Source: Phlegmacium glaucopus
Taxonomy: Eukaryota; Basidiomycota; Agaricomycetes; Agaricales; Cortinariaceae
Assembly (NCBI GenBank): GCA_015039465.1
Contig: MU129999.1
Span: 306,671-370,670, forward strand
Direction: 5' to 3'
DNA length: 64,000 nucleotides
Shown here: piece after piece, positions 1-64,000 of the stretch
Position numbering within the stretch: the stretch's first letter is position 1
How the letters are laid out: the number at the start of each line of letters is the position of its first letter
The notes under the pieces: generated by a model
Seen by the model: only the letters and a program-made list of their open reading frames with translations
The model's database searches: none
What the model was told of the DNA's origin: nothing
Translations under genes and position numbers: made by a program

Positions 1-69
1 TGGAAGACAAAGACTTGTACTTTAGCCAAAGTAGTGTCACAAGTGTTACCAAAGTCACAAGTGTTACAA

Positions 70-620
70 AGAGAACACATGGGTAAATAAAGAGAGCCGG
101 GCTACTGGGTGCAAATCCAAAAAGGGATATTTGCGGAATGGTTACAAATAATTAACTGGAATAACAATAAGAACAATAATGGGTTTCAGAGGGACCAATG
201 ATGGGTCATAGCAAACCCAAAACAATTACACAAAAGAGTTTATTGTTTTATTTTGTATAAGTAAAGTACAGCAACTTGTAAATAAATTATTGGATTGTAG
301 CTTTCTTACCCCCACCAATATCAGTTGGTGTTTAAGAAATAAAGTAACAAACCTTTCAAATCAACAACAAGAGAAAGAAATTATTATTAAGTGTATTGGT
401 TACACTATTGGTTTTGCATTGGTTGCAATTATTTTAAGTGTATTAGTTACACTATTGGTTATTGAAGTTAGTCTTTGAAATTTGGATAAATATACAAAGT
501 TATTCACAACTTAAAAGTGAAATCATTATTGTGAGAATCAATAAATAAATTGGAATGGCTATACTTCCTAGGAAGCCCGATATAAATTGTTGTTTGTGTT
601 GTTATAAAACACCAACCAGA
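70..620 (+). repeat. LTR-like sequence, copy 1 (probable solo LTR)
   Basis: This stretch is matched, with many differences, by the reverse complement of about 15285-15830. Shared landmarks include the start of a block at 85 (aaataaagag), a block at 293-370 (attgtagctttctt, then ataaagtaacaa), and ggctatacttcctaggaagc near 556. The length of about 500 bp and the absence of coding capacity fit an LTR of one family present as two old, separately inserted copies in opposite orientation. The exact ends and a target duplication are not resolved, partly because copy 1 lies at the window edge. Confidence 0.5.
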
Positions 621-1380
621 GAGCAGTGGACCAGTCTTTAGGTCAAGAGACTCCCTGTCGTTCGTTTAGGGAAGGTGTAACCTTGACTTGTAACACACAG
701 AGGTAAGGGGTGAGAATAGAGATGAAGGAGGATGAGGATGAATGAGAAAGAGTCTTCAGTAAGACTATAGCAGTTGACAGTTGGTTGACAGTGAGGGACT
801 GAAAAAGCGAACTTAGAAGGATTAAGGAAGAGGATGAGGAAGAATAAGAGGGAGTCTTCAGCAAGACTATGGCAATTGACAGTGGGGGACAGTAACAGAT
901 AAAAAGCTGAAAAAGCGAACTTGAGGGAGGAATTCACTGGAATTCCACTGAGAGGATGACTGTGGGGAGTAAGAATGAATTGAGATAAACTAACTATCCA
1001 GGTACAAAAGAGCAGTATTTATACCCTATGGATGAGGCTATGTAGAACAATAAAAAAGAAAGAAGTACGTGCTGTCAAAGGAAGAATGATGAAGAGAGGA
1101 CAGCTGCGAGAAGAACAGAACAATGAAAAAGAAGAAGGAATAATAAAAGAATCTGTAAAGTGTCAAAGTGTGAGAGAAAAGAAGAGAAGGCAGTGTACAT
1201 AGTCCAATAGCAAAAATACATCGACTCCATAGGTGTGTGGTCATGTCAAATATGTGAAAGGTCCTGAGTCAACACTTGAAAGGCGCAGCCTTGTTCCCGA
1301 GAAAATACTACTTGCCCATGATCCCATGTTGTGCAGCCTTGATAACACTTGACACTCTGTGAGAATAATCCTCTGCTGCT
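621..1380. other. No gene; purine-rich tract with short imperfect duplication
   Basis: A purine-rich stretch follows the LTR-like sequence. Positions about 742-822 and 851-925 are an imperfect duplication; both contain a gtcttcag.aagactat core and end in aaaaagcgaactt. This may be internal sequence of the same retroelement family, but no protein domain is readable on either strand. Confidence 0.35.
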
Positions 1381-1383
1381 GAT

Positions 1384-1884
1384 TCATCTGCAATTCCTGC
1401 TTAGTTGTGATCCTCCTGGACTTCCTAAATTGTCATAAAGAGGGTGGGAAGGCTTCAGGTACCACGTGAATGTTGGTTTTGGCAGTGAATGATAAGATAA
1501 GAGGTAGATAATCAAGGATAAGGGACTGAGTGCGATCCAGGAGCGAGGTATGGCAAGGTAGATAGCGGAGGGGAAGACTTGTGGGTCCATAGCCACAACA
1601 ACAATGACAAAGCCTTTTACATAATGGGAGATGTAGCTGATGTGTCCATAAAGAGGCCATTCTTGAAATGATGGGCCATAGATGCGATCAAACACGAGCC
1701 AATGACCGATGTGAATAGTAGATTGATCGCTTTGTTGTATCACTAGCCAAGGGACAAACAGATGGTAGATGTTAAGGAGCATGTTGATAGTGTAAATGAT
1801 TGAGAACATAGTGGAAGACATTGAGGATATGATGGGTGATGAGGATGTTAACATCGAACAAATGAATTTATTGACCAGGAACAC
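1384..1884 (-). CDS. Hydrophobic open frame, unrecognised (probable gene fragment)
   Basis: A 166-codon open frame on the minus strand encodes a strongly hydrophobic product with several candidate membrane segments and no motif I recognise. Its first third lies inside a 303-bp tandem duplication, and the second copy of that duplication no longer supports the same frame. No splice structure or neighbour supports a host gene. It is more likely a fragment of an old gene or transposon than a working gene. Confidence 0.2.
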   Translation of the reverse strand: MFLVNKFICSMLTSSSPIISSMSSTMFSIIYTINMLLNIYHLFVPWLVIQQSDQSTIHIGHWLVFDRIYGPSFQEWPLYGHISYISHYVKGFVIVVVAMDPQVFPSAIYLAIPRSWIALSPLSLIIYLLSYHSLPKPTFTWYLKPSHPLYDNLGSPGGSQLSRNCR

Positions 1885-2296
1885 GATTCAGGGCTGCTTC
1901 CAAAATAGGTAAGTGAATTCAAAGTCCGCTTATTTTCATGATGGCAACTTTTAAGCTTTGTTCTCATGCTACCAATCAGTATTGGTGCGCGATAATGTGA
2001 GCCAATGACCGATGCGAATAGTGGATTGATCGCTTTGTTGTATCACTAGCCAAGGGACAAACAGATGGTAGATGTTAAGGAGCATGTTGATAGTGTAAAT
2101 GATTGAGAACATAGTGGAAGACATTGAGGATATGATGAGCGGATGAGGATGTTAACGTCGAACAAATGAATTTATTGACCAGGAACACAATTCAGGGCTG
2201 CTTCCAAAATAGGTAAGTGAATTCAAAGTCCGCTTATTTTCATGATGGCAACTTTTAAGCTTTGTTCTCATGCTACCAATCAGTATTGGTGCGCGA
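1696..2296 (+). repeat. 303-bp direct tandem duplication
   Basis: Positions 1696-1993 and 1999-2296 are nearly identical direct copies; both start gagccaatgaccgatg and end with attggtgcgcgata. Differences are few (for example gatgtgaatagtag against gatgcgaatagtgg), so the duplication is younger than the surrounding decay. Confidence 0.85.
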
Positions 2297-2299
2297 TAG

Positions 2300-3508
2300 C
2301 AATTGTGGGGCCTGCCGGGGCCTCAATGCAGTCCAATCTGACCTCTAGAGAGTCTAGCCTGTCGGCCAGTCATCGAAGGATGGAGGAGAGGTCATCAGTA
2401 GGAGTAGGGGTAGGAGGCATGGTCTGATTGGGGAGCAATGAGCACGGGGGTAGATGCTGGCAAGTACAAGACGAGCGCAGATGCTAGACACTGGCAAGGA
2501 CACAGAGTGATGCGAAGACGGGGTAGGATTTGGGTAATAGTTCCACGTATATAACAACGGTACTATAGGGCAGTGTGAACTGGAGTAGGGGGTGGGGAGC
2601 AGGCTAGAGAGGGGCGAGCTCGTAGAGACCTTAGAATTATGTTAGAGAACATAAGGAACCCAGGAATCAAGTTGAATTCTAAGGTGCTTATCAAAGATAA
2701 GCACCTTACACCTATATACTACAAGCATGGGAGCTGATACGACTATATACGGCTAGTACATAATAGAAGGTAGGGTGAGGTAGATACCAAGAATAGATAC
2801 TGACATCATCAGCGAAGGGTCAACTACTACAATGATGGAAGGGAGTCCGTAAAGGGTAGGAAGGGGAATGCAGTATGTAATACTATCATAGAGTGAAAGT
2901 GAAAGTAAGTAATACTAAGAACCCTAACACAAGGTAGTTATATATTACTATGCAAAACCATGGTGTTGTGATCAGGTGAGGGCTACAGAAGATGAGTTTG
3001 TGGGGTGAACTCAAAATCTTTGGCTAGCTACATTACATAAGTGAATTGTGGATGTCACATGTTGGGGCAGACATGTGGAGGGGCAGAATCTCAAGTTCTG
3101 GAACTCTTTGACAAAGTTTGGGTAGTCTCACCTGACATAAGTGACACATGTAGCTTTATAACCAGTGAACAAGGAGTGTGTTGTCTAGGTTAACTTCTGC
3201 TCAGTGCTCTCTGACAACAACCAGCTTAGCATTTGCCACATCAAGTCACACCTGAATTAGGTTTAGAAAAAAAAACATAATCTATAATATCATTCTACAA
3301 GGACAAGAAAACTGACAAATTTCAAATTGAGTTCATTACAGTTTCAACTGCCTTAAACCTCAATTGATACCTCTGGATAACTTCTTTTATATCATTTTCA
3401 CTCCAGTCTGCTCCTGTCTGCTCAAAAACTGATTTTTGCCAAGTTACAAGCCCTATATCATACTCTGAACAATTGTTTTAAAATATAGATGAATAAAGGC
3501 AGTTAGAG
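2300..3508. other. Intergenic, nothing recognised
   Basis: I see no supported gene, RNA or intact mobile element. Short open frames here lack introns, motifs or matching codon bias. Confidence 0.4.
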
Positions 3509-5333
3509 GAGGTCTTTACACTCCCCCACGTCTTCCTGGAGGAATCCTGGTGGATTCCTACCTATTCCGGGAGGATTCCTGGAGGATTCCGGGAGGAATT
3601 TTCTACCAGCCAATTCCCCCTGAAATTGACATTCCTGGCTCTTCCCAGTCCAGGAGGATTCCAGGTGGATTCCTGGTACACAATGAAATTGATACCAGGA
3701 TTACCGGAATTCCTTAGGAATCCCCAACACAGAATCCACCCGGAATCCTGGGAATTCCTGGTACTACCATTATATATTATGTATTATTAATATTTAAAAG
3801 TAAAATACTAAAACATCAGTAATTCATACTATATATAGGTTAATTGTAATTCATATATTAAAGGTGGCAATGCCTTGCCGCCATTTAAATTTTGAATTTT
3901 GTTCAGGCCACGAGGTGTGGTCACGTGACCGCACATGACAATATTTCCCAAATCAACAAATGTTAGTAATATACTCCGTCATCTCACAACCACCACCATC
4001 GCAACCACCCCAGAACTACGACAACGACAACCAAGACACAACGATGATGATGGATGACAACGAGGATGGAGGAGGAGGAGGAGGACGACCAACAACGACC
4101 AACAATGGCCAACAACGGCCAACAACAGCGACGGTGACGACGATGGCTACCCCCCTAACCAGGGGGGTTTTCGGTTTTTATTTTTTTATTTTCTTATTTA
4201 TTTTGATTCATTGACGACTACCGGCAGCATACAGCGACGATGACGACCTCCCTCCCATCCACCACCTCCACCTCGACACACCACCACTCCCTCACCCCCC
4301 CTTTACCGGGGGGGTTTTTTTAATCCTTATGCTTCAAACGACGACAGCTACCCCCCCCTGAACAGGGGGGTTTTTATTCTATTTCAACTGACGACAATGG
4401 TTACCCCCCTGTACGGGGGGGTTTCATTTTATTTCAACGGACAACGTCGAACGAACAACAGACAACGACGGATGATGACAGCTACCCCCCCCCTGTACAA
4501 GGGGGGGTTATTTTTATTTCATTTATTTTAGTACGCTACCAGGACAACCACCACCACGCACGACGACCACCACCCCCCCTCACTGGGGGGGGGTTATTTT
4601 TATTCTTATTTGATTTCTCTGACGACAGGTATGATGACGAGGACCCACATTGACAACACCCAAACGACACACCCAAACGACAACACGTGCAAACGACAAC
4701 ACGTGCAAACGACAACACGTATGGACAACACGTACAAACGACGACGCATATGAACAACAACAACACACGCGTACGACAACCCCCCTCACAGGGGGTTTAT
4801 TTATTTATTTAATATACTATCACAGCCCTCACACGACAACAACAACAACCCCCTCGCCGGGGTTCATTTTAATTTTAATATACTACAATCATAACCCCTT
4901 CACAGGGGTACATTTTAGTTTAATTAATAGGTTATTAATAAGTGATTAGTGTACTTGTATATAATTTTCAATATATATCTTGCAATAAAAAAATCAAGGA
5001 AAAATTAAATTAAATAAAACAAGTCAATGACTTAGCTGATTTCACCAGAATTCCACCAGGAACTCACCAGGAATTCACCAGGATTCCACCAGGATTCCAC
5101 CAGGAATACCAGGAATACCAGGAATACCAGGAATACCAGGAATCCACCAGGAATTAATGAGGAATCCACCAGGAATTAGATAGGAATCCCAGGAATCCAC
5201 CCGGAATCCACCCGGAATCCATGAGGAATATTCTCATTTACCAGGAATTCCTGGATTCCTGGAGGATTCCTCCAGGATTCCGGGCAGTCCAGGTGGATTC
5301 CTGGAGGAAGACGTGGGGGAGTGTAAAGTTCAG
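3509..5333 (+). mobile_element. TIR element with internal hairpin array, copy 1
   Basis: A non-coding 1825-bp element. The left end reads GAGGTC then TTTACACTCCCCCACG; the right end is its complement, CGTGGGGGAGTGTAAA then GTTCAG. The 9-bp target duplication CAGTTAGAG lies at 3500-3508 and 5334-5342. Inside both ends are about 250 bp of degenerate iterated words (GGATTCC, GGAATTCC, CCAGGAAT). Next inward at 3919-3930 is the 12-bp palindrome GGTCACGTGACC. The centre (4150-4908) holds nine G/C-run hairpins. There is no transposase, so it is non-autonomous. The 8-9 bp target duplication fits the hAT or Mutator classes; the terminal bases do not decide between them. Confidence 0.85.
4150..4908 (+). 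repeat. Array of nine C-run/G-run hairpins with T tracts
   Basis: Nine stems, each a run of 4-8 C, a loop of 4-6 nt, a matching run of 4-9 G and then a T-rich tract, lie at about 4150-4167, 4294-4314, 4351-4370, 4404-4421, 4485-4507, 4573-4593, 4780-4795, 4849-4862 and 4894-4908. Spacers are rich in CAACGACGA-type words. Stem length falls toward the right end. The form mimics bacterial intrinsic terminators, but the host is a eukaryote and no gene ends here. Confidence 0.85.
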
Positions 5334-5596
5334 CAGTTAGAGTCAGAGTTCCATCAGGTTGGAACATACAAGGGGGTGTAGGAATTATAAAAATGGCATG
5401 GGGTCAGTAATTTTTCTTAAGGCATTTTGACCTAACCCTCTCCCTCCTTCCAAAAAGGGTATGTTTTCATCCAAATTAGGTATTTTTGATGGGATGTGGT
5501 TGGATCATCCAGTTATAGGTAGTCTCCATATGTTTTCTGACTCTCCATATATTTTTTAACAAACTTTTATCACTTAAAAACATAAATAACCTGGCC
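5334..5596. other. Spacer between elements
   Basis: Begins with the right-hand target duplication of the hairpin element; nothing else is recognised. Confidence 0.4.
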
Positions 5597-5977
5597 TGTT
5601 ACACCTTCAAATGATTCAGGTATACTGATTGTTAACAGTTGTTTACAATGTTTGTTTTGAGTTCAATCTGAGGACTTGCACTATGCAGACTGTTTAAAGT
5701 CCAAAGAAGCAGTTGTCTTTGAGAGAGAATAAGAGTGTAGAGGATTGTCTATTAAAGACTAGGTAAAGTATATGTTACAATGTACAAAGGTTTATATACT
5801 GAAAAGGTAGATGAAATGCATGAAGTAAAAGTAAGTAAAACATGTGTTCAACACATGTATAAAAGTAAACAATAACCACATGTAGGTGAAACAATGAAAG
5901 TTGCATGTTGAACACATGTGTGATAAAGTAAAAAGAAATGAAAAGAGTGTGTATGCAGCGTGTATGAAATCATAACA
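5597..5977 (+). mobile_element. Solo LTR (TGTTACA...TAACA family), copy 1
   Basis: 381 bp starting TGTTACACCTTC and ending ATCATAACA, flanked by the exact 5-bp target duplication TGGCC (5592-5596 and 5978-5982). It is homologous along its length to the LTR at 6872-7668 and shares ends with those at 9586 and 22591. Solo form implies recombination between two LTRs of a full element. Confidence 0.9.
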
Positions 5978-6354
5978 TGGCCCAGAAGGCAAACATGAAC
6001 TGTATATAGCTATGTTATGATGATACAAGGGCAGAAATACTGTCTAGTAGCAGGAAAAGTGTGTTTAAAGTGATATTAGAAAAAAAATTACGCCCCCAGC
6101 AGGTAACCCCCCCTCCTCAGGTCACAGACTAAAATACTGGGACCCCCTTGGGAACACAGTCCTTCATGCTAGATTGAAGCTCAGAATGTTGTAAGACAAG
6201 ATCCTTAAAATTTTCCTTGAGAGGTGAAGAATCCTGAATTTGATGAGCAGAATTAAACCCACTTATAAGTTCAGAGCTAATTCCTCCTTATTTGCCATCA
6301 TTTCAACCCCCTGTTCTCTTATAAGTTCAATAGCTTGATCATGAATAAAGTCCT

Positions 6355-6560
6355 CAGGCTGGGCACAGGTGCACCCCAGGCCACAAGTTACTCACAGGTA
6401 TTTACATGCCAAAATCCATACCCAGATCTGCAAGGATTTTTTCCTATGGATCAGGATCCACAGGTCAAAAACCTGCAGATAGTGGGTTTTCACAGGTAAC
6501 CCTCAAACACCAGGTATTCACAGGTACCCAGAGGTATACCCCCAGGTAATCCTCTAAACA
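6355..6560 (-). repeat. Iterated CAGGTA words, putative hAT element end
   Basis: Short words CACAGGTA and CCAGGTA recur many times next to a GGGCACAGGTGCACCC sequence. Subterminal repeats of short words are typical of hAT ends, and this block lies just downstream of the hAT transposase tail at 6621-6908. No partner end or target duplication was found. Confidence 0.35.
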
Positions 6561-6620
6561 CAATCAAATTTGAAAATTTTACATAACAAGTGTCAAGGGC
6601 ATTAAGTGAGCCTAACAACA

Positions 6621-6908
6621 TCAGAATCCCCCATCAGTCACCTTTTGCTTCTTGTTAGGTCTTTTGTGTTTATCTTTGAATAACTGAATGATCTGGTCAG
6701 ATAATGAGTGTTGAAGCTTTGATATAGTGAGGCCTCCTTGAGAAAAAGACTGCTCAACATCAGTTGAACTTGCCAGAATATAAAGACTCAGAATCAATAA
6801 GATAAATTTATAATTGTCAAGAAAAATCATCACCTGGGATAGACATAAAATATAATGCCATCGCAGCCAAGTGTTTACAACTTCAAATGATTTAGGTACT
6901 CTGATCAT
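6621..6908 (-). pseudogene. hAT-family transposase, C-terminal dimerisation fragment
   Basis: The minus-strand frame encodes ILASSTDVEQSFSQGGLTIS followed by KLQHSLSD, the conserved pattern of the hAT C-terminal dimerisation domain in basidiomycete transposases, and then a basic tail (FKDKHKRPNKKQK). The stretch normally between the LSD block and the FKDK tail is missing, so there is an internal deletion. The rest of the transposase (DDE/RNase H fold, BED finger) is absent. The right end is cut by the solo LTR that starts at 6872, so part of the apparent N-terminus is LTR sequence. It is non-functional. Confidence 0.7.
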
Positions 6909-7668
6909 TAACAGTTGTTACAATGTTTGTTTCAAGTTTCAATCTGAGGACTTGAGCTTTGCAGACTGTTTAAGGTCTAAAGAAGCTGTCATCTTTGAGA
7001 GAGAATATGTTACGAACGCTTCTTTTTCTTTTCTTTATCTCCACCGACCACATGCTCGTTTCACCCATATGCACCTTACACATTTCTTTCATTTCCGCTA
7101 CCACATGTTTTCCTCTCTCTTTTCATCATATGCTTGTTTCACCTATTTATACCTACACAACATGCCTCACATGCGGACGCCTTACCTTATGCACGACTCT
7201 CTCTATTAGTATAAATACCGTATTTACTCTCTTGTACTACCTTAGCTAATTCTTGAGACTCTAACCTCGGTTACTTTGCTCTAGACATTTTCAAACTCTT
7301 AAGACGCTGCCTCGAGACTCATCTCTTGGTAATCTTCTGAGCTCATCGAACGAACGAACGAACTCTTATACGACTGTTTACGGCCAGAAGCCTCTGAGCC
7401 GTTCGAAGTTGTAACAGAATAAGAGTAGAGAGTTTGTCTATTAAAGACTAGGTAAAGAATATTGTACAATGTCTAGACATTTATATACTAAAAGAGTGAA
7501 TGAAATGCATGAGGTGAAAGTAAGTAAAACATGTGTTTGACACATGTATGAAAACAAGATGATAATAGCATGTAGGTGAAACAATTAATGTCTCATGTAG
7601 AACACATGTGTGACAAAGTAAAATAAAAACGAAAAGAGTGTGTACACAGTGTGTATGAAATTGTAACA
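6872..7668 (+). mobile_element. Solo LTR copy 2, interrupted by a nested LTR
   Basis: Starts TGTTTACAACTTC and ends TTGTAACA, with the exact 5-bp target duplication CCAAG at 6867-6871 and 7669-7673. Removing the nested insertion at 7008-7416 leaves an LTR of about 380 bp that aligns with 5597-5977. It landed at the hAT transposase fragment. Confidence 0.9.
7008..7416 (-). mobile_element. Nested solo LTR, same superfamily, opposite strand
   Basis: 409 bp starting TGTTACGAACG and ending CGAAGTTGTAACA, flanked by the exact 5-bp duplication GAATA (7003-7007 and 7417-7421). Its reverse complement begins TGTTACAACTTCGAAC like the other family members. It lies entirely inside the LTR 6872-7668 and is therefore younger than its host. 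Confidence 0.9.
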
Positions 7669-7921
7669 CCAAGGGATGCCCAGCCACCTGCATGGCTGAT
7701 CAATATGTGATTGGATCTTGCTGTGTGTTGACAATTGGGCTACTGAGCCACTCATTGAGAGCATCAATGGGGGCAGAGTTGTCTTTGAGAGACTCAAGCA
7801 TCAGGAAAAACACTTTGGCTCTAAGAGTCTCTCAGAGCAATCTCAAAAATTTTAAGTGTATAAAATCATTAATAATGCATTTGAAACATATTTATTTTTT
7901 TGAGGTTGGTCTGAAAGACTC

Positions 7922-8282
7922 TGTTAGGGGACACCCAATTTATTGCCCAAACCTGAACCAACTCCCAAACCCAAACCTGTATATTCCACTACACTGACAC
8001 ATTCAACTTCCATCATCTTGACCAACTCACCCCTGAACCCTCACCCAACTCCCAATCAGGCCCAAACCAAAACCAACCTGACTCACTTTCACTTTCATGT
8101 CAGAATCACACCACTTTTATTTCCATTTATTTATTTTACATGACACCATTTCTTATTTTATTTTCATAACCCCTTTATCTCCTTATTGGTACTTAAATAC
8201 CTTATCCTAGCAGGGATCCACATCCTTTCCTCTTTGGATCCCCTGCTAGTCTGACTAAGTCAGTACTGCAGTTGCCCTAACA
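7922..8282 (+). mobile_element. LTR-like element TGTTAGGGGACACCC...GCCCTAACA, short copy
   Basis: 361 bp sharing both ends with 30788-31766: it opens TGTTAGGGGACACCCAATTT and closes with a GACTAAGTCAG block and GCAGTTGCCCTAACA. A TACTTAAATACC TATA-like stretch and the repeated GGATCC words near the right end are also shared. Compared with the 979-bp copy it lacks about 600 bp. Its flanks do not show a clean target duplication. Confidence 0.7.
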
Positions 8283-9000
8283 GCTAAACACTCCTGATTT
8301 AGATTAATAATCACACAATGTCAATTAATAATCAGCCAGCAGTACCAAAAAACCAGGATTTCTATTATTAACCACAGAACTGTACTAAATGCTACTGGTA
8401 ACTAAATTATGGTAAATACTGTGGAACTAGCCAGACTAGTTCCTACAATCAGTCATATCAGTCACACATGCACAGCTTGGCAAAATCTTGGTTACAAGTT
8501 AACTATGAGTCCTATCTATAGCATTCTTTTTTTTCTTTTTTTCTCTATAAATTATAAAAATTATAATTAATGGAGATTCTGCTGCAAGCTGGCTGTGTAT
8601 CAAATATTGATGAACCCGTTTTCTTATTCAGGTTTTTAAGGTTTGGGCAAAGGGTGTTCTATTAAGGTTTTGAGTCAGGCTTTTCTGGTCCAAATTCTCA
8701 ATGGCATATCTATGCACACAACACATATTCCCATGGTTCCTCTCTTCCTTCAGTACCATCATCATTGTACTTCATCCTTCTCTGTAAAGGCCTGCATCTG
8801 TCCTAGTACTGTAATCTCTTATGTAGTATTATACTTTAGTTTAAGGTTCTTGGTGTTTAAATTTGTATTTGTGTCTTGAAATTACATTGAATAGTTGTTG
8901 ATGGACACATTTTGTGTACTACATTTCCATGACAGAAAATTTCATTTAATGCACCTAAAACATGGTACTTCTAATTTCCTACAGCCAGAAACAAAACACC
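8283..9000. other. Intergenic, nothing recognised
   Basis: No supported gene or repeat. Confidence 0.35.
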
Positions 9001-9330
9001 CCAGTACAACTCATGACAATGGTCTTCTTGTAGTTATCAAAGGTGATCATTGTTGAAAGTATGTCAGATGAATTCATCACTGACATGGTGATGTGGAATT
9101 GACAATAATTTTAGCTGTTGTTAGGAGAGTCAAAGAATCTGCAGATATATTAACTGACAAACACTTAGAACTTCATCCAGACTATCTGTGCACAACAACA
9201 GAAACACCTGCAGCAAAGAATTTGAACAAAAATCTCATGATGTTGCTCCATACCACCTATAAAAATGCAAATACCCAGATACTTACTGCTGGCATTCTTT
9301 CTTTTTCTAACATTTACCTCATGTACTGTT
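9001..9330 (+). pseudogene. Degenerate coding remnant, family unknown
   Basis: Broken frames read a protein-like sequence (NGLLVVIKGDHC, then ELTIILAVVRRVKESADILT and HLELHPDYLC) with a frameshift or stop between them. The composition looks once coding, and I suspect a transposon-associated protein because everything around is mobile DNA. I cannot name it. Confidence 0.3.
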
Positions 9331-9585
9331 GATTATATTTTTTAAACTGCAATGAAATGCCATAATTTTTTCTTGCAGGTGGACCATTTAGAAGTCCTAT
9401 TTGGTTTTCAGCCAACATGGTTTTATCAAAATTCTCTGAAGTCAATGACATCCAAAATAACCATCCCACATGTACTTAAGTATACTATCAAGGCAAAAGT
9501 GCATGCCCAGTGGCAAAACAGATAGTTTGAAGTGTCTCAGGCTGTCATTTGATCAAAATTGTAAGTTATACTATTGTAGATATAA

Positions 9586-10007
9586 TGTTACAACTTTGAA
9601 CAGTTCAGATGACTCTGACCATAGACAGTCATATAAAGATAGATTTGTTTGGTTCTATGAGCTTGAAAGAATACCAAGAGAACATTGTCTTAGGAGTTTG
9701 AGGAAGATCAAGATAGAAAAGTTGGTATGATTCTCAAGAACTAGCTAGAGAATACAGTTGGTGTAAATACAGTATTTATACTGAATAGATGAGTTGTGCA
9801 TAGGTATGAGTTGTCTGCATGAAAAGGGTGAGTCATAGGTAAAAATAGAGATGACTCATGCAATGAGTCATATGCATGTCAATGAAACAATGAAAAGAGT
9901 AAGGTAAACATATGTAAATGGGAATGAAAAGAAAGAGTAAAGCATGTGTAAGTGAAATGACATCATGTTTGGTGGAGTTAAAGAAAAGAAAAATAAAGTT
10001 TGTAACA
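9586..10007 (+). mobile_element. Solo LTR copy 3
   Basis: 422 bp starting TGTTACAACTTTGAAC and ending TTTGTAACA, flanked by the exact 5-bp duplication TATAA (9581-9585 and 10008-10012). It aligns along its length with 22591-23000 and carries an internal TACAGTATTTATA promoter-like box. Confidence 0.92.
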
Positions 10008-10621
10008 TATAATTTGCATATATAGAAGTACACTGTAAGCAGGGAATGAACATGCAACTTCATAGACCAACATATCATTGCTAGCTTACATGGAGTTACA
10101 CTCAACTATTCTTATATCATGACCAATGCCAGCCAAAGTGTAACCTCAAGTTTTTGACACCTCAGATCTCAAGCTTCAGAAGGACTCATAATGCCAGATG
10201 TAGCCACAGCCCACAACCCAAGTATCTGAGGCTGTAAAAATTGAGGTCAAATGAAAATTGATACAAAAAGAGATCTATCCTTTGCACCTCTCATTCAACA
10301 TGTCCATTCCACAACTGCCATCCTTTTTCAGTGTATCCTCATATGTAAGGTTGGGTTTGACCAGGATGGTCTGAGCTTTATGAGCTTTGAGAAGGGCTTT
10401 AGAGTACTCCCCAATGACAGCCTTGGAATCTTCACAAACATTCAACAATCATACATTAAAATGAAAAATAAATGGTTACTCCTCTGGATGACCCTGCAAT
10501 GACAGGTGTGACAGAGAAGCTTTTATGTGGCATGGAAATCTGAATATTGTAAAACAGTTGAATAAAATGAGTCTTCAATCCCAAATAGACTTACATTGCC
10601 ATTATTTCCATGATTGGAGGA

Positions 10622-11306
10622 CTACTGCTCCACTGCTGCCAGCCAGTGTCTCAACATATCCATGGAGCAGGAGAGAAAGGAGTATGTCTGAGACTGTTGT
10701 TCAGAGTCAGCATGACAAAAGCAGCCAGAGACAAAGTGGAAAATACCTTGAGTCATTCCTTTCATAAATTCTGCATGAGGGCTTTGAGGAATTGAAAATG
10801 GGGCATCAACCAAAATTTGTTGCCATAATAGGATAGAAAAAAGAAATCATGCAGATCTGAAATCAATGCATAAATGGGTGGTTGAGGTTCAAGCTCTATG
10901 TCATGGTTCAACTTCATTGCAGCTTGATCAATATAATTAGATGTTGAGTATATGGCAACTAATGAAAATGTCTTACAGACTAGCTCCAACAATCCCAGTT
11001 TTGCATAAATGAGGATTTCAGCTTGGTAACAACCAGGATAAGATTATTAAACATGAATACTTCATGTTCAATTTGCCTGCCAGATGTCTCTGGTGGCATT
11101 GGTGGTTTGGGCATAGTGATGAGGTGTCCACTGAAAAGTGATAATATTGGAACATACTGTACCACTGCACTAGGTGTTAGATGTGGACAGGTAGGTTGAA
11201 CCTTACTAACCACTTCCAAAAGCTGTACTCTTGCTTCTTCATGTTTCTGATTCATAGGCTCTTGGTATACTTGGGTTGTGGGCCATTGCTCTGCATGGAA
11301 ATACAA
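10622..11306 (-). pseudogene. Decayed paralogue of the 414-aa protein encoded at 55609-57236
   Basis: On the minus strand, in two or three frames, it reads TTQVYQEPMNQKHEEARVQL, YVPILSLFSGHL, GRQIEHEV, then IYALISDLHDFFFLSYYGNK and EFMKGMTQGIF. These parallel, in order, blocks of the intact gene at 55.6-57.2 kb (TQDVYREKSDQTREEARIRI, YIIPILALFHGRI, GGQVEHEV, VYGLLTDLTYFKFYSYDPQ). A frameshift is visible near 10765-10810, and the N-terminal third and C-terminus are missing. The neighbouring hairpin-array element begins at 11324. It is a dead copy. Confidence 0.6.
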
Positions 11307-11323
11307 GTCTTACTTGTATTATA

Positions 11324-13181
11324 GAGGTCTTTACACTCCCCCACGTCTTCCTGGAGGATTCCTGGTGGATTCCTACCTATTCCGGGAGGATTCCTGGAGG
11401 ATTCCTACCATTCCTGGTAGGAATACCAGGATTCCGGGAGGAATTTTCTACCAGCCAATTCCCCCTGAAATTGACATTCCTGGCTCTTCCCAGTCCAGGA
11501 GGATTCCAGGAGGATTCCTGGTACACAATGAAATTGATACCAGGATTCCCGGAATTCCTTAGGAATCCCCAACACAGAATCCACCCGGAATCCACCTGGA
11601 ATCCTGGGATCCACCCAGAATCCACCGGGAATCCTGGGAATTCCATCAACTCTTACTTTTAAATATTATTCAAAATTAAAAGAACCATATATAAGTCAAT
11701 AGTAATTTAAATGTATATAAGTTAACTGTAATTTGTATATGTGTGGTGGCAATGCCTTGCCGCCATTCGAATTCCGAATTTTGTTCAGACCGCGAGGTAT
11801 GGTCACGTGACCGCACGTCCTCACAAATCAACAAACATCATTTCGTCTTCTCACAACTACCACAACAACCAGGACGATCAAGGACGACAAGACGGGTGGC
11901 GACGACGACCAACGACGACAATGAGCAACAACAACAACGAGGAGGGGTAACGACGAGGAGAGGTAACGACGACGAGGGGTAACGACGACGAGGGGTAACG
12001 ACAACGAGGGGTAACGACGACGAGGGGTAACGACAACGACACGACGAGGGCAACGACGACGACGACGTAACCACCACCACCACCACCACCACCACCACAA
12101 CCACAACAACAACAACAACAACAACCATGGCCACAACGGCCACAACAACGACGACGACGACCCCCCCTCACTTGGGGGGGGGTTGTTTTATTTTTATTGA
12201 TATATTACGACGACGACACGCAAACGATGACAATGACGACCCCCCCTCACTGGGGGGGTTTTTTTATTTTTATTTTTTTTTCTTCTAGTACACTACACGG
12301 ACGATGACCGCAACGACCACCACCACGCACCACCACCACCACTACCACGCACCACCACCACCATGCACCACCACCACCACACACAACAACCACCGTACGA
12401 CAACGACGACCCCCCCTCGCTGGGGGGGTTTTTACTTTTATTACCCGGATAAACACACACGAACGACGGCCACGACGACGACCAGCACGGACGACGACGA
12501 CGACCCCCCCCCCTCACTGGGGTTTTTTAATTTTTATTAGCAAGGTGACGACACATGAATGACGGCCGCGACGACGACCAGCACGGACGACGACACCCCC
12601 CCTCACCGGGGGGTCTTTTTTAATTTTTTTGTTCTTTATTTTAATTGACTATGACGACATGTGCAAACGATGACGAACCCCCCTTCATGGGGGTTTTATA
12701 TATATATTTTTATTACGATCGACAACCCCCTCATGGGGGTACATTTTTAGTTTTGTTAATAGGTTATTAATAAGTGAATAATATATTATTAATGTGAATT
12801 TGTATTTATATAATTTTCAATATATATCTAACAATCAAAAGTCAAAAAAAAATCAAGGAAAAATAAAATTAAATAAAACAAGTCAATGACTTGGCTGATT
12901 TCACCAGAATTCCACCAGGAACTCACCAGGAATCCACCAGGAATCCACCAGGAATACCAGGAATACTAGGAATACTAGGAATACCAGGAATCCACCAGGA
13001 ATTAACAAGGAATCCACCAGGAATTAGATAGGAATCCCAGGAATCCACCCGGAATCCACCTGGAATCCGTGAGGAATTTTCTCATTTACCAGGAATTCCT
13101 GGATTCCTGGAGGATTCCTCCAGGATTCCGGGCAGTCCGGGCGGATTCCTGGAGGAAGACGTGGGGGAGTGTAAAGTTCAG
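11324..13181 (+). mobile_element. TIR element with internal hairpin array, copy 2
   Basis: 1858 bp, same orientation and layout as 3509-5333: ends GAGGTC + TTTACACTCCCCCACG and CGTGGGGGAGTGTAAA + GTTCAG, exact 8-bp duplication GTATTATA at 11316-11323 and 13182-13189, iterated GGATTCC/CCAGGAAT words inside each end, the palindrome GGTCACGTGACC at 11801-11812, and a central block of CGACGA/CCACCA repeats and hairpins. The valine-rich or histidine/threonine-rich frames inside are translations of these simple repeats and not genes. It has no transposase. Confidence 0.87.
12161..12739 (+). repeat. Array of seven C-run/G-run hairpins with T tracts
   Basis: Stems at about 12161-12182, 12240-12258, 12410-12428, 12504-12522, 12595-12613, 12678-12693 and 12726-12739, each followed by a T-rich tract and separated by CGACGACGA or CCACCACCA spacers. 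The loop is TCACT, TCGCT, TCACC or close to it. The design is the same as in copy 1 while spacers and number differ. Confidence 0.85.
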
Positions 13182-13280
13182 GTATTATATAGAATATGGA
13201 ATAGTATTTATATGTGTTCTTCAGCATAAAATGCTATAATAGCTTTATATTCTCCATCACTATGTGTTTTTGAGAAATTA

Positions 13281-15225
13281 TTATTTTCTATCTGTGTTAC
13301 ATATTAAAGAATGGGTGGTTTGTCCATTATGATACCAAATAGTGAAATATTTGTCAATAACTCTGGTAGTAAAATGATTGCCATTGGTGTAAATGATTCC
13401 CTTTAAAATATAATCCTTTGAAGATCCTAAAACACTAAACTTGAGGGGAATATTGATGTCAATCCATGAAGCTAGAACAGATATTAAAATTCCAGAGATT
13501 TTGTTAATTTTTTGAGTAGTACAGAGTTCATCATATTTGTTGTTGGATCTCAAGCAATTAGGACAAATTTTATTAGTTTTTTTTTGCTTATTTTAAATTA
13601 TTTTAAAGTTTAAATATTGTTGTATAGATGCTGTATGGTGGAATGTCTCATAATCTGAAGAAGACCAACCAACAGCAGTGTAGTCTTGAAGGTATGAATA
13701 TGGTTTTTGAATTGTAAAATTACATTTTAAACATTGTAATTGTGATGTTCCATATGATTTTTCTCTAGTGAATTCTCTGACTAATTCATCTATGTTAGTA
13801 TAATTGTTACCAAAGGGATATTGCAAGAGTTTATTATTATTCCATACTATTCTCAAATAATTATGAACCATTTCAAATGTACATTTATTAGAATGTAGTA
13901 AATGAAATTTTGAATGGAGTTGCAGATAATGGGTTCCATTTTCAAAAATATGCTTTATGAATTAATTGATCTTCATTCCACAGTAAATAGTGAATGACAT
14001 GCAAAACCATAGTGAATGATATCCCAAGTGGCAACTGGTTGGTTAAAGTACTAGAAATAAGTGGAGATATTTTTATTTTTTTGGTTTCCCTCTCTAACTT
14101 TATCTTATTATGAAGAGCAAACAAAGATTTATTGTTTTCCCTTCTTCTATTTTACTTCCAGATCAAATAAGATTATTGTAAATGTCCAGATTCCATATAT
14201 CATCATCTTCAGTTTTTTTGATAAATATTTCATTATCACTCCATTTTAAAGCATTATGCCAGCTATCAGTTTCTTTTTTGATTTGAAAATCAGTTTGATA
14301 ATTTATATATCATTGGGTTACATAGAGGGCCAAAATAACTTTTGCTTATATGTCTCTCATAAATTTTCATTGTAATATCATTCAGAAGGTTTAATTCTCT
14401 GAATTCTTGATGTAGATGACCAGATAATCCTCATGTGATTTTGGTTGAATTAAATCCCCAAATAATGATAGTTCCAGCTGCACTTGCACTTTATGATAGA
14501 CATGTATAAATTGATTGAAAGTTTTTACAATGACTAAGATTTACAACATTATAGGGTTGAGTTTTTCCTTGGAATGCATAGTCTGTCTGTCATAGAGAAA
14601 TTAGATAAAACATTTACTTGCCATCTCACTATATTTATTTCATAGTCATTTGGAAGATTTCCATTTTATTGATTTGGATGTTCTGGACATTGGAATTATA
14701 TTTTCAGGTAAATGGGGTGATTGAACTTTTTTTGGTGGGGTTTTCAGTTCTAAAACATTTTGTCCTTGAGGGCCTTGTACAGCATCACAACCAACAATAT
14801 AGGCCTCTTGGCCCTTTAGTAATACAAAGTTCAGTTGCATCATTATTTCTTATCATGACTGGCATTTCTAAACATAATGATAATTTACCAGGAAAATGTT
14901 TACTAGACTGTGGGCTGCAATTCCAAAGTGTATTTTGAATATCAACTGGGATATCACTACTTGCTGGAATTTTTTTAGTTGATTTAGTGTCTCTTTTTTT
15001 TGTCTAGTTGTAACTGCACCTCTTTTATCAATGGAATAAAAATGTGTTAATTTTTGCCTTGTATCCTGAGAAAATTGAGCAGAACCCAAGTCATTTATTT
15101 GGTCTTCTTGTGTATTTAAAGATGTTATAACAGATACATCTCTGAGTTCTGGATCTGTCAATTTTTTATCATGTCTATTTACAATGAGAGTTTTCAAAAA
15201 GGCTAAATCCACAGTGGGCTCCAAT
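13281..15225 (-). pseudogene. PIF1-like (Helitron-type) helicase with C-terminal peptidase-like domain, decayed
   Basis: Reading the minus strand across several frames gives, in order: EPTVDLAFLKTLIV, TRQKLTHFYSIDKRGA, FGIAAHSLVN, LLKGQEAYIVGCDAVQGPQG, LPENIIPMSRTSKSI, then QGKTQPYNVVNLSHC, FQSIYTCLS and SASAAGTIII. These match the C-terminal half of PIF1-like helicases found with basidiomycete Helitrons, including the last helicase motif. Further downstream come WHNALKWSDN and a region ending GNHFTTRV...IWYHNGQTTHS, whose NHFTxRV and W..xDG spacing resembles the histidine box of ubiquitin-specific-protease-like domains. Stops and frameshifts are spread throughout; the Walker A part is missing. 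It is bounded by hairpin element 2 and an LTR-like sequence. Confidence 0.65.
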
Positions 15226-15284
15226 ATGATAGGTTGGTTGTGATATAAGTGTAATAAAACACAAATAAAACACTTGAAATTGCG

Positions 15285-15830
15285 ATATGGGCTTCCTAGG
15301 AGGTATAGTCATCCCAATTTATTGATGTATCACACAATAATAATATTCACTTTGTAAGTGTGAATGAACTTGTATATTTTATTCAACTATTGAAGACCAA
15401 CTTTGATGACCCAATCATGTAACCAATACACAGAATCAAATACTAATTCTCCTTTACTTCTGATTTGAAAGGCTTGTTACTTTATTTCTTTAACACCAAC
15501 TTAAATTGGTGGGTGGCAAGAAAGCTACAATCCGATGATTTATTTACAAACTTTTCATTCCTTATATACATATTTTAAACAATAAAACTACTAAACAATT
15601 GTTTTTCTATTTATAGTTTGTCTTTGGACCCCTTCACAACAGGTCTAGACCCTTGCTATTGTGTGTATTGTTATCTGGTCACTTATTGATGACCATTCCA
15701 TAGATCTCCTTTCTTGGTTTTATTGTAATAAAGAGCCAGGTATCCAGCTCCTCTTTATTTATCATGTGACTTGTTCTGTGACTTTTCAACACACATGCTC
15801 ATCAACATGTGATCAAGTCATGTTTATCAG
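15285..15830 (-). repeat. LTR-like sequence, copy 2 (inverted relative to copy 1)
   Basis: The reverse complement aligns with 70-620, including the blocks attgtagctttctt (near 15525), gtattggttaca (near 15430) and cctaggaagccc (near 15295). It abuts the 5' edge of the decayed helicase frame, so it probably landed in that gene. The ends are not exact and no target duplication is visible. Confidence 0.5.
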
Positions 15831-16200
15831 AACATGCTGTGGCAACTTCAAAGGCTTATCCTTGTAAGATTTAAATGCAATATATAGCTTTCTTGCATAG
15901 TATAGACTTAGTAGTTACATAGTATTGCAATATATTCCTTGAGGCTGTCACGGATATTCATAGTTTTAGCCTGGAAGTTCTGAATATTGGACAGTATGAA
16001 AATTAGGTGAGTTCACACCATAATTATCTCCAATCCTGTGGTATGAACATGTTCATTGCAAACTTTGTTTAATCAACTGGTGCAGTCAACACCATTGACC
16101 CTCACTGTGCCAGATTACATTAATAGTTTAGTTTAATTTAGAGATATTTATGGAAAAATAAGTATATCTGTGCATATACATATTTACACTGTATCATCTC
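15831..16200. other. Intergenic, nothing recognised
   Basis: No supported gene or repeat. Confidence 0.35.
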
Positions 16201-16590
16201 CCCCAAACTAAAATGCTGACTGTCCTCAGTCACTGACCAGTACCTTATAGGACATTTTTATTCTGTGCTATGCATTATCTTTCTTGTCTTTTTGGACTAT
16301 TCTGATCTTTTGGTTCTTTGTCCAGGCACATCACATCTTGTCACATTGTCATATCTCTCTGATCATTCCAATCTTTCCTCATTTTCTCCTGTACCAGCAA
16401 GCTTTGTGGTGGTCAGGCCTTCACTCAACTCTATATTTGTTATGCTACTCCTCCTGGACTGTCTAGGTAATTGTTTTTTGGTCTTCAAATGTTTTGCTAT
16501 TGTTATTGACCAATCTTTTGCCCAGACTATATTGACCTTTCTGTGGGTCAACACTCTTTTCATTGTCCTATCATCTGATTTCACAAGATC
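16200..16590 (-). pseudogene. Retroelement 3'-end remnant (minus)
   Basis: On the minus strand the frame ends in a basic serine/threonine-rich tail and is followed by TTTTAGTTTGGGGGAGATGA, which resembles the polypurine tract and 3' end of LTR retrotransposons. A second copy of this end, cagtttgagggagatgatat, lies at about 18000-18020 on the plus strand. No catalytic domain survives. Confidence 0.35.
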
Positions 16591-16698
16591 CTTTTATGGT
16601 CCCTGCTTTGGTATGTCATCTTACTGGTCATACTTTCTTTTAAAACTGACTTGTTCCATGTTTTTTATACTTGTGCTCCTTCTGCCATTGCATACTCT

Positions 16699-17079
16699 AT
16701 TATGCCTTCTGAGTCATCTTTCAAGAAACAAATCCAGTCTATTCACAATGCCCTTTCCAACTTTAACACCATCATTGCTCTGAACTCTCCTGCTCTCACC
16801 AAATCAGCACTTTTAGAACTTATCAGCTCTACCATGACTTTATCCCCCTTTACACCTTTCTTTATTTCCCATCCATTATTTCAGGAACTCCTCTCTGCCG
16901 TCCACAATACTATCAAGGATTTCAAAGTCAAGAATCCTGATTTCCAGCTTCAAGATGCTGCCAAGATTGCCAGCCTTGATGCCAATGTCAGAGATGCTTT
17001 AAGGCAAAATGTTTCCAAGAGGAGTACACTTTACCTCTCTCTTTTATTATTTTTCTTTAGCTTATCTCCTTCTTCCTAG
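16699..17079 (+). pseudogene. N-terminal exon of an unrecognised gene, copy 1
   Basis: The open frame starting MPSESSFKKQIQSIHNALSN reads a helical, soluble-looking protein to about residue 115 and then runs into a CT-rich, intron-like stretch with acceptor candidates near 17055-17080. Downstream (from 19363) an exon reads SGPHLSKEFVDESNGSEPAL, an intron follows (gtatgt at about 19492 to cttag), and then APIVDAGSSISMGVDPS. A 2.2-kb inverted-repeat insertion (17135-19317) separates the two parts. A related N-terminus is encoded on the minus strand at 17336-17542. The family is unknown to me; repeated presence beside transposons suggests a transposon-borne or domesticated gene. Confidence 0.4.
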
Positions 17080-17335
17080 CCAATAGTATGCCTGTAGGTC
17101 CTTGTTCTGACCATATCAAGAAATTTCATAACCTGGTGATGTAACTGCACAGGTGTTGTTGAGAAAAGGTGTATTTTCAAGATTATAAAATCTCTACTCA
17201 AAACAATAACTTAATCAATACTTTATACAATCTTAATAGGCACCTGGATTTTTCTTGGAAAAATCGTTAATAGAATTTTGAACCGTGGGGGGGTTTTCTT
17301 GGAACAGAGGGTTCGAGATGAAACCCAGTACAAAA

Positions 17336-17542
17336 TCATTGAAGCCCACCTAACAAATGTGATACTTCCATGTGGGGAGTTAATAATAAAGAATTTGAAA
17401 TAAGACGTATGGTTAAGGCAATGAGATTGTTGAGTGCCATCTTGAGAAGCGCAGAGGCGTTAAGAAGCCAGATAGCATTGAAGTTCTTCAGGGCTTTGCA
17501 AGTTTCTTCGGCATGCTTTTTGAAAGCTGTCTTGGTAGGCAT
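17336..17542 (-). pseudogene. Related N-terminal fragment, copy 2
   Basis: The minus-strand frame reads MPTKTAFKKHAEETCKALKN, then FNAIWLLNASALLKMALNNL, paralleling the plus-strand copy at 16699 (FKKQIQSIHNALSNFN...). The frame stops after about 68 codons. The two fragments are tail to tail and well diverged. Confidence 0.4.
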
Positions 17543-18020
17543 GGTGTTGGTAATGTTGGTTGACAAAAGAGTGTTCATAAAATTGTACTGAAATGGTACA
17601 TAAATTTATATGAACTCTTAAAGGAAACTATACTATGGAGGGGAACACATGCTTGAGCAGGGGAGCTCAAAATTTCAAAATGCATTAGAGTGTGCTAAAA
17701 ATAGCAGAGGTTGCTAAGAATAGTGAGTGTTAGTCAGTGTGAGGTAACATGAGCTAAAAATAACCTAAAACAGAGATAAGCATCAAGTGGGCATGGTTTA
17801 GTCAGGAAACACATGGTTAGTGTCCTGCCCCTTGGAAATAAATTCTAGATTGGCAATGAGGGTCATTCTGAGGAGTTTGAAAAATATTGCAAGGAGTAAA
17901 AACACTTAACATTGTTGTTGTTGTCCTAAAGCACCAGACATGACAAAAATTAAAGAGAGAGAGGAAAATTGTCAGTGACTGCAGACAATCAGTATTTCAG
18001 TTTGAGGGAGATGATATGAT

Positions 18021-18800
18021 TTAAATCTGCATAAGCATGGTTTTTGCAATTTTTATCTATTATTTCAGCATAAATATTAATTAATGCACCAATAACTGGC
18101 TAACACAACTGATAATAGACAAGGGAATCAGAGTTGTTTACCCTACAACTACTGATTAGACCTATTACTGTGTGACTTAAATGCATATAGTTAATAAGTG
18201 TCGTCAATAGACTATCATTTGTTACACTACAAATTGCATGTCTGGATTAAAACCAATAAATCCATGAATGTCCTTATAGCCTTGACACAGGAAAATTTAA
18301 ATAAACAATATTGGGTTAGCAATGTCATGGGGTGTGATTTTGGAGCAACAGAATATTATTAATAAATATTCAGGGGAAGGTTGGTGCCCTAGCAACAGTG
18401 GAAGCAGAATAACCAAGATAGTGGAACCATGTGATTGTGTGGGAATCATGATGATTAAGGATAGGGGGAGTGCTGAACAATCATGGGGATTGTTTCCAGG
18501 CACAATAGGCACAGTTCCCATCAAGAGGGGTGGAAACTACCTAAAATTAGTAACATGGGGCTAAAAATAGACAACCCCTATATTTTCAGGAACAATGAGT
18601 GCACATGGTGCCAGAACCAAAGTAAAGGTACCAGGAACCAGTATATCTATTTTTGGACATTATCTATTTTTAAATATCTCAAATGTATAAAATACCTCCC
18701 AGGGTTTGTAAATAGTCAGAAAATTGGATTCTTTCTTTCCCCCCTCATTTGCAACCTAGTACAGCTCCTTGTCTTAGACATTGAGCAAGAACACTTGTCT
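18021..18800. other. Interior of the insertion, nothing recognised
   Basis: AT-rich sequence with no supported coding capacity. Confidence 0.3.
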
Positions 18801-19362
18801 TTGAGATCAGGGTATTGAACATAAATCAGTTTCTCAGAGTGTTGAACTTGTTGTAACAATTGTTGGATTGTTATAAAAGTTGTGTTGTGTTTAAAGTCAT
18901 AGCAGAAGTTTGAGTCTTCTTGTGTATGCAATTGTGTTGAAGTCATAACAGAAGCAAGGTGTCTTCTTGTGTATGCAATTGTGTTAAGTTGTAACAAAGT
19001 CTTGGACTTTTGTGTACACAAATTGTAAATCAATCAGAGAAGTCTTAGGAATTCTTCTGCTGATTGTTGGTGCAAGCCATAAATTGCAAAACCACTTTAA
19101 AAAGTTTGATCATCCTTCAATTGATCCAAATTATTGTTGTTGTTGTGTGTATTAGTTGAAGTGAATTTCAAAGTCTTGGAAAGGTTATACTTTCTAGAAA
19201 ACCCAACTTGCATTATTAAGATTGTATAAAGTATTGATTGAGTTATTGTTTTGAGTAGAGATTTTATAATCTTGAAAATACACCTTTCCTCAACAACACC
19301 TGTGCAGTTACATCACCGGTAAACTTCTTTTTATTATTTACTTCATGTTTACTCATTTTTCT

Positions 19363-19612
19363 TAGGGTAAGTGGTCCTCATCTTTCCAAAGAATTTGTTG
19401 ATGAATCCAATGGCAGTGAACCTGCTCTTTTTCTGGATATTCCAGCCTCTTTACCCCTTAAAGGATCTGTCTTCACAATTGTCTCTAAGAATGTATGTTG
19501 TCTCCTTTTTATTCTCTTTTATTTCTAACACTTCTTAGGCACCCATTGTTGATGCTGGCTCTAGTATCTCCATGGGTGTCGATCCGAGTCCTCTTCCTCC
19601 TTGTAATTTGGT
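19363..19612 (+). pseudogene. Downstream exons of the split gene
   Basis: After an acceptor-like tttttcttag the frame reads VSGPHLSKEFVDESNGSEPA and continues through DIPASLPLKGSVFTIVSKN to a gtatgt donor. A small intron ends in cttag and is followed by APIVDAGSSISMGVDPSPLP, ending at another gtatgc donor. The splice pattern supports a former host-type gene. The 3' continuation is not readable. Confidence 0.35.
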
Positions 19613-19951
19613 ATGCTGGCCTTACTCTACCTCATATTGTGTAAGGCAGTATGGAATTTTCTGACATTTCTGTTTGCCTCATATTTTGAGTTAAAATTAC
19701 AACAGTAGCTATCTGGTGCCATATTAATTTGCCTATTGTTGATTTCTAGTCTCTTTTTGACATGGTACTTTTTTGAGTTTTTGACTATATAATAGTTTGA
19801 AGCTCCTTGACTTACTATTACCACAACCTGCCCTCTTTTTCCCATGCCTTTAGTAGGGACTCAAGAATGCAGAGACAGTAATAAATGTTGAGAGTAGCAT
19901 ACGACTCCAGTCTACAAAAAGAGAAAAAGAAATCATCTCTACATCACACCT

Positions 19952-20266
19952 ATGATGCAAGACAAATCCCAACCATCCACTAGACCAACCAGAGGCATGT
20001 CTGGGGAAGTAGAATCATCCACTAGTAGAGCACCAAATACAAGGAGTTCTGTTGGAAATGAAATCAGTATGCTGAATACCAGGTCTAAGAAAACAGAAGC
20101 CATATTCAAAGATTCTAGGAAAAGCACCAGTAATGCAATAACAGCAAAAAAGTGGCTTAGTAAAGAAGAATTAATCATAGAAGGAGAAACCCTGTCACCA
20201 GCATCACTGTCTCAAGTGCTTATGTGGCTTGCAGTGGGGGGGACAAGAATACCATTGAGCAGCTAG
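19952..20266 (+). CDS. Open frame, unrecognised, truncated by a foldback element
   Basis: A frame of 104 codons encodes a Ser/Thr/Lys-rich, low-complexity product with no motif I know. It ends exactly where the foldback element at 20267 begins, so the original C-terminus may have been lost. It is possibly the 3' part of the gene read upstream. Confidence 0.25.
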   Translation: MMQDKSQPSTRPTRGMSGEVESSTSRAPNTRSSVGNEISMLNTRSKKTEAIFKDSRKSTSNAITAKKWLSKEELIIEGETLSPASLSQVLMWLAVGGTRIPLSS

Positions 20267-20703
20267 CACTGCTGGCACTAGGTGGTGTTTCCCTTAGAAA
20301 AACTTATTCTTAGACATGTTTTGTGATTTCCAAATAAATTTTCTCATGAAAATACAAAAAGTGTTTCTGAAAGAAAAATTCTAAAAATACATGATGTATT
20401 TCTCATGTATTTCCCAAAGATAAATCTCATGTTTTTTTAAAGGTTTATCTTTCAGAAACAGTGGGGAAACACCTATTTCACCAATCACTACATGAAATAG
20501 GTGCTTCCCTGCCATTTCTGAAAAGTAAACCTTTTTTTTAAAAAAAATATCTTTGGGAAGCACATGAGAAACACATCATGTATTTTTAGAAATTTCTTTC
20601 AGAAACACTTTTTGTGTTTTCATGAGAAAAATTATTTGGAAATCACAAAACATGTCTAAAAATAAGTTTTTTCTAAGAGAAACACCACCTAGGGCCAGCA
20701 GTG
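20267..20703. mobile_element. Foldback MITE (CACTGCTGGC ends)
   Basis: A 437-bp near-perfect palindrome. The left end CACTGCTGGCACTAGGTGG is mirrored by the right end CCACCTAGGGCCAGCAGTG, and pairing continues to the centre (for example agtgtttctgaaag against ctttcagaaacact). There is no open frame. A truncated end of the same family is at about 23935-23990. No clean target duplication was found. Confidence 0.85.
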
Positions 20704-21279
20704 TCAGTATGGAAAATGTGCTTTTCAAACACCATCCCTATTCACTCAGAGACCCAGGCCATCATAATTTACCACCATAATTAGTAATTAATTACACCAT
20801 CACATTATGTAATTTACTATGTTTAGAGCAGAAATTACAACAATTAAGGGTGGATGATGGTACACCATTTAAGGTGGTAAAGTGTAGTAATTCATGTCAA
20901 TATATTAAAGGATCACAACCCCAGAAAGGAGGAATTTACAACAGTTTAATAGATACACTTACAAAAGACTACACTTACCAGTTTTTCACCATAATTTCTA
21001 ACCACCCTAGTTACTAGTTACTTACTTATTAATTATTACTTATGAGTACTAGTAGTATTTTATTTATTATTATTATGAGTATTTCTGACCACTTAACTAT
21101 TTACTTACTAATTATTAGTAGCTATGGTAGTATTGTAATAGTATTAGTGTTCAGTATTATAAGTTAGACAGAAGGGAAATATTGTAATGTACTACTGGGA
21201 ATTGAACACATGACCTGTTGTGACAATTTACAGCACTAAAGACCACCACCATCATTCCATGCATATATAAGGAAACTAA
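20704..21279. other. AT-rich intergenic sequence
   Basis: Repeated TTACTTACTTATTAATTATT-like words; no gene seen. Confidence 0.35.
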
Positions 21280-23130
21280 CACCTATATATACCCTTCCCT
21301 CCTGAGTAAATAATCTATTCTGGCACTTCCTGAAGGGCTACTACCATGTATTTTATACCAAAATGTTTGTAAAAATGAGACAAATCCATTGGTACTAAAA
21401 TCATGATGTGATGTGCACTGTTGTATGTGTTATATGCGAAATAGTGCAAATTATCCAGTAAAATAATGGGGGAATCTAACCATGTTATTAGTGTGGGAAT
21501 ACATTAAAATGCACAAAAGCACACATCAGACCCAGTGAAAATTGGATCGAAGTAGATCAAATTAAATCGAGTTAAATAGTACCTTTCGATGTAATTCAAT
21601 GCAATTCAATGCAATTCGGAAAATGACACACTTAGTTATATTTTATTATATGGTGAATATTTTTATATCGAAGACAATAGTTTTCCATTGAATGGCACAG
21701 AATTAAATTGAATTCCATCTAAATCGATATTTATAGAAATCTGGTCTGGTTTATTCAATGCAATTTGTTGCAATTCAATTTGAATTAGAAAAAATCAAAT
21801 TAGATTACTACATATTGAAGTAGGTCAAAGACAATAATAGAGAATCTGATATGGTCCCCGCAACTACTATCGAATTGAAATCACTCATTCCCTACCACCA
21901 ATTTTCCAATGCTGGTAGATGTTGCTTGTGCTGCAGCTTTCACAGTTAGCAACTTGTATTGAGCCCCGCAAGCAGCTGCTCACATCGCTACCGGAGTTGG
22001 TGACGTGGCACTTTGTACTGTCGCCGCTCCTTGTTACCTGCCCTTGGTCAAATATAAGCTATATAGTAATAAAAATATAAATATGACTTACTTTATGAAG
22101 GAACGAGCCAGCCTGAAAGAGGGAAGGGGACAGCGAAGATAGTGGATGTAGCTAAAGAACCTTGTCAATGTGTGGGCATATTTGCAGCATCATGCATCAT
22201 GCATTGACTTGGGAAAAAAATTCCAAGTCAGACGACACAAGGCAGACATGCGCAGGACACAGGATGAAACAGGACGACACATCAACGTGGTGTGCATCAT
22301 TACAAGCATGTGCATTTACACAGCTTTGTAAGCAGGAATTCGACGGAAAACTATTTAATTCAACTTTTGACACACTTTCTTTGATTTAATTTGATTTAAT
22401 AATATCCAATTTTCACTGGGCATCAGATGCGACACATGCACACAATTTATATATATTTAGAATACCTGTAATAATGCAGTTCTATTGGTATACAATATGT
22501 CATGTCACACATATTTATAAGCATAGAGTGCATTATTTTACTGGATATTTTGCATCATTTCACATATAACATGCACAAAAGTGCGTATAATGTTACAACT
22601 TCAAACAATTCAGAAGGTTCTGATTGTAAACAGTCGTATGAAGATCGAGTCATGGTTCATTGAGCTCAATAGAATGCCAAGAGAGTCGTTCTCAAGGTAT
22701 TGTCTAAAGAGTTTGAGGAAGATTCAAGAGTAAGGTAACCGAGTTAGATTCTCAAGAATTAGCTAAGGGAATACATGAGAGTAAATACGGTATTTATAGT
22801 AAATAGAAGGGTCATGCATAAAGTGAGGCATCAGCATGTAAGATGTGTTGCATAGGTATAAATAAGTGAAACGATGAAAAGAGGAAGGTAAGCATGTGTT
22901 AGACAGAGATGAAAAGAGAAAGAGAAAAGCATGAAGTGAAACAAGCATGTGTTCAGCGGTGTTAAAGAAAGAAAAAGAAAAAGAATGATTGTTTGTAACA
23001 TATAATGTCATGATCTTATTACCAATGGATTTGTCTCATTTTTCTGAACATTTTGGTAAAAAATACATGGTAGTAGCCCTTTAGGAAGTGCCAGAATATA
23101 TTATTTAGTCGGGAGGGAAGGGTATATATA
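21280..23130. mobile_element. Large foldback element with a solo LTR in its right arm
   Basis: The left arm (about 21285-21550) and right arm (about 22400-23125) are inverted copies. Paired blocks include tatacccttccctcc/gggagggaagggtata, tctggcacttcct/aggaagtgccaga, gagacaaatccattgg/ccaatggatttgtctc and cccagtgaaaattgga/tccaattttcactggg. Inside the arms are iterated words (AATTCAATGCAATTC, GATCAAATTAAATCG). The right arm is interrupted by the solo LTR 22591-23000. No transposase frame is visible. Confidence 0.75.
22591..23000 (+). mobile_element. Solo LTR copy 4
   Basis: 410 bp from TGTTACAACTTC to TTTGTAACA, with the exact 5-bp duplication TATAA at 22586-22590 and 23001-23005. It is the same family as 9586-10007 and chose the same 5-bp target word. 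It contains a TACGGTATTTATA box. Confidence 0.92.
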
Positions 23131-23930
23131 TAATGAAAAAACTAAGTGAAACCAATGATATTATTTTTTGTTATCTTTTAGTTGTGTTTTACCTTACTAA
23201 ATTCCTACTTTAACCATTGTAAATTTTTTCTTTTTCATGTCATTACTTCTTTAGTGTAAATATCTACAGTAATCATAGGAATTGATTCCTACAATTAATG
23301 TTGTAATTTTATACTTCTCAGAATCACCACTTTATTTGTTGCTATTTCCTTATTCCTACATTTTTCATCATAAATTACTATGGTCTGTGTCTCACAGTGA
23401 TTGACCTTGAATATGGATTTAACTACATTGTCAGAACTGCATTTATCCACATTTGATCTTAATAAACTGTTTGCTGGAATTTAATCCACTAAGTTTTTAA
23501 TGGTTCACACCTGGTATATTCTGTATTTTTACCTGTATCACAACTTTGTGAAAGGTTTTCAGGCATTGTTTGAGTTGGATCTTGATATTCATGTTTTGCT
23601 GCTTGAGTGCCAGACTTAGTTTCAAGAATCTTATGGATTCCTATAGAATAATTTGTAGTTTCTTATAGAATTTTTGACTGTATTTCTTCCATTGTCCCTG
23701 TCATAAATTCACCTTTTTGACAACCTTCAAGATAATTTATACAACATTCTTGAAATTCACTATCTCTACTCATAAGTTTATCACAGATTTCTTGTGGTGA
23801 AAGAGAATTCTTAATCCATAATACTGTGTGTAAATGTAATGTCAGACATCCTCTTACTGTTTAACTGTTCCATAATAACCAACTATGTTACCATATAGTC
23901 CCAGATGCTCTGTTTCAACCCCAAGGACAC
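23131..23930. other. AT-rich intergenic sequence, nothing recognised
   Basis: No supported gene. Confidence 0.35.
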
Positions 23931-23934
23931 ACTT

Positions 23935-24160
23935 CTGGCACCAGGTGGTGTTTCCCTTAAGAAAACTTATTTTTAGAACATGTTTTGTCATTTACATAAT
24001 TTTAAATTTTTGACATATCCCCCATTACTGTAAAAAATTTGAAAATATGTGACAACTTCTAAATAAGTTAATTGAAATTAACTTATTTAGAAGTTGGTGA
24101 CTATTTACAAATTATTTACAGTAACAGGGGACATGTCAAAAATTTAAACAACTGTGGGAA
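23935..24160. mobile_element. Truncated MITE end plus small foldback
   Basis: Positions 23935-23990 repeat the end of the 20267 element (CTGGCACCAGGTGGTGTTTC). It is interrupted by a foldback of about 145 bp (about 24010-24155) whose arms pair (AAATTTTTGACAT...ATGTCAAAAATTT) around the palindrome acttctaaataagtt/aacttatttagaagt. Confidence 0.65.
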
Positions 24161-24179
24161 AATTTCCCAAACATTTACT

Positions 24180-25137
24180 GGTGCTGTATATAGTCTGGTG
24201 CCAGAAGTGCCAGGAAATCATCAAAACCCTAGTGTGACTAGAGCTTGTGAGTGTGACTGGCTAGCAAGTCTAAGAAACAGTTTACCATTGGTTGTGCTGG
24301 GTTTGTTATCTGCCCTGGCAAAGTCTGAAGCCATAATATTGGGCTCCTTACCTTCATCATACAACCCTTACATTTCCACTGTAAACGCTACCTCCAGTGT
24401 TCTGGGAAAAACCTTATCAGCTGACGATCTTATGCTTACAATAACAGAGGAATATGAATGCCAAAATTTAAAGTCTAAAATCAGTAAGAAGGATGAGAAT
24501 GTTGCCTTCTACTCCAACAATTCCGGAAAGGGATGAAAGGGAGGTTCAAACTCTGGTACAAGCTCTGGTAGGAGCTCAAGGAAAAGCAGTGTGGAATGTT
24601 TCAACTGCCACAAGAAAGGGCATTACATGGCTGATTGCTGGGCACCAGGAGGTGGGAAGGAAGGACAAGGTCCAAAACAGAAGGGAAAGTCGAAGGTGAA
24701 GCCTAAAGGAGGAGAAACCTCTGCTGTTGCAAAAGAGAAAGATGATGAAATAGAGGAAGCTTGGATGACGGGCCCTCAACAATGTCTCTGAAACCTGCTC
24801 TGATGAAAGCAAGTCACACAACAGCAATTTCAACAACAACTATTTATTTGAATCAGACAAAGATTTGTATTTCAATGAAATAAGCAACCTAGCTGATCTC
24901 CTTGAAGATTATATTGATCTGGATGACAATATTTTCAACAGCAACTTGGAAGAGCCTGATGATACCTCACCAGATGCTGCATACACCAGTCATACCTCCA
25001 CCCAACTCACTAAACTGACAGAAGTTGAAGTTGATCTGTACGACTCAGGCGCTACTCATCATATGTCAGGATTCCACCATAAATTCATCAACTTTGTCAA
25101 AACCAAACCAGTGCCTATCACCACAGCTGATACATGA
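24180..25137 (+). pseudogene. Copia Gag C-terminus, zinc knuckle and protease region
   Basis: The Gag part reads LLSALAKSEAIILGSLPSSY and DLMLTITEEYE (UBN2-type Gag). After an in-frame TGA at 24534-24536 the same frame continues to CFNCHKKGHYMADC, a CX2CX4HX4C zinc knuckle. A frameshift near 24790 leads to a further frame ending with VDLYDSGATHHMSG, which holds the DSG active-site motif of the aspartic protease. A TGA at 25135-25137 then interrupts the polyprotein. Both TGAs would be explained by CGA (Arg) changed at a CpG. Confidence 0.8.
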
Positions 25138-26520
25138 ACCTTTCAGGCAACCGGAAGAGGAGATATGTATATATACATACCTAAAAGGGGACAACTATCT
25201 CATGTTCTCTTGAAGGACATATTGTACTTGTCATCCATGAGAGTCACATTGGTATCAATAAGTTGTATCACCAATGCTGGGTCAACAGCACTTTTTACCA
25301 GGGGCATTTGCTGAATCTATAACAAAGAGAGGGAGATGTTGGGTGAAATTAAAGTTTAAAATGGACTTTACCAGGTGTTTACACCAAGCTCAGAAACAAA
25401 TGCATATGTCTCAAGCACAAAAGAAGCACTATCCATCAATGAATTGCATCGCTGACTTGGCCACATCTCACACAAAAGAGCCAAATTATTAGTCAGAAAA
25501 GGGCTAGTAGAAGGGGTCAAATTAGATGCTGGTAGCAAACCTAGAGTCTGCAAGTCCTGTGAATGGGCAAAGGGTGAAAGAAAGGCCATAACAAAAGTCC
25601 GAGAGGAAGGGAAGAGTATTGCTGTGGGGGACAAAGTTCACTCCAACTTATGGGGACCAGCACCTATCAAGTCTATCAACCAAAAGCAGTATTTTGTCAG
25701 CTTTACAGACAATTACAGCAAATATTCAAATGTACATTTCCTTCAAACCAAAGATGAAACTCTGGACTCATACAAAACACATGAAGCTTGGCTATCAACC
25801 CAGCATGGTGCCTGTATCAAGTGTCTATGCTCAGACCAAGGGGGAGAGTATCTAAGTGAGGACTTCTCAAATCACCTCAAGCAAGCAGGAACAGTTAGAA
25901 GACTTACAGTTCATGACACTGCAGAACACAATGGAGTCGCTGAACAACTCAATCAAACCATACTCAAAAAAGTCAGAGCAATGCTCTACAAATCCAATCT
26001 TCCTAAAATTTTATGGGCTGAGGCAACAATGCATGCAGTATATCTAAAGAATCACACCTGGATGCGAAGCCTCAAAGAAACAACACCCTATGAAGTCTTG
26101 TACAGTCAAAAACCAAATCTTGGCAATCTTCAACCTTGGGGATGCAAAGTCAGGGTACATGACATGAGCAGCTCTAAATTGGACAGGTGCTTGAAAGTTG
26201 GAAGGTGGATGGGTTTTGATCTGGATACCAAAGATGGTCACTGCATCTACTGGCTGGAGAGAAGAACTGTATCTGTCAAAAGAAGCATCAAATTCAATTT
26301 TGAGGATGAAGAAATAAGTGTTGGAATCATACCAATGGAGGAAGATATCAGAGAGGAAACACAGGAAGTACTGCCCGAGACGTCAAATCCAGAAACCAAA
26401 GTACCAGAAATTGAAAATGTCACTGAACCACTCAACGATGGAGTAGTTAAGGTTACTGATGGGAGAGGACAGTGTATTTGAAGGGAGTCTGAGTATATTA
26501 AGAGGTTGAGAGGAGGAGAT
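25138..26520 (+). pseudogene. Copia integrase region
   Basis: The frame from 25624 to 26481 encodes the integrase core and C-terminal part. The first catalytic Asp is replaced: the usual D-LWGP block reads SNLWGP, with AAC at 25645-25647. The second Asp is kept (CSDQGGEY) and the Glu is kept (AEHNGVAE). The GAG-pre-integrase part before it (25140-25620) is frameshifted (SFTD and the H/C zinc region partly readable). The frame ends at a TGA (26479-26481) followed in frame by RESEYIKRL, again consistent with CGA to TGA. Confidence 0.8.
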
Positions 26521-26678
26521 GGTGTAACCAGGGGGAAGGGAGTGCTGCCTAAGGGATTACAAAGCGGTTCCATACTTGAAGCCAATTTCATGGAAGGAAG
26601 AGTTGGCGAGGTAATGATGTGATGGCGAGTGCAATTGGAGGTGCTGAGGGGATTGAACCAATGTATGATGAAGCTAGG

Positions 26679-26949
26679 TGTTGGAATTTTAGTAATCATA
26701 CGAGCTAAATGTATCATATATGGACCAGAGTAGATAGCTAAGGATACTGACCAATAGCAGTAAAGACTCGGTAGATGTATATCATAACATAGCCACAGTC
26801 TGATATGTATAAGTAGTAGACCTTTGGAGACAGTATTCTCCATCGGTTTAAACCAATACAATGCATATCCTCCCTCTAGCCTTAGCTCCACATTGTTAGC
26901 GCTCTTGTCTAGATTGTTGTGCTTTAAACCAACACTATAATTTCCAACA
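26679..26949 (+). mobile_element. Solo LTR inserted in the Copia element
   Basis: 271 bp, TGTTGGAATTTTAG...ATAATTTCCAACA, with the exact 5-bp duplication CTAGG at 26674-26678 and 26950-26954. It belongs to a different LTR family from the TGTTACA group. A TATGTATAAGTAG box near 26808 is a likely LTR promoter. Confidence 0.92.
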
Positions 26950-26954
26950 CTAGG

Positions 26955-28330
26955 AAGCGTCCAGATTGGCCTAAGTGGAAGGAAGCCATTAAAGTCGAGC
27001 TCAACAACTTAGAGAAATCTGAAACTTACATGCTGGTAAAACAACCCCCAAATGCCAACATAGTGGAGAACTGATGGGTGTTGTGAATCAAAAGGAATGC
27101 TGCTGGCAAAATCAAAAAATACAAAGCTCAGTTAGTAGCAAAAGGCTTCACCCAAATACACGGAATCAATTACTATGAAACCTATGCTCCTGTAGCAAAA
27201 CTCGAGGTCTTTACACTAAGCCACTAATTCCAATCAGACTCCGAGTAATCTGATTGGATTCTGATTGGATTCTGATTGGATTCCGAGCAGTCCGATCGGA
27301 CTCAAATTTGGCTGGAGCACCAGCCATTTTCAAGTTTTGAGTCTGAGCCCAGTCCTGGTAGAAAATTGTTTTAAGACTCTGAATACGTTTAAATTCTATT
27401 AATAGCAGCTCTCCTTATTGAGAAAATTACAAAATACTTTCCTGGACAGGGCAGTTAAACATTCTATATAAAAATTTATAAATTCTAAATAAATTCTAAG
27501 GGACTCCCAGGGCCTTCTGATGTGATTTAATCCCTACCAAATATGGAAATAACAATGGGATGAGGTGTCAAAATCATTTTCCTGATGCAGTCCAAGTTCA
27601 GTCCGAGTTGAGTCCGAGTCCAAGTAATTTTTTACTTGGACTCAGACTCAACTCAGACTCAACTCAGACTTAGCTCAGACTGAACTCAGACTGAACTCGG
27701 ACTGACTCAGACTGAACTCAGACTTTTAATGTTTTTACTCGGACTACTCGGATTCCAATCAGATTCCGATCGGATTACTCGGACTAGTGGGGGAGTGTAA
27801 AGTCTTGCGAAACTCGCATCGTTCCAGTTACTGCTTGCACTTGCAGCTCACAATGGTTGGCCTGTGGATACCTTCGATTTCAACTCAGCATATTTGAACA
27901 GCCCATTAGGAGAGAATGAAACAATATATCTGGAACAACCACTGGGTTATGAGGCAAAAGATAGAGGAGAGTGGGTGTGGAAACTGCAAAAGGCATTGTA
28001 TGGGTTGAAGCAAGGGGCGAGGAACTGGTATGAAGTGCTGTGCTGGGCGCTAAATGAATTGGGGTTCACCAGAACGGAGGCCAATCATGGTGTCTTTTCA
28101 AGCGAGTTGGAAATCAGGTGATAATACTGGCAATACATGTCAATGATTGCATGGTCACTGGGAGTTCTTAAAAGCTCATTAACATTTTCAAGGTCGAAAT
28201 GAATAAAAAATACCAGCTTACTGATCTTGGAGCGGCCCATTGGCTCCTCGGCATCAAAATCAATCGCGATCTCACCAATAAGACAGTCTCGCTATCTCAA
28301 CATGCCTACATTGACTTGATAATCACTTGA
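26955..28330 (+). pseudogene. Copia reverse transcriptase, split by a MITE
   Basis: The first part reads KEAIKVELNNLEKSETY to QLVAKGFTQIHGINYYETYA and PVAKL (to 27203); the second part resumes after the MITE at 27810 with ASFQLLLALAAHNGWPVDTF and YGLKQGARNWYEVL. The catalytic box that should read as two adjacent Asp is HVND (AAT at 28142-28144). Stops: TGA at 27084-27086, where CGA is expected, TGA at 27073-27075, and TGA at 28328-28330; there is also a frameshift near 28118. Confidence 0.8.
27204..27807. mobile_element. TIR MITE inserted in the Copia reverse transcriptase
   Basis: 604 bp. It begins GAGGTCTTTACACT exactly like the two hairpin-array elements and ends GGGGGAGTGTAAAG. The flanks are CAAAACTC (27196-27203) and CGAAACTC (27808-27815), an 8-bp target duplication with one mismatch; the host frame resumes precisely after it. 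The interior shows iterated words of another kind (GACTCGGACT, GATTCCGATCGG, AACTCAGACT). There are no hairpins and no open frame. Confidence 0.88.
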
Positions 28331-28354
28331 TTCAATTTCAACAATCTGAAACCT

Positions 28355-29097
28355 TTGTCCATCCTAATAGACCTATCTGCCCCACTATTAAAATCCCAGT
28401 CACCTACAAAAATTGAAGATATAGCCAAAATGAAAAATGTACCCTATAGGGAAGCTGTAGGCTCACTAATGTATGCAGCTATGGGGACAAGACCAGATAT
28501 AGCATTTGCAACATCAACAGTTGCACAATTTTCAGATAATCCAGGATGGGCACACTGGGAAGCTGTAAAGAGGATTTTTTGTTACCTGTTGGGGATGAAG
28601 GAGTTAGAACTGACATATGGAGGAGAAGAGAGAGGCTTAGTGGGATATGTTGATGCAGATGGGGCATTGCAGGAGCACAGGCAAGTGATAACAGGGTACA
28701 TTTTCATGGTAGATGGTGGTGCAATATTGTGGTCTTCAAAGAAACAAGAATTGGTCACCTTATCAACGACAGAAGCCAAATATGTCGCAGCAACACACAC
28801 TGCAAAAGAAGCAGTGTGGCTTCGCCAACTTATCAGCAAATTATTTGGTTCAGTTGACATGCCAATGACTTTATTCAGCAACAGCAAGTCTGCCATTGCA
28901 TTGGCTCAATCATGCACATACCAAGCACATCAACATATGCTATCATTTTATTTGTTACATCATTGAGGCTGGCACCATTAAATTGATCTATTGTCCTACA
29001 GACGACATGACAGCCGACACATTGACTAAAGCTCTACCATCAATCAAAGCCAAACACTTTGCTTCAGCATTAGAACTTGGCACAGTTTGAGAGGGAG
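28355..29097 (+). pseudogene. Copia RNase H region and 3' end
   Basis: The frame reads YREAVGSLMYAAMGTRPDIA, then LVGYVDADGALQEHRQVITG and ILWSSKKQELVTLSTTEAKY. The conserved Glu expected in the TEAEY block is Lys (AAA at 28778-28780), another GAA-to-AAA change after a C. A frameshift near 28895 moves the last block (HINICYHFI, TADTLTKALPSIKAKHF) to another frame. The purine tract GAGAGGGAG follows directly. Confidence 0.8.
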
Positions 29098-29188
29098 TGC
29101 CAAATATACAAACTGTGTATTATCAGGAACTGAAAGTATTTTTATCTTGGTTTTTCTTACTCATACAATTTCTTATCCTCCATTCTTG

Positions 29189-30631
29189 TAGGGATGCCAA
29201 AGTTCAGTTCTGAACCAGTTCAAGAACCAGAACCAACCAAACCAAACCAAGTATCTGGTTCAGTTCTGGTTCTGGTTCAGCCTCAGCCATCTGGTTCTGG
29301 TTCTGGTTCTTGATTGGCCAGAAATCTGAGAACCAGTTCTGAACCAGTTCGAACCATTCTGAACCACTATATCCCAAGGCAAACATTTAAGTAATATATT
29401 TACTTATTTGCATTATTTTACAGGTTAAATGGCACAATGTACCTGTATCTGTAATGAAAATACTTATTCAAGTCACCAACAGAATATATTTCCAATCAGA
29501 AGTATATCATTTTTTGGTCTGGCATAGTACATAATCAATAATATGTCTCATTTACTTTATAATTTCAGGTTTTATTAATATTAATATACTCCTATTGCAA
29601 GAATCCAATTCAAAGTTGTCACTAGTTGGCAAAATGATTTAGTAGTATTTTTTCTTTATGTTTACTTTTAGTGATGTCATAGTTATAACATCAATACTAC
29701 AAAATTCTGGCCTCAAATTTCAAGATATATTTATTTCTAAGAAATAAAATGTAATTTTAGAAAATAAAACTTAAAATGAGAATTTCTTGTCTAATTGGTG
29801 ATATCCTAACAAAAGTCTATTTTTAACTGGTTCTTATGGTTCAAACTGGTTCTGAACCAGAACAGAACCAAGAGAACCAGTTCTGTTGGTTCAGTTCTGG
29901 TTCTGGTTCTGGTTCTGGCAAGGGGGCACCGGGATTGAAATGCTGGACCAGTACCTGGTTAGTTAGTCCAGCCAGAGGCCCCAAAAAAAAAAAAGGACTT
30001 CACCAGAACAAGGGTTTAAAACATCAATTTGAAGCTATTAAGGCCTTACTACATGCATAAGATGTGCAGAAATGAGTTTCTCTAGTAGCATAGGTCTGGT
30101 GTAGGTAGATAAGACTGTAATATTCATATTTTATGGGTGATCACACTATTTACAACCAGTATCTATAGGCAATTTGAAATGCACTGAATATCCCTTCACC
30201 CAGGTACTTGATGGTTGATCAGGTGGCACAATCAAATGTAATCAGTCTGGCTGTGAAACTCAATGGGTAAGTACCACATTATCAAGTAGGATTGTGCTGC
30301 ATTACTTACCTGAGATGTTAGTATCACCTCTAATACCTAGAGTTAGAGCCCCAGAATTAGGTTTGCACTGCTTGCAAGGTGTCTTCTGAGGCAAGGGGAG
30401 GCAAGCGAGCATGGAGGTGAGGATAGGATGATGTCATATTGCCATATATAGATGTGTGCCTGATTACATAAGACAGTTAGTCCACCCAAAGTTGGCTTAA
30501 AAAATAAATCGACCCTGGGTATTTTTTTTGATCCCAGTGCCCCCTTGGGTTCTGGTTTTCCTAAGTGGTTCTGGTTCTGGTTCTGAGAAAATGGGTCCCA
30601 AACTGAACTGAACTGAACTTCAGCATCCCTA
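29189..30631. mobile_element. hAT-like MITE with GGTTCT-repeat ends
   Basis: The left end TAGGGATGCCAAAGTTCAGT is mirrored by the right end whose complement reads TAGGGATGCTGAAGTTCAGT. Terminal TAGGGATG-type ends are common in hAT elements. Inside each end are many direct and inverted GGTTCT/AGAACC words. A second element (29919-30547) sits inside, so the original was about 810 bp. A perfect 8-bp target duplication was not found (CATTCTTG against CATGATTC). Confidence 0.75.
29919..30547. mobile_element. hAT-like MITE nested in the GGTTCT element
   Basis: 629 bp. Ends: CAAGGGGGCACCGGGAT and ATCCCAGTGCCCCCTTG. The exact 8-bp target duplication GGTTCTGG lies at 29911-29918 and 30548-30555. CA-GGGG ends and an 8-bp duplication are the hAT pattern. 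No transposase frame is present. It chose one of the GGTTCT words of its host element. Confidence 0.88.
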
Positions 30632-30787
30632 CATGATTCTTGATTCATAATCCCCCAACTGTCGCTACCATCATTCCCAAGAATGAAGGGGATTTTACTA
30701 TATATGTTACATTTGATATGTTTCATAACCTCAGTCTTTTATTCCGAGACTGAGGTTCATACAATATTACTTTTACTATTACAGCTT

Positions 30788-31766
30788 TGTTAGGGGACAC
30801 CCAATTTCAATCCAATCCTCAATCTCCGAACCATACATTCCACCTTTCTGACGACCTCCAACCTTCCGTCCAACTCTGCTTCCGTCTGTTAAGTTTGAAG
30901 CAAGGAGTCACATCGGAGTTACTCCAGAATGGACGGAACAGAACCGGAACAAGTAAGTGGAAAGGATGTTGGCCTCAGCATGTGTGCTGTGCCACCCAGC
31001 TCCTATACTGTCCTGATTTTGGAACCGGAAGAAAAGAATAAGGTGGAAGACCTCAGTGACTTAGAGGACAAACAAGAGGAGGAAACTAAGTTGATATTTG
31101 AACTGAGGAAAACATACAAGTTTCGAGTACTTAAATATAAAAGGAATAGCAACTGAAAATATAGAACATAAATATAAGTGCTGTGTTTTGCTCCCGGAAA
31201 AGGTCCTGCATTCTTGGGTGAATAATCCATGGCGGGTATGCTGACTGATGGTGGGAAGGGTGATGACAAAGAATAGTGGTAGTGGCGAAGAAGTGGTAAC
31301 AGGTTTGGAGTATAGACGGAGAAACTGGAATGACACGGAAAAGTCTCAGAGTTGAACAAAGGAAGAGTGGTTTGGGATATAAGGGAAGGCACTGTATGGA
31401 GTACGGACTACCGGAGACAGCTCCGACGGAGCTGGACTGGAGCGATGTAAGATGGAATGTAACACCATCACTGGTTTACTCCAGAACTCCGTAACTCTGA
31501 TCCTCTGATCCTCCGGTTTGTTCCATCTTTTTTTTTATTTTTCACATCACACCACTTCTTAATTAATTAATTAATTATTATTGTATCATTCCTTTATTTA
31601 TTTTATATCTCTGTTATGTCCATATTAGTACTTAAATACCCCTTAACCTAGCAGGGATCCCCAGGATCCATTGCTAGGTGAGTCACTTGTAGATATCCCT
31701 TTGAAATATTATTAACTTTGGATCCCCTGCTAGCTTGACTAAGTCAGCATCGCAGTTGCCCTAACA
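30788..31766 (+). mobile_element. LTR-like element TGTTAGGGGACACCC...GCCCTAACA, long copy
   Basis: 979 bp with an exact 5-bp duplication AGCTT (30783-30787 and 31767-31771). It shares both ends, a TTAGTACTTAAATACC box and GGATCC words with 7922-8282 but has about 600 bp more in the middle. TG...CA termini and the 5-bp duplication fit a solo LTR; open frames inside (for example 30929-31156) show no recognisable domain. Confidence 0.82.
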
Positions 31767-31771
31767 AGCTT

Positions 31772-32392
31772 GGACTGATGGTACTATAGTTATCTTGTTC
31801 TATAGGCATAGATTACCTGAAATACAGTCTTTTATTCTGAGACTGAGTTATCTTGTTCTATAGTAAATACCTAGCAAATCTGTGCTAGGTAAATATAAAG
31901 TCGTTTGCTTCATCACTCACAAACACTGAGCAAATCCATGCTAGAATCTTACATATAATACAGTAAAAAAAGGAATTATTCAACATAGTAAACACTACAA
32001 AAAAAGTACCAAAGATGGTGCACATGCACACTCTGCATGCAAGAAAAAAAACAGGGTCATTAAAAGTTTCAAGTTGGCAATTAGGCCTGTTTTTCCTTTT
32101 TTTTACTCTCTTTTACCTTCCTTTCAATCTTTGGATACCCAGTATTATGAACGGTAAACCTAAGAAACACCTTTTAGGTTTTCATGAGAAAACAATGATC
32201 AAAAGATTTTCCAATCATTTACCTAAGCAATATATAGTTCCAGCAGTGTGGTTTATAAACCGCTGGAAACCAAAATTATGTTATCCTGATGTACATAGGG
32301 AAAAACTAAATTTTAAGGTTGTCAATCAATACAAATAAAAAAGACTACGAATTTTATTAGTCTGACTATGGGAGCTGCTCCCAGAACTTGGC
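31772..32392. other. Spacer between the transposon-rich half and the genes
   Basis: AT-rich, with short repeated words (AGTTATCTTGTTCTATAG twice). One open frame at 32015-32338 has no recognisable feature. It probably contains the promoter of the gene at 32393. Confidence 0.35.
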
Positions 32393-33735
32393 ATGGAACC
32401 TTACAATATGTTGCAACTCCACCATGTCGTTGCTCTCAGCATATTCTCGACATACTTCATCACCATCCTAACCTTGTTTTCATTGATACTTTCAGATATC
32501 TGGTCATTGCGAGCATCCAAACCTACAAAAAGCTCTCCACGTCGTAATAAAAGAACAGCGGTGTTCATTGGGCTTACCATTGCATCTCTAGCACATACCT
32601 GGTATTGTGAGTCTTTTCAGGTTCTAAATTCTTGCGCACTAATAACTAAAATGCTGATAGATATGCTCAAATACATGACAGTAAGCTAACTTTATATATC
32701 TATCGATACCTGATGTTTTATACGCCATTTTTAGTGGAGCTTTGAAAACTACGAACTCGGTTTATCTAACTCCAGTGCTCATGACCTAATCCATCGCTAT
32801 GCTTATTGGTTGCACGAGACATCCCTGTTCAAAGAAGCATGGGCGGTCGTATGTTTTCATCCAGTTAATTGGTGGTGGAGTGAGCAGTTATGCTTATTCA
32901 CTGCAGGAACATGGACGGTTTTTATTGCTATCGAAGGTATGTTATGACCCTTGACTCTTAACCAACGGTAATGCTTCATTTGTGATTAGGAAGGCGCCGA
33001 AACATCAAGTATTTGTGGGCATATATGCTTCTTGGTCAAATCGTCGCCATATCTGTCGCTTCCAACCTCTTCTACCTTGCTTTAATTCTCTCCCAACCTT
33101 CGGTGTCCAGTCGGAATTTGTCCATCAAAAAGGCAAACTCCACATTGGTCATCAGTGTTCTGTTGTCCCTCGCGACGGTGGCATTGAGCCCATTCACTTC
33201 TCCGAAGACATTCCTACCCAACCTCCTTGTGATGCACGCTTTACTCTTTATCCCTCTCATATCACTTCCATCGTCTCCGGAGGTATCCTCAACATCGCGA
33301 TTCTCTGTGGACTTGAAAACCTTATACCGCATCATTCATCTCGCCTGTGTCGGCATTCACGTCCGAACCATCATAGCTGCCATTGGATCCTTGAACGCTT
33401 CTTCGTCTCGTCAAACGTCAATTTCTCTTGATATTCTCAATGAAGTCTGGACAGTCCTTCATTCTCATCCAGCCCAATCATCTATTGGGTGGGATATCAT
33501 ATGGACGAGTTTTTCGTTTATTGTGTGGATACTGCTGAGACCGCGTTCCTTGGTGAATGACAACAGTTCGGATGCGAGGACAGACAAATACGGCCTACTG
33601 AATTATTTGATACTGGCCACACCGGTTGCTTCCATAGCTGTCACAGCACCTTATGCGTTGCGGCCAAGAGAAGATGCTGCTGAAGGGGTTCGTGGTGGTA
33701 GCACTGACGACAAGGAGAAGAAAAGAAGAAATTAG
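32393..33735 (+). CDS. Polytopic membrane protein, unknown function (3 exons, 411 aa)
   Basis: Exons 32393-32680, 32735-32936 and 32990-33735, with GT-AG introns of 54 and 53 nt. The predicted 411-aa protein starts MEPYNMLQLHHVVALSIFST. It has a hydrophobic N-terminal segment, a Trp-rich stretch (HPVNWWWSEQ), about six to eight further hydrophobic segments, and a charged tail (KEKKRRN). No catalytic motif is evident; I infer an integral membrane protein of the endomembrane system. The exon 1/2 boundary is the least certain; an alternative gtgagt at 32607 would break the frame. Nearest neighbour is the F-box-like gene on the opposite strand. Confidence 0.7.
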
Positions 33736-34838
33736 GAAATATCTTACAGTGCGCCTTTTGTAGCCAATTATCTTTTTCGCAACGGATTGGATGGATAACC
33801 AATAAAACTATGGAAGTTCAAACGTTCAAATGTGACGTGCGATCTTCTACTAAAAACAGTTTTAAGTGTAATCTTCTGCAGACGAGGATATTTAAGGCAC
33901 TCACTTTCACTATGAACTTTGTAGGCAAAAACAAAGGTGTTGAGTCCATAGCTCCGCGAGAATGGTGGAATAAAGGCCCTCAATTTTACGCTGGAACAAT
34001 CTCTGTGATCAATCATGTTTCTCTGTGAAGGTCAATCAAATATTAGTATCCAGGCCGCTGTTCCAGTGGCAACTCTTGAGTCCGACTTATCTGACTCACC
34101 CAAGCTATCGTTGCTTGCTCGGTAATCTTACCAAAGTTCTTATTTTCGTATATGCATGTAAATCTCAACTTTTTATGATCCATCCGCTTATCTGCGTTTA
34201 CATAGTGGACATAGACTTTTGCCGTCGCGTGTAGGACATGGGCCAACTCTGAGACCAAAGGGCTAGATTAGGAGCACAACCGAGCTTATTGAGTGATTAC
34301 GCACTTTCGACACCATCCTTACTGTATAGACCGGTATATCAACCTTGATTGGGCCTTGATGGAAACTGTGTGCGATTGCTGGCATTTAGAATTCCTTGAG
34401 TGACTTGCGTGGTTCAACTAAGACATTCTCTCTGTAAGTACTTATGATGAAAGTATCAAAAATGTCTTTGGTTAGAATGTCTTATGGCACAAGTTGATAA
34501 GCGAAGAGGCTGCTCGTCGTCCAAAACAGCACCAAGTTTTTTGTTCGCGGAAACAATCAGCATGAGCCCCAGCGCTTATGGTCCTTTTCCCAAAATATCA
34601 TATCTTAGTATAGAACTATTGTAACAAAATTCATTTGATACTATATTTAAGACGAGCGCGGACTTCAACAATTGAAACTATACTGATAAAGGCTCTCGAT
34701 ACCGAAGTTGAATAGTCCTCCTTTTGCCCTTCCAAATTTTCAGCACGGAATTTTTCTCTTCCTTGTCGGTACGTTGCAGATTGATTAATAGCTTTCTTGC
34801 TATCGACGTCCCAGAAAGGGGCGGGAATAAATTTGTGT
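33736..34838. other. Intergenic between convergent genes
   Basis: The tails of the membrane-protein gene (plus) and the F-box-like gene (minus) face each other. The minus frame at 34631-34842 (EHKFIPAPFWDVDSKKAINQ) may be a former C-terminal extension of the F-box-like gene, out of frame after its stop. Confidence 0.4.
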
Positions 34839-35542
34839 TCATAGGAACCGGCGCAACGGTGCTGTGGTCCATCGGTTGAGGAATGCCAGAGCATTACGAC
34901 AGACAACGGCTGTATGAATGTCTTCGTAAACGTATTCTTTGAAGGGCTTTGTGATCGCGCCATACCGCTGCATACTTGGGTGCTGTTCGATCTTCAACTG
35001 TACACTATACAGATTAGGAAACAGACCAAGGCAACGCGTTAGTTCAGTAACGACTGAATCTTGCGAATAGACGCCTATATCGACATTAACAACTCTGGGA
35101 TGAAGAATCCAGTAAATTCAGACAAAATTTAGAATAGATAAACGTACTTGACGTATTTCCCGAGGGTTGGGTTTCGTATGGTGACAATTTCGAGCTGACG
35201 TACAAGTTCAAGAGCAAGTGCCCTGCGCTTTACACGCCGACTTCCGCAAACTTCAATTCGTTCCCAGAGATAGCATAAAAAGAATCTCCGAAGGTTGGTA
35301 GAAGCCTGAGACAAAGCAAATAGCATCTGACGACGGACATTGTGACTTGGATCTTGACGAAATGGAGAAACGGGATAGTAAGAAAGGATTTCCAGATACA
35401 GTTCGTCGGGAAGGATGGGAAGCCCTTTTGTATTGACTGCCTTGGGAGGATCCAAGTCGGGCTTTCTGTTGTCACTGTTAACGCTTAATTCTTGAGAATA
35501 TTGAGGAGCACTCTTGGAACGTTTTGAACGTCTTGGTGGCAT
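34839..35542 (-). CDS. F-box-like protein (2 exons, 216 aa), possibly truncated
   Basis: Exons 35542-35148 and 35094-34839; the intron 35095-35147 (53 nt) is gtacgt...cccag. The product starts MPPRRSKRSKS (basic) and carries LPILPDELYLEILSYYP, an F-box-like motif of the fungal LPxELxxEIL type, at about residues 42-58. C-terminal to it are Leu-rich stretches (LGLFPNLYSVQLKIEQHP), as in expanded mushroom F-box families whose members recruit substrates to SCF ubiquitin ligases through Skp1. The stop (TGA at 34839-34841) comes early relative to typical members, and coding-like sequence follows in another frame, so a recent truncation is possible. Confidence 0.6.
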
Positions 35543-35664
35543 TATTCCTGCTATTTTAACAATAAATGTTCAACGTTGAGGGTGGACTCCAAACAATCGA
35601 TGTTCCAAACAAATAGACAATAGCCGTACACTAAGTATGCACGGTTCTTCTATATCCTCCTCCA

Positions 35665-36138
35665 ATGGCTACAAATGGACTTCCAATAACTCTCTATGAG
35701 GACCTTTTGCCAAAGCTCATTGCTGTATTAGAATTAACACAACAAACAGTGGGGATGTCTACACCACAAGCCAAACAAAAGCTTCTCCAGACTGTATGCT
35801 AACAACATGACTTCAGGAACATTAAATTGACGCGCAAATTCATTAGACCAAAGACTTTAAAAATGCCATCGCTCAGGCGAAATATTTCGCAGTTAACTTG
35901 CCAGGCGGGGAGCTCTTAGTTGAGGAACAAGATGATGTGATCAGCTTGTCAGAAATGTTGAAGGAACGCAAACGGTGAGTCTGCTGGGCCAATCTTGTTG
36001 TGACATTTGTTGAGCCTCGTTTCCAGTGCCCAACTGTCCGATTTTTCTGCGAGAAATGTGGTCTCTTCATCTTCAGCGATCGACATGCAGATGGAGATTG
36101 ATTCAATGGCGTCGACTCCGTTCCACCGTGACGAGTGA
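35665..36138 (+). CDS. MED9: Mediator complex subunit 9-like protein (3 exons, 122 aa)
   Basis: Exons 35665-35793, 35847-35974 and 36027-36138, introns of 53 and 52 nt (gtatgc...ttag, gtgagt...ccag). The protein reads LYEDLLPKLIAVLELTQQT, then FKNAIAQAKYFAVNLPGGEL and LVEEQDDVISLSEMLKERKR, followed by a short acidic/Ser tail. The helix, NLPGGEL(L) turn and second coiled-coil-like helix of Arg/Lys-rich heptads fit fungal Med9/Cse2, a small middle-module subunit of Mediator that bridges activators and RNA polymerase II. Length agrees with the family. The assignment rests on motif memory; the splice model itself is strong because all three phases join cleanly. Confidence 0.6.
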
Positions 36139-36165
36139 TTATTCGATCCTAGTTGACGGTCAACG

Positions 36166-37540
36166 ATGGCCAATTTAGAATCCGACCATATTGCAGTTAC
36201 AGGCCGAGGCCTAGGCTTCACATTTCGACGGAACTGCCTATCAACCGCCTCTCTATTTCGCCTCTCTATATGTATTCACGATTCAGTGAATTCAGTGCTG
36301 GCCGCATCATCCCGCTCCCTTTCTTTTCGCAGTTTCACAGCTCTTATCTCGATTCGCTTTGGGTTTTGATCTTGCTTTATCTTGTTATTGTTTTTGGCCT
36401 CGCTCTCCTAATGTGGACTCCAGGTCCTGCCTTTTCTCAATCTTCTGTAAATCTGCTGGAAGAAAAATATAACCGAAGGAGTCCAGCGGTCACTTGGCTG
36501 TCTCCGCAAGAAAATGACATGTTTGCTTCATGGGACACCCTCACCGCCAAATCGAATTCTCAGGAAGTCTTAGACTCTCCTGCATTTCGTCTATGCAAAC
36601 CGCCCGACGACTCCCTTCTTTTTTCCCAGCCAAAATGAGACGGAAGAAGCCTAATTTGACACCAATTGTGGGGTCGACAAACAGCCCGAATGTTGAGAAG
36701 AGTGATGGCTCGTTCCTCATAAGATTGTAAGTCTCCGAAACTATCTTGTTTACCATCTGCTTAATCTCAATCCCAGCACCGTGCCTGATATTAACGAAGA
36801 TGCAATTATTTTTTGCAAATGAATAATGCCTCTGGAACTGTCCTGAAAGTTCTTCCCCTAATTTAGTTGTTTGTCACCCTGTTTTGTTGTATCATATTTC
36901 GATATTGACAATTATCTTAATCAGTGATCCCATTCATGCGGGAGTTCGCACCCGTCTGCTACCTCAGCCAAATTTTATATTGGAAACTGAAACGGAAGGA
37001 TCACCGACTACCTCCACCTCTCGTCAGGATTCACCTGTGGCTGCATATTCGATCTTCTTGATTGTCCTATGCGTACTACTGACGACAGCTCCCCTCCTAT
37101 GGCTGTATGGTCATCGAACACATGTGAAAATGTGTTTTAGGAGATTAAGCGTATCCCAAACATCCACACCTGCTCTTCTCCAAAAAATCGATCCTGGAGA
37201 TGGGACATCTGTTCTAATCCCTGTATTCATGCCTCAAAGAACACCTAGTCAATCGGCAAGGGAACTCTTCCTCCCTTCCTCCCTTGGCATGGCAAGTGGC
37301 ATACATCAGCCGCTGCATCCAGGGAGTTCGCGCAGTTTAGGTTGCCTAGTTGTTATTTCAGACGCCCGACCTATCCTTTCCTTCCCACCCATTCCTATAT
37401 CTTCAAACACTTTTATCGATGAAGGAGATAGCGTGACGACGAACTCGGCTCTGAATAATACCCATATTTCACGTTGCCCACCACTACCTCCTGGACTGGT
37501 GAGCGCTCCACTAGGAGTGCATCTCCATCCCTCTATTTGA
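36166..37540 (+). CDS. Uncertain locus, one or two membrane segments, unrecognised
   Basis: Two coding-looking stretches lie in line. The first (about 36270-36610) contains a hydrophobic helix (LWVLILLYLVIVFGLALLMW) followed by a polar stretch with NLLEEKYNRRSPAVTW. The second (from an acceptor atcttaatcag near 36924 to the stop at 37538-37540) starts SDPIHAGVRTRLLPQPNF, has a second helix (YSIFLIVLCVLLTTAPLLWL) and a long Pro/Ser-rich tail. A short piece between (36636-36726) ends at a gtaagt donor. I could not fix one consistent exon model; it may be one membrane protein or two. It lies close behind the Med9-like gene on the same strand. Confidence 0.35.
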
Positions 37541-38700
37541 GCATGGTTGGTTATTGTTCTTAAAACGGCCCGACAGCGTGTCACATCCTACCTCCTCCGG
37601 TTGTAATCCCTCGCTCCTCTCTCCCTACAGTATCATTACATGAGCTGCATCGTGAGTATATGCGTGGAGTAAGATAAAGAGAAACCATACATCCTAGTCG
37701 ATATCAGTCAATCATATCTCCTGAGTCAACATCACAGTATCGCAGGACAGGACAGGCTGCGATGAGGCATTAATGAGCTTTATACAAAATCGGTAGTATG
37801 ATCTCACAGCAGTGATTCACCAACTTTCCTTGGTGACCTCCAGAATTCCCATCTATCCACATGCTAGACTAACCACCGAACAGCCTACAGCAGATCAAAG
37901 GGCGATCGACGGGCAACCTCAGGTTAACTTCTCAGCTGGGCTTGCGCCTCTCGCCGATGCGCTCTATCTGGAAATGCTTCCCAGTCACTCCTGTCCAAAT
38001 TGCGCTAGCTATCGCTCTCCCCTCTTCTTCAGTCTATAGGCTTTTGATTATGAGCGAGGTTATACAGATTATTATTTTTTATCAGGGGCAAGCCATTCAA
38101 AAAATTTCCCCAAAGTGTTCCACGTCTTCGGCAGGGGTTTTCAATAGGCGTACCGTACATCGTCTGAGTGAGATAACAATGACTATCATACTCATAGTCG
38201 ACCCGGTGTAAGAGCTTTTTTATAAAAGACATTACTATTCGATACTACTAAGGCACGCGCTTCCTATGTTAATTTGACCTTCTTTGGCTTCGACGAGCCG
38301 GACTGTGTTGCAGGTGGTGGTGAGCCATCAAGGTTATAGATGTTGTTGGACTGACCACAGCCCCTCTTGGGCGAAGCATGTCGGGGTACTTGATTCCGCA
38401 AGGGGTCGAGAGAGTAGCAGACTGGGCGTCCCCTGGCATCTCTGCTCGGAAATTCAGATGGGCATAGACCAGTGTCTGGCCAGTGTGCGTGCAATGCTCG
38501 GTGTGTGTTCGAAGTCCTTTTGGTGTATATCTCGACTCACCTTCGGTATCATGATATTGTGCAGCAGTGACCATCTCAAAAGGAGAGAGAGCCTTGGATT
38601 CCCCGGATCGCACTTTCGAAAAGATTCAAAGTCAAACCAATGGATATCTTAAAGCTTGTACGCACAAAATTGATACTACCATTGAGATAGTAAGCCTTCC
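37541..38700. other. Intergenic; possible F-box remnant
   Basis: A frame at 37812-38039 contains GLAPLADALYLEMLPSH, which resembles the GLPILPDELYLEILSYY core of the gene at 34839-35542. It is short, has no intron and no continuation, so at most it is a decayed relative. Nothing else is supported. Confidence 0.25.
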
Positions 38701-40449
38701 AAAACCATGAAACGGAAATGTGTATGATAGAAAACTGCAAAATGCTGCCTGGTCGCTGACTGCGCGTTCTTTCCGGTTACCGAGAAGAACCTGTATCTCA
38801 ATTGATGATGGATTTAACTTGTATCGTAAAGTAGTTGTCGGACAGTGCAATAGTGGAATTGATGTTTCTATTAAATTCGATAAGGATGCAAGCGAGAAGA
38901 TGGAGTGGCTCGTAAACTTTGCCTTGTTTCACATTTCTTGATATCTGCAACAAAAATTCCGTGCCAGATACCCAGGATGCGTCATGCTGTTAATTATGCG
39001 GGAGCGTACAACAGCCGTTTAGCGAGAATAGGCGAAAGCTGTCTGCCACATAATTACTCCAATTTGACCTGAGATGTTGGATCAATCGAGGAGGCGTGCG
39101 ACATAGATACAAGTCATATTCTCCTTATCAGCTCTGCGAGTTCGGTCTAGTCAGGTCTTCGGCTTGTGACCTCATGAATTCCACAACCAGGGTAGGACAG
39201 TCTAGCGGACGTTCGGGAGAAGGAACGATACGACGTTGTTATTTTTGTATAATCATGGAGTAAATCTCACAACTTTTCATGACCGTAAAGATGCAGAACA
39301 GTAGTCGATGAATGGGGTTACTTTTAACGCTGCGCGTGTTCTAAAAGAAATGATACAGCAGCCTTCTGTCGAAAGCTGATTTATGATGAGTCCAAATCGA
39401 CACTGCGGCGAAATAACACACTCGACTCACCTAAGCCCTGTCTCGAACTAAGGTTTGCAGTCTCTGAAAATCTGACGTTTGAACTTTGATTGAAACTTGA
39501 AGCTTGAAGGCTTTTCCTTGAGATATTGAGGTTGGGTGTCCAATTCGCGTTTTAAATTTGAAAAGCAGGATTAAGATTAGAGTCGAGAAAAAACAGTACA
39601 ATCATTGTCATCCTGAAATACAGAAAAAATATCTGTCTTCAATTGACGACAGTAGAAGTGTAATAGAAGGTATCAAAGACTGGAATGCAGCAAGGTCCTG
39701 TGGGTGCAGGTATAATTGAACTTTGAAACACCGCCGCTTATCCTGCTAGTTTCTGGTCAGCCACCACAACCTTAGCCTTTCAGAATACACTTGCCATACT
39801 TAACTTGTCCTCGTCGCTATTCGATATCAAGTGCCATGATAATATTTGGGTTACCACCGACTCACCGACCAGGGTATTCGATAGGCCACAATGACGGTTC
39901 CATATTCGTCCAACTGGTTGTGTTTTATGGCCAATTTATAACCAGACTTAATTTCAATTGCAACCAACGAAATTGTTTGCGTTAGAACGGTCAGCTTTCA
40001 CCAGCAGCCGTCTCTGCAGGCGTATCTGCTTCCAATGATCACCCAGTTGCAGACACAGCCAACAGTTCGTCGGTATTCGGTCTGTTACCTTCTGGATCTC
40101 TTGGTATTTTGAAGGGTCTCTGAAATAAGTTCTGTGTTCAGGTGACAGAGTTGGCAACCTAGGGCAACCGGGAGGGCATGAGCTTGGGTGTCTCACTCAG
40201 TCCATCAGGAATTCAGGCTAGTTTGGTGCGTTGGCCCTTTAGATTCAGTAACTTCCTGTGCATCTCCGCGTCTTTTTTTGTTTTGTTTTTGCTTTAGTGC
40301 TTTAGAGGCAGATTGCATGTGCTGCTTGGGTGCATGTTTTTCTAATTTTGCTGCGTTGACGGCCTGACTACTCTGCGACTGTGGTTTTTGCGATTCGTCT
40401 GGCTCCTGGTCACACCTTAAACTGCTGTTCGTATTAAAATCTTTGTTGC

Positions 40450-40528
40450 CATGGTGGATGGATGAAAGGGAGATATTGCTCCCTGACTCACTTCGTCTAT
40501 TATTGGCTGTGACCGTGATGAATGTCAC
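40450..40528. promoter_or_regulatory. Conserved block of unit 1: CCATGG-GGA / GACTCAC / GTGAC..GTCAC
   Basis: Contains GCCATGGTGGATGG, CTGACTCAC, and GTGACCGTGATGAATGTCAC with inverted GTGAC arms. The same order is found in all four units at 827, 710, 809 and 829 bp before the small-gene ATG. The role is unknown; it could also contain a gtgagt donor of a minus-strand exon. Confidence 0.4.
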
Positions 40529-41180
40529 GGATGCTATACATTGGGTTCAAGGAGCCAGTCGATTTGGAGGAGCATAAGTCAACGTGTCGATGCCTTCTTG
40601 AGACATCTAGGAAGATATTTAGATGGCAGGCGGACTTGAATTGGGCACGAGTTGGAGCTGATGAGCTTGTGTAGGAGTTTGTTGGAAGTTGATTCGGGCA
40701 TCATGTGTCGCGAGCGCTGTTTGGTGTTTTGAAGGAGCAATACGCTACACATGCTTCTCAACTGCTTCTCAACGAAATGGTTTACCGTACCAGGAGGTTT
40801 CCATAGTGTCAAGCGGGTGCCAGGCCAAAGTGAAGCTGACTTTGTATCGCCTTGTAGAACCAGCGCATTTATAAGCTTGAATTGAATGAAAGGCTACCAC
40901 CAACGGACCTTAATGACCTGATTCACAATCGCTAGCAAGCACTCTGTCTGCCGATCGGAAATGGGAAATCGTTCGTCGTTCGAGCTACAAATTTCTTCTA
41001 CAAGCAAACCTAGTGAAAGTTCATTTCCAATGGCGTTCCAATGGTCTGCTGGATGGATTCGGATTCAAACATTGAGCAGCGATTGTCGAAGTTGTTCCTG
41101 GCCATACTTTTAGCGCTTGGGGTGAGCCCGGGGATGCGTTCACGCTCAAATGACAAATTAGGGTGCAGCGTGCGGTCGAG

Positions 41181-41220
41181 TCAAGCCATTACCAAATTCA
41201 GTATGATTTGCACGTATAAA
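41181..41220 (+). promoter_or_regulatory. Promoter of small gene A
   Basis: TCAAGCCATTACCAAATTCA matches the conserved block upstream of the other three copies and is followed by CACGTATAAAGCC, a TATA box about 142 bp before the ATG. Confidence 0.5.
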
Positions 41221-41354
41221 GCCCAGCAAGTTCCAAAATCCTTTCTTCGCTTCCTCCGAAGTTCACTCTCTACCAGTGTTGTCACTTGCACGGTTCACTC
41301 TCTTTACGGCCCTCACTTTCTTTTCTATCCAAGCGACCTCAAACCTCTTGTTTT

Positions 41355-41881
41355 ATGGCAATCCCAAACATTCCCATGCCATCGTTTACGCTGGCTCTCA
41401 CCTCCGGACAATGTTCTCACCGTCGTCATCCAACTACATTTGATACGTGTGTATTAGTTCCAAGCGCGCCAGATCACCTGATGGTGCGTGTTTATGTTCA
41501 TTTTTTGCCTACATTAACCTGTCCCCCGTTAGAAGACCATTGATCTTCGCGGCGAACCTGAGGACGACCGTAGCAATTATGCAGAGGACTTTGTGAGTTC
41601 AACACCCCAAACGAAGACTTTTATCCTAAATAAGTGTTTTCCTATATTAGACTACCTCTGTTAATCAAGAACATGTCCACTTGCCCACTATTTACGAAGA
41701 AGCAGAGCCGTCATTTTTAGGAAGTATAGCAAAAAAGGCTGGTAATCCCATCAAAGTATGTATGCCCTGTTACCATCCCTATGTCTACTCAGAATCCAAT
41801 TGTTACCAGGTGAATTTGTTGGCCTTCCTTCGCAAGTTCGTATTCAAAGGTTTGGTCAAGAAAATGTCTTCCTCCACCTAA
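41355..41881 (+). CDS. Small-protein family member A (4 exons, 121 aa), unrecognised
   Basis: Exons 41355-41483, 41533-41592, 41651-41755 and 41810-41881; all three introns are phase 0 and GT-AG. The N-terminal block is MAIPNIPMPSFTLALTSGQ; exon 1 ends DHLM, exon 2 starts KTIDLR, exon 3 starts TTSVNQEH and ends PIK, and the last exon is short and basic (FLRKFVFKGLVKKM). The middle is acidic. No signal peptide, membrane segment or C-terminal CaaX box is present. The intron positions recur in copies B-D, which supports a real gene. I do not recognise the family. Confidence 0.65.
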
Positions 41882-43773
41882 CTCCTACCAAAACATGCCC
41901 TGACTCAAGATTTCCTCGACTACGCATGTCGGCGGAAATTTAAGTGCCAACTCACTCCTTTATATGCAATCCTTTATCCTTTAATTAATCCTATCTTTAC
42001 TTCCAGTGTACCATATGCCGCTCTACATATTTTAAGTCTCCTATCCCCAACCGACCACTCTGTGCCAACGATGGTCATGAGTTCAGTCCTTTCCGGCTTT
42101 CTTTTTCCATTATAGGTCTTGGTAGATTGTAGATCTGTCGAATATTTCTTTCAAATTTCCATGTTTCAAATATTTGAAAGAAAATTTACCATTTGCTCGC
42201 ATCGAAGTTTGCACTCTGTAATCTCGCTATTATGTTTTCAGATGGCCACCGTGTTGGTGAGGTAGATATCGACGGAAAAATCTCGTTAAGAATATATATA
42301 CTTACCGCCAAGTACGTCCCGAGTCTCAGCGATAAAGTGGTACGGCACCTTGATCATGGGATTTAAATCCTATCGGGGAATAGGATGCAAAATAGTGAAA
42401 TTGATTTATGAGATGCCAGGTCCAATTTTTCTGCAATTCAATTTATGCAGAGGTAGGAATGTGAGCGACAACTTCAAAATTGGAAGTAGAGCCGCTCATA
42501 ACCTTGCCTTGCTTCAGCTTCAAATTTCTTGACTTCTACAACAGAAATTTCACGAAAGTCGGCATAGATAAATCCGCACTGGAGGTCAAATCGTAGTAAA
42601 GGCACAGAGGAACATGACAGTGCTTTTTTCAACAGCGATTTGGCGAGGATATGAAGAGGAAAGTAGGCTGGTCCAAATGGAGTGGGCGAAGCCTCTACCA
42701 CATATTTACTCCAATCTGACCTGAGACAACATAGATAGAAGTCATGCATGTTCTGCCTATTGGCTGTGCGACTTCGGTCTCGTCAGGTTTGTGGCTTGTG
42801 AGACCACATGAATTCAGTCAAGGCAGGAGGACTGTCTCAGCGTCCAGAGGCTCAGGAAAGGGAACGATAGGGCCTCATTCTCTTAGAGACATAGTTCATA
42901 TGCGAGTTTAGTGCTGTAAATAGTAGCAGTGGATTAATCTAGAATCCAAAAATCACTGACGCACGAAAAATACAAGAAAACTGTTGACTACATCGTTACG
43001 TTACGCCTCTGCGCGCTACGCAGATATATCAACAGATTTGGCGGTTCCACATGCTGCGACGCTTGGGAAAGAAAAGCCACATCCGCCTGGATGGAGCATC
43101 GTGTAAATTGAGCGATCTTTTGTTAGGGAACGAGAATTCGTGTTTCACGCCGTAGAATGTTAAATCGAGATAGAAAGTTGCTGTATTGACTGACGATGAC
43201 TGTAAAATTATATCGCCGATATACGACGGTAAAAAATAACATCCAGCAGCAAAAACGATTTGGGAGAGAAGAGGAGTGACGACGGCGGGTGCTGGCGGGT
43301 TTGTTGTGCGAACTTTGAAACACCGCTACTCATCATAAGAGATCCTCCTTACTGGCTTCTCAGCTCTTCTCAGTCAACCAGAACCTCATGGCCTCGGAAA
43401 ATATGCACTCACCGTCTGATATATTAACCTCTTCGTTAGCCGACATGGCACGGTTTAAATGCTCATAGCTTCGATTCACTGGCCCCGACATATGCCACCG
43501 CTACTCAACACAAACGATCCTGGCTTCTCAGTCAATCACCACAACATCACGGCCTCAGAAAATATACACTCACCGTCTGGTATATTCACCTCCTCGTTAG
43601 TCGAAATGGCAAGGTCTAAATGCTCATATGATGTCGCGGATTTCTTCGATTCATACATGCCACAAGTGCGATTTCATTCGACAAATATTCCAGTATAGGA
43701 AATGGGTCCTACGAACGAAGATACAGTTGCTTAACATCATGGCGAGCCCCCTACGATTGGCATTGAAATAGTC

Positions 43774-44252
43774 ATGGTGTTCTGTTGGGCTTGGATTCAG
43801 ACACAGCGGGCGACAGTCAAATTGCACGATGGAGCAGAAAAAGCCTATAGTTCACTAGCATTCAAGAGGGTTATCTTCTGGGTCTCATGGGGCTTTTTGT
43901 TACTGAAAATCGATGCAAGCATGATTGTGGCAGGCATCGAGGTCGGCCGCAAGTACTCGGACATGAAAACATTCACATCTTATTCAGAAAAATCAGGCCT
44001 CCAGTTCGGTGAGTAGTTTTTTCCTTGACTTGTATGGCTCTTCTGCGCTTTGGATGCTTGGGGTTCTATCCATTTTTTATGCGTTGAATACACAGGCGTC
44101 TTCAGGATTCTTGCTATATCAAGTACCAGCTGTTGGCCTGAGGTTCTCGCCATCGGTTGTTGCTGGAATATTATGGATCTTGGTCACACCTTAAAGTTGT
44201 CAAATCATGAATACCATGGTGGACTGGGAGTAAAAATGCTCTGACTCACTCC
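43774..44252 (+). pseudogene. Exon-like frame conserved between units 2 and 3
   Basis: Unit 2 reads ATVKLHDGAEKAYSSLAFKR, then a hydrophobic GFLLLK and AGIEVGRKYSDMKTFTSYSE to KSGLQFG, followed by a gtgagt intron and an exon starting VFRILAISS. In unit 3 (47579-47797) the same frame is interrupted by TAG codons at both ends. Unit 4 (51400-51590) keeps only the donor region. It seems to be a second gene of the ancestral unit, now decaying. The family is unknown. Confidence 0.35.
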
Positions 44253-44286
44253 GCGCTCGTCGTGACGTGGTCGTGACGAATGTCAC
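44213..44286. promoter_or_regulatory. Conserved block of unit 2
   Basis: ATACCATGGTGGACTGG, CTCTGACTCAC and GTGACGTGG...GTGACGAATGTCAC, in the same order as in unit 1. Confidence 0.4.
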
Positions 44287-44790
44287 AGTCTCTAGCATGA
44301 GGTGATAGTATGGAAGCAGGCGTTTTGTGCCCATACTCAACCAAAGACACCGCCAGAGTCAAGAACTCTTTGGGAGACCAGCAGGTTGGTAGCAGCCCAG
44401 TGTATCCCATCAGAAGGTGTCAAGGACGAGTTTGTTTACCATGCCCGTTTTCTTATTCTGCAACGCACAGCTTTGCTGGGTCATTACCCGCTATTATTTC
44501 CTTTGCAAGTAGTAACGATATTCAAGCTAACCTTTCGTCGTACAGGAAGGCAAGGTTCTCTGATGGGCAGAGGATATCCTTAATGTTTTCGGAGGAGCGC
44601 TGCCGGACAATTGAAATAGGTTCTCTTTGTGTAAAAGAACTAGCTGTGGCCCGCCACGCTTTAGAAATTGGATTGTCGATTCCCTCAAGGCACTTGGGGT
44701 CTTCAGACTTCAGAAACTTCAGAGGCTGGGGAGTTAGGGATAGGTGCATCGGGAGGCATTCCGGTTCAGATCGAAGTCGCAACCAGTCGC

Positions 44791-44860
44791 GCCGAAGCAT
44801 TACCTAAATCAGGATGACTCGAACCCTGCACCGAGGCAAATTCAAGCTCTATAAGAACCT
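44791..44860 (+). promoter_or_regulatory. Promoter of small gene B
   Basis: GCCGAAGCATTACCTAAATC at 44791-44810 is followed by CTCTATAAGAACC, a TATA box about 146 bp before the ATG. A pyrimidine-rich tract lies between the TATA box and the ATG. Confidence 0.55.
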
Positions 44861-44995
44861 AGGGGACCCTTTTTTACCTCAGGAACCTTTTCCCACCTCT
44901 CTCACTTTCTCGCGCCAAAAATCTCACTTTCAACTGTCTTTTCGTTTTTCCCTTTCCTTCATCCACGATTCCACTTATTTTGACCCACCGACCAC

Positions 44996-45453
44996 ATGTC
45001 ACCCTATCGTAAACCTCTGCCGTCATTCACGCTCGTTCTTACATCTGGTCACCATTCCTTTCGTCCAGCTACCATTCAACTGTCCTCGGCAATGCCTCCA
45101 GATTTTTTGATGGTACACATTTGACCAAGCCTGTCATTTTCGTTGATTTTAACCCATTTATCACCAGAAAACCATTGACTTACGCCACGATTCTTCGGAC
45201 GATGAATTCGTTGAGAACCGCGATGAGATTGTCGATTCGCAGGCTGCCTTCGAGGAACAACCTGGGACCTTTGATCATGTAGCAGAGCAAACTAGTACTA
45301 ACTCCATCAAGGTATGTATATTTCTAACCATCAACGCCCCATATCCTGTATTGATACTCTGATCAGCAGAATTTTTTATTCCTCATTCACAAACTCGTAA
45401 ATCATAAACGGAAGTTCGTTACTCGCAAGAACGGACAAAATGACCGCCCTTAA
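44996..45453 (+). CDS. Small-protein family member B (3 exons, 114 aa), unrecognised
   Basis: Exons 44996-45112, 45168-45311 and 45370-45453, both introns phase 0 (55 and 58 nt). The protein starts MSPYRKPLPSFTLVLTSGHH; exon 1 ends DFLM, exon 2 starts KTIDLRHDSSDDEFVE and ends SIK, and the last exon is NFLFLIHKLVNHKRKF with a basic tail. Exon 2 is the fused equivalent of exons 2 and 3 of A and D. It is nearly identical to C. An alternative acceptor 3 nt upstream would add one Gln. Confidence 0.68.
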
Positions 45454-46900
45454 CTAGACCGTCTCTGTGCGGTCAACGCATATCTTCCAAAATATTTTGT
45501 CAATAGCGGCCGCGAGAGAAACAAGACTTCTATATGTTAATATTTACCAGTACCAATGTAGCCAATGCAGCCAACCCGGCCCAACCGATCTAAGACCCAG
45601 TCTTAGCCGCCCCTACACCCTTCTAGATGTACCATATGTGACATAAAACACACCCTTACTTGCGTTTGGATAATCTTGACCTGCTAATGTATGTTTTTTT
45701 CCTTTGAAAGGTTCATGCTGATCAATATATTTTGACCAGATTCATTTCTTTGAGGAAGCCGTTGGAAGAATGCAAGACTGGAGCTGTCTGTCGAGGAGAA
45801 GATGGCACTCCAGCGGTTTATATCCCACATTAATAACCATCAGTCGTTTTGAACATATTAACTACCCTGCGCCGAGAAGTGAATATAGTATTGGGTAGAG
45901 CAATCCTTATAAGTAGAAGCTGCGAAATTGTTCATCAACTCCAAAGTAGAAGGTCGGTTTGGGACATTGACAATTATTAAGCAGCGGCGAATGAAGGTAG
46001 TTGCGGCTGTGTCATCTCGATATTTTCGAATGAAAGCTTTCTACCTCTCGGGGACAAAAAGTGCAGAAGCTCTCCTGATACTAGAATCTCCCTGTCGTCT
46101 GCCACTTGGTTAGAAACTGTCGGAGAGCGAGACGCGACCAGATAATGAAACACCTTCAAACGCCGTCATAATTGACGCGGCATAGGATTAAGATTTCAAC
46201 AACATACATGACCCCAGGGGCCATATGTCGGAAGACTTCAGTAGTTTATGTTTGATATTTGCTTGTTGTCTGAAATTAAAACCAGTCCTTTCAATCAGAT
46301 TGGCTTTTTGCTAACTTGAATGATCAGCATAGAAACGTAGATATAGCTTCACGATCAATGGGCAACGAAAAGGGTTCTGCCTGTCGAGAAGATAGCACCC
46401 AGCAGTTCATGTTATTAGAAATAGTTGACCTCTATTTTGCAAATCCTAATTAAATTTCCGTTCTCTCAGTCTGGCATCTTGACGCTGCTGGCTTCATTGT
46501 CTCTAAACGACTTGGGGCCTCAGTACGATTGGTATCAGTCTGCTGATACATACCTACTTTATCTCTTTTTCGTCTGCGTTTGCGCGCTGTCAGTGTAATC
46601 TTCCATTCGCATCGAAAAGCCGAAAGTTTTTACGTTATTCAAGGATTGTTATGCTTTATATCAGTATGGGGCTCGTATGATAAACTTGGCTCTTACCTTA
46701 CATGGAAAATTTATTGCGCGGAGGCCTTCTAATAGTTCCAGAGCAGGAGAGGAGACCGAAGAAGGGTTTCCATATTACAGTCCAGGAGAAAGAACATAGT
46801 GGGCAAGAGACCTTAGCTTGTTTCCGATGTATGAGGAATGTTGGGTACCACTGCAATCTTATAGTGCATGGGTGCAAGAACAGATCGCCAAACCACACGA
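45454..46900. other. Unit 2 tail and unit junction, no supported gene
   Basis: 45700-46200 is matched in unit 3 (49580-50100). The stretch 46380-46900 has no obvious match and no supported gene. Confidence 0.4.
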
Positions 46901-48007
46901 ACGGTTGCATCTATACTGGGAGGTGTTGTGGGTCTGAATGGGCGTAGATTAATCAAGGCCACAGTTTGGCCAGGGATGTCCAGAGACTGTTACAGTACAG
47001 ATTTGGAAGTTCCACATTCGCGACACTGGGACAAGCGCCTCTGTCATCGGGCCTTGAGCGATTGGTTTGTTGGGGTGTTGAGTGACGAAAATTGGCATTT
47101 CGGGCAGTAGACTGCAATAGAAAGTCGCTGTATTGACCAACTTCATAATATAACTGGAAAAATATACCTCGCCGATATACGACGGTGAAAAAATAACATA
47201 TGGCAGTCAGAGCAATTTGGCGGAGAATAGAATTGAAGACGGATGCTAGCAAATTTGTTGTGTGACCTTTGAAACACCGCTACTCAACACAAACGATCCT
47301 CCTCCATCCTGGCTTCTCAGTTAACCACCACCACAACGTCATGGCTTCATAAAATATACACTCACCGTCTGGTATATTCACCTCCTCGTTAGTCGACGTA
47401 GCAAGGTTTAACGGTCATAGCACGATGTCGCGAATGTCTTCAATTCATATATGCCACAAGTGCAATTTCATTCGACAAATATTCCAGCATAGGAAATGGG
47501 CATTATGAGCGGAGATATAGGTGCTTAACCTTATGCCGAGCCCTTACAACTGGCGTTGAAGTGGTCATAGTGTCCTGTTAGGCTTGGATTCAGACACAGT
47601 GGGCGACAGTCAAATTGCACGATGGAGCAGGAAAAGCCTATAGTTCACTAGCATTCAAGACTGTTGTCTTCTGGGCCTCATGGGGCTTCTTGTTGCTGAA
47701 AACCGATGCAAGAATACTTGTGGCAGGCATCGAGGTTGGCCGCAAGTATTCCGACATGAAAACATTCACATCTTATTCAGAAAAATCAGGCCTCTAGTCC
47801 GGTGAGTGTTTTGTTTTTTTGACTTGTATGGTTCTTCTGCGCTTTGGATGCTTGGAGTTCTATCCATTTTTTATGCGTTGAACTTGAGTACGCAGGCATC
47901 TTCAGGATTCTTGCTGTATACGGCCGTTTGCCTGATATTCCTGCCATGGTTATTGTTGGAATCTTGGTCACACCTCAAAGTCGTGCTGTTCGTGTCAAAT
48001 CATGAAT

Positions 48008-48083
48008 ACCATGGTGGACGGTTAAAGAGTAACAATGCTCTGACTCACTGCTTTGGTTGTGACGTGAGTGTGACGACTGTCAC
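48008..48083. promoter_or_regulatory. Conserved block of unit 3
   Basis: ACCATGGTGGACGG, CTCTGACTCAC and GTGACGTGAGTGTGACG...GTCAC. Confidence 0.4.
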
Positions 48084-48682
48084 GTAGCGTCTGGCAGTAC
48101 TCTTCAGTCGGTGGGTAACGTGGCAGAGGGCTCGGGGCGATAGAAAGAGGACGTTCGAGATACGCTGGATAGTATGGAAGCAAATGTTTCGTGCCCATAC
48201 TCAGCACCGCTAGAGTCAGAGACCAATAAGTTGACCTTTGAGGGTGGTAGCAGGTTGGCAGCAGCCCGGCGTGCGCATCCCGTTGAGCAGTTTGAGAAGG
48301 CATCCAAGGAAGAGTTTGTTTACCGTGTCTGTCCTTTTATTCTGCAACGTACCAGCTTTGCTAGGTTGTTGTCCCTGTTCTTTCCTTTGCAAGTAGTAAT
48401 TATCGTCGAGCTGACCTTTCGTCATACAGGAACTCACGGTTCTCATGGGAAACTATAATGAGAGCAGAGATTACCATCAATATCTGCGGAGGAGTGCTGC
48501 TGCGCAGTTGAGATGGGTGCAAAGAACTAGCTCTTACCCGCCACTCCTTAGAAGTTGGAATGTCGGTTCCGTCAAGGTCCTTAGGGCTTTTGAGTCTCCA
48601 GACTTCAGAAACTTGGTTGGAGAGTTAAGGATAGGTGCCTCGGGATGCATTCCAGTTCAGATCGGAGTCGCAACCAGGTCGC

Positions 48683-48750
48683 GCCGAAGCATTACCCAAA
48701 TCAGGACAGCTTGAGCCCTGCACCGAGGCAAAGTCTAGCTCTATAAGAAC
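48683..48750 (+). promoter_or_regulatory. Promoter of small gene C
   Basis: GCCGAAGCATTACCCAAATC followed by CTCTATAAGAAC about 150 bp before the ATG, as in gene B. Confidence 0.55.
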
Positions 48751-48891
48751 ATGACCCTTTTTTTTTACCTCAGAACCTTTTCCCCACTTCTCTCCCAGTT
48801 TCTCGCTCCAGAAATCTCACTTTCAGCTTCCAACTGTCTTTTTTCGTCGCCCTCCCTTTACCCACGATTCCACTTATTTTGTCCAGACCAC

Positions 48892-49354
48892 ATGTCGCCC
48901 TATCGTAAACCTCTGCCATCATTCACGCTCGTTCTTACATCTGGTCACCATTCCTATAGTCCAGCTACCATCCAACTGTGCTCTGCAATACCTCCAACCG
49001 CTCCAGAATTTTTGATGGTACACATTTGACCAAACCTGTCATTTTCGTTGATTTTAACTCATTTATCTCCAGAAAACCATTGATTTACGCCACGATTCTA
49101 CGGACAATGAATTCGTTGAGGTTCGTGACGAGAATGTAGATTCGCAGACCGTCTTCGAAGGAGAACCACCTGCGACCTTTGACCACGTAGCAGCGCAAAC
49201 TAGTACTCGTTCCGTCAAAGTATGTATATTTTTAATCGTCAAGCATACCGTATTGAAACTGTTATCACAGAATCTTTTTTTCCTCATTCACAAACTCGTA
49301 ACTTTTAAATGGAAGTTTGCTGCTTGCAGGAACGGACCGAATGTTCCCCCTTGA
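48892..49354 (+). CDS. Small-protein family member C (3 exons, 118 aa), unrecognised
   Basis: Exons 48892-49017, 49073-49219 and 49271-49354; introns of 55 and 51 nt, both phase 0. It starts MSPYRKPLPSFTLVLTSGHH like B; exon 1 ends EFLM, exon 2 starts KTIDLRHDSTDNEFVE and ends SVK, and exon 3 reads NLFFLIHKLVTFKWKF. Differences from B include small in-frame length changes (3 and 1 residues) and substitutions, with no stop or frameshift, so the reading frame has been kept since the duplication. Confidence 0.68.
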
Positions 49355-50300
49355 CTAGACTCTGCGGTCAACCCATATCTTCGACAATATTCTGTCGACG
49401 GCGGCCACGAGAGAAGCAAGGATATCTATATGTTAATAGTTGCCGATACCAATCTAGCTAACCGATCTAGTACCCAATCCCACCCTACACCATAATCCTT
49501 CCCTTACAGATGTACCATATGTAACATAAGCAATATCTTGCTTGCGTTTGGATAATCTTGACCAGCTGCTAAGGTATGCTTTTTCCCCCTTGAAAGCTGC
49601 ATGCTGATGAAGAATTTTGACCAGATTCATTTGTTTAACCAAGCCGTTGGACGATTTTGCAAGCTGTCCGTCGAGTAGAAGATATCATACATTAATAATC
49701 AGTCGTTTTGACCATGTTCGGCCGCCTTTCCTCGAGAAGTGAATGTGAAATATGAATGGAATAACATTAGGTAGAGCCATCCTCATAGACGCTGCCATAG
49801 CGTTCATCATCCAGCACCTCCAAAGCGGGAGGTCGATTTGAAGCATTGAAAATTGAACAGTGGCGAATAAAGGCATTTGCGGCTGTGTCACCTTAGATGT
49901 TTTCGCTGGACAACCTTTATTTCGAGGGAAAAATGTGCCGATGTGGAGAAGCTCTCCTCAGTCCTGATAGAATCTCTTTAACGTCTGCAAATTGGAAGAG
50001 TGTCGTTTTGCTCACATTTTTGTTTGGTCTCAACTGCCGTTAGAAACTGTCGGAGAGCGAGACGTGACCAAACACTCAAACACCTTCAAACGCTTTACTA
50101 GCAGTTAGGAGAAGGAAACACTTCAACAACATCCACGACAGTGTGAACTGAGTATGACGTCAGTCGTTTAAGCTTGGCATTTGTTGGTTATCCAAGATAT
50201 AGTTGTTTCAATCGGATTGGTTTTTTACTTAGGCCAATAATCAGCACCAGAAACGTAGATCATTAGCGTGGAGCTCTTGCTTTCTCCATAGTCAACCGAA
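49355..50300. other. Unit 3 tail, no supported gene
   Basis: Matches the tail of unit 2; no gene supported. Confidence 0.4.
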
Positions 50301-50301
50301 G

Positions 50302-50643
50302 TTGGGAAGAGGTCGAGATTTCACCGTGGTATTTGGGTCAAAGGTTCAATTTGAAACTTGGGATCGAAGTTTGAAAGATGCGATCTCCGCGTCTGAGGCT
50401 TTCAATGAGAGTATGATATTTTGCGGCTGCAAGTCTGATCAAGATGTCAAGAGGCTTACCTCAGTGAATGAGTCTCCATTCTGGACGCAGGTAGACAAAT
50501 ACCAGGGGAGAGTCCTCACTTTGAGGATGATGTTGAGGATGCTGGAGACCTTATTGGAGGCTTCACAAAAACCAAGAAATGCCGGCCTCAGGCGTGTCCA
50601 CACTGACCACATAAAACTAAGTTCCTTCGATAGACGCAGGTAG
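50302..50643 (+). CDS. Open frame, unrecognised
   Basis: 113 codons, soluble and charged (MGRGRDFTVVFGSKVQFETW..., LTLRMMLRMLETLLEASQK). No intron signals, motifs or paralogue in the other units were found. It could be a chance frame or part of a lost gene. Confidence 0.2.
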   Translation: MGRGRDFTVVFGSKVQFETWDRSLKDAISASEAFNESMIFCGCKSDQDVKRLTSVNESPFWTQVDKYQGRVLTLRMMLRMLETLLEASQKPRNAGLRRVHTDHIKLSSFDRRR

Positions 50644-51678
50644 GTCCTTTCCAGTCGGCAAGCGGGCAGGCTGCTTGGAAACTAAGGCCACAAAATCCAT
50701 TGTCCAACGAACTGCCAGATGATCAAAAAATTGACGGCTACAAGGATTCTTCGGCCCTGCATTTTTTACGCGTTGGGAGTTTCTGAAGGAAAAAGAATGA
50801 TATGATACGAAGGACGTCCTAGAAATACAAGACGAATATTATCAAAATTATTTCCCGTAAATCTGAGACGGTAGAAAGGAAGAACTAGAGATTGCCACGC
50901 AGTAGGGACTGCGAGGCGGATGTAACTCGTTTGAGACACTGTGACCACAAGTGGCCTGTATGTAATCAACCACTGCAGGTCCATATCCAGTGACTCCCAC
51001 TTTCTTGTATTGACCGTCGTCGTTCCATTATATGTGATTAGGGAGGGGCATATTAGGTCCTGTTAGAGTATCTGGGCTTCCCCTATGCCACACGTATGAG
51101 GAGAATTCTGTTGACAATCATCCAGAAAATACCCGTCACAACTGGACGACATATCTTGATCAGTCATTAGCCAACATTCACTCGCACTGGGATTGACTAG
51201 TACGGATGTTGATTCCTATTCATTGGAGATTCTGATGGGGTGGAACGGCCAGGCCAAACCACGCAACAATCCAGCTAAAGCCAGTGGTTCACCGCTGACA
51301 TCCTTGAGGCGTCTTCTGGGCCATCGTAACTCGGATGTTAATTTCTTCCAACGCAGCTGCCAGTTAGGATGATCGCCGACGATTCGCCGTCTGGGACTCG
51401 AAGAATGTCGCATATCTCAAGCAGAAAAATCCGACTCAAACGCCAGTCGGTGAGTCTTTCTTTCAAATTCATTTCTCTCGGACTTTCTTTGGTCTTCCGC
51501 AACTTGGGTATCCTGAAAGACTTTGGGTCCCCTGCTGTATCTTGCTGGCCATGTTCTTTGCTCCCTTTTTGCTTTTTGGGGCAGTGATAGCTTGATAACA
51601 TCTGGCTCTCCCGGCGCCGGAAGCTCCCCAGGTTTGCACCTCACCTCAATAGCATTATTTTTTTTCGTTGAAAATCAT

Positions 51679-51743
51679 CAATACGTGGTCCAAAGATAGA
51701 TGATGCTCACTGACTCGCCATAGTGTGACTGTGATAATGTCAC
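51679..51743. promoter_or_regulatory. Conserved block of unit 4
   Basis: ATCATCAATACGTGGTCCA, CACTGACTCGC and GTGACTGTGATAATGTCAC; the CCATGG core seen in the other units is lost. Confidence 0.35.
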
Positions 51744-52402
51744 ATGTATGTGGTGCGGCTCATCGAGTACGACAATTTGGAAGCAGCTAGAGGCACCGGT
51801 GGACATATTATAGGGAGCGGAATCATCCCACTTGTGTTGTGAAGCATGGTTAGGGATGCATCAATTGGAATAACCCCGCGGTTGTTGGAACATAGTCTAG
51901 CCAGGGTCCAGGATGAGATGGGTTCCTCGAGGCTTGAGTCTGGTTGCTACCAGCATGGGTGGGAAAGCGCAGCCCCTTATATTGAGACGAACAGGCTGTT
52001 CATCTGGCCTTCTATCATGACCCTGTCGCATTCTAGGGTGGATAGACCACTCATCTCCGTTGTTTTTATTTGCAATTGCAAGATGTGGCTGACTAGTCCT
52101 GACTGCGGCAGGGGAAAGCAAGGGAAAGACCTATTGATCATGATGGCTTTTGATTCGCGAAGGGTCAGGCTGAATGATACAGTCTGAATGATACTATCTG
52201 CGGGATGAGGGAAGGATATTATCGAGGTACTTGATTTTCAATAGATCAATACCTTTCGCTAAATTGTCCGTCAAAGTTTTCCATTCGTAGCCTTTCGATT
52301 ACTTGTTGAACAGAGGGCGTCTAGGCCGCCAATTATTTCAGTTCACTGATAGACGGAAGGGGCATGTATGGAGATGAAACCGTTGTTTTCAGTGCATAGT
52401 CG

Positions 52403-52430
52403 CGTCAAGGCATTACTCAATCGAGGATGG
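52403..52430 (+). promoter_or_regulatory. Upstream block of small gene D
   Basis: GTCAAGGCATTACTCAATCG corresponds to the block upstream of genes A-C, 142 bp before the ATG. No clear TATA box follows. Confidence 0.45.
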
Positions 52431-52571
52431 TTTTTTTTCGTCTGATTGGCAAACATTGTTTCAAAGAAGCTCCTTTCAGCTGAGGGTTCTCTTTCCATAC
52501 ATCCTCCCAGCCTCATTTCGGGTATTTTGGCACTTGTGCTCTTTTACCACATCCAATTCCCTCGTTTTTCT

Positions 52572-53129
52572 ATGGCACATTCGCACATCCGACTACCGTC
52601 TTTCAGTCTCGTCCTTACATCTAGCTGGCATTCTTTACACGGATATCCAACCGCTGGCTTTGATCCTTGCGCCTCACACACAATGCTTCCATTTGTCGTC
52701 GACCACTTAATGGTAATTACGCCGTTTTTGTGTGGCAGATGTCATGAGCGCTAACCTTTCTTAACTCTAGAAAACCAACGAACTAGGTGGTGAGCCAGCG
52801 GACGCCAATCTGCCGATGGCCTATTTAGACGAGGCTGTGAGTTGGGTATCTTCTGGTGGATTGTCAACAGACTCATACACGCTTTGTGTCGCACAGACTG
52901 TACAAGTTGGCCATGGGGACACCATCCTAAAGGAGGAAGAACTCTCAACTACTCACGGTACAAAAAAAGACACTGTTAGTGTCACCAAGGTATGTGCATG
53001 CCTTAAATTTAGAACACACGTCCGTCTTTATAATCAATTTACTCGCAGCAACATATCTTGACAGCCATTCATTCCCTCAAAAAGAAACTGTCTGGAATGA
53101 CTAAATCCTCTACGCGCCGAATGTTTTAA
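52572..53129 (+). CDS. Small-protein family member D (4 exons, 126 aa), unrecognised
   Basis: Exons 52572-52712, 52771-52836, 52897-52989 and 53049-53129; all introns phase 0 (58, 60 and 59 nt). It starts MAHSHIRLPSFSLVLTSSWH; exon 1 ends DHLM, exon 2 starts KTNELGGEPADANLP, exon 3 starts TVQVGHGD and ends VTK, and the last exon is basic (LKKKLSGMTKSSTRRMF). The intron between exons 2 and 3 matches that of A, including an acceptor followed by ACT; because its length is a multiple of 3, retention would also leave the frame open. Confidence 0.62.
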
Positions 53130-53510
53130 TCTATCTGTCTTCCCACTCAAGTAGTCTTGTGGCTCTCAGAGTCTCACCAAAACAGACAACGTCCATCTTG
53201 GGCTCTGAACTTAGCGGACGATTTATGTCTTCTGTACCAGTAATAGATCCAAGAGTAGAATTCGTAGAGTCGTTATTGTACACATGCTTTTGCGAAAATT
53301 ACATTTGCCTTTTTTTCTCTTGCACTTGGCACCTTGGTTGGCGCCGGTGACCGTTTCCTTACAAGTATACGGTTGAACTTATATTATAAGTGTCCTTAGA
53401 AAAAGACACGTAATATGGTCTGACTAAGGGAGACTAGGTTGGTTCACACTGGTGTTTACGTAATCAGAAAATCTAGCAAGTCTGGTGACGGTAGTACTTT
53501 GGTAGTACTT
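53130..53510. other. Intergenic, upstream of LCB1
   Basis: Contains TTATATTATAAG near 53373 as a possible core promoter; nothing else seen. Confidence 0.4.
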
Positions 53511-55427
53511 ATGATGAACAGCTCTTCAACGACACTGGCGCCGCTCTTCGGTTTCTTGGAATACACCCTTACAACTGCTCAAACTACTTTTGACAAACTC
53601 CCTGGCTCAGCCGTCATCCAGCGATATGTGAAAAGTTCACACCAGAACGATCCAGGAAGGACTATTCTGGAACTTATTCTTGTCGTATTTGCCATTCGAA
53701 CTTTATTACAGTCGCGCACAAGAGCAGAAAAAAGCGGGAAACATTTCATTCAGTTCACCGGAAACGTATGTATATATTAATTGATTAACTGTTCAACCCG
53801 GGCGAATTTACAATTTTGTTTCTCCTTTCTTCAGGAAATAGATGATTTGGTCGATGAATGGATACCAGAGCCTCTGGCTCAACCCTTGTCGGCAATAGAA
53901 CAATCTGATTTAGCAGCTGTACCAATCATAGCTGGCCCAAATGGCCCCAAACCCAAGTTGGTCTCTACAGGGAAGACAGCTGTCAATCTCGCCAGCTACA
54001 ATTTTACTGGTCTCTCTGGTAACGAACACATCAAACAGCGAGCTGTAGAAATCTTGCGCAAGTACGGTCTGGGGAGCTGTGGGCCTCCAGGTTTCTACGG
54101 GACACTTGGTAAACTACTCCTTTCTTGTTCCAACTTTAATAGGAGCTAACTCTCCGCTTACAGATGTTCATATGGATCTGGAGAACGATATTGCAGACTT
54201 CCTCGGTGCTGAATCTGCCATTCTATATTCACAAGGCTTTTCCACCATTTCTTCGGTCATTCCTGCATTCTGCAAACGTGGGGATATCATTGTCGCCGAC
54301 CGTGGAGTGAACTTTGCCATCCAAAAGGGAATTCAAATATCTAGGTCTACCGTTCGATGGTTTGACCATAATGATTTGAATAGTCTTGAGGAAGTCCTTG
54401 TTGCGGTTGAGAAGGAAAGAAAGAAACGTCGAGGGCCCTTGACTCGCAGATTCATCGTTACTGAGGGAATCTTTCAGAAAGATGGTGCAATGGTAGATTT
54501 GCCCAAATTGGTTCGTGATAAAAATATTTCTTGTGTCAACAACTTTTAAAACTTCTGATCCTTCTTCAGATTGAGCTCAAATTAAAGTATAAATATCGTT
54601 TGGTGCTCGACGAGAGCTTCTCGTTTGGTACTGTCGGAAGGACCGGACGCGGTTTGACCGAACTTTATAATGTTCCTGTAAGTCCTCACACAAGCCTATT
54701 TTATCCTAATCTCAACTTCAAAACGAAAGGCTTCCAAAGTTGACATGCTTCTTGGATCTATTGCTATCGGCCTTTGCTCATCTGGAGGTTTCTGTGCTGG
54801 TTCTCGAAACATCATTGACCACCAGGTTTGTTTTGTTACATTGAAATGTGGAAATCAAATTTCTCATCCTTTTCTTCAATTTTCCTACAGCGTATCAATG
54901 GACCTTCCTTCGTTTTCTCAGCTTCTCTACCTGCTCTTCTCGCCGTTAGCGCCTCTGAAGGTATTAACATCTTCCGTAACACCCCATCCATATTCGAAAC
55001 TCTCCAAGAGAACGTCTGTGCTGCCCGTGCCATCCTGGATCGTCTTGATTGCATCACTATCCCTTCTCACCCTGCTTCTCCTATTATCCACATCTACGCC
55101 CGTCAACAATCACCATCTTTCTTACATCCTTCTTCTGCTTTGATGTCTCCGTCCAAATATCCGCAGCATTCTGCTGCATCTACGAAAGATGCGGGACGAG
55201 AATCGGATTATGATGCAGAGGAGAGGGCGTTGCAAGATGTTGTAGAGGAGACATTGGCTCAGGGTGTTATTGTGACTAGGGCCAAGAGATTGAAGGGACA
55301 GGAGATGATGGAGACAAGACCAAGTATTCGTTTAGCTATGACGAGTGCGTTATCGAAGAAGGAGACAGAGAAGGCGGTGGGTGTGCTTAAAGCTGTGCTT
55401 GTCAAGGTGTTGGGAAAGAAACGATGA
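53511..55427 (+). CDS. LCB1: Serine palmitoyltransferase subunit 1 (6 exons, 538 aa)
   Basis: Exons 53511-53765, 53835-54108, 54164-54510, 54570-54677, 54730-54825 and 54891-55427; all junctions keep frame. It is the regulatory/structural partner of Lcb2 in the ER enzyme that condenses serine with palmitoyl-CoA, the first step of sphingolipid synthesis. A hydrophobic N-terminal segment ([16 protein letters not shown], about residues 50-65) is the ER anchor. The fold-I aminotransferase core shows [39 protein letters not shown] and [18 protein letters not shown]; after SSGGFCAGS there is no PLP-binding Lys, as expected for Lcb1. The length is near yeast Lcb1. The start at 53511 was chosen because upstream codons (ATG at 53439) lie in a less protein-like stretch. 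Confidence 0.93.
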
Positions 55428-55608
55428 AACATACATTCATGACACTCTGCTCCCACCAAGTATCATATTATTACCTGTCAATAAACATGGTAAAACACCT
55501 TATGAATATTACTATTATTTTAAGCAATGAATTGGAGAATGCTATTTACAGAGATATTTTGAACACTCTTGATGGCTAAGAATAAGGGTGGTGGAAGGCA
55601 AATAATCA

Positions 55609-57236
55609 TTAGGCTGCTAACAAATTCTGACATTTCTCAGAGACAACATCCCGAGCCAGGGCCCTAAGATCAGCTATGGTTGAAGGGTCCATTGTTCCTG
55701 TGAATTCAGAAAAGCGTGGAATGGAATGGACACTAGAGATGATGAGTGGCTCTGGTCTGTCAAAGCAAGAAGGCAGAAACTTACCTTTTGGTCAGCAATT
55801 CTAATGCTTCATTAGAATTCCTCTCCATGTCTTGAATAGTAGTTGGTTTTTCAGCAAACTTGGCACAACACTCTTCAGCCAACTTGAGTGCTGACTCCCA
55901 CACTGAGGTTGATTTCTGCCTCTGCCCTGGTCTTGCCTGGGAGGATGATGTTGATGCCTGCAAATAGTCAATTTCAGTTACCCTAACAATTGACAGTCTG
56001 AAGCTTACTTACCTTTGGTACATTTTTAGAGCCAGACAACTGATCTGTAGGTGCTGAGCCTTCAGGGGAAAACTAGGAAAAATATCAATCATAATTGCAA
56101 TGTAAAATAAACTAACTGACATCATCATTGGCAGCCCTGTTGTTGCTTTTTATAACAATTGCATGCAGACCATCAACAAAGGCAGACAGGATGAGGCCAA
56201 ATATCTTGTTTGTAACTAATCACAGTCAATGCATCAGCTTCAAGCAGCTCACAGTTGCATGAAGCCAAGCACATACCATCAATCATATCCAAAGCAAATG
56301 TCCACCTCTTGTTATCAACAACAAAAATTTGGTCTAAACAGAACTTCTTGCTTTGGGGATCATAAGAATAAAACTTAAAATAAGTCAGATCTGTGAGAAG
56401 CCCATAGACACGTAACCCAGCAAAATCAGCTTGCTCATTTATAGAGGCAGCCGCTGGGTGATGGATTAGTATATTTCAAACACCTCCTGACTCCTGAGAC
56501 ACATACATAGTAACTCCAGAAATAGTTCAGCCAAATTGTTGGGGGAGAGGAATTCATGTTTCAGCTCCATGATGAAAAAGAGAACACCGCCAATCATGAT
56601 AACCTACTTGATGTTTAAACTTTAATCCAGAAAGCCAGACATTATTAGGCCAAGAGCTTACCTCATGTTCAACTTGACCACCAGTCGAGTATTTTGTTTC
56701 TGGCATGGTTTGCTCTGGCTTGTCGTTTATTCGGCCATGAAAAAGCGCCAGAATGGGAATGATATACTGTGTTACAATGTGGGGTCAGAAATCACAAATG
56801 GCTTGGCTTACTGCTGACTTACTGGATCTAAAATTCTGATTCGAGCCTCCTCTCTTGTCTGATCGGACTTTTCTCGATAAACATCTTGTGTACGCCAAGA
56901 ATTCTCAAAAATAGCTTCGTGAAAAGAGGGTGGAAGCCAGTAAGAGGGGGTAGCAAAATGTCGGAGAACCGGGTGTTCGGGATCCAGGGGCGGCCGGAGT
57001 TCTTTTGCAAAGCCAGCCCATCGAGCGGCAGAAAAGGATGGTAGAGCGCTTCGAGCTCTTTTGATAGCAGTATTTGAGATCCTGCTTCGGTTGACAAGAT
57101 CGCCTAAGACAAGAGCAAGATCATCTTTTTCTAGCGCAAGAAGTTCATCGATCCAGCCTCTGTCTAAGTTAACTGATTGTATAGCATTTTCAAGCTCGAC
57201 CAACTTTCGTTTGCTGCCTCGTAGTGCTGGGGGCAT
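55609..57236 (-). CDS. Conserved fungal protein, unknown function (8 exons, 414 aa)
   Basis: Exons (5' to 3') 57236-56823, 56766-56662, 56603-56507, 56453-56277, 56215-56121, 56072-56013, 55957-55785 and 55732-55609; introns 48-61 nt and all phases join. Landmarks: TQDVYREKSDQTREEARIRI, YIIPILALFHGRI, GGQVEHEVIMIGGVLFFIME, AGLRVYGLLTDLTYFKFYSY, then a low-complexity Ser/Gln-rich linker and a helical C-terminus. I know this pattern as a multicopy family of agaricomycetes with no assigned function; the EARIRI-to-VYGLLTDL core looks like a nuclease- or kinase-associated fold, but I see no catalytic set. An upstream in-frame ATG exists at 57272. It is convergent with LCB1 (181 bp apart) and divergent from the Vps27-like pseudogene. 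A dead copy lies at 10622-11306. Confidence 0.75.
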
Positions 57237-57327
57237 GGTTGGAGGGAGACAGTAGCGACTGCGCCGGTTCAAGGGTATTAGTCATCATCAGCATAAGTTT
57301 CAGGTCTAACTAACTCTCCGTTAGTAA

Positions 57328-58114
57328 ATGGCTTCTCTAGGCGCGTGGATTTGGGTACATCCCAACTCGATGATGCTGTTGGTGAGTAGAGGGTTTCAGG
57401 TATACATCGTCAATGTCACCCTAATGTCCGACGATTCAGACAAGGCAACGTCAGAATTGCTGCCAGCTGGGGGCGAAGACATTGCTTTAAACCTCGAAAT
57501 ATGTGATCAAATTTGTTCAAAATCCGTTCCAGCAAAAGATGCCATGCGTGCTTTTACGTAAGCGGCGTCTCAACCACAAGAATCCGAATGTTGGCCCTGT
57601 AAGCCTGCCCTAGCTATAGCATTACTCTCTAATAATGATTCGTTGCAGTTAACGGATATTTGTATCAAGAATGGAGGCGATCCCTTTCTTGCAGAGATTG
57701 CTTCACGAGAATTCATAGATAATCTCGTCTCCATCCTCAAGGTCCCCGCTCTAAATCACGATGTCAAGAGTCAAGACCAATATACTACGATTGATACAAA
57801 ACTGGAGTATAGCATTTGAAGGCAAACCGGCTTTGAACTATGTTGGACAGGTGTACAAGACATTGATCACTGAAGGTAAGACAAAAATCGTCTTACGATT
57901 TTTATGCACACTAGATGCCGAAAGCTTTCCCACGATTTCTGGGGGCTCTTGCGTTCGGTGTCGTTTTGCCGAGGTGTATGTTTTGAAGGGAAAGATATAT
58001 CTCAATCGTAGAGGCTTCCTGCCAGACGCCCATCAGTCTTTGTTGGGGGTGCACCGTGACAGCTTGTTTTCCTTGTTAGAAGGGTTTGGATCCACCATTG
58101 AAAGAGCCTCCTGA
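57328..58114 (+). pseudogene. Vps27-like VHS-FYVE protein, frameshifted pseudogene
   Basis: It reads the VHS domain of the ESCRT-0 subunit Vps27 in pieces: [103 protein letters not shown] and GQVYKTLITEG. Then after an intron (donor gtaagac) comes GGSCVRCRFA, the first CxxC of a FYVE finger, after which similarity stops. Breaks: a missing base near 57356 (three G where TGG-GGT is needed), a shift near 57556, and a perfect 7-bp tandem duplication (GTCAAGA twice, 57763-57776) that shifts the frame. The FYVE remainder, UIMs and clathrin-binding tail are absent. A working copy is presumably elsewhere. Confidence 0.75.
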
Positions 58115-58773
58115 CATGCAAAATACAAAGGCTTCATCATTATGAAAATGCTGGATAGTGGCAAGGGCAATGGGTCCCAATGTTGCCCTCATAATGCCTG
58201 CTTTTGATCCCAATGAGATGTCCATGGGCGGAAAAAATAAAAATAGATTGCCTTTTTTTTAATTTTTTTTAGGATGTCACGCATCGGAAGCTGGGTTCAG
58301 TCTGCCCAAGAGCGTTAAAGGTTAAACGTCAAGCGCTAAGCAGTAACCAGGGTATCTATCCACCACCGGGAAGAAGACTTGTTTATCCTGCGACCACCAG
58401 ATATATGACACTCTAGAGCAAAGGAACCTTTGTAATCGTCCCAAATTCGAGGCTGCGCCTGTTGAAAAAGCTTGAACTGTAGTGCTAGATATGTTGAACG
58501 TGGATAAAACACTACTGTTATCTATATACCGTGCAACGCATGTTAGCCACTGCATATCCATATCTCCTTGAGGTGCAGATTTTCACAATGGTTGAATGAA
58601 ACCTGTTGAAGCTTGAAATTTTGAAACCTTAAAAGGACGAGGCAAAGTAGAAACATTTCAAAAAAAAGTCTGTACTAATATTCTACAAAATGACTCAGAA
58701 GAGGGTAGATAATTATGCATGTAGGACTGAGCACAGGAGATCGAAAACTATTATGTATGGGGCCTTTTATTTT
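58115..58773. other. Intergenic between Vps27-like pseudogene and RPB1 3' end
   Basis: A minus-strand frame at 58322-58561 has no recognisable motif. A T-rich run lies at 58252-58271. Nothing else is supported. Confidence 0.35.

Positions 58774-64000
<5,227 letters not shown>

Follow-up and report, generated by a model that had tools for sequence, protein, structure and literature searches.

A tandem array of spliced small-protein genes in Phlegmacium glaucopus belongs to a lineage-restricted mushroom family with an associated upstream DNA module

Introduction

MSDIN-type precursors form a small gene family in which a conserved N-terminal stretch is followed by a variable remainder. Mushroom B mating-type pheromone precursors are encoded by small tandem genes, and mycorrhiza-induced small secreted proteins, which come from ectomycorrhizal fungi, are small, lineage-restricted and fast-evolving. 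PMC7550596 states that genes of unknown function confined to single lineages make up a large share of mushroom genomes, and it names C. glaucopus for recent LTR insertions.

Here, we describe four genes of Phlegmacium (Cortinarius) glaucopus, A to D, that resemble the three systems above in these respects. The genes lie in a window of 64,000 nucleotides on contig MU129999.1 (GenBank assembly GCA_015039465.1). The original prediction took them for an unrecognised small-protein family and suggested effectors, self/nonself recognition factors or a selfish system.

Results

Exon modelling bore out the predicted starts, sizes, ten phase-0 introns and extra intron in A and D (Table 1), and the array was confirmed to hold four related spliced small-protein genes. 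All ten introns (3+2+2+3) are GT-AG, 49-60 nt long and in phase 0, with one extra in each of A and D; gene B has 115 aa when the upstream CAG acceptor of its last intron is used. Among the four proteins, 18 of 134 alignment columns are invariant, including P-S-F-x-L-x-L-T-S and L-M|K-T, the latter spanning intron 1. P. glaucopus database records cover genes A (P0013, identical across the record's 114 aa), B (P0001) and C (P0003). The hits included no record of gene D, for which the D-type exon-1 relatives are P0034, P0036, P0037, P0041 and P0046. Eight models matched independent annotations (P0013, P0001, P0003, P0002, P0008, P0011, P0012 and P0015) with 98-100% identity over the shared part, and P0019 likewise showed 98% identity to its model. 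The annotations depart from the models by one additional residue at the tandem CAG acceptor in P0001, a longer N-terminus in P0003 and a shorter one in P0013. This close agreement, together with nine further intact copies that fit the same structure, indicates that the gene structures are not a product of chance, and real splicing is supported. By eye, P0005 seems to retain intron 1, and P0024 and P0044 are without exon 2; isoforms may exist.

Table 1. Genes and conserved upstream features of the array (positions within the window)
Feature	Position	Strand	Type	Exons or details	Protein
Gene A	41355..41881	+	A	41355-41483, 41533-41592, 41651-41755, 41810-41881	121 aa
Gene B	44996..45453	+	B	44996-45112, 45168-45311, 45370-45453	114 aa
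Gene C	48892..49354	+	B	48892-49017, 49073-49219, 49271-49354	118 aa
Gene D	52572..53129	+	D	52572-52712, 52771-52836, 52897-52989, 53049-53129	126 aa
Module upstream of gene A	40407..40528	+		TGGTCACACCT ... TGACTCAC ... GTCAC	
Module upstream of gene B	44181..44286	+			
Module upstream of gene C	47965..48083	+			
Degenerate module upstream of gene D	51636..51743	+		TGACTCGC at -861, without GTCACACCT	
Second conserved non-coding block upstream of gene A	39655..39934	.			
Second conserved non-coding block upstream of gene B	43276..43665	.		partly duplicated (tandem copies)	
Second conserved non-coding block upstream of gene C	47232..47521	.			

Members of what we call the PSFTLVLTS family were recognised by PSFxLxLTS in exon 1, L-M|K-T split by a phase-0 intron 1, the T-I-x-E-E motif and a basic last exon. 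Genes A to D and the nine further intact copies show all of these features, while the last exon of outlying species was not placeable on DNA. In the P. glaucopus genome, 13 of the 15 modelled family starts were intact, in models that allowed phase-0 introns only and were chosen by likeness to A-D, which biases them towards the same structure. One additional family gene was found on contig C198, and the family comprises at least 14 genes in this species. Six types (A, B, D, E, F and S) have members from other sources. The greater part of the B and C units can be aligned (73.9% over 1926 columns and 82.5% over 829 columns); they are recent sisters within one type, and A and D belong to other, older types. 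Thus, the four units differ in age, and the view of the array as a tandem diversification stands without its units being equally old. The intergenic parts, predicted to be unrelated and decayed, are not all so: apart from the alignment of the B and C units, conservation between types extends to two non-coding blocks upstream.

We then compared divergence between copies. The pooled pN was 0.080 and the pooled pS 0.179 in five independent pairs (Fisher p 1.1e-7), giving a pN/pS of 0.45 instead of the value near 1 that would have counted against the original prediction. Codon positions 1+2 were less diverged than position 3 in 10/10 pairs, and dN/dS was 0.25-0.57 by NG86 and 0.37-0.90 by YN00. 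In several pairs, dN equalled or exceeded intron divergence (B-C: 0.128 vs 0.11), and the last, helix-bearing exon was the least constrained part (pN/pS 0.77 in recent pairs and 0.86 between types). These results indicate that the frames are kept by purifying selection, as predicted, and that this selection is mild. A decaying array, in which duplicates are lightly constrained or already neutral and remain open mainly because they are young, would agree with the mild YN00 values and with the damaged copies, namely one frameshifted copy, one interrupted copy, one gene-less unit and exon fragments on C144. However, most modelled starts are intact, splice sites differ at only 0-1 of 18-27 positions per pair, and types predating the split from other sources retain the same motifs; we therefore regard decay as an unlikely account.

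The genomic surroundings were also considered. Self/nonself or pathogen-recognition factors, perhaps acting with NLR (NACHT) proteins, would fit tandem copies that diversify and a second cluster flanked on both sides by NACHT genes. However, at least 150 NLR places were scored among 317 candidates genome-wide, so that proximity to NACHT genes says little; the NLR link was rejected on this ground. Pfam searches also found no HET-type or other recognition domain, and a recognition role has a small chance of being correct. A link to the mating locus was rejected: matches to the STE3 receptor lie on C127, C240 and C144 (2.3 Mb), the arrays lie on C9, where the genome search gave no STE3 match, and 2.1 Mb separate the family gene on C144 from the STE3 matches.

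Relatives were found by profile search in Cyclocybe, Agrocybe and Flammula and, weakly, in Gymnopilus. The Flammula, Cyclocybe and Agrocybe proteins scored E 1e-18 to 1e-28, with P0050 and P0053 themselves rows of the profile; without these rows, the two scored 5e-7 and 3e-3. A Cyclocybe protein used as query against the P. glaucopus genome gave no match, in a query set-up rated uninformative. Unnamed relatives on short contigs are ORFs crossing intron positions and are probably cDNA. Because relatives occur as spliced ORFs, expression of the family is probable. Absence of transcripts and of homologues in any other fungus had been named as grounds against the original prediction; homologues are present in other mushrooms, and the probable cDNA speaks for transcripts. 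Pfam searches with the 4 genes, 24 members and 10 outlying members reached no cut-off (best E 0.036). NCBIfam searches with the 24 members gave no consistent family (one lone match to trimethylamine monooxygenase, E 0.002, was judged chance), and the best E of the PDB profile search was 0.35. The family is therefore unrecognised in these databases, as predicted. An Arrestin-like origin of the N-terminus, suggested by a resemblance, was dropped, since the 10 outlying members had no Arrestin_N/Pfam match at E <= 10. Rfam gave 0 matches in the window at gathering scores. The PMC papers searched did not mention PSFTLVLTS, SFTLVLTSG or BYT27DRAFT, and no publication on the family was found among them. 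These findings place the array in a multigene family restricted to gilled mushrooms of the suborder Agaricineae.

The proteins carry an almost invariant N-terminal PSFTLVLTS and then LMKTIDLR, which spans intron 1; their variable middle is acidic and includes T-I-x-E-E, and their C-terminal helix is basic and amphipathic. PSFxLVLTS and LM|KTID are near-invariant in 23 sequences, Flammula and Cyclocybe included, and the N-terminus, not the tail, is the most conserved part. In 24/24 proteins the middle is acidic (-3 to -12), the last 30 residues are basic (+4 to +8) and the net charge is near zero. Hydropathy revealed no clear signal peptide and no transmembrane stretch in these 24 proteins (highest 19-residue mean 1.32). 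AlphaFold, run with 24 sequences, predicted a disordered chain with a single basic C-terminal helix (residues 85-108), with pLDDT below 50 at residues 55-80 and 70-78 in the N-terminal 20 residues; the model is weak (mean pLDDT 59.8, pTM 0.23), and a fold could be missed. The family proteins thus appear to be small, non-secreted and largely disordered.

These features bear on three further readings. Symbiosis effectors, i.e. tandemly diversifying proteins that leave the ectomycorrhizal fungus and act within the tree root, would be small, fast-evolving and expanded in an ectomycorrhizal genus, as the family is, and PMC7550596 describes species-specific symbiosis-induced genes as common. However, a secreted effector is unsupported, as the proteins are without a clear signal peptide by hydropathy. 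Relatives also occur in Cyclocybe, Agrocybe and Flammula, saprotrophs that are not known to be mycorrhizal, and we consider effectors improbable. Precursors of cationic helical peptides, whose basic C-terminal helix would be active (e.g. antimicrobial) once released from the neutralising acidic middle, would explain the charge pattern and the helix as the sole predicted element. Such precursors are quite improbable as well, given the lack of a clear signal peptide, the lack of a conserved processing site in the alignments (by eye) and the peak of conservation at the N-terminus. Lastly, a selfish killer system of the poison-antidote type, spreading by drive, could draw on tandem small multi-exon genes and on possible isoforms, but it is unsupported and highly improbable, since no transmembrane stretch or toxin-like domain was found and six types are shared with other sources.

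Upstream of the genes, we found a DNA module, GTCACACCT...TGACTCAC, all 12 exact genome-wide matches of which lie 813-983 bases before family genes, and the reversed control pattern gave 0 matches. The exact module is absent from 3/15 units (gene D, C9:180949 and C9:207920); the anchor of the gene D module was chosen by likeness to the other modules. Conservation of the module reached z 3.8-9.4 in 10/10 type pairs. Between types, it is conserved to much the same degree as exon 1, whereas most flanking segments lack such conservation, and shared descent of the duplicates could partly explain its retention. The module is therefore family-associated, with exact matches in the P. glaucopus genome only beside family members. 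Some units carry a minus-strand start and splice donor in the second upstream block; a divergent coding gene was rejected there, since the units do not conserve start, frame and donor. TATAAG near -150 is doubtful as a TATA box: by eye, the open frame of P0006 passes through the matching place, so that this transcript begins further upstream.

Discussion

Our best explanation, which we hold tentatively from the anatomy of genes and proteins, is that the family encodes intracellular regulatory adaptors that are jointly switched, dock through a fixed N-terminal motif and carry a charge-masked helix. Within the hypha, the N-terminal motif would dock on a single constant partner, and the cationic helix could bind an anionic surface, either a membrane or an acidic partner. 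The acidic middle may mask the helix and tune specificity. A TGACTCAC-type module would switch the tandem copies on together and raise their dose, and copies varying in middle and tail would provide a set of regulatory adaptors.

That these adaptors represent a new class of mushroom regulators, disordered, sharing a single invariant docking motif and a distal promoter module private to the family, is possible but doubtful. If so, the tandem repertoire would be activated as a whole, with diversification limited to middles and tails, and its members would compete inside the cell as a combinatorial set of adaptors in development or in recognition between hyphae. The family is defined by sequence: its members share a short motif that is nearly invariant, they fall into several old types, and a DNA module is associated with the family. 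Its partner, regulator and phenotype are therefore each directly testable. A further suggestion from the family is that expansion in an ectomycorrhizal lineage is not confined to secreted effectors and extends to disordered proteins without secretion.

Compared with the described systems, wtf-type poison-antidote drivers have several transmembrane stretches and the family proteins show none by hydropathy. The pheromone precursors differ from A-D, which are without CAAX, i.e. without a cysteine four residues from the end. Mycorrhiza-induced small secreted proteins differ in the signal peptide and in the saprotrophic relatives of the present family. A-D are longer than MSDIN-type precursors and four-part, with an acidic middle and basic helix, and their sequences contain no MSDIN leader. 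The same order of motifs as in A-D is found in hypothetical proteins of Flammula alnicola (P0056, P0057), Cyclocybe aegerita (P0050) and Agrocybe chaxingu (P0053), which share PS[FI]xLVLTSD, [DY]LMKTIDLR or close variants, TIFEE and a basic tail, with 1-2 hits per species compared with the far larger set in P. glaucopus.

Gene models and relatives of the family

The original prediction had recognised a small-protein gene family in genes A to D, and this observation was right. We built four spliced models after reading 38.5-54.5 kb of the window, and their ten introns (all GT-AG, all phase 0, 49-60 nt) matched the predicted places. Among the four proteins, 18 of 134 alignment columns were invariant. 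Ten exon queries, searched in translation against the whole window, recovered A to D, all other hits reaching only E 0.8-0.94. Database records corresponded to gene B with one extra residue (P0001), gene C with a longer start (P0003) and gene A with a later start (P0013); no record of gene D was among the database hits. The last intron of gene B has a tandem CAG acceptor, of which the database model uses the first and our model the second, the products differing by one residue.

The family was undescribed in every library searched. A 16-row profile (A2) matched 54 proteins at E ≤ 10, of which 51 also passed E ≤ 1e-3, and a 17-row profile (A5) matched 36 at E ≤ 10, several of these matches being rows of the profiles themselves and thus self-matches. 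Phlegmacium glaucopus belongs to Cortinariaceae, suborder Agaricineae, which also includes Flammula and Cyclocybe. The 16-row profile found relatives in Cyclocybe aegerita (E 5e-7) and Agrocybe chaxingu (E 3e-3), and the 17-row profile found two in Flammula alnicola (E 1e-18); a Gymnopilus junonius candidate (E 0.09) was taken in on motif alone.

Twelve ORFs on contigs of 0.9-2.1 kb (P0006, P0007, P0009, P0014, P0016, P0017, P0018, P0020, P0021, P0024, P0044 and P0055) ran from exon 1 through the last exon without intron sequence. We take them as cDNA, intronless copies seeming the less likely source, and the relatives would therefore be transcribed and spliced. The portion encoded by exon 2 was missing from P0024 and P0044, and intron 1 is seemingly retained in P0005, making these three possible isoforms.

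A 34-row tree had good support on 12 of its 31 inner branches, and P0055, P0023 and gene D formed long branches. The tree and best matches among 67 fetched proteins gave each of types A, B, D, E, F and S members from other sources, type F having a single one (P0052). By the same evidence, three types are represented in the window: A, D and B, the last by two recent copies.

Family size and genomic surroundings

A search of the P. glaucopus genome revealed further family places on C9, the contig holding the window (180-215 kb, minus strand), and on contigs C144 and C161; C9:161105 and C9:165481 were added on reading the matched regions, and all such counts are lower bounds. One procedure, allowing phase-0 introns only and ranking candidates by likeness to A-D, was applied to all 15 starts and yielded intact genes at 13. 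Independent annotations of C9:202534, 184418, 180949, 195650, 165481 and 161105 showed 98-100% identity to our models. C9:214938 gave no intact model; its exon 2 is frameshifted and its last-intron donor altered. C161:18565 was interrupted past the start of exon 2 homology. Further family remains and records lie outside these starts (see table). Duplication and loss are both ongoing in the family.

On the right side of the array are an RPB1 gene and a gene of the PLP-dependent aminotransferase fold, which on visual inspection resembles serine palmitoyltransferase; a Copia-like retroelement fragment lies on the left side. NACHT (NLR-type) genes, very common in this genome, flank the second family cluster on C9 on either side, and one of the two is followed by WD40 repeats (L033). 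Elsewhere in the window, an 11-base unit, CACCAGGAATC, is arrayed twice, and a direct tandem duplication of 304 bases is 97% matching.

Coordinates of family genes, family remains and neighbouring features
Feature	Position	Strand	Remark
Gene A	window 41355-41881		121 aa
Gene B	window 44996-45453		114 aa
Gene C	window 48892-49354		118 aa
Gene D	window 52572-53129		126 aa
Tandem CAG acceptor, gene B	window 45367-45372
Solitary family gene (P0023)	C198:109.8-110.3 kb		outside the 15 starts
Gene-less unit (L028)	C9:178925-179829	minus	upstream module kept, truncated copy; outside the 15 starts
Family exon fragments	C144:172 kb		outside the 15 starts
P0022	4.7-kb contig		database record; outside the 15 starts
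NACHT gene	L026:7710-9122 = C9:157.7-159.1 kb
NACHT gene	L032:8575-9999 = C9:218.6-220.0 kb
Copia-like fragment	window 25456-26478		matches to an integrase core and a retroviral SH3-like domain
11-base unit arrays	window 5043-5229; 12902-13068
Tandem duplication	window 1696-2298

Selection on the coding sequence

dN/dS was 0.25-0.57 by NG86 (two sets, of 17 and 8 pairs), 0.37-0.90 by YN00 and 0.37-0.74 by maximum likelihood. Five independent pairs pooled gave pN 0.080 and pS 0.179 (ratio 0.45, Fisher p 1.1e-7). Codon positions 1+2 were less diverged than position 3 in 10/10 pairs, and splice sites showed 0-1 differences over the 18-27 positions of each pair; whole-codon gaps carry no weight as evidence, being built into the protein-guided alignment. 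Against strong constraint, however, introns were less diverged than synonymous sites in all listed pairs, dN equalled or exceeded intron divergence in some, and the 300 bases upstream of the start codon were less diverged than position 3 in 9/10 pairs. For exon 1, middle and last exon, pN/pS was 0.42, 0.34 and 0.77 in recent pairs and 0.41, 0.69 and 0.86 between types.

A conserved module upstream of the genes

Among the 15 units compared (the C198 gene lies outside this set), 13 carried TGACTCA, presumably a bZIP-type site, at -746 to -924; counting either orientation, 15 sites were observed versus about 2.8 expected from base composition, the units not being independent. Alignment of 14 units, with C9:207920 omitted and the gene D anchor TGACTCGC chosen by likeness, gave the consensus TGGTCACACCT, CCATGG.GGA, TGACTCAC and GTGAC..TGTCAC. 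The pattern GTCACACCT N48-77 TGACTCAC had 12 matches in the 60.5-Mb genome, each of them 813-983 bases upstream of a start in the set; its reversed control had 0. This genome-wide search did not find the exact pattern before gene D, C9:180949 or C9:207920, the last having N at 1266 of 3400 upstream bases.

In all 10 pairs of five type representatives, the module stood above shuffles (z 3.8-9.4), with segments anchored on TGACTCAC and so biased in its favour; exon 1 did likewise in the same pairs (z 3.7-9.8). Five of 40 flanking comparisons exceeded z 3: B-S (11.1), B-F, S-F and D-F at -300..-160, and A-F at +50..+190. As a DNA query, the gene C module found seven places, namely six family units (itself included) and the gene-less unit. 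Conservation extended to a second, more distal block (about -1300 to -1800), without a kept frame.

Protein character and proposed mechanism

All 24 proteins examined had an acidic middle (-3 to -12) and basic last 30 residues (+4 to +8); their peak 19-residue hydropathy was 1.32, and no clear signal peptide was seen at their N-termini. An AlphaFold model of P0001, built from 24 sequences (mean pLDDT 59.8, pTM 0.23), contained one predicted helix at 85-108, with pLDDT below 50 at residues 55-80. Across 23 sequences, P9, S10, L13, L15, T16, L41 and T44 were invariant and F11, V14, S17 and M42 nearly so (gene C numbering). We infer a mechanism in which a fixed docking motif and a charge-masked basic helix would be carried by variable copies that may be switched jointly.

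A P[TS]AP tetrapeptide occurred in 9 of the 23 sequences and P[TSA]xP in 12; in several members the tetrapeptide sits where exon 1 ends (PSAP in gene A, PTAP in gene C). The P[TS]AP of family members resembles the ESCRT late-domain motif.
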